From an uncultured Bermanella sp. (GTDB taxonomy: Bacteria > Pseudomonadota > Gammaproteobacteria > Pseudomonadales > Oceanobacteraceae), in the NCBI GenBank assembly GCA_913058575.1, contig CAJXRF010000022.1, positions 1-64,000 of the forward strand: DNA of 64,000 nt. The letters run 5' to 3'. The notes beneath the pieces were generated by a model, which saw nothing but the letters and a program-made list of their open reading frames with translations, was not told the DNA's origin and did not search any database. Shown here one piece after another: positions 1 to 64,000 of the stretch. Positions within the stretch are counted from its first letter, which is position 1. Every line of letters begins with the position of its first letter. The position numbers were made by a program, and so were the translations under genes.

Positions 1-212
1 CTGTAATGCTCCCAAAGATAAATAAACACCGCAAAGGTGTAAGCTTTTAATAAGGCATCGGATATGAGTAAACACAGTCCCATGGAAAGACTGGTCACTG
101 TATCGTTATAGCGGTGTAGGTTTTTACCCTGCAATTTAAGCCACACATATTCCAGCACCATAAACACTAAAAACAACGGAATGGCCAAGCCATTGATATT
201 GTATTCACCCAT
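1..212 (-). CDS. Sterol desaturase / fatty acid hydroxylase family protein, N-terminal part
   Basis: Only the first 70 codons are in the window; the rest lies beyond its left edge. The reading frame opens with ATG preceded by a GGAG ribosome binding site about 8 bases upstream. The peptide starts MGEYNINGLAIPLFLVFMVL, a first membrane segment, then a short loop (LQGKNLHRYNDTVTSLSMG) and a second membrane segment. This layout, with a hydrophobic helix followed by an R-x-N-D-x-x-x-S-L-S motif, is typical of the N-terminus of bacterial sterol desaturase family proteins, which are di-iron membrane oxygenases. The diagnostic histidine clusters are outside the window, so the family call is by resemblance only. 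It is transcribed divergently from the AraC gene at 487. Confidence 0.6.
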   Translation of the reverse strand, partial: MGEYNINGLAIPLFLVFMVLEYVWLKLQGKNLHRYNDTVTSLSMGLCLLISDALLKAYTFAVFIYLWEHY

Positions 213-282
213 CTAACATCTCCCATACATCTATTGCTTTTATTGTTATAGGTTCAGTATCTACCCTCTTTTAACTGAGGTC

Positions 283-309
283 ATTGACAGGATGCGCTGA
301 AAATTGACA
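283..309 (+). promoter_or_regulatory. Two ATTGACA repeats, possible promoter or regulator site
   Basis: ATTGACA occurs at 283-289 and again at 303-309, spaced exactly 20 bp, in the divergent space between the desaturase gene and the AraC region. The second copy could be a -35 element (TTGACA, with a weak TTTATT 17 bp downstream). A helical-phase pair of identical heptamers is also what an AraC-type dimer could bind. No firm assignment is possible from sequence alone. Confidence 0.3.
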
Positions 310-352
310 CTATACGACACTTTTATTTTATTAATTAAGTCGTGATCTGTAC

Positions 353-439
353 ATGAGCACCATGAAGCGCAGCTATATTGAAGGTGAATGGAGCAACGCG
401 CTACTGTTGCAGCCATTGTCAGAGTGCGCAGCCAGTTAA
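353..439 (+). pseudogene. Remnant duplicate of the 5' end of the downstream AraC gene (28 codons)
   Basis: A 28-codon frame starting ATG at 353 repeats the start of the AraC regulator at 487. The first 18 codons match at 48 of 54 nucleotides, both encoding STMKRSYIEGEW or TTMKRSYIEGEW followed by xNAL. The similarity extends upstream: TTAATTAAGT lies 12 bases before this start and TTAATTAGGT lies 11 bases before the start at 487. After NAL the frame diverges, reads LLQPLSECAAS and stops with TAA at 437-439. The simplest reading is that a tandem AraC paralogue once stood here and was deleted down to its first codons. A translated leader peptide is a less likely alternative. Confidence 0.6.
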
Positions 440-486
440 AACACCATACGACCGTTACTTCCCATTTAATTAGGTGAACCCTCTAA

Positions 487-1524
487 GTGACCACCATGAA
501 GCGCAGCTATATAGAAGGTGAATGGATCAACGCGCTCATGCGTGCCTTCTCCAATTTAGGGTTGGATGCCGACACCATTATTAAAGACCTAGTGGGCTTT
601 GAAAACCAAAGGTTTATCAGTGGCCACCGGCTAGATGTGGGCTCTGCTCGAAAAATGTGGCACCGTGCCGACAAACTCGCCAATGACCCTTTATTGGGAT
701 TGAAAGCGGGCTCCAGCCTAGATTACCGTGCCGTCGGAGTACTGGCCCCTGTCATTTGGCACAGCCCCACAGCGAGGGTGGCGTTAAATAACATTGGTGC
801 CTTTCAAACCCTAGTGAGTGAAAGTGGCGCCTACCACGGCAGTGAAATTACCGTAGCAGATCAGGCATGCCTAAATTGGGAGTACCAGCCCAGTTACAAT
901 ATGGTGCCCGTCAATCCCCATCAGGTATTGGCGGTCGTGACCGGCACACTCGGGATTGTCGCCGCCATTTCCAATCAGCAGGTACAAGCCAAACGTTTAA
1001 TGGTGCCACCCACTCTTAACCCTAAACTCATTGCCCAAGCCTTAAATCAACAAGGGCTGTGTACTGAGGTGCAAGTGACCACGGGTAACCTCGCTCTGCA
1101 CTTTGATTTAGACACATTGGATTTATCCATACAGGGCTGTGACGAACACCTTTACCAATTAAATAAAGGCTACGCAGAAGAGTTATTACGTAATAAACGC
1201 GCAGGCCTGGCGTTAATTGACATTGTAAAAGACTGGGTTATAGAACAGCATTTTTCTCAGGCCACTATTGAAGGGGCCTTGGATAAACTCGGTATGCAGC
1301 CACGTACCTTACAAAGAAATCTAACCGCGCAAGGCACCAGCTTTCGCCAAATAAAAGAAGAAGTATTAAAAGAGTTTGCAGTGAAATGTTTGCTGCGCGA
1401 AAAACGCTCGGTGAATGAGGTGGCCCTGCAGCTAGGATATTCTGAAAGCAGTGCTTTTCACCGGGCCTTTAAAACCTGGTTTGGGGTTACGCCTATTCAA
1501 TTTTGCAGTGGCCATCATTATTGA
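487..1524 (+). CDS. AraC family transcriptional regulator with arabinose-binding-type N-domain
   Basis: A 345-residue regulator. Residues about 20-205 resemble the AraC-type sensor domain found in OruR/ArgR-like regulators (PF12625 type), and residues about 250-340 carry the double helix-turn-helix, ending with the typical VNEVALQLGYSESSAFHRAF motif and a GVTPIQF tail. It should bind DNA as a dimer in response to an unknown small ligand. The start is GTG at 487, supported by AGGTGA 9 bases upstream and by alignment with the duplicated copy at 353; ATG at 496 is the alternative. It is divergent from the desaturase-like gene at the left edge, its most likely local target. The effector cannot be read from sequence. 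Confidence 0.9.
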   Translation: MTTMKRSYIEGEWINALMRAFSNLGLDADTIIKDLVGFENQRFISGHRLDVGSARKMWHRADKLANDPLLGLKAGSSLDYRAVGVLAPVIWHSPTARVALNNIGAFQTLVSESGAYHGSEITVADQACLNWEYQPSYNMVPVNPHQVLAVVTGTLGIVAAISNQQVQAKRLMVPPTLNPKLIAQALNQQGLCTEVQVTTGNLALHFDLDTLDLSIQGCDEHLYQLNKGYAEELLRNKRAGLALIDIVKDWVIEQHFSQATIEGALDKLGMQPRTLQRNLTAQGTSFRQIKEEVLKEFAVKCLLREKRSVNEVALQLGYSESSAFHRAFKTWFGVTPIQFCSGHHY

Positions 1525-1675
1525 TTCCGTTAGCCCACACAGCCAGTTCGCTACTTCATTTTAATGCAAATTTACTTTTCTCAGAATATCGATTTTGTAA
1601 ATTCTTTAATAAGTAATTGTTAAATTGAAGCAGCGACAGCAAACTAAAGTGCTAGCGACTATATCTTGCCTGAAT

Positions 1676-3595
1676 TTACTGTTTCCCAAATTGCCCCATT
1701 AGATCATCTAAATTCTCGGCCACTTGATTCAGCCCCACCACTTCATCGGCGATTTTAGTAATATCCTGCATATTACTACGGGAATTATTTTTAATTTCAT
1801 TCATTCGCTGACTAATATCTTCCACACTCACGGATTGCTCTTCAGTGGCAGCCGCTACCATATGGTTAGCGTCGGAAATAGACGTGAAATACTGTTTATT
1901 TTTTGCCAGCATCTCTTCCGCTTTAGCGAATGTTTTACTGGTAATTTCAGACTGCTTTATAATTAATTCTATTTCCGAATTGGCAGACACCGATGTGGAT
2001 TTCAGAATATCCAAAATAGCTTGCACTTCCAGTGTTGAGGCGGCGGTTTTATTGGCTAGGTTTCTCACTTCTTCGGCCACCACGGCAAAACCTCTGCCGT
2101 GCTCTTGTGCCCGAGCCGCTTCTATGGCGGCATTTAATGCTAAAAGATTGGTCTGATCTGATATGGAATGTATCACCGCCAAAACGATCGCTATGGTATC
2201 TGTATTGTTACTCATGGAATGAATAACCTCAGAAACGTCCTGTATTTTATTGGCTAACCCATCAATGTCTATTTTGCTTTCTGCAATCACTTGACTAATG
2301 ACACTACCATTCTCATCGATCACTTCTGCAATCCTAGCGGCCTCACTGGCATTGTTAGCCACTTCAGAAACCGCAGTACTGACCTCACTTAACGTAACGG
2401 ATATTTGGCCAGTGCTATCATCATTACGTAAAGTACTGTCCATAGTGGTTTGCGCGGTGCTTTTTAATAATTCAGACACTTCTCTAATTTGTCGCCCAGA
2501 TACGGCAATCTGATCAAACACGTTTTCTAGCTTAATCATGAAGGCGTTATATCCACTGGCTACCTCTACCAATTCTTTTTGACCCGTTTCAGGTAATCGA
2601 TAAGATAAATCGGCATCTTGCTGGCCCATTTTTTGAAATAACTGAGCTGTGTTATTAATGGGTGACGCCACTTTGACGGCCATGTAATGGGCTGCCAATC
2701 CCGCTACCAGCACAACCAACAGTGCCCAAAGAAATATTTCAATGGCAGCCTGATTTAAAGATGAAAATATTTCAGCGTGAGGCACTTGCATCACCACATA
2801 CCAGCCCATACTTTCAATATAACGTGAAGCCAGCAGTATCTCGTTACCGTTATACTTAGCCGTGGTGGTATTAACACCCTTCTTTCTCAACAAATCTTCA
2901 CTGGTATATCGACCAAACATAGTTTCTAAATCTATATCGCTACGGGAGGATCTATTGGGGTGAATTTTAACTTCGCCTTGCTCATCAACAAGATAGACCA
3001 CCCCACTGTCTTCTATTTTAAAATCCTTTAATAAAATCACCACACTTTCAAAAGATTTGGCCACACCGGCAAGCCCTCGACCGTTAACTTGTTGAGAATT
3101 AACGAACAAGTCGGTTTCACCGGTATCTTGATCGGTATAAACACTCACCATATTTTTTTCACCACTATCAAGGTAGTTAAAAAACCAAGCGTCTTTCGAA
3201 TCATTATTTAATACCCTTAAAAAGCCATCTTGGTTCCAAAATTCAGCGCTTTTTCGGTCAACAAAAGAAACCGAGGTTAATCCATTTAGTTGGCCTATGG
3301 CATTAAGTTTATCCACTAATATTTTTTCCTGAGGTTCACCTCTTCCATCTACCACCCAGTCTAGAATATGAGCATCGGTAGCCAGTTGCGTGGCAATGCT
3401 TAACATAACTAAAATCTCTTTATCTATTTTTTCAGAGATCAGCCCTATCATATTGGGTAATTCATTATGAACAACGCGAGATTCAATGATGTTTTTAGCG
3501 GTCCACTGGCTTATTGTCCCCACCAATAATGCGACTAAAATAACAAAAGTTAGTAAAGTGGCGGTTATTATGGTTTTTATAGATGTATTATTCAT
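1676..3595 (-). CDS. Methyl-accepting chemotaxis protein with periplasmic Cache sensor
   Basis: A transmembrane chemoreceptor of about 639 residues. A first membrane helix (residues about 7-30) is followed by a periplasmic region of about 250 residues with dCache-like features ([34 protein letters not shown]), a second helix near 285-310, a HAMP linker and a cytoplasmic signalling domain. The conserved hairpin tip is readable as [19 protein letters not shown]. Such receptors sense small ligands outside the cell and control CheA. I start it at ATG 3595; an upstream in-frame TTG at 3607 has no better ribosome site. It lies 73 bases after the solute-binding protein gene start-side neighbour on the same strand, so the two may be co-transcribed and functionally paired. 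Confidence 0.92.
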
Positions 3596-3668
3596 ATATA
3601 AATACAACCCATAGTGAAATTAGTCATCGTTATATCAACCTAAAAAATTACTAATTATTCGAATTAAA

Positions 3669-4418
3669 TTAATACGCATCTATGCCATAAAACCTTTTAC
3701 GTTCACGAACCCAATCTCTGTTATCACGTAAAAACTGATTAAATGCATAGACCTTATCCCCATAGTTAATTGAAGAAAGCATATATAGGGAATGTGACTT
3801 GAGTAATTCTCTGCGAAATATCACACGTTCTTTTTCATATCCAGAGTCTTGAACTTGCTGAATAAAGGCTTCTACATTGTAATATACGCCATCTGTTCTG
3901 CCGCTAAAAAGCCCGCGAATCATATTCTCTGTACCGGTTTCTTCTACTAACGTTACCAGTCCGGAGTCAACCTGGTCTTTATAACTCCAAGCAGTAAATC
4001 CTTTTATGGTCCCTAGTTTTGATATAGGTCTATTTTTGTTTTCTGAAAGACTAATTACTCCAGAATTAAAATAGACTAAAGGCGCGCTATAAGTCAGGTT
4101 GTAATCCATTTTTCTAGACCGTTTCCAGGTAATGTTATCTGGCATTCTAAAATCCACATCACTATTTAAGTAAGCTATCCAAAGTTCTTTGGGTGGCATA
4201 ACCCTAAACTCGATATCAAAGCCTTCATGCTCGGCAAATTTTTGAATGAGTTCAACAAGGTATCCTCTTGGTTTAACTTTATTAAAATCATAGAACGGAT
4301 AAAGGTTTACATTTTCCACCCCTATTATAAAAGTTTTGGCTTGTAAACTTGCCACAGGCATTAGCGAAATAAATACGCACAATAGCAACGATGATAAGCG
4401 TAGATGACATTTAATCAT
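3669..4418 (-). CDS. Periplasmic solute-binding protein, family 3 type, orphan
   Basis: From ATG 4418 the product begins with a clean signal peptide (MIKCHLRLSSLLLCVFISLM, cleavage after LQA) followed by FIIGVENVNLYPFYDF, the usual opening of family 3 (amino-acid type) binding proteins. The length, about 249 residues, fits. Longer in-frame starts exist; ATG 4526 has an AAGAG ribosome site but would put over 60 residues before the cleavage site. No permease or ATPase gene is nearby, so this is an orphan binding protein. It precedes a Cache chemoreceptor on the same strand and may deliver ligand to it or act in another signalling path; that pairing is inference. Confidence 0.75.
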   Translation of the reverse strand: MIKCHLRLSSLLLCVFISLMPVASLQAKTFIIGVENVNLYPFYDFNKVKPRGYLVELIQKFAEHEGFDIEFRVMPPKELWIAYLNSDVDFRMPDNITWKRSRKMDYNLTYSAPLVYFNSGVISLSENKNRPISKLGTIKGFTAWSYKDQVDSGLVTLVEETGTENMIRGLFSGRTDGVYYNVEAFIQQVQDSGYEKERVIFRRELLKSHSLYMLSSINYGDKVYAFNQFLRDNRDWVRERKRFYGIDAY

Positions 4419-4699
4419 GGAATACAGTTGGTTTAATTTCGTTTCAAACATAGAGGCTAATCGATTACAAACGCTTAATATAACGCTCGCACGTTCCTGA
4501 CAAAAACTATAACTTATTGATTTCATATTAACTCTTAACTTTACTTGATTAACCATCACGGCTAATCAATATTTAAACTTACGCTACTGAGAATCATCCT
4601 TAACCGCTTCAATAGTTTCTATGTCTCAACATTGAAAAATAGACTTAAAATCGATAAAGCCAGAACATAAACGCACTGGCTTTTCAAAAGAACTTTAGA

Positions 4700-7498
4700 T
4701 TATTCTATTAGTGCGGGTTTCTTACGGGTACGCAGTATCAGCACACCAGGCAAGAGCAATAACAAATACCCCAAACCACCCAATCCACTGAGTTCGTCAT
4801 CATCGTCACTATTTTCGCTGGCTAATTGCTCTGAATCATGCGTTTCACTTTTGGTGGTAGAAATGAAATCGCTCTTCACACCATTTATGTTCAAAGTCGT
4901 TGTTGTTTGTGTTGCATATTCACTAGAAGAAATATGTCTCACACAAATAAAGTCGCCATTGGAAACTGAACCTTCAGCAAAGGTGAAAGTATTATTACAG
5001 CCGATTGAATATTCACTGCCTTCACTAACATTAACTGCAACAGCCTGCTGAATACCCGCCACGATGACGATGCCCGACACCATAGTCGAAGACAGGTCGG
5101 CATTATGAATAGGCGACATAGAGAATGATCCTGGTGTTTGGTTGCTTGGGTGTTCGTTCGCTGGCACTTCATCCACAGGTTCTTCTGGTATGTCAATCAC
5201 AGGAGGTTCTTCAATTACTGGACTGGGATCTTCTATGGTTAATGAAGAAAAATTAAAGACGGCTTCACCTATGGTGACTGCCGTATTAACCGTCGATGAA
5301 TAACTGTCTGAAGAAGTGTGTTGTAAACAAAGGGTATCGTCATTATTAACCGTAGTGGCAACACTGGTAAAAGCACCTGTACAACCAATTGAGTATTCAC
5401 CACCAACTATGCTCATCGTTAATGGGCTAGCAATACCGGTTAAGGTTTGTACTTCACTGGTGACTAAAGTCGATAACGCTACATTATTTTTCACAGCAAA
5501 ACCGATTGGATTTACTTCGGTGACACAGGCATTTTCAAAGGCGGTGGCCACCCACTCTGGATGATCTATAAATGGATTACGATTGCCTTGATATTCATAA
5601 ATAGCGTTATTTCGAGCTTGCTCAAATGTGTTTACAGGGTCGGCCGCGTGCCAAGTTAATAGATCACAAAGTTTACCCAGATTAGCCACTGGGTCCCCTT
5701 CGTTTTCAAATGCATCAACACCTATCTGATCAACTAGCACAAGATCGGGCATGGCGGCTTCGTTCATTTCATACCGTACATCCATATACAAGACCATACG
5801 GGCAACATCGCCCTTTACTTCATCTCTTGGCTCCCAAGATATGTCGGGGTTTAGTGAGTTCTCAGGTGCTTCTTCAATGGCACTTCCGCCATTAGCAAAA
5901 TCCAAGTTGCTGCGTAAACTGTTTATCGAGACATCTGCCGGACGTAGGTGATGAATGTCCGTATAACCTTTTTGTGAACTACTGGGAAAACCATGGCTTT
6001 TAGCCCACACATGTTCACGGTTCCAATAATCTAAATTAGAGCTATGATCCCCCGAGGCATTTTGGTCTTTAAATATCGAGCGCCCCGAATAAAGTAAAAT
6101 GACGTTGTCAGAATCTTCTGGGTCTTCATCGGTATGGGTTAAGGCCGTCCATACTTCACCGTAACTTAACTGAGTATAATTCGCGGAGATATCCTGAGTC
6201 AGGGCAGCCCTAAAAGCGGTTTTATCGTTCAAGCCCGCTGCAAGGGCAGTGGCGTAATAGCTGTCGTGAATATAAGTAGACATATCAGCCACCTTGCCAA
6301 GATCAGGGCAATTAAAACAGGCAGTGCTAATTAAAGCTGTGCCGGCTGTAGGCATGCTTTCTGCGCCAGTGCAAGCCGATTCACCATGGCAACCTAAACC
6401 ATCAAAGGTGTCTTGCAACTCATAATGCCAATCAGCAAGCTCACTGGAAAAATCATTTGTGGCATTGCTATCCCCCGACACGATCGAATTTTTTCGGCGC
6501 AATGTGGCAGTTGCCGAACTGAAATCGGCTGTTAACCAAATCTGGTTGGCGCCAATTTGTCCAAAACTATCCACTACTGTTTCACCACTGCCTGATAACA
6601 AAACAATGGCATCATTACCATCAAAACTGGCCACATCGGCAGCGTCTAAACCTTGCGGGGCGTCTTTCTTAAAGTTATCGGTGGCGGCTGAGTTATAAAC
6701 CACCAAGCTTGAACCGGCCACTAAATTGCCTTGCAGATAAACTTGTTCACTGGGCCAGGTAGCCGCGTCACGATATAAATGCAGTTTGAATTGGTTTTCG
6801 GCTAGATCAATATCGGCATCGCCAATATTAGATATTTCAATGACTTTATTAGCATTCGTGCCATTAACTATTTCAGAAATGATGACCCGCGAGCCTGTGG
6901 GTATTACCGGAACCTCAGGCTCTTCTGGATCAACAGGCACGGCACCGCAAGCATCGACACCTGAGCAACCCAAACCATCAGCAACGTCTTTACCGGCCGA
7001 AAACCAATCAGCGTTTGTCCAGGCATCGGTAAAGTCAGCATCCCCTTCAGTGATATTGTTATTGCGTCTTAGGGTGACATCTTTGGCAAAATTAGCCGTA
7101 TTTAAGTATTGGCCTATGGAATCCACCACAGCGCCATCTTTATTCAAGGTAAATTGATCATTACCATTGTGTTGAACAATCGAAGTCTCAGCAATGGCGC
7201 CGGCCGCTGTTTTAAATGGGTCTAGAGCACTGCTGTTATAAATAACCAAACTGGCCCCTGCTGCTAAATTACCGCTATAGTCATAGCTGGCTTGGCTGTC
7301 GGTACCATTGCCAAATTTAATCAGTTGATATCCCGCCAAATCCACACTGGCGTTCCCCAGGTTTGAAATCTCGATCGCTTTATTATTACCCCCCCCCTCA
7401 ATGTATTCCGTTATGATGACATCTGCGTTCGCTGAAGCGCTGGACAATATTGCCAACAAGGGAAATACTTTTCCGACTCTTAACCATGTTTGTTTCAT
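4700..7498 (-). CDS. Secreted endonuclease I with lamin-tail domains and GlyGly-CTERM tail
   Basis: A 932-residue secreted nuclease. It has a signal peptide (residues 1-25), two lamin-tail-like domains (about 26-170 and 200-370), and an endonuclease I domain (about 385-655) with the catalytic motifs NREHVWAKSHGF and DIHHLRP. Two related Cys-containing beta repeats follow (NNDDTLCLQH, SNGDFICVRH). It ends in a GlyGly-CTERM signal: acidic SDDDDE, SGLGGLGYLLLLLPGVL and basic RTRKK, implying surface sorting by a rhombosortase and type II secretion. The start has a perfect AGGAGG site. It would cleave extracellular DNA or RNA. It is the last gene of a minus-strand series with another nuclease, a porin and a 5'-nucleotidase. 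Confidence 0.92.
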   Translation of the reverse strand: MKQTWLRVGKVFPLLAILSSASANADVIITEYIEGGGNNKAIEISNLGNASVDLAGYQLIKFGNGTDSQASYDYSGNLAAGASLVIYNSSALDPFKTAAGAIAETSIVQHNGNDQFTLNKDGAVVDSIGQYLNTANFAKDVTLRRNNNITEGDADFTDAWTNADWFSAGKDVADGLGCSGVDACGAVPVDPEEPEVPVIPTGSRVIISEIVNGTNANKVIEISNIGDADIDLAENQFKLHLYRDAATWPSEQVYLQGNLVAGSSLVVYNSAATDNFKKDAPQGLDAADVASFDGNDAIVLLSGSGETVVDSFGQIGANQIWLTADFSSATATLRRKNSIVSGDSNATNDFSSELADWHYELQDTFDGLGCHGESACTGAESMPTAGTALISTACFNCPDLGKVADMSTYIHDSYYATALAAGLNDKTAFRAALTQDISANYTQLSYGEVWTALTHTDEDPEDSDNVILLYSGRSIFKDQNASGDHSSNLDYWNREHVWAKSHGFPSSSQKGYTDIHHLRPADVSINSLRSNLDFANGGSAIEEAPENSLNPDISWEPRDEVKGDVARMVLYMDVRYEMNEAAMPDLVLVDQIGVDAFENEGDPVANLGKLCDLLTWHAADPVNTFEQARNNAIYEYQGNRNPFIDHPEWVATAFENACVTEVNPIGFAVKNNVALSTLVTSEVQTLTGIASPLTMSIVGGEYSIGCTGAFTSVATTVNNDDTLCLQHTSSDSYSSTVNTAVTIGEAVFNFSSLTIEDPSPVIEEPPVIDIPEEPVDEVPANEHPSNQTPGSFSMSPIHNADLSSTMVSGIVIVAGIQQAVAVNVSEGSEYSIGCNNTFTFAEGSVSNGDFICVRHISSSEYATQTTTTLNINGVKSDFISTTKSETHDSEQLASENSDDDDELSGLGGLGYLLLLLPGVLILRTRKKPALIE

Positions 7499-7590
7499 GA
7501 ATACCTCCTGGGTATCGCATTTTAATTCTGAATATTCACAGCACCAATATCATTCATTTAGCGGCGCTGAAATTTAATTTTTTACGAACA

Positions 7591-8229
7591 CTAATTACTT
7601 AAGCTAGAATATTTAAAGGTCTTAACGGCTGCATCACTAGATGAGACCAGCGCCTCAGATTCAAGCCCCTGCACTGCGCAGCGATTAATACCTGGGCAAC
7701 CCAAACCATTGGCTACATCTTTACCTACCGAAGTCCATTCACCACTTGTCCACTCATCGGTAAAATTTGTATCCCCAATGGTGATATTCGTATTACGCCT
7801 TAAAGTGACGTCCTTCAAGAAATAACCTAGGTTCAAATATTGGCCTATGGAATCCACCACTATTCCGTTTTTATTTAATGTGAATTGATCATTTCCATTA
7901 TGCTTCACAATATAAATTTCAGAGATGGCATGACGAGCAATCTTAAAGGGCTGTATAGATTGGCTGTTATACAAAACCAAGCTAGCACCGGCTGCTAGGT
8001 TACCGCTATAGTTATAGACGGTTTGATTGCTCGATCCATTACTAAATTTTATAAGTTGATAACCGTCCAAATTAACATTGGCATCACCCATGTTTGATAT
8101 TTCTATAGCCTTATTATTCCCAGTGCCTTCAACGTACTCGGATATGATTACCTCTGCTTCTACCGATAAACTCACCACGGATGTCAATGCAAAAAATAAA
8201 CGGCCGATTTTTAGCTTAATTTGTTTCAT
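7591..8229 (-). CDS. Secreted single lamin-tail-domain protein, partial duplicate of endonuclease I gene
   Basis: A 212-residue secreted protein with a signal peptide (cleavage near VEA) and one lamin-tail domain. It is collinear with, and highly similar to, the first 190 residues of the adjacent endonuclease I; shared blocks include GNNKAIEISN, GYQLIKF, YSGNLAAGASLV, HNGNDQFTLNK and VDSIGQYLN. The similarity covers the ribosome site and extends further upstream (both have a GAGGT-TTC-ATGAAACAA start context and a GCAGCACCA or CACAGCACCA block). It stops soon after the first domain and has no nuclease domain or sorting tail. It looks like a tandem partial duplication kept as a free binding domain. 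The start ATG 8229 is set by GAGG; GTG at 8235 is less likely. Confidence 0.8.
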   Translation of the reverse strand: MKQIKLKIGRLFFALTSVVSLSVEAEVIISEYVEGTGNNKAIEISNMGDANVNLDGYQLIKFSNGSSNQTVYNYSGNLAAGASLVLYNSQSIQPFKIARHAISEIYIVKHNGNDQFTLNKNGIVVDSIGQYLNLGYFLKDVTLRRNTNITIGDTNFTDEWTSGEWTSVGKDVANGLGCPGINRCAVQGLESEALVSSSDAAVKTFKYSSLSN

Positions 8230-8328
8230 GAACACCTCGGGTAATCATATTTTTACTTTGCATAATCGCAGCACCATAAATGAGCTTCCTATGAAACTAA
8301 GGCACTGCGTTGTATTGTTAGGAGTAGC

Positions 8329-10986
8329 TTAGTTTTGTTTTAAAAATTTCTTTCGCCTAGCCATTAATCCAAGAGCACTTATCAATAAGCTAAAGCCCAA
8401 GGGACCACCACCCCCAGTATTATCGTAAGGAGGAATCACTGCTTTTGCTTGTAAGCCTGACTTATTAGTCACTTCGATCATCATTGTTTTACTTGAATGG
8501 GTAATCAAACTGCCTTCAACCTGTTCGTCATTAATTTCATTTTCTAAAGCAGGACCTTTTTTCAAGTGCATTTCAATGCGGTACTGACCTTCGTCTAAAT
8601 TACTCACTGGAAATAAAACGGTTTGTGCCCCTGCCTGTTGTAACGCCACTTTAGGAATGGCCACAGTAAAAGCTTCTTGCTCAAGGTTATGAATCACTAA
8701 TTCAGCCACATCATTAATTTGTGGGTTTAATGACGCCGGTAAAATATAAGGCACTACTAAACGGCTTTCACTTGATACAATTTTTACAGGTTCTCCATCT
8801 GTTTCACCGTATTGGTAACTCAATGTCATCACAGCAGAGTCATGATCGGAAGAACGGTATGGGCTTACTTGGTAGAAGTTATTGTTAGATCCTTTGAATT
8901 CTTCGTTATAGTCAAACAAGGTGGATTCGGCTGCGTTAATATGCCACTCAACGGCATCTACCAAGCGCTCTTCTAGAGAAGGACTGATGAGCATGTGATC
9001 TAAAGAACCCACTTCATCATTAAATGAGAAGCTCCAACTTAATTGACCTTTTTCTTCATCTTTTAGTGCCGCAGCACTGAGGTAGCCATAAGTTTTGCTG
9101 ATAATCTGGCCTTCTGGTCCAAACTGTTTGGCATCGCCTATGAAAGTATCGCGAGCGGCAACTATGGTTTTATTACTGGGGTTAGAAGTCAGCACTAAAA
9201 TTGGGTCTTCAAAGGTATAAGCATTCATATCACCCAAAAGAATACGATCGCCACCTACTTTTTCCATTTCTTCACCTAGCTGTACTGCGGCGGCTACCCT
9301 GAAATTTTCACAGTTACCCTGAAAGTCTGGATCTTGAACATCATCATTTACTGGATCAAAGTCCTGCCAAGTTTCCCAGCCCTTCCAATCTTCCCAACAA
9401 GTGGAACCTTTCGACTTTAAGTGATTAGCCACCACAGTTAGACGTTTGCCGGTATTGTGAACAATGAAGGTGGCCATTAGCGAATCCCGTTGATAATTTT
9501 CACCACTTTCACGTAATTCGTCTTTATCATCCAAAATAGCGGCACCCATTGCATCGACAATAATCGGGGCGTGCTGTTCTGGCATAGGAATGACATTAAC
9601 GGATTCAATCGTCAGCTTGCTAGGGCGATACAATATGCCGGTAGTGACCACATCACTGCCGATGTTATCTTGATAATCAATCACCATATCGCCATTACTA
9701 TCCACAGCCACAAACGCATACTGGTTTTCTATATGCTTAGGATCACCACGGTCATCTGCTTCATCTTTGTAATACTCTGCGTTTAGTGAATCTTGAATTT
9801 TTTTAATCGCACCAAAGGTACCAAAGCCGTTGTTTTCTACTTCTAGTAATCCAATGACATCAGCATCCATGGCATAAAGGGTATTCACTAACTTATCGGT
9901 CTGACGAATAAATTCGGAGCCAGAATCAGCGCCTCGATTGTCGCCATTATGATTTTGTTCACCACCAAAAGGTGAATTGAAAAAATTCAGAACATTTTGG
10001 GTGGCCACTTTAATGGAAAACTCATCATAGTTAACCAAACTTGAAATGGCTGGGGTAGAAGTACGTGGGCTATTATGGATAATATTACTTTTATCAATAT
10101 TAAAACTATTATTATCAGGCACGTATAATCGGTATTCATCGTAGGCATAAAGAACTACACCTTTCAGACCAACAACACTGTCATTAACACGTACGTAGTT
10201 ATTTCTTGGATCACTTTGAAAATTAGGGTAGTAAGGGATTTCACCATTCGATGCACGATCATCGCTTTCTATGAATAAACGATAATCTTTATTTTGATTA
10301 TGCTGCAAAAGTGCCGCTTCGCTGCCTGGTGCTGCAACTTGGTTAGGGTGCAGGTTAATACGAGAATAACTGAGTACCATATTGTTACGGCCCGCATCAT
10401 AATCATAACCAAAGGTTCGGGCGATACGCATATCCTGGTAGCCCGTTTTTGCATCATCCATATCCGTGGGCAGATTCACTAGCATGCCTTCATGGCGCTC
10501 AAGTGTGGCTGAAAAAGAACTGTCCTGCGCACTAACTTTTAAGTCAATCGCAACAGGTGCGCTGGTGGTACTATCGATCAATTCCCATTCTTGATTGGTG
10601 GCCGAGACCTGAGTTAAACCAAAATATTCTTTAACCACACCTTTCACACAAACTGTATCACCTACACTTGGGTAACTTGTATTGCCAAGGTAAACATAAA
10701 GTCCATCTGAAGTGGCCTCTATTGCATCATGGTTATAAAGAAGAATGGCATTATTAATAATGGCACTGACCACACCGGTCACCCGATACTCTTGTTCGGT
10801 TTCGTATACGCCCGCAGACAGTAAAGGTGAAATAGTCGAAGTACCTTGAATTTCATTAACGGTTTTAAAGGTAATGTCAGGGGCATCGGTACAGACACTG
10901 GTGGCTGACGCCATAACGGTCTGACTAAAGACCAGACTTATTAAGGAAGAAAGCAGCGAAAGCTTGTGTATTTTTTTCATAATCAT
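8329..10986 (-). CDS. ExeM/NucH family extracellular nuclease with GlyGly-CTERM tail
   Basis: An 885-residue secreted nuclease. After a signal peptide (to about residue 26), an OB-fold-like domain (about 60-135) precedes an endonuclease/exonuclease/phosphatase domain (about 335-745). Catalytic motifs are visible: ATQNVLNFF, LLEVENNGFG, VANHLKSKGS, LLGDMNAY and SLDHMLIS with SSDHDSAVM. The C-terminus has a GGGGPLGFSLLISALGLMAR segment followed by RKK, a GlyGly-CTERM signal, as in Shewanella ExeM, which degrades extracellular DNA in biofilms. Its neighbours (porin, 5'-nucleotidase, endonuclease I) point to complete use of extracellular DNA. Starts at 10986 or 10980 are both ATG and cannot be separated with confidence. 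Confidence 0.93.
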   Translation of the reverse strand: MIMKKIHKLSLLSSLISLVFSQTVMASATSVCTDAPDITFKTVNEIQGTSTISPLLSAGVYETEQEYRVTGVVSAIINNAILLYNHDAIEATSDGLYVYLGNTSYPSVGDTVCVKGVVKEYFGLTQVSATNQEWELIDSTTSAPVAIDLKVSAQDSSFSATLERHEGMLVNLPTDMDDAKTGYQDMRIARTFGYDYDAGRNNMVLSYSRINLHPNQVAAPGSEAALLQHNQNKDYRLFIESDDRASNGEIPYYPNFQSDPRNNYVRVNDSVVGLKGVVLYAYDEYRLYVPDNNSFNIDKSNIIHNSPRTSTPAISSLVNYDEFSIKVATQNVLNFFNSPFGGEQNHNGDNRGADSGSEFIRQTDKLVNTLYAMDADVIGLLEVENNGFGTFGAIKKIQDSLNAEYYKDEADDRGDPKHIENQYAFVAVDSNGDMVIDYQDNIGSDVVTTGILYRPSKLTIESVNVIPMPEQHAPIIVDAMGAAILDDKDELRESGENYQRDSLMATFIVHNTGKRLTVVANHLKSKGSTCWEDWKGWETWQDFDPVNDDVQDPDFQGNCENFRVAAAVQLGEEMEKVGGDRILLGDMNAYTFEDPILVLTSNPSNKTIVAARDTFIGDAKQFGPEGQIISKTYGYLSAAALKDEEKGQLSWSFSFNDEVGSLDHMLISPSLEERLVDAVEWHINAAESTLFDYNEEFKGSNNNFYQVSPYRSSDHDSAVMTLSYQYGETDGEPVKIVSSESRLVVPYILPASLNPQINDVAELVIHNLEQEAFTVAIPKVALQQAGAQTVLFPVSNLDEGQYRIEMHLKKGPALENEINDEQVEGSLITHSSKTMMIEVTNKSGLQAKAVIPPYDNTGGGGPLGFSLLISALGLMARRKKFLKQN

Positions 10987-11037
10987 GATCCACTAGAAAG
11001 AGTCGATAAAATTTAATCGTGACAATTTAAATAACGT

Positions 11038-12120
11038 TTAAAAATAAATTCGAGTGTAGGCATAAAGGCTTTGATCCGCTTCACCCACACTGCCTTCGGC
11101 TGCTATGATGACGGATGGATAGGGTTTGAAGTTAATGCCCAGTGTTTGCCATACTCTCTCTTTTCCCCAGGTATATTTAGTTAAATCACCAAATTGAGTA
11201 TTAAATTCATCCCACTGGCCGTATTCCTCATAATTATGAGACATGACCAACTCCCATTTTTCGCTGAATATATATTTCGACGAAACTAACCAGCCTTTAT
11301 TTTCCAATTTTTCATACTGGTTATAAATATAAGTAAACTCATCATTATTTGACGCTTTACTAATAGGCGTGCGAGACCGTGCAAGATATTCTTCTTCGTA
11401 AAATCCATTTAAGCCAATTGAAAATGAATTCCCCATATTTAAACGAAGCCCCAAACCAGCTAAGTTTTTCTTGCCTTGCTTAGAGACGCCTTGAGAACCC
11501 TGAAGTGTTTCCAACCCCGCGACAATAGATAAAGCATCGGTAAATAAACCCAGATAACCGTTACTAACATTCCCCAGTTCGGAACCTGACTCAGACTTCC
11601 CTTTGAAACTGAATGACGAACCAAACTTTAAGTATCCCCACTGCCCTTCATATTTTATGGTGCTACCCTGATCGCTGGCTTCGCCTGTTTCCACTGTGGT
11701 ATCAAACGTGAAATCACCATAACTGTCATAGTCGTCAAAAGCTGTGTCAGTCAGGCCCATTTCTAACGCATGATTGGATGTAAAAAGGTAACCGAAATAG
11801 CCTTTATCTATCTCTAACACCATGTCTCCAGACCCTCCCTGCCAATTTTCCCTTAAGTAATCCATTTCCAATTTGTAATAAATTTTATCGTAGGTGCCTT
11901 TAATGCCCAGTGAGGCAAAACTATCATCAATAAATTCTTCATCACTATTAAACTCTCCATATTTATTATCGGCGTTAAAGTGACCGCCGTTGCCAATTTC
12001 ACCGTAAAGATCAATTTTGTGACCATACTGATCTTCGTAAATATTTAAACCATGGGATTGGTTCGAAATAAAAACAGTGGTGGCCATAATGGCTAGAACA
12101 AGACGTGTGTATTTCATCAA
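11038..12120 (-). CDS. Outer-membrane porin, Gram-negative trimeric porin type
   Basis: A 360-residue protein with a signal peptide (cleavage after NQSHG) followed by IYEDQYGHKIDLYGEI, the first strand of the general porin fold. Alternating aromatic strands run throughout and the chain ends in a terminal Phe (YAYTRIYF), the usual BAM recognition signature. It would form a diffusion channel. It sits 49 bases after the 5'-nucleotidase gene and 51 bases before ExeM, all on the minus strand. That suggests it admits products of the surface nucleases, such as nucleotides, nucleosides or phosphate; the substrate is inference. Confidence 0.85.
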   Translation of the reverse strand: MMKYTRLVLAIMATTVFISNQSHGLNIYEDQYGHKIDLYGEIGNGGHFNADNKYGEFNSDEEFIDDSFASLGIKGTYDKIYYKLEMDYLRENWQGGSGDMVLEIDKGYFGYLFTSNHALEMGLTDTAFDDYDSYGDFTFDTTVETGEASDQGSTIKYEGQWGYLKFGSSFSFKGKSESGSELGNVSNGYLGLFTDALSIVAGLETLQGSQGVSKQGKKNLAGLGLRLNMGNSFSIGLNGFYEEEYLARSRTPISKASNNDEFTYIYNQYEKLENKGWLVSSKYIFSEKWELVMSHNYEEYGQWDEFNTQFGDLTKYTWGKERVWQTLGINFKPYPSVIIAAEGSVGEADQSLYAYTRIYF

Positions 12121-12169
12121 GGTACCTGCATTGATTCTTGAGATATTTAAAATAAAGTTTATTAATCGG

Positions 12170-13837
12170 TTATTGGTAAGTGATATGGTCGCTGGGTTGA
12201 TAGCGTTTTATATCTAGGGGAGTGTTTTCTTCAATAAAATTCTTTAAGGCATCCGCATCCACATAACCGGTATTGGAATAGCCTGGATGAGTGGTGATAT
12301 TGGGGTAGTTATTTCCGCCACTAGCATTAAAAGATGGCACACTGAAACGGTAATTACGGTGTAATTGCAAATTATCTTGAGCAATTTTTACTTGGGATAC
12401 CTGTCCATTTTTTACCGACATAGATAAATTAGCGTACTGAGCATAGCCTCCAGAACCCGGTTTAATATTGGCTACCACAGTGAGATATTTCAAAACCTCA
12501 GCACCAGACATTTCAACCACTGAAATCATATTGGAAAAAGGTTGAACTAAAAGAATGTCTCGATAACTAATGTCTCCAGGGGAAATAGAGCCGCGAATGC
12601 CACCGGAATTCATAATACCGAAATCGGCTTTTGCCTGTTTCATCTGGGCCGTCGCAATTAACCGACCTAAATTAGTTTGCTGATTTCGTACTACATTACG
12701 TTCACCTATGAACTCACCATTGGTTTTCCCAACTATGATGTCTAATGACGTTTGGCCTTTCTTTTGATAGGGTAATAGCGCTTCATATAGAGCAGGATCG
12801 GGTTTTATTTCGTCTTCTAAAAATACACGTTTATTCTTACCCAGTAGTTTAACTTTTTGTTTCAAATTAACGGGAATAAGTTGGTAATTTACTAATTCCA
12901 ATTCACCATCATTCATTTCATAATCAGCACGACCCAGGTATTTTCCCCATTCGTGAGCTTGAACAATAAGGGTGCCGTTTTGCTTGTCTGGAGTGCATGC
13001 TTGAGTGGGCTTATACTTTTCATTTAGAGAATTAGCCGCATCCATACAGGCAGGTTTTTGAGAATGGCCACCGACAATCATATCCAGATCACCGAAATCT
13101 AAATATCTAGCAAGTGCCACATCGCCAGGTGCATTAGAGCCATTATTGCCGTTGGCATAGTGGCCCATATGAGTAGATGCGATAATGACATCCGGTTTAA
13201 TCGTTGATTTTAGCTCGGCAATGATTTGCTTCATTTCTGATTTTGGGTCTCTAAAATCAATGCCCTTCACAAACTCTGGGTTGGCAATACTGACAGTGTC
13301 TTCAGTGGTTAACCCCACCACGGCTATCTTTAATCCACTTCGATTAAAAATTTCATAAGGTTTAAATAGGCGCTTACCTTCTTTATAAATATTAGCGGCT
13401 AAAAATGGAAATTCGGCTAGTTGTTGCTGCAATTTTAATACACTAAAAGGATTATCAAATTCATGGTTTCCCACTGCCATAGCATCGTAGCCCATCATAT
13501 TCATGCCAATGAAATCAGGCTCAGCATCTTGCAAGTCTGATTCAGGAACACCAGTATTGATGTCGCCACCAGACAATAGCAATAGACTGCCGCCACCTGC
13601 TTTCACTTCTGCTCTAATTTGATTAATCAAAGTGGCACGAGCGGCCATGCCCAGTTCGCCATATTTGTTTTTCCAAAAATGTCCATGATTATCATTAGTA
13701 TGAAGTACCGTGAATTTTTGAGTGCCGTCATTATTTTTATCGGCATGAACAAATAAAGAGGTACTGGCAATAAGCACAATAAGTAGGCAACGGGAGAGAT
13801 TAGCTCCTCCTTTTTGGGTACGACTGCTTTTTTTCAC
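12170..13837 (-). CDS. ushA: Bifunctional UDP-sugar hydrolase/5'-nucleotidase family protein
   Basis: A 555-residue periplasmic enzyme. The signal peptide ends near LFVHA. The metallophosphatase domain shows LHTNDNHGHF, LSGGDINTG, GNHEFD and VGGHSQ, which bind two metals, and the C-terminal nucleotide-binding domain shows SGGIRGSISPGDISYRD. The length matches E. coli UshA. The reaction expected is dephosphorylation of nucleoside 5'-phosphates to nucleosides and phosphate. It is the first gene of the minus-strand nuclease cluster, so it would complete the breakdown of nucleic acids started by ExeM and endonuclease I. No Pho box with 11-bp spacing is visible in the 600 bases upstream. The symbol is by family, not proven orthology. 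Confidence 0.9.
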   Translation of the reverse strand: MKKSSRTQKGGANLSRCLLIVLIASTSLFVHADKNNDGTQKFTVLHTNDNHGHFWKNKYGELGMAARATLINQIRAEVKAGGGSLLLLSGGDINTGVPESDLQDAEPDFIGMNMMGYDAMAVGNHEFDNPFSVLKLQQQLAEFPFLAANIYKEGKRLFKPYEIFNRSGLKIAVVGLTTEDTVSIANPEFVKGIDFRDPKSEMKQIIAELKSTIKPDVIIASTHMGHYANGNNGSNAPGDVALARYLDFGDLDMIVGGHSQKPACMDAANSLNEKYKPTQACTPDKQNGTLIVQAHEWGKYLGRADYEMNDGELELVNYQLIPVNLKQKVKLLGKNKRVFLEDEIKPDPALYEALLPYQKKGQTSLDIIVGKTNGEFIGERNVVRNQQTNLGRLIATAQMKQAKADFGIMNSGGIRGSISPGDISYRDILLVQPFSNMISVVEMSGAEVLKYLTVVANIKPGSGGYAQYANLSMSVKNGQVSQVKIAQDNLQLHRNYRFSVPSFNASGGNNYPNITTHPGYSNTGYVDADALKNFIEENTPLDIKRYQPSDHITYQ

Positions 13838-14446
13838 TCTAAAATTCCTATCTAACTCATTTTTAACGATGAAAAATCCAAAACTCTGAATCCCACCTAT
13901 CTTTCAACGGCTTTCCTTAGCGATCTAACGAATCACTCAATGTTGATGTATTAGTTTTTTAATCACTGGAATCTTCCAATGCAAATATGTGACGCAAGTC
14001 TAATTGGAAACGTTTTTTTTATAACTTAGCTTTCGACTGATTGACTGTTTCCCAAATCGTTGTAATCAAAGAAGGTAAATGTGATATGAAATCCTTGGCT
14101 TTGTATCAAGGGGTAATTTTTTAACCACATAGTGAAGTCTTTTTGTAAAGTTAGGTAATATCTTAAAAACGTATCAGAGAGGGTTTCATAAAGTTAATGG
14201 GAGTTTTCTGAGTACGAGAGGAATATGAGGAATGTTTCGGTCACCGACTAATTTATAAAAAATTAGCATTAAGAGTCTATAAACGAGGAGTCTAAATTGG
14301 GCTTATGCCGAGCACAGGGTTTTATAAATGGGTAGTCTGCATTCAAACAGACTTAACTCAGTGTCTATAAAATATATCGCTGCTTTTTAGGCATTGGCTA
14401 TTAAAAGTGTCGTCACTGGTCATCAGTAAAAGAACTGATATCCCCT
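13838..14446. other. Long non-coding region upstream of the nucleotidase gene
   Basis: About 600 bases between the nucleotidase start and the LysR gene end hold no credible gene on either strand. It should contain the promoter of the five-gene nuclease cluster, since there is no other upstream space on that strand. I see T-tracts and AT-rich stretches but no consensus promoter, no 11-bp-spaced Pho box and no recognisable RNA gene. Confidence 0.6.
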
Positions 14447-14470
14447 AGGAAAAGACGCCATCACATGGCG
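14447..14470 (-). terminator. Probable terminator of the LysR gene
   Basis: On the minus strand the LysR stop codon lies within a short hairpin, CGCCAT-GTG-ATGGCG (14470 to 14456), followed by TCTTTTCC. The six-base stem with a short T-tract is a weak but plausible intrinsic terminator. Confidence 0.5.
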
Positions 14471-15342
14471 GAAACTAAAAAATCAATAAATACTCTTAAT
14501 TTTGAAGAAATATGCTTACTTGAAGGATACACAGCATAAACCCCAGTATCTTTTCGTGTAAATTCACTTAAGGCCACTTCCAATAATCCTTTCTCAAGGG
14601 CCTCTTCTACGTAAAATGAAGGGGCATTCATTATTCCCTGACCACTGATAGCCGCGCCTAATAATAGACCACCTTCGTCAGTATGCAGATTACCTGAGAC
14701 TTTAACATTCAAAGTCTCGCCCTTTTCATCTTCAAACCGCCATTGTCCTGATCGAGTGCCCGGCTTATAAATAAGACAGTTATGCTGCGATAACTCAACG
14801 GGATGAGTGGGCTTGCCTTGTTTTTCCCAATATTCAGGAGAGGCACATATTTTCAATGGACAAGGTGCAATGAGTCGCGCTAGCAGAGTTGAATCTTTAA
14901 GCTTTCCGATTCTTAACGCCACATCTATTCCATCCTCAATGAGATCAGAAAACCTGCCTGTTATTTTAATATCCAGCGTTATCAAAGGATGTTCTTTTTG
15001 AAAAACGGGCAATATTTTGGGCAAAATAGAATAGGCCAAACTTTGCGGCGCTGAAATGCTCAAGGTACCCCTAGGTTCGTTTTGCATGGGCATAACAGAG
15101 TATTCCGCTTCCCGCAGATCGCTCATTATCTTTAAGGCATGAGTCGCAAAGGCTTCACCAGCTTCGGTTAAACTTAAACTACGGGTGGTTCTTACAATAA
15201 GTTGAACCCCCAAGACTTCTTCTAATTGGGATATTTGCTTACTAACGACGGGTTTAGATAGGTTTAACTTTTCTGAAGCAGCGGTAAAACTGCCCTCTTC
15301 CACAACTGCGGTGAAGGTTTTCAAATATTGAATCGTACTCAT
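14461..15342 (-). CDS. LysR family transcriptional regulator
   Basis: A 293-residue regulator. The N-terminal winged helix-turn-helix (residues 1-60) reads FTAVVEEGSFTAASEKLNLS and KPVVSKQISQLEEVLGVQL, and the rest is the substrate-binding effector domain (SISAPQSLAYSILP, IDVALRIGKL). This subgroup resembles the DhcR/CrgA-like LysR proteins that control neighbouring or remote oxidoreductase genes. It is divergent from the giant surface protein at 15702 with 359 bases between them. That adhesin is the closest candidate target, but LysR partners of this type are often elsewhere. Confidence 0.92.
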   Translation of the reverse strand: MSTIQYLKTFTAVVEEGSFTAASEKLNLSKPVVSKQISQLEEVLGVQLIVRTTRSLSLTEAGEAFATHALKIMSDLREAEYSVMPMQNEPRGTLSISAPQSLAYSILPKILPVFQKEHPLITLDIKITGRFSDLIEDGIDVALRIGKLKDSTLLARLIAPCPLKICASPEYWEKQGKPTHPVELSQHNCLIYKPGTRSGQWRFEDEKGETLNVKVSGNLHTDEGGLLLGAAISGQGIMNAPSFYVEEALEKGLLEVALSEFTRKDTGVYAVYPSSKHISSKLRVFIDFLVSAM

Positions 15343-15701
15343 AATAAGAACTCTTAAGCCTCTTTAAAATATAGCAGAAAAAGTGCAGATACGGACCCTG
15401 TCGATGACAACCAATCAATCAAGCTTGCTAATTTATTAATGCCAAGAAACCAAACGCTAACGCACATATAACGGGCCCGCCAAGCATTACCCCATATTTG
15501 GAAATAATCATTTAGCCTAAGCCTAGGTTATTAAAATAGATTTTTTAATTAGTATTGCACCCCATATTGAGGTGAGTCCCCCCCACTGGTCTCCCTTTGA
15601 CTATTTACCACCGTTCGGCTCAAACAACCGATAAGGATTGGTCATTACCTATCAGGCAAGGGCTTTAAAGCTTTAAGCCTTTACCGATTTTTGGAGTAAA
15701 C
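15343..15701. other. Divergent intergenic region between LysR and the giant surface protein
   Basis: This stretch holds no gene. Near the right end are a small hairpin, ACCGAT-AAGG-ATTGGT (about 15627-15642), and an imperfect palindrome GGCTTTAAAGCTTTAAGCC (15661-15679), just before the GGAG ribosome site of the 2366-residue protein. I looked for a cyclic di-GMP riboswitch (GEMM) because of the adhesin downstream, but the conserved core is absent. Confidence 0.5.
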
Positions 15702-18700
15702 ATGTATCGAGTTAATCTTTCTTTCATCTATGGGTGGATGAATCCAAATTTTTCTCGAATAAAAAATCCGCTAAAGATCCAAGATCCTCTTATTATTTTT
15801 TTCTTTGTCATCATGCTCTGCAGCAGTTATTCCACTTGGGCAGCACCGGCTGATCTGTTTGGTCACCTTAATCGCTACGCACAAGGCATGGGAGATGTGG
15901 CGCCTGCCAGTCAGGATATAACTATTTCCAATGTGAGAGGCACCCATCATTTTGCCATCAACGAAACTGTGCTTATTATCCAGATGCAAGGGGCCACCTT
16001 GGATACGGATAATGACGATACCTATGGGGATGGCGTGGGTTTAGGTATCTCTATGGAATCCGTTCCCACAGGGCTGCATGGTACAGACAATTACGCCGGT
16101 GGCCTGCTTTCCCAAAGTGCAGGCACCTTCGAATTTGCCACTATCACGGGAATTAATGGCAATACCATTTCCCTGCTTAATCCTCTTAAGAACGGCTATT
16201 TAGATACGTTAGAAGCCAACTGGCAAATGGTCTCTGTGCCTCATTATACAGACGGTGCAAAACTCAGTGCTGACCTATTAACCCTGCCCTGGAATGGCGA
16301 GACTGGCGGCATTAACAGTTTTAAAGTCAGCGGAAATCTCGACTTTAATGGTTTTAAAATTAACGCTAATCACGTGGGTTTTCGTGGCGGGGTAGAAGCG
16401 GATACCACTAGCGTCACAGACAATGTCTCTGACGTGGCCATAACCGGTGGGGATGGCGGCTCCAAAGGTGAAGGCATTGCGGGTACACCCCAATTTCTAT
16501 ATGACGGCACGGGTGAAGTAAACTCAATAAACAGCACTCTTCAAGGAGGAGACCAAGGCCGTGGGGCTCCTGCTAATGCCGGTGGCGGTGCTGGCCCTCA
16601 TAATTCTGGTGGCGGCGGCGGCTCCAATGCCGGTCGTGGTGGCACGGGAGCGCAGGGCTGGGTGGGCGGCACAGCTCTTAATTTTGCTGGGTTTGGAGGG
16701 CAATCTGTCTTGGCTGGCCCGTTATTAGGAGGCGGTGGCGGCTCTGGTGAATCTAATCAAAATAAAAGTAAAACCTATGGTGGCTTAGGGGGCGGCATCG
16801 TCTTTATCATGTCGGATACAACCACTGGCAGCGGGGCCATACAAGCCAATGGTTCTATCGGTATATCCACCACCCGCAACCCTGTTGTTAAAGATGGTGG
16901 CGGCGGCGGGGGCGCTGGCGGCAGCATAGTTTTTCACAATACAGATCCCAGCAATAGTGATTTAAGCGCCCTGCATATTTCGGCTAAAGGTGGCGACGGT
17001 GCCCCAGGCAGCCAGGAACATGGCGGCGGCGGCGGTGGGGGCGGTGGTTACATAGTGGTGAATGCCAGCCCCGCCACTCTTTTCGTATCCGGTGGGTTGG
17101 GTGGCATTCACCAGGGCGTTAATGGCGTGCCTTCTGAAGCAGGTGCCAATGGCGTCATCAGTCAGGGTATAAACAGTGCGTTAAGCTTGGGTACCGATTA
17201 TGGCGATGCACAAAAATCCTATGGCACCACCTCTGGCGGCGGGGCTTTTCACCAGCAAGCAGATTACAACCTGAATGGAACATTAGACGCTAGCGAACAA
17301 CTTTTTTTAGGTTTAACCGTGGATACCGAAGCCGGTGGCATACCCAGCGACCCAGCAAACCATGATGATAACCACCAAGTAAATGATGAAGATGGCATAA
17401 CGCTGCCCCCCCTTCATAATGACGACGATTTAACAGACCGCACTCGAAATTATGTCATATCAGCCAACCACATTACCCTTAGTAATGGCTTAGACCAAAC
17501 AGCGAGGCTCCATGGCTGGATAGATTTTAACGGCAATGGTTTATTCGAGTCCTTCGAATATGCCAGTGCACACGTTTCCGCTCAAACCCTTCAAGGCCAT
17601 CCTAATAACGATCTAGTTTGGCCTCATACTCTGGGACTTGATGCCTTGTTTGATGGCTACCCAATTTACGCGCGTTTTCGCCTAACCACAGACAGTACTT
17701 TTAATTCTTTATCTTTTGAGGGCGGTGCCACTAACGGTGAAGTGGAAGATTATGTATTGGCACTTAATCAAAACTCGTTTCAAATTGCAGCGGAACACTT
17801 CCTTTATGTGAATGAAGATCTACTTAGTCATCAAAACATTGGTGTTTTAAATTCAATCAATGGAGATAATAGTCACTGGGCCATTAAAGGGGGTGATAGT
17901 GATCGTCAGTTTTCAATTAATGCTGGAAATTTAAGCGCCGCTAAAGCCATCTCTTTTTCGACACAAGATAGCGTCACCATAACAGCAACCAATGAAGCCA
18001 CTGCCCCTGCCACCTTTAGTAAAATTACGGTGGCCATTCGTCGCTTATTACTGAGTCATAATAAAGCTCACACCGGCTCCAATATTGTCATCACAAAAGA
18101 TACTTTGAAACTAAATGCTGATACTGCCCGTTATCAATGGCAATCCAGCAGTGACAATGTTATTTGGACAGATATAGCCGCAGCAAATACGGATCAATAT
18201 GAGGTAATTGAAAGCAGCGGTTACCTGCGTTTAAAAGGCATTTATCTAAAATCAGGTGAAGCAGATATCACTGAATTTTCTGAAGCTATTTCAATTCAAG
18301 CCAATGATATTCCAGTCAAACTATTATTAAACTCAGTGACTGATATTCAGGAAAACAATCTGAAAAATATTGTGGTATTTGACGTAAACGACAGCACCAC
18401 AGGTGGTGACACAGATGAAGATGGCGATATCATTAATTACTTTTTAGTAAGCGGCAACGAAGGGGGAGAGTTTGAAATAGATGCCAGTCACGGCATAATA
18501 TCCTTGGTAAAGAGCCTTAATTACGAACAAAAAAGTCAATATGATTTATGGGTTTTGGCCAGTTCAAATGGAATAATAGAAAATACTCACATCATGGTTC
18601 AAGTTCAGGATGAAGTCGAAAGCGCCATACTCAGTATTGGCAGTATTGCCAACCAATTTGTTCCAGAGGGATTTTCACATTACGACACCGCAACCGTCAC

Positions 18701-21700
18701 AGGTAATATTGGTCAAGTCATCTGGAGTAAATCCGGCGCCGACGCTGCACTTTTTAGCCTTCACCCCAGTACAGGTGCATTGCAACTTTCGCCCCGTGAC
18801 TTTGAAAATCCCACAGACAGTAATCTCGATCAAATTTATGACGTGACCGTCATTGCCACCGATGCCGACGGCAATACAGCAGAAGTTTCCGTTACCATAA
18901 CCGTGGTGGATATGAATGAATATTCGGTGACTCAAGCTATCGATACCGACACTAAGGTCAATGAGTTTAGTGAATACAGTCAAGAAGGGCAAACCGTCGG
19001 CATTACATTATTTGCAAATGATGACGATGTGGTCGATACCACGACAATTACCGTTAATGACGACCGCTTTATTGTGAGTGCCGATGGAGTGGTGAAAGTT
19101 AAGGCAGGTAGCGTCTTTAGCGTGGGGCCCATTTTACTGGTGGCTTTTAGCCTTTCGAGTGATGGCTCAAGCGCTTGGAGCTTTTTTCCCATTACAGTTC
19201 TACCCGATCTTGATCAAGATGGCCTTGCCGACAAATTTGATGACGATAATTTTTTACCCGTTATCGAAAATGCCATGGTCAATATCATTGAAAATACCGC
19301 AGGAATGATTTTAGACATTAATGATGGACATGATGATAAAGACGCTGATGGTGATGCGATCACCTATCAATTACTGAATAAGGGTGATGCGAGCTACTTT
19401 AATATTTCAGCCAACAGCGGCCAACTAAGTTTTAACAATCCGCCTGATTTTGAAAGTGGAAAAAGCCAATATCAAGTAACAGTAGACGCAAAGGCTAACG
19501 GGGCTCACGACGAAGCGATAATCACCATAAACATTATCAATATTGATGATGAGTCTCCACAGTTTTTTCAAGAACAAATCACCCTGACCATTAATGAAGA
19601 AGAAACGGCAACAGGTTACATTACCAATGCTCGCGATCCTGACAGTACATTGATTGACTATCACATAGCTGGTGGTAAGGATTCTGGGCTATTTTTACTA
19701 TCCAATAATACCTTAAGTTTAAAAAAAGGGTTGGATTACGATCATCACCTATCCACGTCAGGCAATCATTTATATGAGGTGATTATTGCGGCCAGTGATA
19801 ATGTAAATGATCCCACCTTACAAACTGTAACGATTTCGCTTATAGACTTAAATGATGAATCCCCTAAATTCAATCACGTTAGCGTTCATCTAATAGTGAA
19901 TGAAAATGAAACTCAAACGAGCTACTTTCCCAGTGCGCTTGATCCAGACACGCAAGAATTAACTTACCGAATAACAGGTGGTGCAGATGCTTCTTTATTT
20001 TCATTGGTAAATGGCCAATTGGTTTTGAATCAAGCACTGGACTATGAAACAGACAAAGCCGCCGATGGCAGTCATGGATATCTAGTCATCATTGAAGCGG
20101 ATGATGGCATCAATGAGAAGGACAGACAAATCGTCGCGATTTCCTTAAATAATGTTGATGATAATTTTTTGCAAGCCATTACCGATGAGGACCTCGAGGA
20201 AAACACGCTATTAGAAAGTGCCAGTACTGGCACGCTTACCGGCATAACTGCCAATGCAAAAGATGCCGATGGTGATTTAGTACATTACAGTTTAAGCCTA
20301 AATGAAGATAATATTTTTTCCATTGATGCCTCCTCGGGGCTAATTAGCCTGTCTAAAAGTGATGCCCTTAATTTTGAAAAAAAAAAGCAATATCCAATAG
20401 AAGTTCGAGCATTTTCTAGCGCCTATAGTCTTGAACAACGAGCCACTTTTACTATTTCAGTTTTAATCGATGCTTTGGATACCGACCAGGACGGCATTCG
20501 AGATCATCAAGATACTGATGATGACAACCCTTGTGTCCCTAATGCACAGAGCACCCCTTGTATTGATTCACAACCTAAAGACAATGATGGTGACGGGGTT
20601 ACCGAAGAATTTGATCTAGATGACCATGATCCCAATAATGATTCTGATGGCGATGGCCTTACGAACTCACAAGAGTTACAACTTAATACCGACCCCCTTC
20701 TAAATGATAGCGATGGTGATGGCTTGCTGGATGGAGAAGAGGTTTTTGATGTGAACTTTCCAAGAGACACTGATGGCAATGGTGACATAAACCCACTGGA
20801 TAACGATGATGACGGCGATGGCAATAATACTCGCGATGAACTGGATATCATAGATCTTGATAACGACAACAACCCGCTCACTAACCCCTTAGATTTGGAT
20901 CAAGATGGCATTGCCGATCATTTGGACGCAGATACTGATCCCTCTGATGGCAATGACTCCGACCAAGATAACTTAGATGATTATTTTGAATGCCAGCAAC
21001 AGGTTCCTTGTGCGGATAGTGACCTGGATGGGGTGCCCAACTACATGGATTTAGACTCAGACAATAATGGCTTAAGCGATGTATCCGAACCCTTACCTAT
21101 GAGGGATACCGATGGAGACCAGCAGGCAGACTATGCAGATTCCGATGACGACAACGATGACCTACTTGATGTGTTTGAAATTAACTCTCCAAGCCATCTC
21201 AACCTAGATGACCAAGACTTGGATGGCATAGTCAGTTTTAAAGACGCCGATGAAGATCTAAGTGACAGGGATAATGATTCTGATAAAGATGGTTTGAGCG
21301 ATGTGATTGAATGTCCAATACCAACGACTTGCCATGATAATGATCAGGACGGCATACCCAACTACATGGATCAGGATTCAGATAATAATAGTATTGATGA
21401 TCAGGCTGAATTATTACCATTAATGGACACAGATGGTGATGGTCTACTTGATTATGCCGATATTAATGATGATAACGATGACAAGCTGGACATTGAAGAA
21501 ATAGAAAATATTCAAACTCCCAATTTCATTGATATAGATGAAGACGGCATAGTGAGTTACAAGGATGCCGATGAAAACCTAAACGATGGCGACAATGATT
21601 CAGATAAAGATGGAATAAGTGACACACAAGAACTTGGATTTAGCCCCAGCAATCCTTTAGACAGCGATGGCAATTTAATGCCAGATTATATGCAAGCAGC

Positions 21701-22802
21701 ATTGCCCCCATCGCCTCAATGCACCAGTATTGATTGTTTAGATTTAGAGCCACTTGTTCCAGAGCCACCTGTTGATTCCCATCAAGGTCCCCACACAGAA
21801 GATAAAAATGGTGCCATTCAAACCGGAAAGAATGGTGTGGGCAGCCTTAATTTTTTAGTCTTATTAATCGTAATTTTACTCATTAAACGGCAAGCTAGAT
21901 TTCCTATTTTATTGCTGCTCTTTACTACTAAGTTATCTTATGGGGATGATTTTCATTCAACGGATATCTATTTAGGAACAGGTATAGGTGCCAGTGAATT
22001 GTATCCAGATGCGTCCCATTCAAATTACACTGAATCGGGTAGCCAATTTAATGCAGCGTGGAAATTAACCGCTGGCTGGGGGATAAATGAATTCTTCGCC
22101 GTTGAAGGGTATTACGCGAAATTGGGTCAGGCTAAATTTAAGAGGTCAGGGAAACTTGAATACCGTGCTCAAGGGCTTACCAGTGTTTTTAAACATAACT
22201 TAACGGGTAACCACCAAGATCGCCATAGCTTATCGGTCATTGCAAAGGTCGGAGGGAATTGGTTAATCAATCAAAGCGACGATATTAAGTATGAACGAAA
22301 CTCCAATGTACAATTACACCTGGGCATGGGCTTGCAGTATTCCCTTCCCAATCTTTTCAGTGTTAGAACAGAGTACGAACGCTTTGGTAGCGATGCTAGT
22401 TTATTGAGTATAAGTTTAATTAAACGTTTTGGATTTACATCCGAAAGAAAAACCCAACCCCAACCAAAACAAGGCTTGAAAGACGCCATAGGTTTTTCTA
22501 GCAATACAGCACAATTAAGTCTTTCCGCTAAAAACAGTTTAAAAACAATCGCTTCTAATCTAAAGGTCAATCCACAATTACGCTATGAAATACAAGGGCA
22601 TGCCGATAGCCGTGGTACCCGCGCATATAATCTTTGGCTATCCACTGCCCGAGCTCAAGTGATTAGAGATTTTTTACTGTCGCTAAAAGTTAATGAATCA
22701 CAGCTAACCATAAAAGGACTTGGTGAAGACTTCCCTATCGCCAATAATCTTACCCTACAAGGACAGGCTCAGAATCGCCGTGCGAATTTTATTGAACTCT
22801 AA
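15702..22802 (+). CDS. Giant surface protein: Gly-rich, GEVED, cadherin-like, TSP type 3 and OmpA domains
   Basis: A 2366-residue exported protein; the start is backed by GGAG five bases upstream. It has an extended signal sequence (hydrophobic core [14 protein letters not shown], cleavage near residue 48), a very Gly-rich beta region (about 250-490), a GEVED-type domain ending GEVEDYVL (about 590-690), several cadherin-like repeats with D-x-N-D and L-x-Y-E motifs (about 870-1580), and roughly 430 residues of Asp-rich thrombospondin type 3 calcium repeats (from about 1589). A Pro-rich linker, a hydrophobic stretch with KRQAR (about 2044-2063), a second hydrophobic stretch ending LSYG, an outer-membrane beta-barrel (about 2081-2245) and an OmpA peptidoglycan-binding domain (from about 2261, IQGHADSRG) follow. 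It is probably a calcium-stabilised adhesin. The mid-protein sorting-like segment is unusual. Confidence 0.88.
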
Positions 22803-22973
22803 AAAATAATCAAACTCAAATTCTCTATTAAAAGTACAATTCACACAGCGTAGCTGATTAAATAATAAACTCACTAAACATTGAAAATAGGATCAACATC
22901 ATTGAGGAATGCTTAATCAATGAAATCGTTTTTCTGACCCTATTGACTAAAATTAAGTAATTGAGGGATTGTA

Positions 22974-23489
22974 TTGAAAGACCGCTTTGGCTTTAATAGC
23001 AAAGTACTTTTATTACTCTTTAGTGAATACAAAATGCTGGATTATCAAACCCTAGATACCATTGCCGACAGTTACACCCCTTTACTAGCTATTTTGTGTC
23101 TAGGGTATTTGGCGAAAAGCCTATACAGAAAAGAGTTTACTGCCTTTAAAACACTGGGCTTATTCGTTATTTACAGCCTAGCGGTAAGCTATGGCATTAT
23201 GTTTTGGGATAACCATTTTAATATATGGCCGGCTTTTGAGCTTGATTACAGTACCCATACTGCAGTGGCCCTATCACTGGTGGTGAGCTTGTGTTTAATG
23301 GTTAGATCATTAAGCCGATTATGGATTGCATCGTTATTAATGTATATGACATTAATGGAATACCAAGATTACCATAGCTTGGCCGATATGCTTAGCACGG
23401 CTTTGGTGGTGGGAATTTTTTTAGCCCCTTTTAGTGTCAGAATTCTGAAACAAACATCTTCCGATGCTATTATGGAAAGCAACTCTTAA
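22974..23489 (+). CDS. Multi-pass membrane protein with weak PAP2-like motifs
   Basis: A 171-residue protein with about five predicted membrane helices. The start is TTG at 22974, chosen because GAGGG lies six bases upstream; the internal ATG at 23034 lacks a ribosome site. The motifs DYSTHTA and HSLAD sit at the ends of consecutive helices and recall the PSGH and HxxxD motifs of PAP2-type lipid phosphatases, but the arginine motif is not evident. It could be a degenerate PAP2-like protein or unrelated. It follows the giant surface protein after 171 bases with no visible terminator, so read-through is possible. Confidence 0.65.
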   Translation: MKDRFGFNSKVLLLLFSEYKMLDYQTLDTIADSYTPLLAILCLGYLAKSLYRKEFTAFKTLGLFVIYSLAVSYGIMFWDNHFNIWPAFELDYSTHTAVALSLVVSLCLMVRSLSRLWIASLLMYMTLMEYQDYHSLADMLSTALVVGIFLAPFSVRILKQTSSDAIMESNS

Positions 23490-23598
23490 CTCCCGTCATG
23501 GCAATAATTGTTCAAATAAAAGTCCATTAACTTCTTAGCCAGCAGCGATGGTATTTTTAAGGTTTACTCTTTTCAATTTAGTGTCATTTGACTTTAAT

Positions 23599-23658
23599 CT
23601 CAATTGATACTTTCTCAATATACTGAGCATTACATTAATGAAGAAAATATCAATTGAG
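23599..23658. repeat. Long-range inverted repeat, 11-bp arms
   Basis: CTCAATTGATA (23599-23609) and TATCAATTGAG (23648-23658) are exact reverse complements separated by 38 bases, in the space between two convergent genes. There is no T-tract, so it is not a standard terminator. It may be a structured 3' end or a paired operator. Confidence 0.5.
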
Positions 23659-23696
23659 CAGAAAATCTATACAAACTGCAATGTTTTTAGGGGCTT

Positions 23697-25274
23697 TTAT
23701 TTAGTCAAGTTCTCTAAGGCTTCTTCTAAAGCGTAGTCACGATTTTGTTCTCGTTGCAAAGAGGTTAAAAAAGGTATTCGGGTATCAACAGGAATGCCTA
23801 CATGTTCAAACCACTGCCCTGTAGTGCTAAGGTAGTATTCATTTGAGAATCCAAACACAATGTCTGACGTCACCCGGCTGGTTAATACATCTGAGAACGC
23901 ACCCTGAGTAGATTCGCCCATAATGGTGACATTTTCAAAACTGCCCATTGCTAAGACAAATACCTCGGCTGCGCTGGCGGTGGTGGCACTGGTTAACAAA
24001 ACAATGGGACCAAGATATTGATTATCACTGGATGGCTCTAAATAAACATTAACCAATGGGGTACGGCCATTACCAAGACGAGCCTGTTTGGAATACACAT
24101 GTCCACTATTAGCCATGAATTTTTGGGCAATCAGCATGCTTATTTCATCCTGCCCGCCGCCATTCATTCGTACATCAATAATAAGGCCGTCAATATCTTT
24201 TAATGCTGTTAAAGCACTCTCTAACGCTTGTGTTACTACTTGGATATCATCTTCTAAAGACGAGTCGCTGTCCAAGAAATTGGCCATGGAACGAATCGAA
24301 AGGTAGCCAATGTTTTGATCCGTAATGAACCATGTGAAATGATTATCCGCAGCATGGTCTAGGGTGCTCTCTTTGGCATATGCGAGTATGGTTTCATTAT
24401 AAATATCTAGCTGGCTTTGAATGTATTGATTAGCGGCCTGCGCTTGCTCTTGGGTATGTAACTCTTCTAATTCATTTATTGTTAGAAATTCACCCAGTAA
24501 AATCTCTACAAAATCGGGTTTATGGGATACTGAAAAGTCATCCTCTTCCCCATTATTGATGGTGCCAATGGCCAAACTATTGTGGCCATCTTGAAGAGGC
24601 GTGATCATAAGAGAGAATAATTCAAATAAATCCTCTTCAGATTCTATATCATCAATTTCAGAGAAAGCAGTTTGATAAATTTCATTCCAATCTGTATCGC
24701 TTAAACTGAAGTCTAAATAATATTGATTAAAGGTGTTCCAGAATATTTCAAAATCCAACGCTGGACTAAATGTATAACCCGCGTCACCTTTCACAATATT
24801 TATACTTTCTGAACTGCACACTGAAGGAAGTTGATCAATACGTTCAAATTTAGTCCCCGGTATAATCGTTTGACCCGGCTCTATTAGTGTTAGATCGTAA
24901 CCAAAATCATCACTCACCAAATAATGACTAAGTTCATTGTAAGAAAATACCTCACGTTCACCAGGCAAGCAGGTTTCATTTGTTACATGGTAAACACGGT
25001 ATAGATAATTATTTTGTGCATTTTCTTCCAGTAACGTTATCGCCATCCCTTGGCCATATGCTGGGGCAAGCCAATACCCCATGGCAGCGTGTTGTTTATT
25101 CTTTCCCTGCGGGTCGGTCAGCTTGGAACTATCGTCATCACAGGCGGAAATCAATACTAAAAATAGCCCCAAAATAAGACCGCAGCCTTTCTTAACAAAG
25201 GCGCGCTCGCTAATACTAGCTAAATACAAACTGGCCTTTTTTTCTGTGATTAAGTTATTTATTAAACGGTGCAT
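23697..25274 (-). CDS. S41 family peptidase, predicted lipoprotein
   Basis: A predicted outer- or inner-membrane lipoprotein of 525 residues. The hydrophobic segment GLILGLFLVLISAC ends in a lipobox with Asp residues right after the Cys. The C-terminal half is a tail-specific (S41) protease domain: LQDGHNSL, DGLIIDVRMNGGGQ, TSATTASAAEVF with the likely catalytic Ser, and MGESTQGAFSD. The last motif lacks the Lys of CtpA-type enzymes (GEKTxGKG) and is closer to the S41B/IRBP-like group. No PDZ domain is clear. ATG 25274 is chosen over ATG 25289 because GGAG lies nine bases before it. It follows no clear operon; substrates are unknown. Confidence 0.85.
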   Translation of the reverse strand: MHRLINNLITEKKASLYLASISERAFVKKGCGLILGLFLVLISACDDDSSKLTDPQGKNKQHAAMGYWLAPAYGQGMAITLLEENAQNNYLYRVYHVTNETCLPGEREVFSYNELSHYLVSDDFGYDLTLIEPGQTIIPGTKFERIDQLPSVCSSESINIVKGDAGYTFSPALDFEIFWNTFNQYYLDFSLSDTDWNEIYQTAFSEIDDIESEEDLFELFSLMITPLQDGHNSLAIGTINNGEEDDFSVSHKPDFVEILLGEFLTINELEELHTQEQAQAANQYIQSQLDIYNETILAYAKESTLDHAADNHFTWFITDQNIGYLSIRSMANFLDSDSSLEDDIQVVTQALESALTALKDIDGLIIDVRMNGGGQDEISMLIAQKFMANSGHVYSKQARLGNGRTPLVNVYLEPSSDNQYLGPIVLLTSATTASAAEVFVLAMGSFENVTIMGESTQGAFSDVLTSRVTSDIVFGFSNEYYLSTTGQWFEHVGIPVDTRIPFLTSLQREQNRDYALEEALENLTK

Positions 25275-25467
25275 CGCGGTTTTCTCCATAAATTTTCAAT
25301 GAAGAATAAAATATAGTGCAAGGAAACACTCAGAGCTGTAAACAGATTTAGCAAGGTATGACAAAGTGTGGCAAGTAAAAATACGGTGAACTATTACTAA
25401 AACTCTAAACTAATTTACGGAGCTGGCTGGCTAATACGATTATATTTATTCGCGCATTGCTCGGCAG

Positions 25468-26751
25468 CTAAGGCAGCATTACCGTCACTTTAGCCCCTCC
25501 TAAATCGATAGAGTCCTCAATATTAATGCGCCCTTCATGCAACTGAACCACCCTATCCACAATGGCCAAGCCCATTCCGTGACCTTGATTGGTAACTTTT
25601 GTATGATGATTACGAACAAAAGGTTTTAATACCTGAGAGCGCTCTCCTTCAGGTATGCCAGGACCATCATCTTCCACTGCCAGTGTTAGACCTGAATGAT
25701 CATTGCATTCGCCAGAGGCAACAGTAATAAGCACCCTATTATTTCCATAACGAAGCGCATTTTGAATTAAGTTATTAACCAACATTTTCAAGTGTTTCTC
25801 GACGCCTTTAATGTTAATCGCCACTAAAGGTTTAATATATTCCAAGCGCGTGTCAGCATCGTATGCTTGCTTCACGCAGCCTAATACTAACTGACCAAAA
25901 TCAATAATACTTTTCTCAGCCACAATATTATTGTGAGTCATCTTTGAATAACCCAGCAACACCTCGATTAACGATTCCATTTCATCAATGTCGTCATTCA
26001 GATGTTTTATGTATTGCTCTTTTTCAGATTGATCATGGGTTTCACTTAGGGTATCCACCCCAAAGCGAATGCGTGACAAAGGGGTGCGCAAATCATGAGA
26101 AACAGCACTGCTTAATAATTTATTGTCTGCCATTAAGTTGTCAATACTAACAGCCATTCGATTAAATTCTTTTTCAATGGTTTGAGTGTAAGACAGTGCT
26201 GAGGGTGGCATGCGAACAGAGAGGTCTCCTTTGCCTAACTGTTGAGTCAAACGAGTCATCATTGCTAAGCGACTAATCAATGGATATAACCACAACAATA
26301 AAAAAGCTAGCACACCAGCATAAAAAATAAGTGTTAAAACTTGGCTGCCAGGATTTTCGTGATTTAATGACTGTAATTCTAATGGTGAGAACAACATGAT
26401 GAGGTTGAGCTTAGGAAGATAATAATAAATAGCTAAATTATCTGAAGATTGCAGAACCAACGCTTCACCGCTAGTGAGTTTGTTTAATAAAGCATCGGGC
26501 ATGGAAACATCTTCACGCTTGAGCAAGGATACATGACTAAAATCGCTGCTATTCCAGTCCTTAAGGTAAGCTTCATAATTCGTTAAGTGATCAATTGAAG
26601 TGGCCAATTGCCGCCCGATACTTTCGTAGGCAGAAGTATCGGTGTTTTTATCGGTTTTAATATAATGGGAATATAGCCAGTCTAGTCCCCATCCTAAGCC
26701 TATCAAAACGGTAAATGTGGTGACTAAAAGTGAAAAGGCAATATTACGCAT
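25468..26751 (-). CDS. Sensor histidine kinase, RstB-like
   Basis: A 427-residue two-pass membrane kinase. Helix one is at residues 5-28, a periplasmic sensor of about 110 residues follows, helix two is near 137-160, then HAMP, a dimerisation domain with the phosphorylatable His in AVSHDLRTPLSRIRF, and an ATPase domain with NLIQNALRYG, VEDDGPGIP and GHGMGLAIV. It lies six bases after the response regulator and is probably co-translated with it. The short sensor and overall form resemble RstB. The genes before it in the same run (DUF3019 and MipA/OmpV proteins) suggest it monitors envelope or outer-membrane state. Confidence 0.92.
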   Translation of the reverse strand: MRNIAFSLLVTTFTVLIGLGWGLDWLYSHYIKTDKNTDTSAYESIGRQLATSIDHLTNYEAYLKDWNSSDFSHVSLLKREDVSMPDALLNKLTSGEALVLQSSDNLAIYYYLPKLNLIMLFSPLELQSLNHENPGSQVLTLIFYAGVLAFLLLWLYPLISRLAMMTRLTQQLGKGDLSVRMPPSALSYTQTIEKEFNRMAVSIDNLMADNKLLSSAVSHDLRTPLSRIRFGVDTLSETHDQSEKEQYIKHLNDDIDEMESLIEVLLGYSKMTHNNIVAEKSIIDFGQLVLGCVKQAYDADTRLEYIKPLVAINIKGVEKHLKMLVNNLIQNALRYGNNRVLITVASGECNDHSGLTLAVEDDGPGIPEGERSQVLKPFVRNHHTKVTNQGHGMGLAIVDRVVQLHEGRINIEDSIDLGGAKVTVMLP

Positions 26752-26757
26752 GAAAAT

Positions 26758-27480
26758 TCACCACGCATCCGGTGCAAAAATATAACCCTTTCCCCATACG
26801 GTTTTAATTCGCTTAGGGTTAGCCATATCATCATTTAGCTTTTTGCGAATACGAGAGATCATAGTATCGATGGTGCGATCAAAACCATCATAGTTAATGC
26901 CACGCAATTGCGAAAGTAACTGCTCACGACTCATGGTAACCCCTGCATGGCTGCATAGTATTAATAACAGCTCATACTCATTGGAAGAAATGTTAATAGC
27001 TGAACCGTTTAGCCACACTGTGCGAGAGGTTTTATCTAATTTAAAACAGCCAAAACTCAGCTCAGAGACAACTGTATCTTCCTCCATGGATTCAGAGCGC
27101 TTTTTAAGCAGCAGCTTTATTCTTGCCAGTAATGCTCTTGGCCTTATGGGCTTGGTAATGTAATCATCGGCTCCTATCTCTAAGCCCAATACCTCATCAA
27201 GTTCATCATCACTGGCGGTCATCATGAGTATGGGGTTAGTGTAAAAAAGTCTGGCTTCTTTACAAACTTCAAAGCCATCTTTTACCGGTAAATTAATGTC
27301 CAGTAACACTAAATCAGGATTATCCTCCTTGATCAGCAGCAAAGCCATGTCCCCTTGATTAGCGATGGAGACTTCGTAGTTATATTTAATAAGGTAGTTT
27401 ACTATCCATTCACATAAAGAGGCGTCGTCTTCCACCACGAGAATATGGGCATTGCTTTTAAAGCTAGATGTGTCTGTCAA
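26758..27480 (-). CDS. OmpR-type response regulator, RstA-like
   Basis: A 240-residue two-component regulator. The receiver domain shows the acidic pair (VVEDDASL), the phospho-acceptor in PDLVLLDINLPVKDG, MMTASDD and the Lys in YITKPIRPRALL. The C-terminal winged helix has SSNEYELLLILCSHAG and RTIDTMISRIRKKL. Its start codon overlaps the stop of the DUF3019 gene by four bases (ATGA), so translation is coupled. It should be phosphorylated by the kinase encoded immediately downstream. Likely targets include the mipA gene of the same cluster, by analogy with linked outer-membrane genes. Confidence 0.94.
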   Translation of the reverse strand: MTDTSSFKSNAHILVVEDDASLCEWIVNYLIKYNYEVSIANQGDMALLLIKEDNPDLVLLDINLPVKDGFEVCKEARLFYTNPILMMTASDDELDEVLGLEIGADDYITKPIRPRALLARIKLLLKKRSESMEEDTVVSELSFGCFKLDKTSRTVWLNGSAINISSNEYELLLILCSHAGVTMSREQLLSQLRGINYDGFDRTIDTMISRIRKKLNDDMANPKRIKTVWGKGYIFAPDAW

Positions 27481-27923
27481 AAAAGTCTCCAGGTAGCTCG
27501 GTTTTTTCTAATGGCTTCATACACCCATACCAGGGTAACCGTATCACTGGCTAGAATATTTTCTTGGCCCTTCTCTTTTAACAAATAACGGCTGGGCTTT
27601 GTTATTTTTTTTTCAATCACTAAAGATCCTTTAGCTGAATTTATCCAACACTCAACTGGTAACGGATTTTCGTCACTGTGTATACAGTAGCTACCCGTCC
27701 GAGTAGCCTGCCAATGCACCTGTATATTTTCATCACAATATTGCCCTTCGCGAAACACCACGCAACGAGCAGGGGTGACTTTCAGTGTGGCCGCGTTACT
27801 CGGTGCTTGTGCAGTGGCTTGGCTTAATACTAAAAAACTGAAGCTAACAGCAAAAAATGTCTTGCAAACAAGTAAGGAAAACAGTTTTACCCTAGCCAGT
27901 AACTTAGTTTTTTCAAAACACAT
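27477..27923 (-). CDS. DUF3019 family secreted protein
   Basis: A 148-residue protein with a hydrophobic N-terminal segment (LLVCKTFFAVSFSFLVLSQA) that is a signal peptide or anchor, then a small beta domain with four Cys (ARCVVFREGQYCDENIQV, TGSYCIHS, PVECWINS) and a closing TVTLVWVYE. DUF3019 proteins are typically found in exactly this company, next to MipA/OmpV and an OmpR-type two-component pair, in marine gammaproteobacteria. Function is unknown. It overlaps the mipA 3' end by 11 bases and the regulator start by four, so the four genes form one tight operon. A periplasmic accessory to the sensor is a reasonable guess. Confidence 0.8.
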   Translation of the reverse strand: MCFEKTKLLARVKLFSLLVCKTFFAVSFSFLVLSQATAQAPSNAATLKVTPARCVVFREGQYCDENIQVHWQATRTGSYCIHSDENPLPVECWINSAKGSLVIEKKITKPSRYLLKEKGQENILASDTVTLVWVYEAIRKNRATWRLF

Positions 27924-28764
27924 AATTCACCGTAAACTCAGTGCTATTGCGAACGTTTGAATCACTGGCCAGCAAGGGGCTATTGGCTAGTTCGTCTGAT
28001 ACATAAGCGACGGATGTATTAAAACGCAACACCCATTCTTTTGTAAAAGGGTAAGCCAGACCCAATTGAACGGCAGAATAATAAGCATCATTAACATGGT
28101 ATTCATTAAAGGTACTATTCGCCTCGTCTGCCGACACCCCTAGATAAAAGTCTGCCATTTTCTTTGAGACAAAGCCCAGTTTAAAGTTAGAATGAAAGTT
28201 AAATCGAGATAATTGCCAGTTTCGCCCCACGAGTATGGATGCGCTTGAGCCATCATGGCGGCCAGATAAATCGGTTCGCGCAATAAACTGCCCTATATAA
28301 TCGCCCATGTACAAGGTGGCTCTCACGCCTCCCGTGGCATCTCCTTTGCGCTCCTTAATGCCTGCATATTGCTCATCACTGTTTGAATATCTTTTACTGT
28401 GCTCTGGCCCCACTATGAGATCCAGCGCTAAATTTTGGCTATTGTAGGCATTAAAACCCAGTATCACGGTTTCACTGCCAATGGGGATATTATCGGATTT
28501 ATCATTATCAAATTCGAAAAATGCCCCTCTCCATTGATAGCTGGCCACTAACCTTCCTATTACATCTAGCTCATCATCATGGCCACCAAGGTACATGGGC
28601 ACACTGTCTGCACCAAAGCCAATACCTAGCTCTAATGCACCGCCATCACCAGCTGTCTCACTGGAGTTTTGCAATGCATAATCGTTTAGTGCTTGTGCCA
28701 TTACCTGACCCACCAGCCCCTGTAATAGCAATATAACAAAACCCGCTTTTAGAATTTTGCCCAT
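27913..28764 (-). CDS. MipA/OmpV family outer-membrane protein
   Basis: A 283-residue outer-membrane barrel. After a signal peptide (LLQGLVGQVMAQA) the mature part opens with LELGIGFGADSVPMYLGGHD, a characteristic MipA/OmpV segment, and proceeds in amphipathic strands to a terminal Phe (EFTVNYVF). MipA proteins interact with murein enzymes in E. coli; OmpV relatives may be channels. It is the first gene of the operon mipA, DUF3019, response regulator, kinase. A 115-base region separates it from the Nramp-related gene upstream, where its own promoter probably lies. Confidence 0.88.
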   Translation of the reverse strand: MGKILKAGFVILLLQGLVGQVMAQALNDYALQNSSETAGDGGALELGIGFGADSVPMYLGGHDDELDVIGRLVASYQWRGAFFEFDNDKSDNIPIGSETVILGFNAYNSQNLALDLIVGPEHSKRYSNSDEQYAGIKERKGDATGGVRATLYMGDYIGQFIARTDLSGRHDGSSASILVGRNWQLSRFNFHSNFKLGFVSKKMADFYLGVSADEANSTFNEYHVNDAYYSAVQLGLAYPFTKEWVLRFNTSVAYVSDELANSPLLASDSNVRNSTEFTVNYVF

Positions 28765-28879
28765 GACATTTTCCTGCTCTATGTTAGAAGTACTTTATGT
28801 TAGCAGCGTGCATTTAGTTAAGTTGTAACAGGATGACGGCAAATATTACAAAATGTACACATTTCCCCACAGCTCTTAG

Positions 28880-30118
28880 TTAGAGCCATTTATAAAGGCT
28901 AGCAAAAACAAAAAAGACTAACACCAACACAAGGGCACTATTTAACAAAATAGAATTCTTGAAATTAGCCGTGACATGCTTATTGTTTAACCACAACAAT
29001 GTTAGCGCCAATATAGGCATGAAGAACGCGCCTACTACTGAATACAGTTTTTGCACTTCTTTAAATGACATGACAAGGGATAAAATAGGCACCAGTGCCA
29101 GTGCCACTAACCAAGCTTTATAAGCTGTGCTTTCTGGCAAGACTTTTAACGAGCGAGACTCACCTTTTAAACTGTGAAAACCATCGGCAAAGATAAGCGG
29201 TACCGCTTGCCAAACCCCTAGCAAGCTAGAAAAAATCGCCGCCCATGCGCCCACTAAAAATAAGCCTCCCATAAATGGATGAATATGATGAGAGAAATAT
29301 TCGCTGACGCTTAATAAAAGATTTAAACCCTTGCCTTCCTGAACGGCCACTGAACCAATAATTACCATGGCGATACCAAATAGACAGGTAAAGCTATAAC
29401 TAATGGCAATGTCCCAACGACTGGTTTTTAAGCCAGCAAGTCCTTCTCTTTCACTATTGGCCAGCCAATAGCCATAACAAATTACCGTTAAGGTTCCACC
29501 CACGCCACCCATTAAGGCAATGGTCCAACTTAGCGCCCCCACTTGATCGGGAATACTCGGCACAAATAGGCCAGATAAAATCGCCTGTGGGCTCACGGGT
29601 ACCATGATCACACAGCTTAAAACGGTTAGAAAAAGTACAACAGCCAACACACTCATTAAACGATTAAAGACCGCTTGGCGCCCCATTAATAAAAGGATTA
29701 AGGCCAATGCACTATGAGCAATACCCGCTTGGGCCTTGGTTACATCAAAGCCCATTAAAAACATCACTTCTTTTCCGGCCACCCCTGCTGCATTAATTAA
29801 AGCGCCCCCCACAAACCAACACCAAGGCACAAAATAAATAATCATGAAGATAATGAAAGGGATTCTTAAGTGGGCAATGGCCCCTTGAATAATGGAGGTT
29901 TGAGTGGCCAGCTGCCAGCGTGCTATGCCTTCGGTTAAGATGTATTTAAACATCCCTCCTAATAATACTGCCCATAAAACAGAGGTGCCCAATTGTGCGC
30001 CGGTAAATCCGGCCGTGGCCAAGTCACCTACCCCCACCCCCGTCATGGCCATGAGTAAGCCAGGTAATATAAACAGGTAAGCTCGACTAAATGCAGTGGC
30101 CGCCATAAGTGCTCTCAA
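28880..30118 (-). CDS. Nramp-related divalent metal transporter family protein
   Basis: A 412-residue membrane protein with about 11 helices. Its opening (LPGLLMAMTGVGVGDLATAG) followed by FKYILTEGIARWQLATQTS matches the Nramp fold. In true Nramp manganese/iron transporters helix 1 carries DPGN and helix 6 carries MPH; here those positions read GVGDLAT and MGGVGGTLTV, so the metal site is not canonical. This is the type of change seen in Nramp-related clades with other substrates. The gene follows a hypothetical membrane protein (67-base gap) and precedes mipA. Direction and ion are not readable. Confidence 0.82.
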   Translation of the reverse strand: MRALMAATAFSRAYLFILPGLLMAMTGVGVGDLATAGFTGAQLGTSVLWAVLLGGMFKYILTEGIARWQLATQTSIIQGAIAHLRIPFIIFMIIYFVPWCWFVGGALINAAGVAGKEVMFLMGFDVTKAQAGIAHSALALILLLMGRQAVFNRLMSVLAVVLFLTVLSCVIMVPVSPQAILSGLFVPSIPDQVGALSWTIALMGGVGGTLTVICYGYWLANSEREGLAGLKTSRWDIAISYSFTCLFGIAMVIIGSVAVQEGKGLNLLLSVSEYFSHHIHPFMGGLFLVGAWAAIFSSLLGVWQAVPLIFADGFHSLKGESRSLKVLPESTAYKAWLVALALVPILSLVMSFKEVQKLYSVVGAFFMPILALTLLWLNNKHVTANFKNSILLNSALVLVLVFFVFASLYKWL

Positions 30119-30185
30119 TAAGTGATGTATGCACCATCCTAATTGAGAGCGAAAGCCATGTCATTACCATGGCATTCTATAAGGG

Positions 30186-30962
30186 CTATTTTGAATGCAA
30201 TGGGCTCTTAATTTTGCCTAGATACGTCAATGGCGGGAAGAAGACCAATCGACTAATAAAAGATGCAACAGGAAATAAAGTGCAGGCCACTAACATTGAA
30301 GACAAAAGCAATATCTGCCAGCTTTCAATATTCACAGAAAAGGTGTAGCGCAATAAGGCCAGCAAGGCAAAATAAGCGATCACAGAATACTGTAGCCACT
30401 GCCCTAATAGGAAAGACTTGGCTGAACTAAATGTCTTTGAGCGTCGTTTGGCTGAATGAATTTTACGACCAACATACAAACCCAGTAAACCACATAATGC
30501 CACCACCATTCCCACCAGAATAAATGAACTCCAGATCAGCCATTCAGACCAACCGATTACCTGCGCCGATTTAGCAGGCCCAGACCAAAGCGCATCCCAG
30601 CTCACCGTTAAAATTAACGCCCAAGATAAGATTGAGTGAGTGGATGTTGAGTCAGAGCGTTCACTTGCGGTTTCTTCTCGCTGTTGTTTTATATTGATAT
30701 ATTCTTGTCGCAAAAAATAAGCAATGAGTGAAAAGGCCAACAAACCAATAATAGGCGTTAGTATAGGCATATTCTGAACGCTAAAGTAGGTGAGTAAATA
30801 CCCAAACATGGGAAACAAGGTATGGGTTAATGTAACACCCACCAGCCAAAAGCAGGCTTTACGTACTTGTTGCAATTGTCCTGCTTGTAACACAGTGGCT
30901 ATGCCCACATCAGCCCCTATGCCAAGGCCCATTACGATACAGACCAATAAAAATTCAATCAT
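30186..30962 (-). CDS. Multi-pass membrane protein, possibly LysE/MntP-like
   Basis: A 258-residue membrane protein with about six or seven helices arranged in two halves around a charged loop (residues about 87-108). Helix 1 reads CIVMGLGIGADVGIATVLQA, where an acidic residue in a GxxxD setting recalls MntP and other LysE-superfamily exporters; a second acidic residue in a helix is SWDALWSG. I do not recognise the family securely. Its place directly upstream of an Nramp-related transporter on the same strand suggests a shared role in metal or cation handling. That role is inference. Confidence 0.6.
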   Translation of the reverse strand: MIEFLLVCIVMGLGIGADVGIATVLQAGQLQQVRKACFWLVGVTLTHTLFPMFGYLLTYFSVQNMPILTPIIGLLAFSLIAYFLRQEYINIKQQREETASERSDSTSTHSILSWALILTVSWDALWSGPAKSAQVIGWSEWLIWSSFILVGMVVALCGLLGLYVGRKIHSAKRRSKTFSSAKSFLLGQWLQYSVIAYFALLALLRYTFSVNIESWQILLLSSMLVACTLFPVASFISRLVFFPPLTYLGKIKSPLHSK

Positions 30963-31085
30963 AGATGTATTTCCACAGCGCGGTTGCTAAACACGTTCAT
31001 TAATACCACTTGTTAAATGTGAATCTTTGGCTCGTCTGGCGCGAAAGATTCCATAGGTAAAAGTATTTCTTCTAGACAATGGTTT

Positions 31086-32783
31086 TTAAAGCGTGTTGTC
31101 CCAGTCCAATCGGATATCCCAATTATGTCGATTGCTCGCTTCAAGAGGTTGTATTTCGGTGTCTATTTTTTGAATAACATTTTTAGCCGGTTTTAATACC
31201 GCGTCACGACCAAACAAAAAGCTTTGCTCTTTCACCACCAAGTAATAGGCCTTATTTAAATTTAACGCCCGCGCTCTTGAAGGGGTGATCAATTGCGCAA
31301 TGTTATCCAGCGCTTTTACTTTGTCTTTTTTCACTTGCCCTTTCTCATCAAACCAGCGAGTGATCATTTCACCGTTTTGCCTAAACTCGTCACCGCCGCC
31401 TACTCTTTGCAAATAGGTAAGGTATTCTCCTTGAGTTTCATTAATGTTTGGCACATCCATAATAAACGCTAAATCTATGTAGCCCCATCCTTTGGCACCA
31501 GACACCTTACGAGGAAACGAAAAAGTTTGATCGATGGTGGTGCCAATGGTTTTATGACAGCCCACACAAAAGAATTGCTCCTCATCGTGCTGCTTTCTTA
31601 AGTTTCCATTTTCATCTTCAATGAAGCCCCACAATAGCCAGCCAAAACTGTTGGAGATGCCTTTGTCTCCAAAATCCACTGCGGTGGGTAAATTTTCCGA
31701 ATGTTTTTCTTTTGCTTCACCATAATAAACACTGGCCATGCGCGCTTTGGATAGATGACTGCTTTTTTTCATGTAACGGTATTCTTTGAAGCGTTTAGAT
31801 ACCTTAGTGTTACCCTGTTCGTCAAACCCTAAATAGCGAACCGTATGCAGAAATTCAATGCCTAATGGATACAGCATATGCTCCACCTTTACCGAGCTGG
31901 CATCTCCTAAGTAATGAGTTTGCGAGACGATATTTTCTACCTTCGAGCTGAGTATGCCATCTGCGTTAACATCAAAATTTAAAGACTTTTCATCTATCGC
32001 AATACTTGAAATTGTTGGTTTATTTGTAATGGCCATTTCCACAAGCGCAAGGTTGGCGTAATACACATCACGAGAAAATTTGCCGTTTATTTCACTAAAT
32101 TCATTGGGTAAACGCAGCATCACATCGTCGGTGGAGCCATTGGTGGGCCAAAAGGTACTGGGCATAGGTTTATAATTAAACGCCACCCAACGGCTGCCAT
32201 CTTTTGCTAAACCGTTTGCATCAAACGCCTGGGCACCATTTTCAAGGTTATTAATAACCGGTACTTCCCCCTGCCACTGATCACTATTAAGCCAATTTAC
32301 CAAATCACTGTAATTCTCTTGATTGATATAATTTAAAATCTCTTGATCAGATATTTTTTTGATATCTTCAGTTCGGTCTTTAAATAAGTTGGTCCAATGA
32401 TTATCGGTACCGATATCTGAAAAATCGTAACTGCCTTGCAATACTCCATCGCGCATCACATTGGGTCTTAAGTTATCTTTTGAATAAGATTGGTGGCATA
32501 CATAACAAGGATTATGAACACCGTCTGTTTTGGTGTAACACTGAGGTGGAATGACCGCTTCTACGTTAAACTTTTCATTATTCTTTATATAGTGATCGGC
32601 TGTTTTTTCATTGTCTTGGATAATATGAAGCTGAGCCATTTGTGGGCCATTAGCATACAAACTAGTAACCTGCCCGGCTTCATCAGCCATTAACAATTCC
32701 TTTACGTTTTCAGCTTGTTCATACTGACAAGCGGTAAGAACCAAGATACACACAATACTTATTATGCGTGTGAAATTTGGCAT
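31086..32783 (-). CDS. Predicted di-heme c-type cytochrome lipoprotein
   Basis: A 565-residue exported lipoprotein; the signal sequence is MPNFTRIISIVCILVLTAC with the lipobox LTAC. Two heme-attachment motifs are visible, CYVCH (residue about 93 of the mature gene) and CVGCH (about 410), far apart as in large two-heme proteins of unknown function. The start ATG 32783 has GAGG nearby; TTG at 32807 is less likely. It lies downstream of the PhoX-like gene on the same strand but a strong hairpin terminator stands between them. I know of no assigned reaction; a redox or electron-transfer role at the envelope is all that can be said. Confidence 0.75.
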   Translation of the reverse strand: MPNFTRIISIVCILVLTACQYEQAENVKELLMADEAGQVTSLYANGPQMAQLHIIQDNEKTADHYIKNNEKFNVEAVIPPQCYTKTDGVHNPCYVCHQSYSKDNLRPNVMRDGVLQGSYDFSDIGTDNHWTNLFKDRTEDIKKISDQEILNYINQENYSDLVNWLNSDQWQGEVPVINNLENGAQAFDANGLAKDGSRWVAFNYKPMPSTFWPTNGSTDDVMLRLPNEFSEINGKFSRDVYYANLALVEMAITNKPTISSIAIDEKSLNFDVNADGILSSKVENIVSQTHYLGDASSVKVEHMLYPLGIEFLHTVRYLGFDEQGNTKVSKRFKEYRYMKKSSHLSKARMASVYYGEAKEKHSENLPTAVDFGDKGISNSFGWLLWGFIEDENGNLRKQHDEEQFFCVGCHKTIGTTIDQTFSFPRKVSGAKGWGYIDLAFIMDVPNINETQGEYLTYLQRVGGGDEFRQNGEMITRWFDEKGQVKKDKVKALDNIAQLITPSRARALNLNKAYYLVVKEQSFLFGRDAVLKPAKNVIQKIDTEIQPLEASNRHNWDIRLDWDNTL

Positions 32784-32818
32784 AGACACCTCAGACTTAA
32801 AATACAAAAATAAACATT

Positions 32819-32848
32819 AAAAAAAGAGAAGGCTCTCACCTTCTCTTT
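32819..32848 (-). terminator. Intrinsic terminator after the PhoX-like gene
   Basis: AAAGAGAAGG (32823-32832) and CCTTCTCTTT (32839-32848) form a perfect ten-base stem with a six-base loop. On the minus strand the stem is followed by seven T residues. It lies 16 bases after the stop of the PhoX-like gene. Confidence 0.9.
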
Positions 32849-32863
32849 ACACATTAGTTAACC

Positions 32864-34783
32864 TTAATCGTTAACTTTTGGGTTATACATCCAAAGTGTG
32901 TTGTTGGTTTGAAAACCATCTTCGCCAATCACTAAGCGCCCATCATCCATCACAATCACGTTATCCGGCTGAGACAGAGAGTTCACATCGCAACGTTCTG
33001 GTTTGTCTAAGCTGCCACGGTAAGTTGATCCCATAACGACAGGCTCAATACGATTAACGTCATAACCTGCCTCCAACTTCATGCGATAAACACCGCCGCA
33101 ATCTGAAACACGAGGAGACAAATGAATGGCACCCACACCATCGGTCATGGTTTTATTCATGTAAGAAATGGCAAAGTAAACGTAAGCGTCTTCAACGGTT
33201 TCACCAGCCACTAGATCCACACCCTCAACGGCTTCTTTGGCACGTTTTTGATTAATGGAAACCCCTTCGAATTTACGCCATTCAGCAGTAGCGCCTTTGG
33301 CACGGGCTGCACGACGAGATTCAAGAAATGCAACTCGGTTATCCATATCACGACCCGCTGTCACCGCTCCGGCATACAGGTTTTCAGCTTCATAACCAGC
33401 ATCTTCTGCAGCCGTTGACTTCACGTTAGTCGCTAAATATTTAGCCTCACCTGCCGCCCAAGCAATGGCATCTGCATCGGTTAAGTAACTGCTGCGATCG
33501 GCGACATAATCATCAAAATCAATGGCATCGTATTCACTGATCCAGGTTTCAATTTCATCGTTACTGCCGTGAGCCAGTTCGATCCATTCAACATCAAAGC
33601 CAGTAACCATTGGTTCATCACTGCCTGCGTCTTGAGTGACTTTCGCCGCGTACAAGGTGCCGGCTGTTAGGTCTTTAGCCACATCTGCCACAAATTTAAA
33701 GAACACACCGCCTGTGCTGTCATCAGATAAATACACTGTTTTTTCGTCTGGCATCACAATGCCATTTTCATGGGCATAACGACCCATGGCAAAATGTTTA
33801 ATGGGGGTAGGTGTGGCTGAAGTGGGTTCTTTTACTTCTAAAATATAGTGATAACGATAAATATTTGGGAACACTGACGCTGATTCAACATCTTCACCAG
33901 GTGCGGTATAAGCGGCAAATGACGCGGCACCATCTTTTTCAGCCACATTGTTCCAAGCATAAGTGGCTTCACCTGGACCGCCCCATTCTTCTGAAGACAA
34001 TGGTGTATTCCAAGGGGTTACTGATCCAAAGCAATTGGCCACGGTACCGTACTTACCAAAGTCCAACATGGTCACGTCATCTGAATCCACCGCCCACAAA
34101 CCCGACTCAGCATTTTTGGATAACTTCATGCGACTCATGCCACCCATAATGTGTTCCCAGTTGGTAAACAGGTAACCTTCATTATCAGCGGTTTGAATAA
34201 AACCGTTATAGTCTGGATTGTGGTTTTCCACGACTAACGTCGTGCCGTCTACTGCGTAGGTGTTACCTAAACCGTTTGGTAAACTATTAAACACCTCGTT
34301 GGTTTGACCCAAAATTTGGTACTGACCGTAAGCGGTCATGACCGTTTGTTTTTCAGTGTCAGATATAGGCACAGGTGAAGACACCAAGTTCATGGGGAGC
34401 TTATTCATATCCACGCCGGTTAAAACCCCTACCGAACCTGAATTAACAACTTTGCCATTGGCATCCGCGATGGCGTTGTTTGAGTCTGGGTGTTGTACAT
34501 TAAAAAATAAGTCACCGTTTTCCGTTAAAAATGCACCCGTCACTTCTGCGCCCAAAGGAACCGTGGCCAGACGCGTAAGTGCAGAACCTGTATTGTGGCC
34601 ATCTGTTCCGTTCGTGCCATCGGTACCGTTACTGCCTGCAATGCCATCCGCGCCATTACTAACACGTCCATCTATTCCGTCTTGACCATCATCACCATCA
34701 AGAGCTCCACATGCCGCCAATGAGCCTGTTAATGTAGCGAAGAGTATCGCTTTAGCTAAACGATTTTTTTGTAATATTATCAT
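32864..34783 (-). CDS. PhoX family phosphatase-like lipoprotein with collagen-like linker
   Basis: A 639-residue lipoprotein. The signal peptide ends in LAAC, followed by a short Gly-x-y linker (residues about 29-62, repeated NGTDGTNGTDG) that resembles a collagen-like spacer holding the enzyme off the membrane. The rest is PhoX/DUF839-like: NHNPDYNGFI, TNWEHIMGGMSRMKL, NCFGSVTPWNTPLSSEEW, MGRYAHENGIV, VYLSDDSTGGVFFKF and VIVMDDGRLVIGED. PhoX is a calcium/iron alkaline phosphatase releasing phosphate from organic esters. A three-repeat Pho box directly upstream supports phosphate-starvation control. Typical PhoX enzymes are Tat substrates; this one has a Sec-type lipobox, so it is a variant. 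Confidence 0.85.
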   Translation of the reverse strand: MIILQKNRLAKAILFATLTGSLAACGALDGDDGQDGIDGRVSNGADGIAGSNGTDGTNGTDGHNTGSALTRLATVPLGAEVTGAFLTENGDLFFNVQHPDSNNAIADANGKVVNSGSVGVLTGVDMNKLPMNLVSSPVPISDTEKQTVMTAYGQYQILGQTNEVFNSLPNGLGNTYAVDGTTLVVENHNPDYNGFIQTADNEGYLFTNWEHIMGGMSRMKLSKNAESGLWAVDSDDVTMLDFGKYGTVANCFGSVTPWNTPLSSEEWGGPGEATYAWNNVAEKDGAASFAAYTAPGEDVESASVFPNIYRYHYILEVKEPTSATPTPIKHFAMGRYAHENGIVMPDEKTVYLSDDSTGGVFFKFVADVAKDLTAGTLYAAKVTQDAGSDEPMVTGFDVEWIELAHGSNDEIETWISEYDAIDFDDYVADRSSYLTDADAIAWAAGEAKYLATNVKSTAAEDAGYEAENLYAGAVTAGRDMDNRVAFLESRRAARAKGATAEWRKFEGVSINQKRAKEAVEGVDLVAGETVEDAYVYFAISYMNKTMTDGVGAIHLSPRVSDCGGVYRMKLEAGYDVNRIEPVVMGSTYRGSLDKPERCDVNSLSQPDNVIVMDDGRLVIGEDGFQTNNTLWMYNPKVND

Positions 34784-34818
34784 TGCTCTCTATCTCACTA
34801 TTAAGATTGAGCGCGCAG

Positions 34819-34861
34819 ATTAGAAGGCGCAAGTGACAAACGCATGACGAAAATATGACGA
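34819..34861 (-). promoter_or_regulatory. Three-repeat Pho box and promoter for the PhoX-like gene
   Basis: Read on the minus strand, TCGTCAT (34861-34855), TCGTCAT (34850-34844) and TTGTCAC (34839-34833) recur at an exact 11-bp period with AT-rich spacers, matching the PhoB consensus CTGTCAT with four-base spacers. Eight bases downstream is TCTAAT (34824-34819), a good -10 with no conventional -35, as expected for a PhoB-activated promoter. The predicted leader is about 30 bases before the ATG at 34783. Confidence 0.85.
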
Positions 34862-34920
34862 TAAGAATAATCGTAAACATTTTGTAAAATGATTAATCAA
34901 GGACCCAGCTGTTAAGTAAA

Positions 34921-34945
34921 ATAGAGGTTAATATTTAACCTCTAT
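34921..34945. promoter_or_regulatory. 25-bp palindrome in the PhoX/dehalogenase divergent region
   Basis: ATAGAGGTTAA (34921-34931) and TTAACCTCTAT (34935-34945) are exact reverse complements around a TAT centre. The site lies 130 bases before the haloalkane dehalogenase start and about 60 bases beyond the Pho box. With no gene ending here, an operator is more likely than a terminator. Confidence 0.6.
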
Positions 34946-35074
34946 TGGAATGCTCCATCCACATGTTTCATTGTTTGATTTCTTGCGTGGCTATCTACCC
35001 CATTGACTATTCTGAACCTATTGGTACATTATGTGACAATAACTCTCACATGCCGATTAATTTAGGATTTAAAA

Positions 35075-35965
35075 ATGCTATCCGAGCACTTGCAATACAC
35101 TAAAAAATTCAAAGAAATAAACGCTAAGCAGCTCGCTTATATAGATGAAGGCACAGGTGACCCCATTGTGTTATTACACGGCAACCCTACTTCTAGTTAC
35201 CTATGGCGTAATGTCATTCCTGAACTCACCCAAAGTGGGCGCGTGATCGTACCAGATTTAATTGGCCAAGGAGACTCAGACAAACTGCCAGAAGAGCTTG
35301 GCCCACAGCGCTACAGCTTCCATACGGCTTATGAGTATTTAGATAAGTTACTAAGCTCATTAGGCATCACTAAAAATGTCACGCTTGTGATTCATGATTG
35401 GGGAAGCGGGTTAGGCTTTCATTGGGCTAACTTGCACAAAAATGCCATTAAAGGCATTGCCTACATGGAAGGCTTTGTGACACCGCTCACGTGGCAAGAT
35501 TGGCCTGAAGGAGCAAAGGGGGTGTTCAAAGGTTTACGCAGTGATAAAGGTGAAGATTTAATTTTAAACCGAAATGCGTTCATTGAAAAAATATTACCCA
35601 GTTCCGTCATTCGGGAACTAACCGAAACAGAAATGAATTATTACCGCGCCCCTTTTGAAAATAAAGAAGACCGTCAAGTAACGCTTAATTGGCCTCGCTC
35701 CTTGCCCATAGAAAATGAGCCTGCAGACATCGTAGCATTCATTAAAGACTATGGTGAGTGGCTTGCCCAAGACAAAGGCATTTCTAAACTTTTTATTAAT
35801 GCTGAGCCGGGGTCCGTATTGGTGGGGCGCCAGCGGGAATACTGCCGTAGTTGGCCAAATCAAACTGAAGTCACAGTAAAGGGCTTGCACTTCATTCAGG
35901 AAGATTCACCCGTTGAAATTGGCCAAGCAGTGGCTCTTTGGTTAAAACAACTAAATACACCCTAA
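35075..35965 (+). CDS. Haloalkane dehalogenase, HLD-II type
   Basis: A 296-residue alpha/beta hydrolase that hydrolyses carbon-halogen bonds. The catalytic residues are visible: nucleophile Asp108 in VIHDWGSGLG, acid Glu132 in YMEGFV, base His272 in GLHFIQEDSP. The halide-binding pair is Asn37 in LLHGNPTSSYLWRN and Trp109 beside the nucleophile. The Asn-Trp pair and the Glu after strand 6 mark the HLD-II group (DhaA, LinB). The length is normal. It has an AGGA ribosome site, is divergent from the PhoX-like gene and has no neighbouring halo-acid pathway genes, so its natural substrate is unclear. Confidence 0.92.
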   Translation: MLSEHLQYTKKFKEINAKQLAYIDEGTGDPIVLLHGNPTSSYLWRNVIPELTQSGRVIVPDLIGQGDSDKLPEELGPQRYSFHTAYEYLDKLLSSLGITKNVTLVIHDWGSGLGFHWANLHKNAIKGIAYMEGFVTPLTWQDWPEGAKGVFKGLRSDKGEDLILNRNAFIEKILPSSVIRELTETEMNYYRAPFENKEDRQVTLNWPRSLPIENEPADIVAFIKDYGEWLAQDKGISKLFINAEPGSVLVGRQREYCRSWPNQTEVTVKGLHFIQEDSPVEIGQAVALWLKQLNTP

Positions 35966-36332
35966 CGAGCATTACACTTTTTAAAGTTATTAAAACAGTT
36001 AACTTAACATTAAAAAGTGATTTGAATTAACAAGGCCAATATTGATTATCTGTGAAAATTACGTCAATATTGCGCCTTATATTTTGCTTAGGAGATATTT
36101 GATGATTGTTACCCACCTTATGCCGGCGACCAAGGGTCTAGCCTAATAAGTGTGTACCGGTTGTTTCCATGGAAATAACTGGTGAATATAGAGCATTAAC
36201 GTAATTTATTTTACTTTGCCTATAGCACCCCGCTTTTGTTACACCCTTTATTGTTTATTGCCCATAAAAGGCAATGACAAGTTCTCGTCCGGCTTTTAAT
36301 TTTTTCTTATTAAATTTGCCCGGAGCAAAACA
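35966..36332. other. Leader region of rsgA with a 28-base RNA-type hairpin
   Basis: The 367 bases between the dehalogenase and rsgA hold no gene. At 36156-36183 lies a near-perfect palindrome with centre TTTCCATGGAAA. Its only two non-Watson-Crick pairs are G-T on the plus strand, so a plus-strand RNA would fold into an unbroken 14-pair stem with two G-U pairs. No T-tract follows, so it is not a typical terminator. Confidence 0.5.
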
Positions 36333-37397
36333 TTGAACTCATTAAAATTACAGTCTATTGGCTGGAATAACTATTTATTACAACAACTCTCTTTTGAAGA
36401 AGTAGCCTTACTGGGCGACAAAATAAATGCATTTCGCATCACCGCCATTCACCGAAATCGCATTGAGGCCATAGGACAAGTGGGCGCACGAGATTTAATG
36501 TGCCCGCAGTTTCTACAGCCTGTTAGCCAGCATTTAGCGGTGGGTGATTGGGTATTAGTGAAACCGTTTGAAGAGCATTTAAGCATCAGCCGAGTCATCA
36601 CACCTAAAAATCGTATAGAGCGCTTACAGAGCAATCACAAACAAGTTATTGCTGCTAACCTTGATTATCTTTGGATAGTCACCAGTGCCAACCACGATTT
36701 TAACCTTAAACGCATACAGCGTTATCTTTCACTGGCTTATGAATTTGAAATTGAGCCTGTGGTCATTGTCACTAAAACCGACTTGTGCAATGAAATTGAT
36801 GGGAAGAGTGCTTGGGATTTTATTGATCAAGTAAAAAGTCTGAATGTGAATTTGGTTCATGGCGTGAGTGTCACCGATTCAACGAGTTTGGAAGGTCTAC
36901 AAGACTACTTTAAAGTCGGTAACACCATTGCTCTATTGGGCTCATCAGGGGTGGGGAAATCCACTTTAGTGAATGCTTTATCGAACTCTCATCAAGCAAC
37001 CCAGTCGATTAGAGATAGTGACAATAAAGGCAAACACACCACCACTCATCGCCAATTGTTTTTCACAGATAATAAGGTGGCTATTATTGATACCCCTGGC
37101 ATGCGTGAATTGCATTTATTTAAAAGCGATACAGGACTGGAGAAAACTTTTGAAGATATCGTTACCTTAATGAGTCGCTGTAAATTTTCAAACTGCCAGC
37201 ATGAAAGTGAACCGGGTTGCGCAGTTATAGCGGCCCTTAAAACAGGGGAAATTCTTCAGACTCACTTTGATAACTATAAAAAGCTATTAAAAGAAGATGA
37301 ATTCATCAAACGTAAAGAGTTGGGCAGTCACGCCGAAAAGGCTCACGATCGAGCCTTTTTTAAAATGATTGATCAGCATCGAAAGACAAAGTGGTAG
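36333..37397 (+). CDS. rsgA: Ribosome small subunit-dependent GTPase A
   Basis: A 354-residue GTPase that assists late 30S subunit maturation. It shows the circularly permuted order: an N-terminal OB-fold (residues about 25-110), then G4 (VTKTD), G1 (LGSSGVGKSTLVN, about 197-209) and G3 (DTPGMREL), and a C-terminal zinc knuckle with CKFSNCQHESEPGC. The start is TTG at 36333, supported by GGAG eight bases upstream; there is no ATG close by. It stands alone, facing a LysR gene. The length fits the family. Confidence 0.95.
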   Translation: MNSLKLQSIGWNNYLLQQLSFEEVALLGDKINAFRITAIHRNRIEAIGQVGARDLMCPQFLQPVSQHLAVGDWVLVKPFEEHLSISRVITPKNRIERLQSNHKQVIAANLDYLWIVTSANHDFNLKRIQRYLSLAYEFEIEPVVIVTKTDLCNEIDGKSAWDFIDQVKSLNVNLVHGVSVTDSTSLEGLQDYFKVGNTIALLGSSGVGKSTLVNALSNSHQATQSIRDSDNKGKHTTTHRQLFFTDNKVAIIDTPGMRELHLFKSDTGLEKTFEDIVTLMSRCKFSNCQHESEPGCAVIAALKTGEILQTHFDNYKKLLKEDEFIKRKELGSHAEKAHDRAFFKMIDQHRKTKW

Positions 37398-37449
37398 TCA
37401 ATTGGTTTAGCAGCCATTGAGCAGTGTAACCTGTTACGCCGCTTATGCT

Positions 37450-38337
37450 TTAAATTTGTGAACGTAAGCGGCCAATATTATCTTGTATGAATTCTAACAA
37501 GGCTCGACTTTTTCTTGGCATCACCCTGCCTGGATACATAACACTCACCGTTAGTGCTTCTAATGGCCAAGGGATGGGCAACTTCTGCAGTGCCCCTATT
37601 CTTACTTGGTGCTCAGCCACATAGCGCGGCAACTTAATCATGCCCATGCCCCGCACCGCCCCCACAATTCGCATTTGCTCGCTGTTCATCGTGAACCTTG
37701 AAGAAATAGGCACGCTGATCACTCCTTCTTGCCCACGAAAATGCCAGTCACGCTCGCCACTTTGCACTATGGCCTTTTGCTCAGAAAGCTGATGAAGGTC
37801 CTGAATAGACATATTTATAGCACAACGGGGGTTCACGTAAATATCCTGCGGCAAGCTCATTAAAGAGCGAGCAATCATATCTGATGGGGGCAAGGGGCGG
37901 TCATGCACCACAAAGCTTAAGTCACATGGCTGATGACCCTCGGGGAACTGCCCGCTGTAGTGGTTAATGGTTAAATGTATGTCTTTGTATTTTTCCATGA
38001 ACTCAATGGCCAATTGCCCCATGTCTTCATTAAAGAACTCCATGGGCAAAAGCATGGTTAAAGCACCCCGCGGCTGTTCACGCCAGTGCTCCATGAAATT
38101 CGATACTTCATCTAGCCCCTCCATTAATGGCGCCACTTGATCAAACAACAGCTGGCCTGCCTCGGTAGCCGCGAGGTTTCTTGGCCTGCGATCTAATAGG
38201 CGAATATTAAATTCTTTCTCAAGGTCACTAAGATGGCGAGACAAGCTGGATTTCGCCATCTTAAGATCCTTAGCCGCTTGAGTAACCGAGCCTGACTGAA
38301 GGGTTTTAACAAATAAATTAAGGTTATCTAGCTTCAT
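37450..38337 (-). CDS. LysR family transcriptional regulator
   Basis: A 295-residue regulator with an N-terminal helix-turn-helix (LNLFVKTLQSGSVTQAAKDL, KSSLSRHLSDLEKEFNIRLL) and an effector-binding domain of the CrgA-like subgroup (VHDRPLPPSDMIARSLM, GMGMIKLPRYVAEH). It is divergent from a thioredoxin-like gene, with an 18-bp palindrome in the 175-base intergenic region, so it probably regulates itself and that gene, perhaps in response to a thiol or redox signal. The stimulus is inference. Confidence 0.92.
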   Translation of the reverse strand: MKLDNLNLFVKTLQSGSVTQAAKDLKMAKSSLSRHLSDLEKEFNIRLLDRRPRNLAATEAGQLLFDQVAPLMEGLDEVSNFMEHWREQPRGALTMLLPMEFFNEDMGQLAIEFMEKYKDIHLTINHYSGQFPEGHQPCDLSFVVHDRPLPPSDMIARSLMSLPQDIYVNPRCAINMSIQDLHQLSEQKAIVQSGERDWHFRGQEGVISVPISSRFTMNSEQMRIVGAVRGMGMIKLPRYVAEHQVRIGALQKLPIPWPLEALTVSVMYPGRVMPRKSRALLEFIQDNIGRLRSQI

Positions 38338-38403
38338 TATCTGGCTGCCAAATTAAAAGGATAAGGCCATTTAGGTTAATTTTTCACATATATCATGAAA
38401 GTT

Positions 38404-38421
38404 CGTTCCATTTTTGGAACG
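38404..38421. promoter_or_regulatory. 18-bp palindromic operator in the LysR/thioredoxin gap
   Basis: CGTTCCATTTTTGGAACG is a palindrome with seven-base arms around TTTT. It contains the LysR-type T-N(11-12)-A inner arrangement (TTCCA-N4-TGGAA). It lies 67 bases upstream of the LysR start and 92 bases before the thioredoxin start. Confidence 0.65.
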
Positions 38422-38512
38422 TAAGGTTGTTATTATTGTGGCTAGTTCTGAAATCAACGTCAATTACAATGCTTAGCAACTTCAACAAGACCAGATAATT
38501 CAGGAGTACCAA

Positions 38513-38842
38513 ATGAGTGAAGCCACCGTAGAGATGATTTCAAGTAAGCAGTTTGAAGCAGACATAGAGCAAGGCAATGGCGTAACCCTAGTGGACTTTT
38601 ACGCCGACTGGTGTAACCCATGTAAAATGATCACACCCGTACTGGAAGAGCTGGCCGAAGAATATCAAGGCAGAATTAACATCGTTAAGTTGAATGCCGA
38701 TACCGAGCCAGAAGTATTGGCTAAATATGGAGTACGAGGCCTACCCACCATGATGATGTTTAAAGATGGCCAATCAGTGGATGTAACGGTTGGCGCCCAA
38801 CCTTATTCTGCTATTAAGAGTTGGATAGAAAAACACGTTTAA
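38513..38842 (+). CDS. Thioredoxin-like protein with CNPC active site
   Basis: A 109-residue cytoplasmic thioredoxin fold, full length for the family, with TLVDFYADWCNPCKMI, the cis-Pro region GLPTMMMFKDG and a short final helix. The active site is W-C-N-P-C (Cys34, Cys37) in place of the canonical W-C-G-P-C, which should alter the redox potential. An Asp-rich start (EATVEMISSKQFEADI) is ordinary. Because of the variant active site and its LysR neighbour, it may be a dedicated rather than the housekeeping thioredoxin. A strong terminator follows directly. Confidence 0.92.
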   Translation: MSEATVEMISSKQFEADIEQGNGVTLVDFYADWCNPCKMITPVLEELAEEYQGRINIVKLNADTEPEVLAKYGVRGLPTMMMFKDGQSVDVTVGAQPYSAIKSWIEKHV

Positions 38843-38850
38843 CCATATTA

Positions 38851-38880
38851 ACGCCCTTTTATTAGGGCGTTTTTATTTTT
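38851..38880 (+). terminator. Intrinsic terminator after the thioredoxin gene
   Basis: ACGCCC (38851-38856) and GGGCGT (38865-38870) form a GC-rich stem followed by TTTTTATTTTT. It lies eight bases after the stop codon. Confidence 0.9.
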
Positions 38881-39119
38881 ATCTTTATTTTTAAATATCC
38901 CACCACCCCATCACAGAATGCTTAATTAGTTGGAAATTCGAAATTTTCAACTTGCAATATCCACCACTCTTTAATATATATGGCGCCCTTTTTGATATGT
39001 CATGTGCCATTACTGCCATTACGCACACGACAATATACAAAAAGACGAGGACTTTGCCTGACGGTTAACATCAGACAGAAACATAAAACAATAATCAAAA
39101 GCTGATATTGGGAAAATAA

Positions 39120-39494
39120 ATGCCTACATTCTCTCGTTTACTTATTTCGCCATTCATTCTGTGTGGATTACTTTTTACATTACAAGCCAATGCCGGAGCG
39201 GGTCATGATCATGACCACGGTGAAGCCCACGACCATGCGCTACCCGCTATCACGGGTGAAAAAGCCACCCAAAACGCCTTACAGTTAATACAACGCTTGG
39301 TTAAAAAAGAGAAATTGGCCAACAGTTGGCTACAAGCCAAAGCCATTAAAACCGAAAAGAAAACCTACAAAAAGGGCCCTGAGTGGGTAGTGCTGTATCG
39401 TAATGAAGCGATTAAAGATGTTAAGAAGCAAAACCTATTCGTATTTTATAGTTTAACAGGCCAATACATTGCGGCGAATCACTCCGGAATATAA
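39120..39494 (+). CDS. DUF6488-type small periplasmic protein, His-rich
   Basis: A 124-residue exported protein. The signal peptide ends in LQANA, and the mature N-terminus is rich in His and Asp (GHDHDHGEAHDHAL), which could bind a transition metal. The remaining domain ends in FVFYSLTGQYIAANHSG, a conserved closing motif of this family as I recall it. Function is unknown; metal binding is inference from composition. It precedes the small membrane protein at 39552 with a 57-base gap. Confidence 0.7.
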   Translation: MPTFSRLLISPFILCGLLFTLQANAGAGHDHDHGEAHDHALPAITGEKATQNALQLIQRLVKKEKLANSWLQAKAIKTEKKTYKKGPEWVVLYRNEAIKDVKKQNLFVFYSLTGQYIAANHSGI

Positions 39495-39551
39495 AGTACA
39501 GCTCATATATTGAGTGCTAATCAAATACAATAATTCAGTAAAGGCGTAATT

Positions 39552-39974
39552 ATGAACGGTGCAGGCGGTACATCCGGTGGTGTGGGAAGTTTTTTTCTAG
39601 GGTTAGTGATGATGTGTGGCGGCTTTTATTTGTTGCTCAATTCCATATCGGTCACGTCTAGCTTTGGCATGGGCTCTCGCCTTTACGGTTTCTCAGCCTT
39701 CGGCGGCCAATATGCCGTTACCAGCGGCATGATCATGTTCCCCTTTATGATTGGCATCGGCATTATTTTTTACAATAGCCGAAACCCAATAGGTTGGATT
39801 TTATCCATTGGCGCTATCACAGGACTCATTTTCGGCGTAATTGCTTCCATACGCTTTAGCTTCACCCACATGAGCGCTTTCGATTTAATTACCATTTTGG
39901 TACTGGCCATTGGCGGGCTAGGCTTATTTTTACGATCCTTACGAAATCTTTCCTCTGATCCCGTCAGTCATTAA
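39552..39974 (+). CDS. Small Gly-rich multi-pass membrane protein
   Basis: A 140-residue protein with about four membrane helices and a Gly-rich start (NGAGGTSGGVGSFFLGLVMM). The segments IGIGIIFYNSRNPIGWIL and AIGGLGLFLRSLRNL are typical of a conserved but uncharacterised family, sometimes seen near tellurium-resistance genes; no such genes are present here. I do not assign a function. An unusually start-proximal glycine cluster without a signal peptide suggests the N-terminus lies in the cytoplasm. Confidence 0.7.
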   Translation: MNGAGGTSGGVGSFFLGLVMMCGGFYLLLNSISVTSSFGMGSRLYGFSAFGGQYAVTSGMIMFPFMIGIGIIFYNSRNPIGWILSIGAITGLIFGVIASIRFSFTHMSAFDLITILVLAIGGLGLFLRSLRNLSSDPVSH

Positions 39975-39980
39975 ATAATT

Positions 39981-40015
39981 AAAGGTTCTTGTTTACTGTG
40001 TACCCAAGAGCCTTT
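39981..40015 (+). terminator. Possible terminator hairpin
   Basis: AAAGGTTCTTG (39981-39991) pairs with CAAGAGCCTTT (40005-40015), ten Watson-Crick pairs plus one G-U pair, six bases after the stop of the membrane protein gene. The following bases (ATCAGTT) are not T-rich, so termination efficiency is uncertain. Confidence 0.45.
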
Positions 40016-40192
40016 ATCAGTTAAGCCTTCCTTACATTTTGCGTTGCCAGCACCTTCCTATAATTAATAGCAGCCAGTGGCAATAGCGCTTTCAAGCCCA
40101 ATAGAGAATCAAATATTGGCATTTTCCAGTCATTCTTTCCTTCCGTGATCTACACTGAACTGCATACATTCTTTTTGCTAAACTAATTCATT

Positions 40193-40501
40193 ATGAAAAT
40201 GACCATTATTTGCAGGGTAGAACCTGGCTGTTTAGGACCAGATGGTGCAGACCACGTGGAGGAATTTTGCAAATTGGGGCAAAAAGAGTTTGATGCCATC
40301 GACCCAGATATTTTCGATTGGGAAATCATTCCTAGATTTGATAAAACTCGCCCTGAATTACAGTACAAACTACGAGGTCGAAATTTAAATGAACAACAAT
40401 CAGAACTCTATTTAAAGGCCCTTGGCAAAGATCCTGACACGTTTGAAGAGGCATTATTCAAACAACTATCATTGTCTGTTAACCATTATTTTGGCCGCTA
40501 A
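40193..40501 (+). CDS. Conserved hypothetical cytoplasmic protein
   Basis: A 102-residue soluble, acidic protein with no signal peptide and no membrane segment. It begins MKMTIICRVEPGCLGPDGAD and ends QLSLSVNHYFGR. It has two Cys (residues 7 and 14) near the N-terminus and an acidic centre (FDAIDPDIFDWEIIPRFD). I do not recognise a domain. Codon use looks normal for the region. It stands alone between two unrelated genes, and no regulator or operon gives a clue. Confidence 0.65.
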   Translation: MKMTIICRVEPGCLGPDGADHVEEFCKLGQKEFDAIDPDIFDWEIIPRFDKTRPELQYKLRGRNLNEQQSELYLKALGKDPDTFEEALFKQLSLSVNHYFGR

Positions 40502-40586
40502 TGAAAATAGAACTTAGCGTAAAAGTAGCAAGGGTCGTTCTAACTCATCATTTTGCATTTCACATGGCAGTTTGCCAACAGCGCAA

Positions 40587-41198
40587 TTATAGATCCGTCA
40601 CGTAACGCTCATTGACTCCCTTATCATAGTCACTGACAAATTCGTCATCGGCCTTTATGTTTTCAGCCACTTCAGTCCCTAACGAGATAGTCATAGGTTC
40701 AGGCCAGTGCTCACTTTGCCATGCGTGACTGCGCAACATGGCTTTTCCACAATGAAAATAGCCTTTATGGACCAATACTTCAACGACCATTAAGGCTGGC
40801 TGAGTGGCCGATGCCAACCGTTCACACAATTGTGTGTCTTTTAAAATTCGAGCACTGCCTTGTACACGCAATACTTCATTCACCCCTGGTATCGTAAACA
40901 ACAACGCCAATTTGTTATTGCTTAACAGGTTGTGAAGAGAGAATGCTAATTTATTGCCCTTGTACTCAGGAATCAGCAGGGTTTGGTTACCCTCGCTTTT
41001 AACGAAACCAGCCGCGTCTCCTCTAGGGGAAATGGTGGGCCAGCCCGCTTCATCAATACTGCTCATCATCATTAAGGGAGAGCGCTGAATGAATTCAAGC
41101 ATTCTCGGGTTAAGGTATGAGTAGATCTTTTTAAGGGCGTGCTCTCTAGGCTGGCCAATGGCTTGTTGTATTTGCCGAGCCGTATTTAATTCTTTCAT
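40587..41198 (-). CDS. Pyridoxamine 5'-phosphate oxidase family (FMN-binding split barrel) protein
   Basis: A 203-residue flavin-binding protein. The core motif MMMSSIDEAGWPTISPRGDAAGFV followed by KLAFSLHNLLSNNKLALLFTIP matches the PPOX class (MSMEG_1061-like subfamily), which reduces or oxidises small substrates with FMN or F420. A C-terminal segment VHKGYFHCGKAMLRSHAW is also typical. It is not PdxH, since the pyridoxal-binding motif is missing. It is a single gene; its substrate is unknown. Confidence 0.85.
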   Translation of the reverse strand: MKELNTARQIQQAIGQPREHALKKIYSYLNPRMLEFIQRSPLMMMSSIDEAGWPTISPRGDAAGFVKSEGNQTLLIPEYKGNKLAFSLHNLLSNNKLALLFTIPGVNEVLRVQGSARILKDTQLCERLASATQPALMVVEVLVHKGYFHCGKAMLRSHAWQSEHWPEPMTISLGTEVAENIKADDEFVSDYDKGVNERYVTDL

Positions 41199-41337
41199 GC
41201 CTCATTCCCTGATAAATATGCAGCATCGTCACCATAAAAGTTTTTATAAGAGAAATAAACAATATGGTAAAAAGATGGGAAAGCACTGTCAGACACGTTT
41301 GAATTAAGAAGTAGGAAACGTTTTTTGAAGGAAGTGT

Positions 41338-41381
41338 AAAAAAGCCTGCGGATAGGGAGCAATAGCATCTATCCGCAGGCT
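41338..41381 (-). terminator. Intrinsic terminator after the 82-residue protein gene
   Basis: AGCCTGCGGATAG (41343-41355) and CTATCCGCAGGCT (41369-41381) form a perfect 13-base stem. On the minus strand it is followed by a run of T residues. It lies about 20 bases after the stop of the 41402-41650 gene. Confidence 0.9.
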
Positions 41382-41401
41382 CTATTTATAGCCAATTTAG
41401 G

Positions 41402-41650
41402 CTAGCTAAACACAAAATACTCATGACTAAAATCTAATACGTCATCGCCTACAATTTCTTCAATTGGCTTGGCATTCAAATGTGGCTTAGCTACTTTTGC
41501 CACGGCAAGCTCTTTCTTTAAAGCTTCATAAGCGGCAGCATTCACCACAAGATCACCGTTGTCTTCCGAAAATAACACGGCAGGGTCTTTGATGACTTTT
41601 AATAGACGCTTCTTTTGGTTATTGGCAACCGAGACTTCTTGAATACTCAT
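41402..41650 (-). CDS. Small conserved hypothetical protein
   Basis: An 82-residue soluble protein. Its sequence (VSVANNQKKRLLKVIKDPAV, then DLVVNAAAYEALKKELAVAK) suggests a short strand followed by a helix. I do not recognise the family. The gene is supported by an ATG start with a GAG-type ribosome site and by a strong terminator just downstream. It is divergent from the 63-residue gene at 41969. Confidence 0.6.
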   Translation of the reverse strand: MSIQEVSVANNQKKRLLKVIKDPAVLFSEDNGDLVVNAAAYEALKKELAVAKVAKPHLNAKPIEEIVGDDVLDFSHEYFVFS

Positions 41651-41968
41651 TAATTTACTCTGGAATTGGATAACATTTTAAACAGCAGAATTATAACCCA
41701 GATTAGCCAACACATGTATTCCAGCAACTAATAGGACCGCTCTTCACATTAAAGTAAGTACTCACTACAGAGTTTATTACATGACATTTGTAGCAAAAAG
41801 GACCAAATTCAAAAATTTTAGAAGGTTTTTATGACAAAAAAGCGACAAAATTGAGGATTACTGCGCCAATATGGCAATTAAATATAACCAAACAGTAAAA
41901 ACACCTGAAAAAAGGCCCAGAATATGTATAATAATCCACCACCTATAATTCTTTGAGGGCCCTGAAAA
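41651..41968. promoter_or_regulatory. Divergent intergenic region with TATAAT boxes
   Basis: No gene lies in these 318 bases. Two consensus -10 hexamers, TATAAT at 41927-41932 and TATAAT at 41944-41949, precede the 63-residue gene on the plus strand; neither has a convincing -35. The first gives a leader of about 30 bases and is the better candidate. Confidence 0.4.
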
Positions 41969-42160
41969 ATGGCAAAAAAAGCACTAACTCGTACGGCCAA
42001 AAAGAAAGAGCCTGATGCTGTTGAAACTTCCATGTCTATTGAAGAGCAAACTCAAGCATTTTTGCAATCCGGCGGTAAAGTCGAGCAAGTTAATACAGGT
42101 GTTAGCGGTCAAGTTGGCATCGCAGGCCCACGGCACATTAGCCTAGGCAATAAGAAGTAA
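41969..42160 (+). CDS. Small basic protein with FLxxGGKVxxV motif (SutA-like tail)
   Basis: A 63-residue protein. The N-terminus is Lys-rich (MAKKALTRTAKKKEPDAVE) and the middle reads EEQTQAFLQSGGKVEQV, then NTGVSGQVGIAGPRHISLG. The FLxxGGKVxxV motif also occurs in the RNA-polymerase-binding protein SutA of Pseudomonas, which has a disordered N-terminus; the resemblance is short and may be coincidental. It has a GAGG ribosome site and an excellent terminator, so it is a real, probably well expressed, single gene. Confidence 0.7.
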   Translation: MAKKALTRTAKKKEPDAVETSMSIEEQTQAFLQSGGKVEQVNTGVSGQVGIAGPRHISLGNKK

Positions 42161-42184
42161 AACCTGATTAACAGGTAAAGAAAC

Positions 42185-42209
42185 AAGGCCTCTCATTGAG
42201 GCCTTTTTT
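42185..42209 (+). terminator. Intrinsic terminator after the 63-residue protein gene
   Basis: AAGGCCTC (42185-42192), loop TCATT and GAGGCCTT (42198-42205) form an eight-base GC-rich stem followed by TTTTTT. It lies 24 bases after the stop codon. Confidence 0.92.
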
Positions 42210-42238
42210 GTGCCTGATGCAAAAGGCCCAATGATGAA

Positions 42239-42586
42239 CTAGAGCTTATCCTGTGAATCTAGGTTGTCTTTGCTGGTTTGTTCGTCTTTCTGAAAGGCAC
42301 TGGGCAAGAATTCAATATCAAAACGCTTACCTAGGGCATAAATAGCTGGCAAGGTCAGTACACTGCCTGGCAAAGTAGCAAATACCAAAAGACCCGCCAT
42401 ACGGTGCACATCTTTCAACTGTTCAACGGCTGCTTGAATCTCAATGTCTTCTGGCTTACGGCCTTTAGGCAAGCGATGTGTCAGAACCCGGAAAAAGGTT
42501 TTCATCATTACTTGAGTTTCTGCACGTTCTTGGTTTAGCCCAACAATCACTTTGTCGACTGAATCCAAGAATTTCTTTTGAGACAT
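42239..42586 (-). CDS. LETM1-like small protein
   Basis: A 115-residue protein. The N-terminal half is a charged helix-rich segment; the C-terminal half reads DVHRMAGLLVFATLPGSVLT and YALGKRFDIEFLPSAF, which resembles the short LETM1-type region of bacterial proteins (hydrophobic LPG followed by LLPSAF). LETM1 proteins act in ion homeostasis in mitochondria; bacterial roles are unclear. It has one weak hydrophobic segment. It is divergent from the RNase HI gene. Confidence 0.6.
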   Translation of the reverse strand: MSQKKFLDSVDKVIVGLNQERAETQVMMKTFFRVLTHRLPKGRKPEDIEIQAAVEQLKDVHRMAGLLVFATLPGSVLTLPAIYALGKRFDIEFLPSAFQKDEQTSKDNLDSQDKL

Positions 42587-42833
42587 AAACCTAAAACCCT
42601 TCCTAGTTATACTGGCAATATACTGCTCAGATTGCCTTTAGCAAGCAATGTTCATATTTTAGGGCAATTCAGGCCAAGATAGGTAGCTAAGTGAAGAAAA
42701 CGGTTTAAAACCCGCGCAGTTAAGATCAAAAAAAAGCCAAACACCCAATGCCTTATTCTTTAAATTCCACCCTTTAAACATTTCTGTGTATCCTTGGGGC
42801 GTTAAAGACAACAGGGTTTATCAAGGCAAAAGC

Positions 42834-43586
42834 ATGGCGAAAAAGTATTATGTGGTATGGGCTGGACGTGAAACCGGTGTCTTTAGTGATTGGGCTTACA
42901 CGAAGTCTTTAGTGGACAAGTTTCCTCAGGCTAAATATAAATCTTTTCCTAGCCAACAAGCCGCACAAACTGCGTTTGCAGCCGGCAGTGGTGCTCAAGC
43001 TAGCTCAGCCACATCCGTCAGCCAAGCAAAAACCCAGTCTCAGCCAAGCCAAGATATAACTTCGTCATTGGCACAAATTAAGATTTACTGTGATGGGGCC
43101 TGTGACCCTAACCCAGGTGAAGCCGGATCAGGGGTGGCGGTTTATGAAAATGACGCACTGCTGCAGCTTTGGTACGGGTTGTACAATCCTCAAGGCACCA
43201 ACAACACGGCAGAGCTAAATGCTTTGTTCCAGTCTTTACTGATTGCCCAACAAAGTATTAACGACAATAAAACCGTACAAATCTTGTGTGACTCTCAATA
43301 TGCCATTAATTGCATCACCAATTGGGCATTTTCTTGGAAAAAAAGTGGCTGGAAGAAAAAGTCGGGGGAAATCAAAAACCTTGAAATCATTCAACAAGCC
43401 CATGAGCTTTTTATCCTCATCGATAAAAACTTACAGGTAGACCATGTCAAAGCCCACATTGGCGTAGAAGGCAATGAGTTAGCCGATCGCATGGCTATGT
43501 TTGGTGCCCAACAAAAAGAGCTGGATTTTTGCCTGTACAACGCCCCTTTAGATATTGAACAGATTTTAAAATTCGAAAGAGGTTAG
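42834..43586 (+). CDS. rnhA: Ribonuclease HI with N-terminal hybrid-binding domain
   Basis: A 250-residue enzyme that cuts RNA in RNA-DNA hybrids. Residues 1-45 form the hybrid-binding domain (KYYVVWAGRETGVFSDW, KYKSFPSQQAAQTAF) typical of eukaryote-like RNase H1; a Ser/Gln-rich linker follows; the catalytic domain carries IYCDGACDPNPG, NNTAELNAL, LCDSQYAI and GNELADRMA with the D-E-D-D metal site. I start it at ATG 42834 (AAGG upstream), which begins the domain directly; an upstream ATG at 42786 adds 16 unrelated residues. Many bacteria have a shorter enzyme without the first domain. It is four bases from the thioesterase gene. Confidence 0.9.
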   Translation: MAKKYYVVWAGRETGVFSDWAYTKSLVDKFPQAKYKSFPSQQAAQTAFAAGSGAQASSATSVSQAKTQSQPSQDITSSLAQIKIYCDGACDPNPGEAGSGVAVYENDALLQLWYGLYNPQGTNNTAELNALFQSLLIAQQSINDNKTVQILCDSQYAINCITNWAFSWKKSGWKKKSGEIKNLEIIQQAHELFILIDKNLQVDHVKAHIGVEGNELADRMAMFGAQQKELDFCLYNAPLDIEQILKFERG

Positions 43587-43590
43587 CGCT

Positions 43591-43995
43591 ATGAATCCCC
43601 CTGAGGGGTTTACCCCCCTGTTTAGAAATAGCCCATTTTTAGAGTTGTTAGGGCCCATTTATAATGAATCGACGGATGCAGGTATTGTCATTGGGTTTTA
43701 TGCCCAGCAAAAACACTGTAACGCTCGAGGAATTGTTCATGGTGGTGTGCTTAGTAGCTTAGCTGATGTGGCTCTAGGCTATAATGCCGCTTTTTCAGGA
43801 GATAACTCGGTGCACTTGGTAACCGCAAGTCTCACCATCGACTACGCAGGTTCGGCTAAACAAGGTGAGTGGATTACCATTGCAAGTGACGTTCAGAAAG
43901 TTGGTAAAACCATGGCGTTTGCCAATTGTTATTTTCTAGCCAATAACATCAGAATAGCGCGCGCCAGTGGCGTATTTACAGTGTTAAACAAATAG
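43591..43995 (+). CDS. PaaI family thioesterase (hotdog fold)
   Basis: A 134-residue hotdog-fold thioesterase. The motif HCNARGIVHGGVLSSLADVALGYNA contains the HGG-x-x-x-x-x-x-D active-site pattern of PaaI-like enzymes, which hydrolyse acyl- or aryl-CoA. The length is normal. It starts four bases after rnhA and would be translated from the same transcript. It ends three bases from the end of the convergent solute-binding gene. The physiological substrate is unknown. Confidence 0.9.
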   Translation: MNPPEGFTPLFRNSPFLELLGPIYNESTDAGIVIGFYAQQKHCNARGIVHGGVLSSLADVALGYNAAFSGDNSVHLVTASLTIDYAGSAKQGEWITIASDVQKVGKTMAFANCYFLANNIRIARASGVFTVLNK

Positions 43996-43998
43996 CAC

Positions 43999-44778
43999 TT
44001 ATTGAAAGTATTTTTGGGTAAGTTCAGTGAGTTTTTCTTGCCTTAATTCCTCAATGGCATCCCAAATTTTCTCGCTTAATTGAGGGTGTTGCTGGCTAAA
44101 TTGATGAGAGATCATTAAATAATAAGGCTTGGTTTTAATAGGCGGCTTAACTTTCAGCAAATTTTTAAACTGGTCAAAATTATTAAGATAATAGTCCGCT
44201 GTCACTTCTTGCAAAGCCACAGCCGAAATCATGCCACGCGATAGCTTCTGTAAATTGGATAAGGTGGCATGAGTTTGCACCACCTTTAAGTTCATTTTTT
44301 TTAAGTCATCCACAATTGAGAACCCCAAAGGCGCGCCAATAAGGGCTTGCGGATTGGATACCTGTTTTCCATTCCACGAAAAAGTACTGTTATTCGTTTT
44401 ATAAAAGTAATAGGAAATGGTTGTAATGCGGCGACGGCTGTCGACCTGTCCATTCTTTGTTGGGTAACGGCCAAATTCTTGCCGCTCTTCTTTAAAGGAA
44501 GAGTTAAAGAGGCTGTCGACATTCCCTTCTTTTAACTTCAGTAAGCAGCGTTTCCAAGGGTAGCGCACCAAACTCACCTTCAGGCCCGCTACTTTTCCCT
44601 CTAGCAACCTTACAAGCTCAACAATGGCACCCGGCTTGTCTTGCGGAATTTCACTGCTTTGCCCTAAATAATAGGGAAACTGAATGTCTGTATCGTAGGC
44701 TACCCTCAACTCCACCTCGGCGTAAGCAGACCAAGAGAAACCTAAAAACAGCATGTAAAACAAATACTTACAAACCAT
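43999..44778 (-). CDS. Periplasmic solute-binding protein, family 3 type, orphan
   Basis: A 259-residue exported protein with a signal peptide ending WSAYA, then VELRVAYDTDIQFPYYLG. KPGAIVELVRLLEGK and SLVRYPWKRCLLKLKEGNVD follow the family 3 pattern. The W-K-R-C-L-L-x-L-x-x-G-x-V-D motif is common in the transporter-substrate-binding proteins of marine gammaproteobacteria that lack cognate permeases. No ABC genes are near. It is distinct from the copy at 3669. Confidence 0.82.
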   Translation of the reverse strand: MVCKYLFYMLFLGFSWSAYAEVELRVAYDTDIQFPYYLGQSSEIPQDKPGAIVELVRLLEGKVAGLKVSLVRYPWKRCLLKLKEGNVDSLFNSSFKEERQEFGRYPTKNGQVDSRRRITTISYYFYKTNNSTFSWNGKQVSNPQALIGAPLGFSIVDDLKKMNLKVVQTHATLSNLQKLSRGMISAVALQEVTADYYLNNFDQFKNLLKVKPPIKTKPYYLMISHQFSQQHPQLSEKIWDAIEELRQEKLTELTQKYFQ

Positions 44779-44948
44779 CTTCTTATCATAAACCCTGTAA
44801 TAAAAAGGCAGTTAAAAGTATAGTTCATTTACGACAGACCAAAGGATTGATGTGACGCCTCTCTTCACCAGAAGACTTCACACCACTTTAAATGCGCAGT
44901 AAGATGAAAAGCTCATGGATTTGTACATAAAGAATAAGAATAGAGATC

Positions 44949-45209
44949 ATGAAGAAAATTAAAAATGAAGCAGAATTAGTCACTGAAGCCCTAAAAGTAG
45001 GCGCTAGCTACGCCAAAGCACGTGGCGTGGGTGAGTTTGAGAACACCGACTCGGCAAAAGAAAAGATCACCTATTTGTACCGACTTTTGGTGCACGACAA
45101 GCAAATTCAAGCACTTGCAAAGGGACAAGATAGCGGCGTAAACATGAAACACAAACTGGCTTTATGGATTTCTCGAAAATTACCTGAAGACCATGCCTTA
45201 CTGAAATAA
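44949..45209 (+). CDS. DUF5062 family protein
   Basis: An 86-residue soluble protein matching my memory of the DUF5062 family, found mainly in Vibrio and other marine gammaproteobacteria: MKKIKNEAELVTEALKVG, then EKITYLYRLLVHDKQIQALA and NMKHKLALWISRKLP. The length and motif order fit. Function is unknown. It is a single gene with a bidirectional terminator just downstream. Confidence 0.8.
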   Translation: MKKIKNEAELVTEALKVGASYAKARGVGEFENTDSAKEKITYLYRLLVHDKQIQALAKGQDSGVNMKHKLALWISRKLPEDHALLK

Positions 45210-45243
45210 CCACCACACACCACGACGTAATTTTGTAATAAAA

Positions 45244-45269
45244 AACGGGCTTTCGCCCGTTCTTCTTTT
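45244..45269 (+). terminator. Bidirectional terminator between convergent genes
   Basis: AACGGGC (45244-45250), loop TTTC, and GCCCGTT (45255-45261) form the stem. T-rich sequence follows on the plus strand and a run of A precedes it, giving T on the minus strand as well. It serves the DUF5062 gene and the convergent hydrolase gene. Confidence 0.88.
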
Positions 45270-45288
45270 TAATTTTACGTCACAATAT

Positions 45289-46056
45289 TTAGTCTTCTAA
45301 ATACAAACTTACCCAAGCCCCAATAGATGTAGAAACATATTGGGCATCTTTGGCTTTAGTGAGTAAATGATCTGCGGAATCTAGGCTTACGAAGCTTTTA
45401 GGGTGCTTGGCAGTATTATAAATATGCTCAGCTTCTTTAATTAACACGGTTTGATCAAGAGGCGAATGGAAAATCAAAAGCGGTTTCTTCAACTTCTTAA
45501 TTCTTTCATCTTGATTTTGCTGAGCAAGATCATCTAAAAATTGTTTTTTAATGGTAAAGGGGCGACCAGATAAGCTCACCAAGGCTTCGCCCTGAGTCTC
45601 AATGGTATCGATATGATCAATAAACTGTTTGCATACATGTCTGGGATTTGAAGGTGCGGCAATGGTCACAACCCCAGCCACTTCTTTAATATCTCCTGCT
45701 GCTGCCAACACTGCGGCACCGCCGAAACTGTGGCCAATTAAAATGGAAGGTGCTTGATATTCTTCGCGTAAATAGTCACTGCAATCTTTTAAGTTTTGAA
45801 CATTGCTTGAAAAGTTAGTGTCGGCAAACTCCCCTTCACTGGCGCCAATGCCACCGAAATCAAACCGCATGACTGCAAATCCTTGCGCCACTAGGCCTCT
45901 AGATACTCGTGAAGCGGCCATATTGTCTTTACCACAGGTAAAACAATGGGCGTATAAAACGTAAGCTTTGGGCTCTAATTCTGGCGTTTCTAATACGGCT
46001 GCGATATTCAAACCGTGACTGCCTGGAATTACCAGTTTTAAGCGCTGCTTGGCCAT
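45289..46056 (-). CDS. Alpha/beta hydrolase
   Basis: A 255-residue serine hydrolase. The nucleophile elbow is LIGHSFGGAAVL, the acid is in FHSPLDQTV and the His in DSADHLLT; the oxyanion region is YAHCFTCGKDNMAASRVSRG. Its form resembles the N-terminal hydrolase half of hydrolase-OsmC fusion proteins; the OsmC half is missing here. The ATG at 46056 fits GAGGTGA eight bases upstream; GTG at 46068 overlaps that site and is less likely. The substrate is unknown. Confidence 0.88.
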   Translation of the reverse strand: MAKQRLKLVIPGSHGLNIAAVLETPELEPKAYVLYAHCFTCGKDNMAASRVSRGLVAQGFAVMRFDFGGIGASEGEFADTNFSSNVQNLKDCSDYLREEYQAPSILIGHSFGGAAVLAAAGDIKEVAGVVTIAAPSNPRHVCKQFIDHIDTIETQGEALVSLSGRPFTIKKQFLDDLAQQNQDERIKKLKKPLLIFHSPLDQTVLIKEAEHIYNTAKHPKSFVSLDSADHLLTKAKDAQYVSTSIGAWVSLYLED

Positions 46057-46448
46057 GCTAACTCTCACCTCAAATTAAGCGCCGCATAATAGTATTAGAC
46101 AAGAATGTCTGCCACTATTTTATAAGCTTATTTTGAAATAAAAAAAATCCATGTCTATTCCAAAAATAATTGCTCTAAGGATTAGCCATTACCCTCCATT
46201 TCGCACAACTTAAGTGCAGAAAATAGAAACATAGTGGCACTCATCATAAAGCTCATACATTTGATGAGAGCAGCCCTTAACAAAGCATTGTCTAAGTTTA
46301 GGTGCTGTCACCACCTACGGCCAATTCGCCCTAGAATAGGTCTTAAAAGGGCTAATAATGGCTTAATTAGACGACTGGATTAGGGCCGTCTACTCTATGA
46401 AGGTTCATGTGATGTTTTACATTTCCCCTCATTTTGGGAATAGCCAAT
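46057..46448. other. Divergent intergenic region with no recognised gene
   Basis: About 390 bases between two divergent genes. I see no convincing coding frame. A seven-base inverted repeat CTCATCA (46240-46246) and TGATGAG (46262-46268) with a 15-base loop is the only clear symmetry. Promoters in both directions must lie here but no strong -35/-10 pair is evident. Confidence 0.4.
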
Positions 46449-46823
46449 ATGCCTTCTCCTTTTTTTGTTCATATTAAACAAGCACTGGCTTTTTTCATGC
46501 TGCTCAGCGTTAGCCTCAATGGCTTAGCTGATGCTTTTATTGGCCAGGTATCAGGAGCAGACTGTGCCAAACACGGGCACCTTTGCCCACTTGAGAAATT
46601 CGAGCAGCACTTCAGCGACGAAAAACACTTTGTATTGCTTACCAGTAACCAACAATTCTTACACTTATCCGGCATTAGTCGCGACATATTACTCAGGTAC
46701 GCCTCCAAGCGTGTCATTGTTATTGGCGAACTGGATAAAGAAAAAATACAAGTGGAGGTCTCTGAGCTGCAGGTACGGCAAGGGGAAGGTTTGGGGCATT
46801 ATGAATCGGTTTGGCAACGGTAA
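46449..46823 (+). CDS. Small periplasmic protein, unknown function
   Basis: A 124-residue exported protein. The signal peptide reads MPSPFFVHIKQALAFFMLLS and cleaves near LADA. The mature domain contains two Cys in a GADCAKHGHLCPLE motif and ends near YESVWQR. I do not recognise the family; the fold looks like a small OB-type beta barrel (FIGQVSG, RVIVIGELD, IQVEVSELQ). The upstream ATG at 46434 adds five residues. It precedes and is probably co-transcribed with a DoxX membrane protein, hinting at an electron-transfer or redox role. Confidence 0.65.
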   Translation: MPSPFFVHIKQALAFFMLLSVSLNGLADAFIGQVSGADCAKHGHLCPLEKFEQHFSDEKHFVLLTSNQQFLHLSGISRDILLRYASKRVIVIGELDKEKIQVEVSELQVRQGEGLGHYESVWQR

Positions 46824-46867
46824 TTAGTTTTAAACAAGCAGCGCCTGACCAACCAGAAGAGGTTAAT

Positions 46868-47383
46868 ATGGGAAACATGATAGAAAAGCTTCTCGCACTG
46901 GATCTTCTGATTCGGGACAAACTCACCTACGCAGGTCAATATATCCCCCTACTGTTGGTAAGGTGTTTGTTGGCATGGGAATATTGGGAAGCTGGCTTAC
47001 AGAAATTCTCTGGCGAAAACTGGTTTCAGCACATTCAAGATAATTTTCCATTTCCTTTTAATATTATCGACACGCAAATAAGTTGGTTCATGGCTACCTG
47101 GTTTGAATTGCTAGGGGGGTTAGCTTTACTTGTGGGCCTTGGGGTTCGCTATGTTTCCATGTCTTTATTGGTGCTCACTGTAGTGGCTACATTAGCAGTG
47201 CATATTCCTCCTGAAGGATGGAGTTCCTTCTCAAACATGCTGGCCGGCTATGCCATTACCGATAAGGGATTTGGCAATTATAAACTGCCTCTTTTGTACA
47301 CTATTTTATTTATGCCTTTGTTGTTTTTAGGGCCAGGTAAAATAAGTTTGGACCATTTAATTTATAAGCATTTTAAAAAATAG
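46868..47383 (+). CDS. DoxX family membrane protein
   Basis: A 171-residue membrane protein with four helices. The motifs LLLVRCLLAWEYWEAGLQKF, FMATWFELLGGLALLVGLGV and LGPGKISLDHL are typical of DoxX/TQO-type proteins, which associate with thiol or quinone oxidoreductases. ATG 46868 has AGAGG six bases upstream, so it is preferred over ATG 46811, which overlaps the previous gene. It forms a pair with the small periplasmic protein 45 bases upstream. Confidence 0.88.
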   Translation: MGNMIEKLLALDLLIRDKLTYAGQYIPLLLVRCLLAWEYWEAGLQKFSGENWFQHIQDNFPFPFNIIDTQISWFMATWFELLGGLALLVGLGVRYVSMSLLVLTVVATLAVHIPPEGWSSFSNMLAGYAITDKGFGNYKLPLLYTILFMPLLFLGPGKISLDHLIYKHFKK

Positions 47384-47512
47384 TGCACTATTGCACCAAA
47401 AAGACACTGTATCTTAACCCATGTAATGGACGCTGCAGCACAAGCTTGTCAGTATGCAAAGCGTCATTGGTCTGCAAACTTATTTATAAAATATTATCAT
47501 CAGGAAAGTAAA

Positions 47513-48172
47513 ATGACCCAAGCCATTATTCAGCTCTATTCATTGGCAACCCCTAATGGGGTAAAAGCCTCCATCGCTTTAGAGGAAATGGGCCTTGACT
47601 ATGATGCTCACAAAATCAATATCATGGAAGGGGATCAATTCACACCTGAGTTTATTAAATTAAATCCCAATTCAAAAATACCCGCCATTCAAGACCCTAA
47701 CGGCCCCAATGGCAAGGCCATTGATATAATGGAATCAGGGGCTATTCTCATTTACCTTGCCCAAAAAACAGGAAAATTACTGCCAACCGATCCCCATCAG
47801 CATTCACAAGTTTTGCAGTGGTTATTTTTTCAGGTAGGCCACATTGGCCCTATGTTTGGACAGTTTGGGCATTTCTTCCGATATGCCACCGAACAATGTG
47901 ATCACCCTTATCCGGTGGAGCGTTACACCAATGAAACCAAAAGATTGTTAGAGGTACTTGATAAAAAGCTGCAGGGCCAAGATTTTATTGCCAACAATCA
48001 ATACAGTATCGCTGACATTGCTATTTTCCCCTGGGTGAACTGTTTAACTGAATTTTATGAGGCCGGTGATGCGTTAAATATGAACCGCTTTAAGAATGTT
48101 AATCGCTGGTTAACCACCTGCCTAGAGCGTCCTGCTGTTAAAAAAGGCATGAAAGTATGTGGCTTTGATTAG
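47513..48172 (+). CDS. Glutathione S-transferase family, YfcG/YghU-like disulfide reductase
   Basis: A 219-residue enzyme. The N-terminal thioredoxin-like domain starts IIQLYSLATPNGVKASIALE; the T-P-N-G motif and lack of a catalytic Cys match YfcG and YghU, which reduce disulfides using two glutathione molecules. The helical domain carries SIADIAIFPWV. ATG 47513 is set by AGGA seven bases upstream; the earlier ATG at 47426 adds 29 unrelated residues. A strong terminator follows. Confidence 0.88.
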   Translation: MTQAIIQLYSLATPNGVKASIALEEMGLDYDAHKINIMEGDQFTPEFIKLNPNSKIPAIQDPNGPNGKAIDIMESGAILIYLAQKTGKLLPTDPHQHSQVLQWLFFQVGHIGPMFGQFGHFFRYATEQCDHPYPVERYTNETKRLLEVLDKKLQGQDFIANNQYSIADIAIFPWVNCLTEFYEAGDALNMNRFKNVNRWLTTCLERPAVKKGMKVCGFD

Positions 48173-48211
48173 CGTTAAATTTAACGCCTGCAATGAATAA
48201 CTGATTCAATC

Positions 48212-48263
48212 AAAAGACCCAAGCCCATCAATTTATCTAGAAATGAATGGGCTTGGGTCTTTT
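48212..48263. terminator. Strong hairpin between convergent genes
   Basis: The arms at 48212-48228 and 48247-48263 are exact reverse complements over 17 bases (core AGACCCAAGCCCAT), with an 18-base loop. A-rich and T-rich ends give T residues on both strands. It probably terminates both the GST gene and the convergent DUF1302 gene. Confidence 0.85.
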
Positions 48264-48323
48264 ATATTTACACTTTCTAATTTTCGCTTTCTAAAAACTA
48301 AAGGCCCTTATGCTAAGCGCTAT

Positions 48324-49631
48324 TTATTCAAAGCCCCAGTTAACCCCAGCAATGACCCTATCCGCTTCATCAAATTGCCCAAACAAGCCATTATGATTCC
48401 CATAAAAATGATCACCCCCTATGTAAACATCTATATTAGCCTGCAGGTTATAATTCAGCGTCACTTGGTTTAAGCCATCTTTATCATTAAGAGAATAAAG
48501 GGACAAAACCTCAAAGCTTAAGGTTTCATTTAAAAACTTCGATTCCCACATGAAAGACAATTTACTGTCTTGCTGGTCGATAACCGCATCGGATGCGTTT
48601 TGTAAAATATGGCTTTGAAACAACTGAGCCGACACAAATTGATCGCTCCACCCTTGCCAGTCTAATCCCACCACATAAGACACCACATCCGATTCTACCA
48701 CTCCGGGGAAGGCCTCTTTGCTGCGCAGATATTGATCGGTTTCATAGGCCAGTTCAGTGCGCACAATCCATTGACCTAAAGACGTACTGGCACTGCCACC
48801 CACAAGATGACTGCGTTCATAGTTCTGGCTCACCTCAATCATATCCCCTGTAAACTTAGCTCTCACCACAGGCGTATCTCCATAGTGATACAGGTAATTA
48901 ACCGAAACATCCCAACCAGATACAAAACTCACCAACCGTAACCCTAGGTCACTGTCTTTTAATCCACCATCTGGGGCTTGGGCTTCTTCAATTTCTACCG
49001 CCACCCCAGAGGGAACTTGAGGCACCAAAGTAGAGCTGGTAAAAGCATATGGTGAAGAAGCACTGGCTAATTCATGGGCTGTGGTGTCGGTAATAAGCAA
49101 AGCTTGTAAAGTGCTGTCTTCCCCCACATTCATTTCAGCGTTCACCATCCATAATGGAATGCGCGAATCATCAAAATCATCCAAGGTAAACTCACGATAA
49201 CTTTGTGGGTTTATTTTATCCAACAGCTTCAGGCCATCCGCTTCACCCCATACCACTTGCTGCTTACCAACCCTCCAATAAACATCATCCGTGGACAGTT
49301 GCCAGTACAACTCTCTAAGCTCGACGAAACCTTCTTTACCGGTTTTAAAGGCCGAACTTTCAGTGGAGAAAGAGCCCGGCGATTGGGTATCAGCAGAATT
49401 AAGACTGGAATCGGAATCCCAACGCAGGCGTGCAATCGCCGTTAAGTCCCCCTGATAAAAATCGCGATTCAACTCTGCATCCAAAAGCCATTCTTGTTGC
49501 TGTTGTTCATTTTCTTGAGTGCCAAAAACATTTTGGTTTTTTAACATGCCGCTAACCTCCACGGCAGCTGCCGTGGACGCCAAACCGGTTAATACCAAAC
49601 CCCCTAGCACAGTATTAACGTGGGTTTTCAT
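48324..49631 (-). CDS. DUF1302 family outer-membrane protein
   Basis: A 435-residue exported protein. The signal peptide ends in STAAA, and the mature chain opens VEVSGMLKNQNVFG and contains ELYWQLSTDDVYWRVGKQQVVWGEADGLKLLD, the recognised core of DUF1302 proteins, which are predicted outer-membrane barrels. It closes with VIAGVNWGF and a final Glu after the Phe. The start overlaps the stop of the RND fusion gene (ATGA), so translation is coupled. DUF1302 genes commonly travel with RND/MMPL and LolA-like genes; a role in moving hydrophobic compounds across the envelope is inference. Confidence 0.85.
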   Translation of the reverse strand: MKTHVNTVLGGLVLTGLASTAAAVEVSGMLKNQNVFGTQENEQQQQEWLLDAELNRDFYQGDLTAIARLRWDSDSSLNSADTQSPGSFSTESSAFKTGKEGFVELRELYWQLSTDDVYWRVGKQQVVWGEADGLKLLDKINPQSYREFTLDDFDDSRIPLWMVNAEMNVGEDSTLQALLITDTTAHELASASSPYAFTSSTLVPQVPSGVAVEIEEAQAPDGGLKDSDLGLRLVSFVSGWDVSVNYLYHYGDTPVVRAKFTGDMIEVSQNYERSHLVGGSASTSLGQWIVRTELAYETDQYLRSKEAFPGVVESDVVSYVVGLDWQGWSDQFVSAQLFQSHILQNASDAVIDQQDSKLSFMWESKFLNETLSFEVLSLYSLNDKDGLNQVTLNYNLQANIDVYIGGDHFYGNHNGLFGQFDEADRVIAGVNWGFE

Positions 49632-52600
49632 CTAGGTACACCTCGAGTGATGGCTTGACGCGTAAATAACTTATCCTTCACTTGAGACTCATAATCCACT
49701 TCTGAAAAAGTAAATTCGGTACTGTGGCCGGTCTTATGGTTTGCCACCTTCATGGTGTGACGCGTCCAAATACCGTCTACTTTGCGCACATCCCCCATGT
49801 TCAGGGTTTTCAATTCATTTAATTTGGTGTCCCAATACTTGGCTTTCAGTACAACCCAATTACTGGGATCCACCCACCAGTGTGCCTTACCGTAGCCCAG
49901 CTCTTTAGCGATTTTTTTACCCTTAGGAACCCCTTCCACCAAATAAGTTAAGGTTCCGTCTATGGTGTCTTGGGCTAATGTGGTGAAGTTATAATCCCGT
50001 GTTTCTACCTTGCCTTCTTTTTTAATGTCTTCGTAGGTGTAGTCTGTCCCTAGAAAATAATCCCCTCTATCAGAGGCCGATATTCGACGCGCTTTTCTTA
50101 ACGCAGGCAAATACAACCACTGATCGTCTTCATTGTCTGGGTAGTCGTAGGTTAAAAATGCCGTGTCTTTAATATTTTTAGGCTTTAAATAAAACAACAC
50201 AGTACGTTTTTCTTCACCGTAATACTTACGGAATCCTAGGGTGTAACGCTCACGCACTTTCCCGCGGCGATCCACCATCTTCATGTGTAATTTACGAGTT
50301 TGTTGAACCCCTTCTTCCACTTGGTTTATATTTTTCGCAATATCCAAACCACTTAATAAGCTGCTTGCTTGGACTGGATTATTCATTAACCCGTAACTTA
50401 ACGCACCAAAAATCACCAATACCGAAGCGGCTTTAAAGGTTTTGATTTTATTCACATCAGAATCAGTTTTCATGTTATCTCCTACCACAAATTTAGGTTT
50501 TACAAGTTGAACTAGAGCCGGTAGCAAAGTAAGGGATACCAAGAAACTGGTCACCACAGACACCGCCACAATTAACCCAAAGCTATTTAATGGAATGACT
50601 TTACTTAACGTCAGTACACCAAACCCCAAAGCCAGTGCAAGCACGTTAAAAAATAACGCACGGCCTGTGCTGGGGTAAAAATCTTGCAGGGTTTGGGTCA
50701 TGTCTTGCGTTTTTGCATAAAGCACTTTCAATCTGTCTATGGTGTGAATGGCAAAATCAACACCCAGCCCAATAGCCACTGCGGCGAACATGGATGTGCC
50801 TACTCCCAATGAAATAGATAAAAAAGCCATAGAGGAATACACCAACAAGATACTGGTTAATACCGGCATCAAGGCATATACCCCTGCCACCATAGAGCGA
50901 AATAATAAAGACGATACCAACCACACTAAAAACAAGGCCAACACCACACCACTAAAGTGACTAACACCTATGTCTTTAATCCAGTGATAAGTAAGCAATA
51001 CCCGACCACTTAGATTAGCTGTCATCAAGTCATCATTTACGGTTTTATCTATATAACTTTGCATGGCTTCCACCACCAACTTGTTTTCAATGTAGGCTCC
51101 TGTATTTAACACCACTCGCACATTGGCAAGGCGATAGTCGTAATCCACTTCTTCTTCAAAGTCAGATGGATCACTAGAGGCGGCATACAACAAAAAATAT
51201 TGGGCAATAAGATCTTTATCTATGGGTAACTTATATTCTGTTTTATCGCCGCCATTTAAAGAACGGTTCATTTGTTTTAAATAATCAACGATAGAGGTGG
51301 CCCCCATGACATGGGGTAAGGTTTGCGCATACTCCTGTAACGCTTCCATCTTGCGCAATACTGAAGGCTCAAATATGCCTTCGTCTTCAGGGGTCTCGAT
51401 AACAACATCCAAATAACTGGTGCCATCAAAATGCTTATTCACCACTCGATCGGCTTTGTATAAAGGCTCACTGGGGTGGAAGTTAGTAATGCGATCTTCA
51501 TTCACAACAATATTCGTAGCGGATATGGCCCCTACGGTAAAAATAATCACCGCCAGCGCCACAATCACCTTGGCTCTTTTTTGAGTAAAGTTCCCCAGCA
51601 CCACCATTACTTTTGCAAAAGCATCGTGATTGGTGCTGCGAATTTGTTTGGCTAAGCCAGCTTGTACTTCGGTTTTTAAAAGCGCCATTAAGGCAGGCAG
51701 AAACACCAAGGAATAAACCCATGCGACGCTGACTCCAAACGCTGTAAAGTAACCAAACGCTTGAAAAGGAGGCATATAAGCGGCCAGTGACAGGCCAATA
51801 AACCCTGCCACTGTGGTGAAAGTAGTGAGCGTAATGGGGCGCCACATTTCCATTAAGGCATGAACAATGGATGCCTTTATTTCTTCATCAGGGAATCGAG
51901 CCCGACGTTCAAAGTACTCGCTGTAAATATGAATGCTATCGGCCACGGCAATACCAATTAATATCACCGGTAACGCATTAGTGATCACATAAAAAGGCAC
52001 ATCAAAAATGACCATGGCCGCCACCGTCATCACCACCGAAGCACCAATAATTAAATTACCCGCTAAGGCCACACCAAAACGCCGAAAAGCCACAATAATA
52101 ATTAACGTGATGATCAAACCGGCTAATGGATTTAAACGTTGCGCATCTGTGTCTATGTAGGTGCCAAAGAACCCTGAGATGGCCCCTTCCCCTGCCACGT
52201 GTACGCTTAAACCGGCAGGCAAGTCATAGGCATTTACAGCGCTGACTAAATCTTTATAAGTTTGCTCCGCCAGTGTTTCATCTAATAACTCGGCCACAAT
52301 GAGTGTGGCAGTTTCATCGTTTGCTAATAAACTGCCCTGATACAAAGGGAAATCTCGTAAGGCTTGTTTAATGGCATTCACTTCACTTAAATCAGTGAGA
52401 CGCTCCTCCATAAAAGAAGAGACCTCCATGCCCTCTTCGGTGCCGGTAATATTATTTTCTGTGGCCAAACTGGTAATGCCATCAGGATCAATATTATTAA
52501 TATCTGCCACTATTTCGCTTAAATCATAAATAGTGTTTAACGCATCAAGGGTAAAAATAGAGCCATCACTTACCACCGACACCACCATAGGATCACTGAG

Positions 52601-52828
52601 CCCAAAAAGGGTTTTAACTTTTTCTCGGTACACAAGCGCAGGATTATCATCCGCCAAAAATGCATCTGATCGGGTGTCTTTCTGAATGCCAGGCACCAAA
52701 GAGAGCATGGCAAAAAACAATATCAAACCGGCCAACACTATTTTTTTCGGGTGATTAACCACCGTTTGAAAGAAACGCCAAGCGGGGCTGTCCTGCGCTT
52801 GAGGTTTGGGTACATTTTCTTGTGTCAT
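49628..52828 (-). CDS. RND/MMPL family exporter fused to a LolA-like outer-membrane lipoprotein-sorting domain
   Basis: A 1066-residue fusion. Residues about 1-775 are an RND/MMPL transporter: 12 predicted helices, two periplasmic domains and paired SSD-like regions (VILIGIAVADSIHIYSEYFE, AAVAIGLGVDFAIHTIDRLK). Residues about 786-1066 start MKTDSDVNKIKTFKAASVLV, a signal-peptide-like segment ending PVQA, and continue as a LolA-like sorting domain (RGKVRERYTLGFRKYYGEEK, DQWLYLPALRKARRI, YWDTKLNELKTLNMGDV). In most genomes these are two adjacent genes. The extra helix would place the LolA-like domain in the periplasm. ATG 52828 has AAGGTGA five bases upstream. A consensus ribosome site precedes the internal ATG at 50473. 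It is followed by DUF1302 in the operon and preceded by marR. Confidence 0.9.
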   Translation of the reverse strand: MTQENVPKPQAQDSPAWRFFQTVVNHPKKIVLAGLILFFAMLSLVPGIQKDTRSDAFLADDNPALVYREKVKTLFGLSDPMVVSVVSDGSIFTLDALNTIYDLSEIVADINNIDPDGITSLATENNITGTEEGMEVSSFMEERLTDLSEVNAIKQALRDFPLYQGSLLANDETATLIVAELLDETLAEQTYKDLVSAVNAYDLPAGLSVHVAGEGAISGFFGTYIDTDAQRLNPLAGLIITLIIIVAFRRFGVALAGNLIIGASVVMTVAAMVIFDVPFYVITNALPVILIGIAVADSIHIYSEYFERRARFPDEEIKASIVHALMEMWRPITLTTFTTVAGFIGLSLAAYMPPFQAFGYFTAFGVSVAWVYSLVFLPALMALLKTEVQAGLAKQIRSTNHDAFAKVMVVLGNFTQKRAKVIVALAVIIFTVGAISATNIVVNEDRITNFHPSEPLYKADRVVNKHFDGTSYLDVVIETPEDEGIFEPSVLRKMEALQEYAQTLPHVMGATSIVDYLKQMNRSLNGGDKTEYKLPIDKDLIAQYFLLYAASSDPSDFEEEVDYDYRLANVRVVLNTGAYIENKLVVEAMQSYIDKTVNDDLMTANLSGRVLLTYHWIKDIGVSHFSGVVLALFLVWLVSSLLFRSMVAGVYALMPVLTSILLVYSSMAFLSISLGVGTSMFAAVAIGLGVDFAIHTIDRLKVLYAKTQDMTQTLQDFYPSTGRALFFNVLALALGFGVLTLSKVIPLNSFGLIVAVSVVTSFLVSLTLLPALVQLVKPKFVVGDNMKTDSDVNKIKTFKAASVLVIFGALSYGLMNNPVQASSLLSGLDIAKNINQVEEGVQQTRKLHMKMVDRRGKVRERYTLGFRKYYGEEKRTVLFYLKPKNIKDTAFLTYDYPDNEDDQWLYLPALRKARRISASDRGDYFLGTDYTYEDIKKEGKVETRDYNFTTLAQDTIDGTLTYLVEGVPKGKKIAKELGYGKAHWWVDPSNWVVLKAKYWDTKLNELKTLNMGDVRKVDGIWTRHTMKVANHKTGHSTEFTFSEVDYESQVKDKLFTRQAITRGVPR
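50471..50483 (-). promoter_or_regulatory. Internal ribosome binding site and in-frame ATG within the RND-LolA fusion
   Basis: Read on the minus strand, AGGAG (50483-50479), five bases (ATAAC), then ATG (50473-50471). The ATG is in frame with the fusion and opens the signal-peptide-like segment of the LolA-like half. It is a perfect Shine-Dalgarno and could give a separate LolA-like protein from the same message. Confidence 0.7.
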
Positions 52829-52861
52829 GTTTTTCACCTTCTCAGTCTAATGCAAACAAAA

Positions 52862-52877
52862 ATGCATACGCATGTAT
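52862..52877 (+). promoter_or_regulatory. MarR-type operator, copy 1 (RND gene proximal)
   Basis: ATGCATACGCATGTAT, 34 bases upstream of the RND start. It shares the consensus ATGYRYAYGCATGTAK with the copies at 52950 and 53418. The right half GCATGTAT is near-symmetric with the left half, as expected for a MarR dimer site. Confidence 0.7.
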
Positions 52878-52889
52878 CATTCAAATATA

Positions 52890-52910
52890 AATGAACATTA
52901 AATATTCATT
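52890..52910. promoter_or_regulatory. 21-bp imperfect palindrome upstream of the RND gene
   Basis: The sequence at 52890-52910 has exact outer arms AATGAA and TTCATT and near-symmetric interior (CATTAAATA). It lies between MarR-type copies 1 and 2 and might be a site for another regulator or overlap the promoter. Confidence 0.45.
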
Positions 52911-52949
52911 GGCGGGTTTTACTATTTAATCCATTTAATGAACATAAAC

Positions 52950-52965
52950 ATGTGCATGCATGTAT
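52950..52965 (+). promoter_or_regulatory. MarR-type operator, copy 2
   Basis: ATGTGCATGCATGTAT, lying between the marR stop codon and the RND gene. It shares the last nine bases, GCATGTAT preceded by TG or CG, with copy 1 and matches the common consensus at nearly every position. Confidence 0.7.
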
Positions 52966-52979
52966 TAACATAAATAAAA

Positions 52980-53408
52980 TTAATTTTTAAGAGCCACTAC
53001 TTGGCGGCTTAGTTCAATAAGGTTATCGGTTTGTGTGGCACCCAACTTTTGCTTAAAGACTTTTTGTGCTTTTTTCCATGGCACCAAGGCTTCGGCGTAT
53101 AAGGCCTCGCCCGACTCAGTGAGTTTCAGCAGCTTTTCACGCTTATTTGCCCCTTGCGCCACACTAATGAAGCCATCTCTAATAAGAGGTTTAAGGGCTC
53201 TTGAAACAGTTGTTTGGTCCATCACCAGCCCCTCTTGAATTTGAGAGGCTGTAATACCGTCTTTGAACATGGAGATAACGCGCAGCACAGAAAACTGCGT
53301 AATACGCAAACCCACAGGTGCTAAGTACTCGTTATATAGCTGACTCATCACGCGGTCGGCTCTACGAAGGCTATGCCCAAGGCAAATGTCAGATTTTTTA
53401 ATGTCCAT
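52980..53408 (-). CDS. MarR family transcriptional regulator
   Basis: A 142-residue regulator with a winged helix: RITQFSVLRVISMFKDGITA, QIQEGLVMDQTTVSRALKPL and the wing RDGFISVAQGANKREKLLKL. MarR proteins normally repress an adjacent transporter until a small, often hydrophobic, ligand binds. It lies 151 bases upstream of the RND-LolA fusion on the same strand, and copies of one 16-bp motif stand both in its own promoter and between it and the exporter, so self-repression and control of the operon are likely. Confidence 0.92.
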   Translation of the reverse strand: MDIKKSDICLGHSLRRADRVMSQLYNEYLAPVGLRITQFSVLRVISMFKDGITASQIQEGLVMDQTTVSRALKPLIRDGFISVAQGANKREKLLKLTESGEALYAEALVPWKKAQKVFKQKLGATQTDNLIELSRQVVALKN

Positions 53409-53417
53409 TCCTAGACA

Positions 53418-53433
53418 CTACATGCATATACAT
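53418..53433 (-). promoter_or_regulatory. MarR-type operator, copy 3 (marR promoter)
   Basis: On the minus strand ATGTATATGCATGTAG, ten bases upstream of the marR start codon. It matches copies 1 and 2 (consensus ATGYRYAYGCATGTAK) and is placed to block marR transcription or translation start. Confidence 0.7.
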
Positions 53434-53557
53434 ATAAGTGCAATAGTGATCGTCCGAAACTAGGGCCTATATATACGAGATATTCATAAAAGTGGGTGGG
53501 TGTTACCTTCAAAAATCCAAAAATATGGAAATAACGGCCTAATTAGCCATGCATAAA

Positions 53558-54646
53558 TTAAGTCATGGAAGTTTTTGAATACACCTCTAAACGATTGCGA
53601 CCATTATGTTTAGCCTTATACAAAGCTTGATCTGAAAATTGCATTAATGCCTCTAAGGTTGCACCACTATGACTAAATTCAGCCACCCCAATTGAAGTGG
53701 TAAAGGCAATGCTTTTATCTTCATATTCTACGCGCAATGCTGCAACGGCTTCCAAAATTTTCTGTGCCATAACACTTGCTAAAGCTTGGTTGGTTTCGGG
53801 CAGTAATATTGAAAACTCTTCACCTCCCAGGCGACCAAAAATGTCACTGGCTCGTAATTGTGCTTGGCAACACTCACTAATAGCCTCTAATACTTTGTCC
53901 CCCCCTTGATGACCATAATTATCATTTATAGATTTAAAATGATCGATATCCAACGCCAAGATTGAAAGGGCATGGCCATAGCGTTTTGAGCGGTTAAATT
54001 CTTTATTGGCCTGCTCCATAAAGTGTCTTCGGTTACTAATACCTGTTAAAGAATCAGTGGCGGCCAGTTTTTTAACGTAACGCAAAGCCTCCCTTAAGGA
54101 TTTTTCAGTGTTCTTTAACTTAGTAATGTCGGTGGAATACATAAATGTACAGCCATCTTCAGTTCTTACCCGAGACACCTGGGTCCACTCACCATGATGC
54201 CTTTCACTTTCAAATGTACTAAACCCTTGGGTTTTCATACTTTCCATGGCACGACGAACCATCCCATCCACATCACCATCATCGGCAATGACCCCTGCCC
54301 CCGTAGCCCATGAGTGACGTAAATTTTCCTCAAAGGAGCGCCCAATGGCCTCGCTTGCTTCATAACCCAAAATGCGCCCCACCGTGTCATTACAAAACAC
54401 CATAATGTCGTTCTGGTCGTATACCCCTACCCCATCTTGGCTGGCTTCAAGGGCCTTTATGATGCGTTCATTTAATTGCTCTAAAGGGAGTTTTTCCATG
54501 GGGTACTCACCACTTTCTGTTTTAATCAATAAAATGAGTATAGTGCAGAATGCAACGATGAAAGGAATCAAAAGAACAGATAAACTGAGCGATACTGCTG
54601 CTTGCTCATTATGGGATGATATAAAAAATATCGGGTTAAAAAACAA
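53558..54646 (-). CDS. Diguanylate cyclase with PAS domain
   Basis: A cyclase making cyclic di-GMP. A hydrophobic helix (VSLSLSVLLIPFIVAFCTIL, residues about 18-40), a PAS domain (EASQDGVGVYDQNDIMVFCN to YSTDITKLKN) and a GGDEF domain with active site RLGGEEF and the inhibitory RxxD motif (RASD) five residues before it. The upstream start is uncertain: the longest frame begins TTG at 54646 with no ribosome site; ATG 54499 (MEKLPLEQL) has GGTGAG upstream and would give a soluble 313-residue protein. No EAL domain is present. It stands alone, between marR and a secreted-enzyme gene. Confidence 0.9.
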   Translation of the reverse strand: MFFNPIFFISSHNEQAAVSLSLSVLLIPFIVAFCTILILLIKTESGEYPMEKLPLEQLNERIIKALEASQDGVGVYDQNDIMVFCNDTVGRILGYEASEAIGRSFEENLRHSWATGAGVIADDGDVDGMVRRAMESMKTQGFSTFESERHHGEWTQVSRVRTEDGCTFMYSTDITKLKNTEKSLREALRYVKKLAATDSLTGISNRRHFMEQANKEFNRSKRYGHALSILALDIDHFKSINDNYGHQGGDKVLEAISECCQAQLRASDIFGRLGGEEFSILLPETNQALASVMAQKILEAVAALRVEYEDKSIAFTTSIGVAEFSHSGATLEALMQFSDQALYKAKHNGRNRLEVYSKTSMT

Positions 54647-54744
54647 ATAGAATATTAAAAATCAGTCTATTCTCATTTAAACCATTAACTTATTTCCGAA
54701 CTAAAAATAGAAACAATATTTAAATCAATCCAACTACTTAAATT

Positions 54745-54771
54745 AAAAAACCTAGCGCCTTTAGCGCTAGG
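54745..54771 (-). terminator. Intrinsic terminator after the metallopeptidase-like gene
   Basis: CCTAGCGC (54751-54758) and GCGCTAGG (54764-54771) form an eight-base GC-rich stem with loop CTTTA. On the minus strand it is followed by six T residues. It lies 18 bases after the stop codon. Confidence 0.92.
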
Positions 54772-54788
54772 TATAAGCTTAACTTAAT

Positions 54789-57494
54789 CTACTGGGCAGC
54801 TATTTTATAATCGTAAACAAATGTTTCGAAGTCCTTAAACTTAGTAGATGGTGTACTGGACACTACCAGATAAAGTTTATCGCCAGAGTTAGCAAACACA
54901 TCAATACTAGATGCAATGCCTGCACTGGTCACAGGAATTTTGTAGTAGGTTCTTTGACCCGTTTGCTCGTTATGAATCACCACCTGTGCTCTAAACTCAG
55001 CATAATCTGGGTTATTCAGCGATGGGTTAATGCCCACTGTGTAACTGCTATTTTGCGTGACATCCACTTCATAAGCATTGTAAGCCCAGGCTCCAATTTT
55101 GTAACGACTGGGTACCGTTAACCATTGGCCATTGGTGCCCGACACATCATAAAATTCAGCAATTTTATTATCCACTTCTTCGCTGGGAATTGGGTCATCA
55201 GAATTATTGTTATTGCCATTCATACGATTAAAGGAAGCAATCTCAGACTCTAAAAAAGTATCGCCATAATCCATATCCCAGGTAGTCACTCGGGAAGCAA
55301 AGTCAGAAAATACTTCACGCATATCAAACCCGGCTTCAGCCAATGACGAATGCATGGCTTCTGTGGGGGTTCCCGATAATGGTGCAAGGTTTAAGTTACT
55401 GCGATTAAACACTCTGCCAATAAAGTTATCGGCCAATACATGATGAGACACATAAAACTCAAAAATGCTGGCGCCATATTGATGCCCGCCTTTTGCGTAA
55501 TCAATAATTCCATCTTCAAAGACTGAGCTTTGTGTCGTCCAAAGGGCCAACTGTGGTTGCAAAGTATACATGCCTAGTAACGAGTCTTTTGCACTGGGTT
55601 TCATGGAGAAAGCACCCCAAGAGGCGGTGGATTCAGCTAAAAATTTAGTCGAACCATTTGTGCGGCTTTGATAGGCGTGAAAGTTTTCGTGAAGCACATA
55701 TTGATTCCATGGATTTTCAAAATTGAATTTACTCACCCATGATTTTCGATAACCATCACTTAACTCTAAGTTTCTGGGCTTAGCGTATTCTTCACATAAT
55801 TCCCCGTGTACATACATGCCGGTGGTTAATACGTTATGTTCCCACGTCATGTCATGGCCACTTAATTGGTATTCAAAGCTGTCTTGCGTGGTATCAGTTA
55901 CCCCTTCAGGCCAAAACATGCATTGATACACACCACACAGGTAATTAGGGTACTCAGGATTAGGCACAGGCAAGCTCTTAGCATCATCACAGTCTTGAGC
56001 CAATTCTAAAATCTCGGCAGCGCTTAAGGCTGTATCAAATATTCGAACATCCCACACTTTACCAGGATAAGGGCCAATATTAAGCTGGCCTGCTAACGCT
56101 TTAAGCGTGCTTTCATCCACAGCCATTTGAGAAGATTGGCCGTTGAAATAACTTTTTATGGCCCCCTCATCAACCTGAAAAGCCACATGGTTACAACTGC
56201 GATGCTTTAAAAGACTACTATCGTTTAGTAACGTGACCGCCACGGCATCAGTGGCAAAGGTAGCCGAAATCGTACCGGCTATTTCCTCAACCGTTAAAGT
56301 ATCACTTTCCATAATCACCGCACTTTGGTCATCGCTTGCGGGAATCATTTTAAATGATAAGGTCATGGGACCAGCCAGTGTATTATCAGCAAAATCCATG
56401 TTGATACTTTTATCGGTCATGTCGGTGGTGGATTCAAAGGTAAATAAGTCGTCACTCTCATCATGGGGCAACAAGGTGGTGCTTAGGGTGTGTTGATTGC
56501 TTGATAAATCTTCATAAGCAAACTGCAATGGTGCGTAGGCAAATAAATTCGTTAATGGGCCGTCGTCAATTTGTGCTAATTGGCAACTGGCTTCGCAGCG
56601 ATTATTCGAACAACTCTCACCTGTGCCGCACCCGCCACAACTAAGTGTATTGCCTAATCCATCGCGCACTGCCCCACATTGAGCGCCTGCCGCAGCACAC
56701 ACGGCCACAATTTGATTCTCATCAATGGCTTCACAACGGTTACTATTGCAACTTGAATCGGTTGAACAAGAACCACATTGCAAGGCGCCCCCTAAACCAT
56801 CATCAATGTTGCCACACTGGGCACCCTGAGACTCACAAACGTTAGCGGTATTATTGGAAGCAATAGAAAGGTTATCAAACTGGGCCACGTTGTTAGCTGT
56901 AATAGAGTGAGGGCTGGCCGCTAAACCTAAATAGATATTCTCACCCATGGCCACTGTTTTCTGAGTGGTCAGTGTCCAATCAACCCCGTCTAAAGAGTAA
57001 TAGCCAAAAAATTCATTGCCAGTTCGCTCTAATTTTAACCACACCGGTCCAGTGCCCACATTACGCCCCCAGTAGTAAGAGCGCTCGCCCTGCACTGGGC
57101 GCCATTGAAAGGCCACATGCTCGTGTGCTGAATAATCCAGTGCCACATTAACCGAGTCAGACGACAACGTTTCACGAAACATCACCGCCCCTTTTGCCCA
57201 AGCATGCGTATTCTCAACGCTTAACACCCGTACCGTAATACTGGCATCGCCACTAATAGGTACATACACATAATAAAAATCATCACTGCTGTTCCAGATA
57301 TCATTACCTGAACCGGTAAGCGTAATGACCCCTTGATCCTCAGCCACAGAGCCCGGTACGTTTATATTGCCTATATCCAACTTTTGCCAAGTTGAAATAC
57401 TGGCAGAATAACTGGCAGACGATGCAATTAAAAACATGATTGAAATTAAACACGCCACGAGACGGCTTAACAAACCCATTCGAGGTATTTTCAT
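54789..57494 (-). CDS. Secreted multidomain predicted zinc metallopeptidase
   Basis: A 901-residue exported protein. Signal peptide (cleavage near residue 31); a beta-sandwich module (about 32-220) of the DUF1349/concanavalin kind, nearly identical to that of the next gene; two Cys-rich repeats (CESQGAQCGNIDDGLGGALQ type, about 221-305); a LamG-like domain (about 310-495); then a catalytic region with HENFH at 601-605 and Glu620 in FLAESTASW, a HExxH-plus-Glu zinc site resembling DUF6055 or gluzincin peptidases. A C-terminal beta domain follows. The start has GGGAA upstream and a terminator follows. It has no GlyGly-CTERM tail. Substrate is unknown; the partner enzyme suggests glycoproteins. 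Confidence 0.78.
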   Translation of the reverse strand: MKIPRMGLLSRLVACLISIMFLIASSASYSASISTWQKLDIGNINVPGSVAEDQGVITLTGSGNDIWNSSDDFYYVYVPISGDASITVRVLSVENTHAWAKGAVMFRETLSSDSVNVALDYSAHEHVAFQWRPVQGERSYYWGRNVGTGPVWLKLERTGNEFFGYYSLDGVDWTLTTQKTVAMGENIYLGLAASPHSITANNVAQFDNLSIASNNTANVCESQGAQCGNIDDGLGGALQCGSCSTDSSCNSNRCEAIDENQIVAVCAAAGAQCGAVRDGLGNTLSCGGCGTGESCSNNRCEASCQLAQIDDGPLTNLFAYAPLQFAYEDLSSNQHTLSTTLLPHDESDDLFTFESTTDMTDKSINMDFADNTLAGPMTLSFKMIPASDDQSAVIMESDTLTVEEIAGTISATFATDAVAVTLLNDSSLLKHRSCNHVAFQVDEGAIKSYFNGQSSQMAVDESTLKALAGQLNIGPYPGKVWDVRIFDTALSAAEILELAQDCDDAKSLPVPNPEYPNYLCGVYQCMFWPEGVTDTTQDSFEYQLSGHDMTWEHNVLTTGMYVHGELCEEYAKPRNLELSDGYRKSWVSKFNFENPWNQYVLHENFHAYQSRTNGSTKFLAESTASWGAFSMKPSAKDSLLGMYTLQPQLALWTTQSSVFEDGIIDYAKGGHQYGASIFEFYVSHHVLADNFIGRVFNRSNLNLAPLSGTPTEAMHSSLAEAGFDMREVFSDFASRVTTWDMDYGDTFLESEIASFNRMNGNNNNSDDPIPSEEVDNKIAEFYDVSGTNGQWLTVPSRYKIGAWAYNAYEVDVTQNSSYTVGINPSLNNPDYAEFRAQVVIHNEQTGQRTYYKIPVTSAGIASSIDVFANSGDKLYLVVSSTPSTKFKDFETFVYDYKIAAQ

Positions 57495-57890
57495 TTGAGT
57501 TCCCTTTTCTATTTCATGATCTATTGATGATTGAAATAAATTATTTACTGACTTACGTAAACAATTCTCTAATTATTTTCTTTATGATGGCGCTGGCCAT
57601 TTTCAATTATTTAATGCATGTAAAATACAATTAAAAGGAATTGAACTAATAAAAGACTAGGAGATCAGCAGGAACAAACAAAGGATTTTTAGAGGTAATT
57701 TGTAATGAATTAATTGGAACATGTAACACACAAAAATATAATTTGTAAAAAACAAAACAATAAAAAAGTGATGATATTTTATGGGAACAATATTATTGGG
57801 CAACAAAAAACACGCAGAGCAATATAAAACTGGCTCTGCGTGCTTTAACTCAAGCAATCAACTAAAGATAAGCGAAAAAAACAAACAACA
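57495..57890. other. Intergenic region between the two secreted enzymes
   Basis: This 396-base AT-rich gap has no gene. Its left half must hold the promoter of the metallopeptidase-like gene; its right half contains the terminator of the upstream gene at 57805-57842. Confidence 0.5.
57805..57842 (-). terminator. Intrinsic terminator after the sialate esterase-like gene
   Basis: CACGCAGAGC (57811-57820) and GCTCTGCGTG (57833-57842) form a perfect ten-base stem with a 12-base loop; on the minus strand it is followed by six T residues. It therefore ends the 57891-60239 gene, and the two paralogous enzymes are separate transcripts. Confidence 0.9.
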
Positions 57891-60239
57891 TCACCTTAAA
57901 TATAAATTATTTATTTCATCCGCAGTTAATTGTTTACGGTACAAGCGCACATCATCCATATAGCCTTTAAAGGCGTTTGAGCTACCGTTGCCACCACCCG
58001 AACCATCACCTATGGCCGACTCATACTTATTAATCTCGCCCGATAAATCACTGATACTGGCTTGCCCCACTTCTTGGCCATCAATATACAAACGCATTAA
58101 TCCTTCAGAAAAACCAAAGCTGGCTGCCACATGATGCCATTGCCCATCGGTCAAATTAACATTCCCTGCTATGAAGCTTTTCGTTTTATCTATATGAGTA
58201 TTGTGATCATAGCTGCCCACAAAGCCTTTTATGGCGGTGCCATTATTGGCAAGGGTTAATGCAAAACCTGAGCGAGAATTATAATAATATTTATTACTCA
58301 TGAGAATTTGCTCGGTACTGACACCCGCATCGGGTTTTACCCATATGGCTAGGCTAAAGTCTTCATCCGTGGTGAGATTTAAAAAATCATAAACCGGATA
58401 TTGGGTTAAATAATGCAACAAAGTGCTGCCATCAAAATAGGCAGAGTGGCCTATGGCACCGGGATGTTCAAAACTCACTGAATTTCTTACAACCTTAGCC
58501 GTGACACCTGATGCAGCGTCGTTAATGGGTTCTGCATTCGTGTTATCAAAATCATAATGCAATGCTAACGCATCGCTATTATCTCGTACCCACACAGTGA
58601 CCTTCGCAGCATTGCCCATGCGCCCATTGTTCGTGCTGGTGTATTCAAAGCTATCGGCCCCAACAAAGCCCATATTAGGCTGGTACACGAAACTGCCATC
58701 ACTGTTTAAGGTTAAGGTGCCTTGAGATACATCCCTAAATAAAGTGGCCGAAGTGACCCCCACATCATTGTTTAAAATGCTGTCATCCACATTGATGACC
58801 AATTGATTACCAGGCAATACAGTAAATTCATCATTCACGGTTACCGCGTAATTGAGTTGTGACAATGCAGCTTGTGCAATGCGCTCACCGATCACGATGT
58901 AACTATCATTGCCATAATGGTAATAAGGACGCTGATCACCTGTATACACCAGTTGAGCCAAGGGATCTTCTTGCACCACTTTTGCTTGTGCTGCCATCAC
59001 AATATCTCCGGCCACCCCTCGGTTATCATTTATTTGGGTAATGATGACAGGTAAATCAGGCAGGCTTAAATCATCTCGTACAGATGATATTAAGTTTGTT
59101 AAATGGTCTTCATATAGCCCTTCGCTGCCAAATGTGTCGTTATACCCCTGAAACCAAATAAAGCCGGCTATTTCATAATCTATATTATTAGCCACCATTT
59201 CAGTTTGAATAAAATCGTTAAAGCCTGTTATGAGTTGATCGTACAAGTTACCTTCAACACCCCCATGAGCAAGAGGTCGCCAATGGGCAGTATTGTCCAA
59301 TGTGGTGCCACCTTGTGAGCCTTTAAATAAATAAACATTTTCAGGTAACACATCCCCTAGCACATTACCCATTTTTAATTCCACACCGTATTTACTGCTG
59401 CGCTCTCCAAAACCTGGGGCCAAACCTGAAAGGCCGCGATTATTAGAAATAATATTCTTCATAAATACATCGCTGCGCTGGGCGGTTAAATCGAACCCCG
59501 AAGTATCTGCTAAACCACTGTTGGCACCATGACCCTGCATATTAGACTGCCCTGCCATTAAGTAGATTTTCACCTTGTCATTAAAGGGCTGTACCACTTG
59601 AAGGTCAGAAAAAACCACTTGGTTATTCGCCGTACTAACATGAGGGCTGGCTGCTAAGCCCACATAAATATCTTCACTCATTTCAATGGTTTTACTGGTG
59701 GTTAATTGCCAATTAACCCCGTCTAATGAATAGTGCCCCGTAAAGAGATCCCCTTTTCTGTCAAGTTTTAACCACACAGGCCCTGTTCCTACATTTCGGC
59801 CCCAATAATAAGAGCGCTCATCTGCTACTGGGCGCCACTGCAGCGCCACATGTTCATGGGCTGAATAATCTAAGGCAACATTTTTTGATCCGGTATCCAA
59901 CGACTCACGAAACATCACCGCGCCCTTAGCCCAAGCTTGTGTGTACTCAACGCTTAACACTTGGGTAATAATAGTGGCATCCCCTTTAATGGGTTTATAC
60001 ACATAATAAAAATCATCATGGTCATTCCAAATGTCATTTCCCGATCCGTTTAACGTAATAGTATTATTATCACTGATGAAACTGCCCGGTAAATTCATCT
60101 CGCCGATATCATTGGCCGACCAACTCTGAATATTCTCTGAAGAAAGACATGTAATAGGTAATATCAACGCTGTCATCGTTATACTCATTACTCCTTTGGT
60201 TAGTTTAGGTTTTAATTTTTTACACCAGACATTTAACAT
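57891..60239 (-). CDS. Secreted predicted sialate O-acetylesterase (SASA/CE6) with accessory domains
   Basis: A 782-residue exported protein. A signal peptide near residue 34; the same DUF1349-like module as its neighbour (about 35-215, GNDIWNDHDDFYYVYKP, SYYWGRNVGTGPVWLKL); an SGNH esterase domain (about 222-450) with IYLMAGQSNMQGHG, FKGSQGGTTLD and GFIWFQGYNDTF, the order seen in sialate O-acetylesterase/CE6 enzymes; a tandem beta repeat (VLPGNQLVINVDDSILNNDV, about 465-560); and a C-terminal LamG domain (about 565-775). It would remove acetyl groups from glycans outside the cell. GAGGAG precedes the ATG by six bases. The shared module with the adjacent predicted peptidase implies a common target. 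Confidence 0.82.
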   Translation of the reverse strand: MLNVWCKKLKPKLTKGVMSITMTALILPITCLSSENIQSWSANDIGEMNLPGSFISDNNTITLNGSGNDIWNDHDDFYYVYKPIKGDATIITQVLSVEYTQAWAKGAVMFRESLDTGSKNVALDYSAHEHVALQWRPVADERSYYWGRNVGTGPVWLKLDRKGDLFTGHYSLDGVNWQLTTSKTIEMSEDIYVGLAASPHVSTANNQVVFSDLQVVQPFNDKVKIYLMAGQSNMQGHGANSGLADTSGFDLTAQRSDVFMKNIISNNRGLSGLAPGFGERSSKYGVELKMGNVLGDVLPENVYLFKGSQGGTTLDNTAHWRPLAHGGVEGNLYDQLITGFNDFIQTEMVANNIDYEIAGFIWFQGYNDTFGSEGLYEDHLTNLISSVRDDLSLPDLPVIITQINDNRGVAGDIVMAAQAKVVQEDPLAQLVYTGDQRPYYHYGNDSYIVIGERIAQAALSQLNYAVTVNDEFTVLPGNQLVINVDDSILNNDVGVTSATLFRDVSQGTLTLNSDGSFVYQPNMGFVGADSFEYTSTNNGRMGNAAKVTVWVRDNSDALALHYDFDNTNAEPINDAASGVTAKVVRNSVSFEHPGAIGHSAYFDGSTLLHYLTQYPVYDFLNLTTDEDFSLAIWVKPDAGVSTEQILMSNKYYYNSRSGFALTLANNGTAIKGFVGSYDHNTHIDKTKSFIAGNVNLTDGQWHHVAASFGFSEGLMRLYIDGQEVGQASISDLSGEINKYESAIGDGSGGGNGSSNAFKGYMDDVRLYRKQLTADEINNLYLR

Positions 60240-61072
60240 AAGTGACTCCTCATAGACTAAGCACTACAAAATATTTTAAATTTATCGTGAATTCATTTTT
60301 AACTGTGTGCAAAAAAATACTAGTTAATGACATCTTTATTGCCAGCAAGAAATTAACAACATATTCAGACTGACAAAGATAAAGAACAAATAAATGTAAA
60401 GCTCAGAGACAACCCCAATATCCGGAATATGTTTCGCACTTTTTTTAAAGCACGGCACCCATTGATATACACACAAAGCAACATATACAGATCAGTACAC
60501 CCTATAAAATTGAATATCACTTACATCTGGCAATGTTTTCATTAAATTAAGACACTCTAAATTTACAAGCCATATAAAAAATTACAACTGAGTTACCTTT
60601 AAAAACCACAGCAGATCAATTCAGTCTAAAGCCACCTTGGCGGCAACTTTTTTGCTACATTGACATCTGGGCAAACACCGCTATTTAGGTGCAACTTATT
60701 GCATACTAAAATTCGGCATTCTATTTTTTACAATCTCAAAAAAAGTTTAAATATCCAGACAGACAACATAAAATCACCGAGTAACTGTATATACCCAATA
60801 AAGAATAAAGTGATCGTTTACAGTGAAGCCAGCATTAAAACTGCGCTCAATCCTGGCCTTGCTTAAAACAGCAATAAACTTAATGTATTTACCATTTCAA
60901 GAAGGTTCGTTTATTTAATTAGGGAAAAATACAACAGGGAAAGACAGCTAACACCAGAATATTTCACTTGAAATAAGGCACTGTCAGTTGTGTGAATTTA
61001 AAGGCAATCGTTCACGGCCAGCAGTACAGAGGTAGAGGTAGAGGTGAGGATAGATGTAGATAAAGGAAGGCA
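60240..61072. other. 833-base non-coding AT-rich region
   Basis: Neither strand holds a convincing gene; the only frame above 60 codons (60660-60866, plus) lacks a ribosome site and a recognisable product. The left end should hold the promoter of the esterase-like gene. Three consecutive AGAGGT hexamers occur at 61029-61046, close to the STAS gene end. I recognise no RNA structure here. Confidence 0.45.
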
Positions 61073-61375
61073 CTAAACGAATTTAAATTTTCTCTCAAAG
61101 TGTGCTAATGAAAATAATTTCATTAGATTAGGCTTGCAGTTTTTTATTATAATGGTCTGATCTTCTTTTTCTAAATGGTTTTTCATATTGAGTACCATGC
61201 CTAATGCCGAACTATCAATATGCTCTGTTTGAGAAAAATCTAAGGAGATATCCATGCTTTTATCCACGACTCCCATGTAGCTTTCTCTAAACTCATCAAT
61301 CACGCTGTAATCAAAGCGCCCCACAATGAAGAGCTTTAATTCGTTTCCCTCGAGCACGACCGTTATATTAGACAT
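61073..61375 (-). CDS. STAS domain protein, anti-sigma factor antagonist
   Basis: A 100-residue single-domain protein. The pattern LKLFIVGRFDYSVIDEFRES, SLDFSQTEHIDSSALGMVLN and IIIKNCKPNLMKLFSLAHFE is that of SpoIIAA-like antagonists, with the phosphorylatable Ser in the HIDSSALG motif. Such proteins are switched by a kinase and phosphatase pair and control a partner by binding. No kinase, phosphatase or sigma factor gene is in the window, so its partner is elsewhere. Confidence 0.9.
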   Translation of the reverse strand: MSNITVVLEGNELKLFIVGRFDYSVIDEFRESYMGVVDKSMDISLDFSQTEHIDSSALGMVLNMKNHLEKEDQTIIIKNCKPNLMKLFSLAHFERKFKFV

Positions 61376-61489
61376 AGTAAGACCTGCAAATTATGAACCT
61401 TATTGTAGAGCGTAGAGTTTACACACGGTATATCAAATAATTTTCTTATAAATAAATAAATATGCACTTTCATATCTGTGACTTTCACG

Positions 61490-62040
61490 TTATATGGTGG
61501 AGCTAACAAAGGGTAAAAAAGGCTCATCAATGGGTGTATCTACCAAGAAATTTACGTAGTTGCTAAGTACTTTATGGCTCACCCCTAGCAGAATATCCAA
61601 CAGGTTTTGATTGGTGTAACCCAAGCGTTTCATGTTGACGGCATCTGCTTTATCTATATTACCTCGATTAATCACCACAGAACGGGTGTACTGGCGTAAG
61701 GCTTCTAGCGATTCATCCTGAATGGGCTGTTCGGTGCGTATGGCGTTAATTATATTTTTTCAAACCCATCCATGGATGCAACCATGCTATGAGCAGGCAC
61801 ACAGTAATGACAAGCATTGGTTACGGAAGCGGTAAGCCAAACCACATGGCGTTGTTCTTTACTTAAAGAACTATTAGAAAATAAATCATATAAGGATTGG
61901 TAGGCTTCTAATGCTTGAGGGCTTTCTGATAAAACAGCGTGCATGCTGGGGATCATGCCGTAATCCTTATTGGATTTTTCTAATAGTTTTTTAGCCGCTT
62001 TAGGTGCGCTATCCAGGGTATGCAGTTTAAATGAAATCAT
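61490..62040 (-). pseudogene. Carboxymuconolactone decarboxylase family gene, frameshifted in an A-run
   Basis: Two frames read end to end as one AhpD/CMD-like protein. The first part (62040 to about 61755) has the catalytic NACHYCVPAHS and ends GFEKI; the second (from about 61750) continues INAIRTEQPIQDESLEALRQ, then SVVINRGNIDKADAVN and ILLGVSHKVLSNYVN. The break falls in a run of six A (minus strand, 61760-61755): with seven A the frame continues E-K-N-I-I-N-A-I-R without interruption. ATG 62040 has an AGGAGG site. The gene is either a recent pseudogene, a sequencing or assembly error, or a slippage site. The family includes peroxidase-like and disulfide-linked enzymes. Confidence 0.8.
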
Positions 62041-62178
62041 TTCGCCTCCTAACGTCATTCCTTACAAGGTTTAACTGAGCCTAACTTTCTTCTAAAGTAC
62101 ATTCACTTATAGATATGAATAAGAGTTAGCGCTTTTGATTCTAAGCCTAGGCCATAAATGCAAAATAACTGAGCTACA

Positions 62179-62217
62179 TTTATAGATACCCTTTATAGAT
62201 ACCCTTTATAGATACCC
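62179..62217 (+). repeat. Tandem repeat, three copies of a 13-bp unit
   Basis: TTTATAGATACCC occurs three times without a mismatch at 62179-62191, 62192-62204 and 62205-62217. It ends four bases before the AGAAGGA ribosome site of the solute-binding gene at 62236. Such a unit may vary in copy number by slippage and so change leader length, or may be a set of protein-binding sites. Confidence 0.85.
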
Positions 62218-62235
62218 TTAAGAAGGACTATAGCT

Positions 62236-63930
62236 ATGCCTATTAAGCTCTTTTTCATATTAACCCTAATAATGGGGTGCTGCACTGCCCAATCAGGCCC
62301 ACCTGAAGCCCAGAAATGGCTAGACACTGAATTTACCGACTCCACATTAAGCAAAGCGCAACAACTAAAAGAAATGGATTGGTTTATCAACGCTGCCAAG
62401 CCCTATCAAGACATCACCATTAGGGTGGTATCTGAGCGCATAGACACCCACTGGTACGAGGCGAATGTCTTAACCAAAGCCTTCACAGACATTACCGGCA
62501 TTAAGGTCGTTCACGAGATTACCGGCGAAGACGATGTTGTAAAAAAAATTAAAACCCAAATGGATTTAGGCTACAACATTTACGACATGTACATTAATGA
62601 CAGTGACTTAATAGGTACCCATTACCGATCTGGAAAGGTGGTAGCATTAAGCGACTTTATGAAAGGTGAAGGCAAAGACGTCACCCTGCCCACTCTTGAT
62701 ATAAAAGATTTTATTGGCACTAGTTTCACCACAGGGCCTGACGGTAAGCTTTATCAACTTCCTGACCAACAGTTTGCCAATTTATATTGGTATCGCCATG
62801 ACTGGTTTAGCCGCCCTAATTTGAAAAAGAAATTCAAAAGTATTTATGGCTATGAGTTAGATGTACCCGTTAACTGGTCTGCTTATGAGGATATTGCTGA
62901 ATTTTTCTCGGTTCATGTTAAAAAAATAGACGGTGTTGAAGTTTATGGGCACATGGATTACGGAAAAATGGATCCCTCTCTTGGCTGGCGTTTTTCAGAT
63001 GCATGGTTATCCATGGCAGGAGCGGGTGATGTGGGCATACCCAATGGCTTACCGGTAGATGAATGGGGAATTCGTGTGGAGGACTGCCACCCAGTGGGGG
63101 CCAGTGTGTCTCGTGGTGGCGCCTTAAACGGTCCTGCCGCTGTGTACTCGCTTCGTAAATTTTCAGATTGGTTAGGGAAATACGCCCCACCTGATGCTCG
63201 CTCCATGAACTTTTCAGAAGCCGGCGCATGGCCAGGTAAAGGTAAAATTGCCCAACAAATTTTTTGGTATACGGCCTTTACTGCCGCCCTAACCGACCCT
63301 AAGTTGCCCGTGACGGATAAAGACGGCAAGCCCAAGTGGCGCATGGCCCCAAGCCCAAGAGGCCCCTACTGGCAAAAAGGCATGAAACTTGGTTATCAAG
63401 ATGCGGGTTCTTGGACCATGCTCTCAAGCACGCCTCTAAAACGCCGCAAAGCTGCATGGCTATATGCCCAGTTTGTGGTATCTAAAACGGTATCCCTTAA
63501 AAAAATGCTGGTGGGCCTAACCCCCATTAGAGAGTCGGATATTAATTCACAAAAAATGACCGATGTGGCTCATAAATATGGGGGACTTATTGAGTTTTAT
63601 AGAAGCCCCGCTAGAAAGGCATGGACACCTACCGGCACCAACGTTCCCGATTATCCAGCCCTTGCAGATTTATGGTGGAAAAACGCCGCACTGGCCGCCA
63701 ATAATAAAATGACCGCTAAACAAGCCATGGATAAAATGGCCAAAGAAATGGATGAGCGCTTACAAAAAGTCGCTGATGTGGGTCAAGCTAGATGCCAACC
63801 TAAATTAAACACCCCGAAAAAAGAAGAATATTGGCTGTCTCAGCCCGGTTCTCCAAAGGCTAAATTAGCCAATGAAAAACCACAGGGTAAAACTCAAAGC
63901 TACGAAGATTCACTGAAAGCTTGGCATTAA
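62236..63930 (+). CDS. ABC transporter extracellular solute-binding protein, glycerol/sugar type
   Basis: A 564-residue exported binding protein. The signal sequence MPIKLFFILTLIMGCC may carry a lipobox (LIMGC). Motifs include ITIRVVSERIDTHWYEANVL, KAFTDITGIKVVHEITGED, WYRHDWF and a long C-terminal tail with RCQPKLNTPKKEEYWLSQPG. The size and these motifs resemble the GlpV group, the binding protein of the glycerol ABC transporter described in Rhizobium; that assignment is by memory and tentative. The start has AGAAGGA. The next gene starts 12 bases later, so it opens a transport operon that continues past the window edge. Confidence 0.82.
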   Translation: MPIKLFFILTLIMGCCTAQSGPPEAQKWLDTEFTDSTLSKAQQLKEMDWFINAAKPYQDITIRVVSERIDTHWYEANVLTKAFTDITGIKVVHEITGEDDVVKKIKTQMDLGYNIYDMYINDSDLIGTHYRSGKVVALSDFMKGEGKDVTLPTLDIKDFIGTSFTTGPDGKLYQLPDQQFANLYWYRHDWFSRPNLKKKFKSIYGYELDVPVNWSAYEDIAEFFSVHVKKIDGVEVYGHMDYGKMDPSLGWRFSDAWLSMAGAGDVGIPNGLPVDEWGIRVEDCHPVGASVSRGGALNGPAAVYSLRKFSDWLGKYAPPDARSMNFSEAGAWPGKGKIAQQIFWYTAFTAALTDPKLPVTDKDGKPKWRMAPSPRGPYWQKGMKLGYQDAGSWTMLSSTPLKRRKAAWLYAQFVVSKTVSLKKMLVGLTPIRESDINSQKMTDVAHKYGGLIEFYRSPARKAWTPTGTNVPDYPALADLWWKNAALAANNKMTAKQAMDKMAKEMDERLQKVADVGQARCQPKLNTPKKEEYWLSQPGSPKAKLANEKPQGKTQSYEDSLKAWH

Positions 63931-63942
63931 AGGAGTGCAATT

Positions 63943-64000
63943 ATGAGAATTTTTTCTATTTTGTTATTCACACTGTTTTTGTCTGTGAGCCATGCTGCAC
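63943..64000 (+). CDS. Start of an exported protein, truncated by the window edge
   Basis: ATG at 63943 with AGGAG eight bases upstream. The first 19 codons read MRIFSILLFTLFLSVSHAA, a signal peptide with its cleavage region. It is downstream of the solute-binding gene by 12 bases and probably in its operon. Nothing more can be said about its function. Confidence 0.7.
   Translation, partial: MRIFSILLFTLFLSVSHAA

Follow-up and report, generated by a model that had tools for sequence, protein, structure and literature searches.

A single gene in the DNA analysed here (64,000 nucleotides from an uncultured Bermanella species, called the window below) joins a transporter of the MMPL/RND kind to a LolA-like periplasmic carrier, and the junction between the two holds an additional hydrophobic segment that ends in a conserved motif of the type cut by signal peptidase I. 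The fusion is real and old, and it is more than chance. We lean, by a modest measure, towards reading its product as a polyprotein, in which this internal signal peptide would be cut by signal peptidase I to give a transporter and a free carrier in a 1:1 ratio. An earlier note on the same DNA had argued instead from an internal ribosome site, an argument that fails when the sequences are followed across relatives; the conserved internal site of the cut type is the part of interest for testing.

The frame is open over positions 49628–52837 of the reverse strand, which carries all the features described here, and from its start codon (ATG at 52828) it encodes 1066 residues followed by a stop (49628–52828). 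The earlier note had seen in it a 12-helix MMPL/RND transporter joined to a LolA-like domain, and the frame, the Pfam matches and the hydropathy bear this out. Peaks of hydropathy were read as 12 helices and one additional segment, segment 13, with its hydrophobic core at residues 798–814 (50387–50437). The transporter part, residues 1–784 (50477–52828), has Pfam MMPL domains (best stretch, residues 583–776) in addition to the 12 helices, and its fold is that of the RND proteins: the AlphaFold model of the whole chain, built from a 44-row alignment with a mean pLDDT of 86.2, matches structures of MmpL5, MmpL4 and the NPC1-type RND proteins. The best NCBIfam model for this part is TIGR00921 (HAE3), yet with 227 bits against a curated cut-off of 351.9, so we call it HAE3-like only. 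The carrier part, residues 822–1066 (49631–50365; 28.7 kDa), belongs to the LolA_like family PF17131, which Pfam matches at residues 873–1062 (E 1.4e-51; 175 bits against a cut-off of 30). Modelled alone it has a mean pLDDT of 93.5 and a LolA-type fold, for which Foldseek gives 9tp6 (LolA3 of Porphyromonas gingivalis), 3bk5 and 4z48 as the best matches, followed by LolA and RseB. Between the two parts lie the linker, segment 13 and the cutting motif (residues 785–821; 50366–50476). An Rfam search of 48000–55000 returned no matches, and a library of viral structures returned none at E 0.001 or better.

Since the source is a draft genome of 186 contigs, and since distant relatives carry the two halves as separate genes, one could suppose that an assembly error or a frameshift has caused two genes to be misread as one. 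We regard this as scarcely credible. The frame is likewise open in a congener whose protein is 78% identical (L007) and in orthologues from other genera and families, which at 42–78% identity are single stop-to-stop frames of 1053–1110 codons; the loss of a stop codon by sequencing error, which the earlier note had named as a finding that would undo its claim, is thus not the case. Relatives were gathered from searches of genomes of the genus, family, order and class and from a scan of named genome contigs, the latter yielding 126 and the best 80 of them being retained. From all of these, at a transporter identity of at least 40%, came 58 distinct fused junctions and 31 distinct split pairs, so that the comparison of split and fused relatives proposed in that note does find both forms. 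The 58 distinct fused junctions come from many genomes, and one of them (L011) is very probably from the finished genome of Thalassolituus oleivorans MIL-1. Two further junctions, L185 and L186, are those of L080 and L083 and add nothing to the set.

Some part of the fused protein is matched in 54 of the 55 genomes searched, its own genome counted. At a cut-off of E 1e-130, matches occur within the genus in 3 of 9 genomes and within the family in 9 of 44, with the source genome and G004 counted in both, and in 21 of 293 genomes of the order and 8 of 369 of the class, both again including the source genome. The match in G004 is a 29% identical split paralogue. The fused gene is thus an accessory gene in genus and family. 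Among plasmid records, 73 have a match, every one below 60% identity.

The evidence that the chain may be cut comes from the end of segment 13. Directly past this segment, at the position that would be -1 of a cut, 57 of the 58 fused junctions have Ala and one has Ser, and -3 is A, V, L, S, T, G, M or I in all 58, but these sites were chosen by eye and the raw counts are therefore biased. The residue at +1 is S, A, Q or E in 44 of the 58, and the length and sequence of the linker vary widely among them. A less biased view is given by 26 pairs of junctions chosen by hand from the tree, mostly neighbours and some of them non-independent, with a mean junction identity of 0.41. Within these pairs -1 is identical in 21 of 26, -3 in 15 and -2 in 5, with -3 small or aliphatic in 25 of 26. 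Alanine is kept at -1 in 21 of 26 cases compared to 68 of 140 for other alanines of the junction (Fisher p 0.0026). Among the positions listed -1 is the most conserved, and -3 is unremarkable (+3 is identical in 17 of 25 pairs, -13 in 16 of 26). An internal hydrophobic segment followed by a small-x-Ala site is accordingly present in every fused junction read, when sites are picked by eye (58 of 58), with its conservation seen in the pair test at -1. Cutting by signal peptidase I is the reading that best accounts for a stable -1 beside a drifting -2 and an otherwise variable junction. In the window the predicted cut follows Ala821 (codon at 50366–50368) in NPVQA|SS.

The main rival to cutting is that segment 13 stays in the protein as an uncut 13th helix, tethering the carrier beside the transporter so that substrate would be handed over within one molecule, a reading that we hold to be credible but rather unlikely. 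An uncut anchor has no need of an Ala at -1, yet this residue is kept in the pairs while -2 and the linker drift. Hydrophobic length was rejected as a means of telling signal peptide from helix, the segment (median 18.5) being no shorter than several true helices, and a length like that of real helices favours the uncut anchor.

Automated rules give a mixed picture. When [AVS]xA is required together with a non-hydrophobic residue after it, 43 of the 58 segment-13 ends match, compared to 55 of 344 control ends taken from six further in-to-out helices; shuffled segment-13 ends match in 24.5 of 58, and just 16 of the 31 split signal peptides do (14.0 when shuffled). A second rule gives 42 of 58 segment-13 ends against 58 of 344 control ends, and 24 of the 31 split LolA-type signal peptides, with 35.7 of 58 in shuffled ends. 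Besides the site of the window itself it overlooks 15 others, and in the source genome it accepts 38 of 76 N termini of secretory type and 7 of 22 first helices from polytopic proteins. The looser [AVSTLI]xA finds 53 of 58 segment-13 ends, but also 51 of 56 at helix 1 and 55 of 57 at helix 3 (shuffled, 46.9 of 58); such loose patterns were set aside as discriminators, and their failure to separate segment 13 from helices 1 and 3 counts in favour of the tether. Training a cut-site matrix on 28 of the split signal peptides gave poor separation (AUC 0.73): it placed 17 of the 58 junctions above the 95% control level, and often favoured a site other than that picked by eye.

The LolA-type genes of the split relatives have ordinary signal peptides with ends of the same kind. 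A distant MMPL-LolA fusion in Acinetobacter baumannii has a similar segment, ending TSHA|DE. Where a paralogue (L141) is fused to a cytochrome P450, the joint as read from the printed sequence lacks a segment of this kind, which fits a partner of cytoplasmic type.

The charges around segment 13 are as expected for an N-in/C-out orientation, judged from the residues on either side: the 15 residues ahead of the segment have an average net charge of +1.5 (above zero in 39 of 58 junctions) and the 15 past the cut site one of -2.0 (below zero in 49 of 58). This agrees with the earlier proposal that the helix at the junction would place the LolA-like domain in the periplasm. In the AlphaFold model residues 785–823 fall below a pLDDT of 50, with confident parts on either side and no helix at segment 13. 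This speaks against a tethering helix, and the low values may reflect a poorly aligned linker and nothing more.

Put together, the polyprotein reading would run as follows. One gene would give one polyprotein, whose 12-helix RND (HAE3/MMPL) transporter would be inserted so that its N and C termini both face the cytoplasm. Next, the linker together with segment 13 would serve as an internal signal peptide and take the LolA_like part into the periplasm; cutting by signal peptidase I past Ala821 would yield a transporter of about 90 kDa and a free LolA_like carrier of about 29 kDa, in equal numbers and in the same place. Transporter, carrier and the DUF1302 barrel encoded downstream might together move a hydrophobic compound between the two membranes and the periplasm; this compound is proposed to be alkane-related or some other lipid.

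The earlier note had pointed to an in-frame AGGAG-5 bases-ATG and a segment ending PVQA at the junction, and both are present: AGGAG lies at 50479–50483, followed by 5 bases and the ATG of Met786 at 50471–50473 (the whole at 50471–50483), and the segment ends NNPVQA at Ala821. However, its reading of the AGGAG-ATG as the remnant of an old gene start does not hold. The congener L007 reads GNASADD where the window has its internal ATG, so that the in-frame start and its ribosome site are absent from this close relative, and among the 58 fused junctions only that of the window has an ATG within two codons of this place. Moreover, the GGA-GAT within the ribosome site forms the codons of Gly783 and Asp784 at the end of the transporter tail, and the Gly recurs in 28 of the 58. 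On the grounds of the congener, the other 57 junctions and the codon context, we rejected the internal ATG as a relic start.

To judge such sites against background, expected counts were derived from the rate in the remainder of the same genes, where an ATG with a site of at least 5 bases occurs at 11 of 60,040 in-frame codons outside the junctions, or about 0.5% per 29-codon junction. Over the 58 junctions this gives 0.31 expected compared to 1 seen. With a site of at least 4 bases there are 5 of 58 (L006, L049, L065, L068 and L070), from three lineages, compared to 1.8 expected. Of these, L065, L068 and L070 are near relatives with one common GGAG...ATG site. Ribosome site and ATG together are thus not clearly beyond chance on these counts. 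The window's own site is probably recent and may be a chance product, and it could be functional in the species of the window.

This leaves dual initiation, whereby the cell would make both the full-length fusion and a free LolA_like protein that begins at Met786 and is then cut in the normal way; we consider it improbable. It has for it a good in-frame AGGAG-N5-ATG, 12 residues ahead of the core at 798–814, and the presence of GGAG...ATG in a second lineage (L065, L068 and L070) and of one in L049, but no ATG with a 4-base site exists in L007 or in 53 of the 58 junctions, none of the other junctions has an ATG at the window's place, the excess over expectation comes from five cases of which three are closely related, and the GGA-GAT is coding tail of the transporter. 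The earlier idea of two products from one frame therefore survives in the form of cutting at a conserved motif, while its version with two starts finds no conserved support.

That two adjacent genes have merged, as the same note held, is supported by the split relatives, though the AGGAG-ATG is not the leftover it was taken for. The gene order in these relatives is the order of the parts in the fusion, and for 8 of the 31 split pairs one in-frame stop is all that keeps the frames apart, so that losing this stop would be enough to fuse them. In a quick maximum-likelihood tree of the transporter (99 rows, midpoint root), a single branch (SH-aLRT 99) holds 50 of the 57 fused rows, together with one split and one undetermined row, and 7 fused rows lie elsewhere. 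The fused or split label needs 6 changes on this tree, at least 4 of them forced by the starred branches; these changes may be fusions or splits, and as some labels come from metagenome bins, misassignment is possible. The Acinetobacter baumannii gene, which shares about 24% identity and carries an additional polyketide-cyclase-type domain at its front, is absent from the tree rows and is likely an independent fusion. The persistence of the fused state over a large branch and in further rows would also be explained by a benefit of covalent linkage, which is a point for the tether.

For the polyprotein, a wider statement may be made with close to even confidence: that this is a recurrent arrangement in which an RND lipid or hydrocarbon pump and its carrier are made in one chain, with the signal peptide as a transient 13th helix removed by signal peptidase I, so that one translocon would deliver pump and carrier 1:1, and that gains or losses of the fused state have occurred several times. 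Little is known of how RND (HAE3/MMPL) pumps hand over hydrophobic cargo to periplasmic carriers, and the natural occurrence of such a fusion, retained across a large branch and present elsewhere, indicates that this pump and this carrier act as a pair. If the cut is real, annotation of the gene as one giant transporter is wrong, and there are two proteins instead.

A known precedent for such processing is the cytochrome b/c1 precursor FbcH of Bradyrhizobium, in which a polytopic membrane protein and a periplasmic protein are cut apart at an internal signal peptide; FbcH belongs to a respiratory complex, whereas the fused gene here encodes a transporter. In a literature search of a limited paper collection we recognised no description of an RND/LolA polyprotein separated by signal peptidase.

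The fused gene lies in an operon with a MarR-family regulator upstream (52980–53408) and a DUF1302 outer-membrane-type protein as 3′ neighbour (48324–49631), whose ATG shares bases with the TGA that ends the fused gene (ATGA). The order MarR - MMPL - LolA_like - DUF1302 is largely kept, with a DUF1302 relative at 54 and a MarR relative at 46 of the 58 fused loci, several of which are cut short in these counts. One such locus is very probably already in print. TOL_3187 of T. oleivorans MIL-1, an MMPL and LolA-like protein that rises 42-fold on the alkane n-C28 (PMC6304351), is very probably the gene at L011, and hence an orthologue of the fused gene. The available portion of that paper proposes export of a porin for TOL_3187/TOL_3188, and is silent on the junction, on cutting and on a free LolA-like product (PMC6304351). 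It also reports no conserved domain in TOL_3188 (PMC6304351), whereas the gene that follows L011 matches the DUF1302 protein of the window (31% identity, E 2.9e-75).

The closest solved fold to the LolA_like part is LolA3 of Porphyromonas gingivalis (PDB ID: 9tp6; 30% identity, TM 0.86), which, according to the portions of the two reports available, is a separate protein with its own signal peptide, binds LolB very weakly and has no transporter partner named there (PMC13103446, PMC11885536). A LolA-like cluster of Borrelia (PMC13078400) was set aside as a comparison, being an ABC system in the available text.

AmeABCD of Castellaniella defragrans is a proposed monoterpene exporter, which like the window operon encodes together a HAE3-type RND pump, a DUF1302 outer-membrane protein and a LolA-superfamily periplasmic protein (PMC6394551). 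As far as the available part of that paper describes it, AmeABCD consists of four separate genes including AmeC (COG4447), and AmeB is a DUF1329 protein (PMC6394551). In the window, pump and carrier are fused, and the carrier is PF17131 with a weaker DUF1329 match. A Pfam scan of four genes of the window (48324–54646) gave no COG4447 (AmeC-like) gene. By analogy, the window system would work like AmeABCD, and we do not class it as a member. The AmeABCD and n-C28 data point towards hydrocarbons, and given the response of TOL_3187 to n-C28 and the export of monoterpenes proposed for AmeABCD, the cargo of the fused transporter and carrier is likely, by the same analogy, to be a hydrocarbon or lipid.

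At the junction between the transporter and LolA_like parts, the string GGAGCAATCAATTATG is common to three related fused genes (L065, L068 and L070), and a comparison of the three junctions shows that the residues beyond this string diverge. A true internal start at the junction is possible in this lineage.

The genome that carries the window holds four further LolA_like relatives (L002, L003, L004 and L005; identity 29–32%), and separate MMPL genes adjoin two of them, L002 and L004. Within the window itself lie two large proteins of secreted type, at 54789–57494 (−) and 57891–60239 (−), which are similar in their N-terminal regions; the latter combines a SASA esterase domain with Laminin_G_3, and has in addition a DUF1349-like stretch scoring below the DUF1349 cut-off.

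Fusions of MMPL transporters to other C-terminal partners were also seen. For instance, in the paralogue L141 (3–3692, −) a cytochrome P450 domain (PF00067, E 2.5e-78) continues the transporter in a single open frame, which runs up to the contig end. A further partner at the same C-terminal end is the PGA_cap (capsule synthesis) domain joined to an MMPL transporter at L142 (2187–5495, +).

Another fusion is found in Acinetobacter baumannii, where a frame of 1221 codons (L143, 2024–5686, +) contains a polyketide-cyclase-type domain together with MMPL and LolA_like. The adjoining gene looks like a peptide-synthetase gene. The frame is possibly A1S_0116, which belongs to the lipopeptide cluster.
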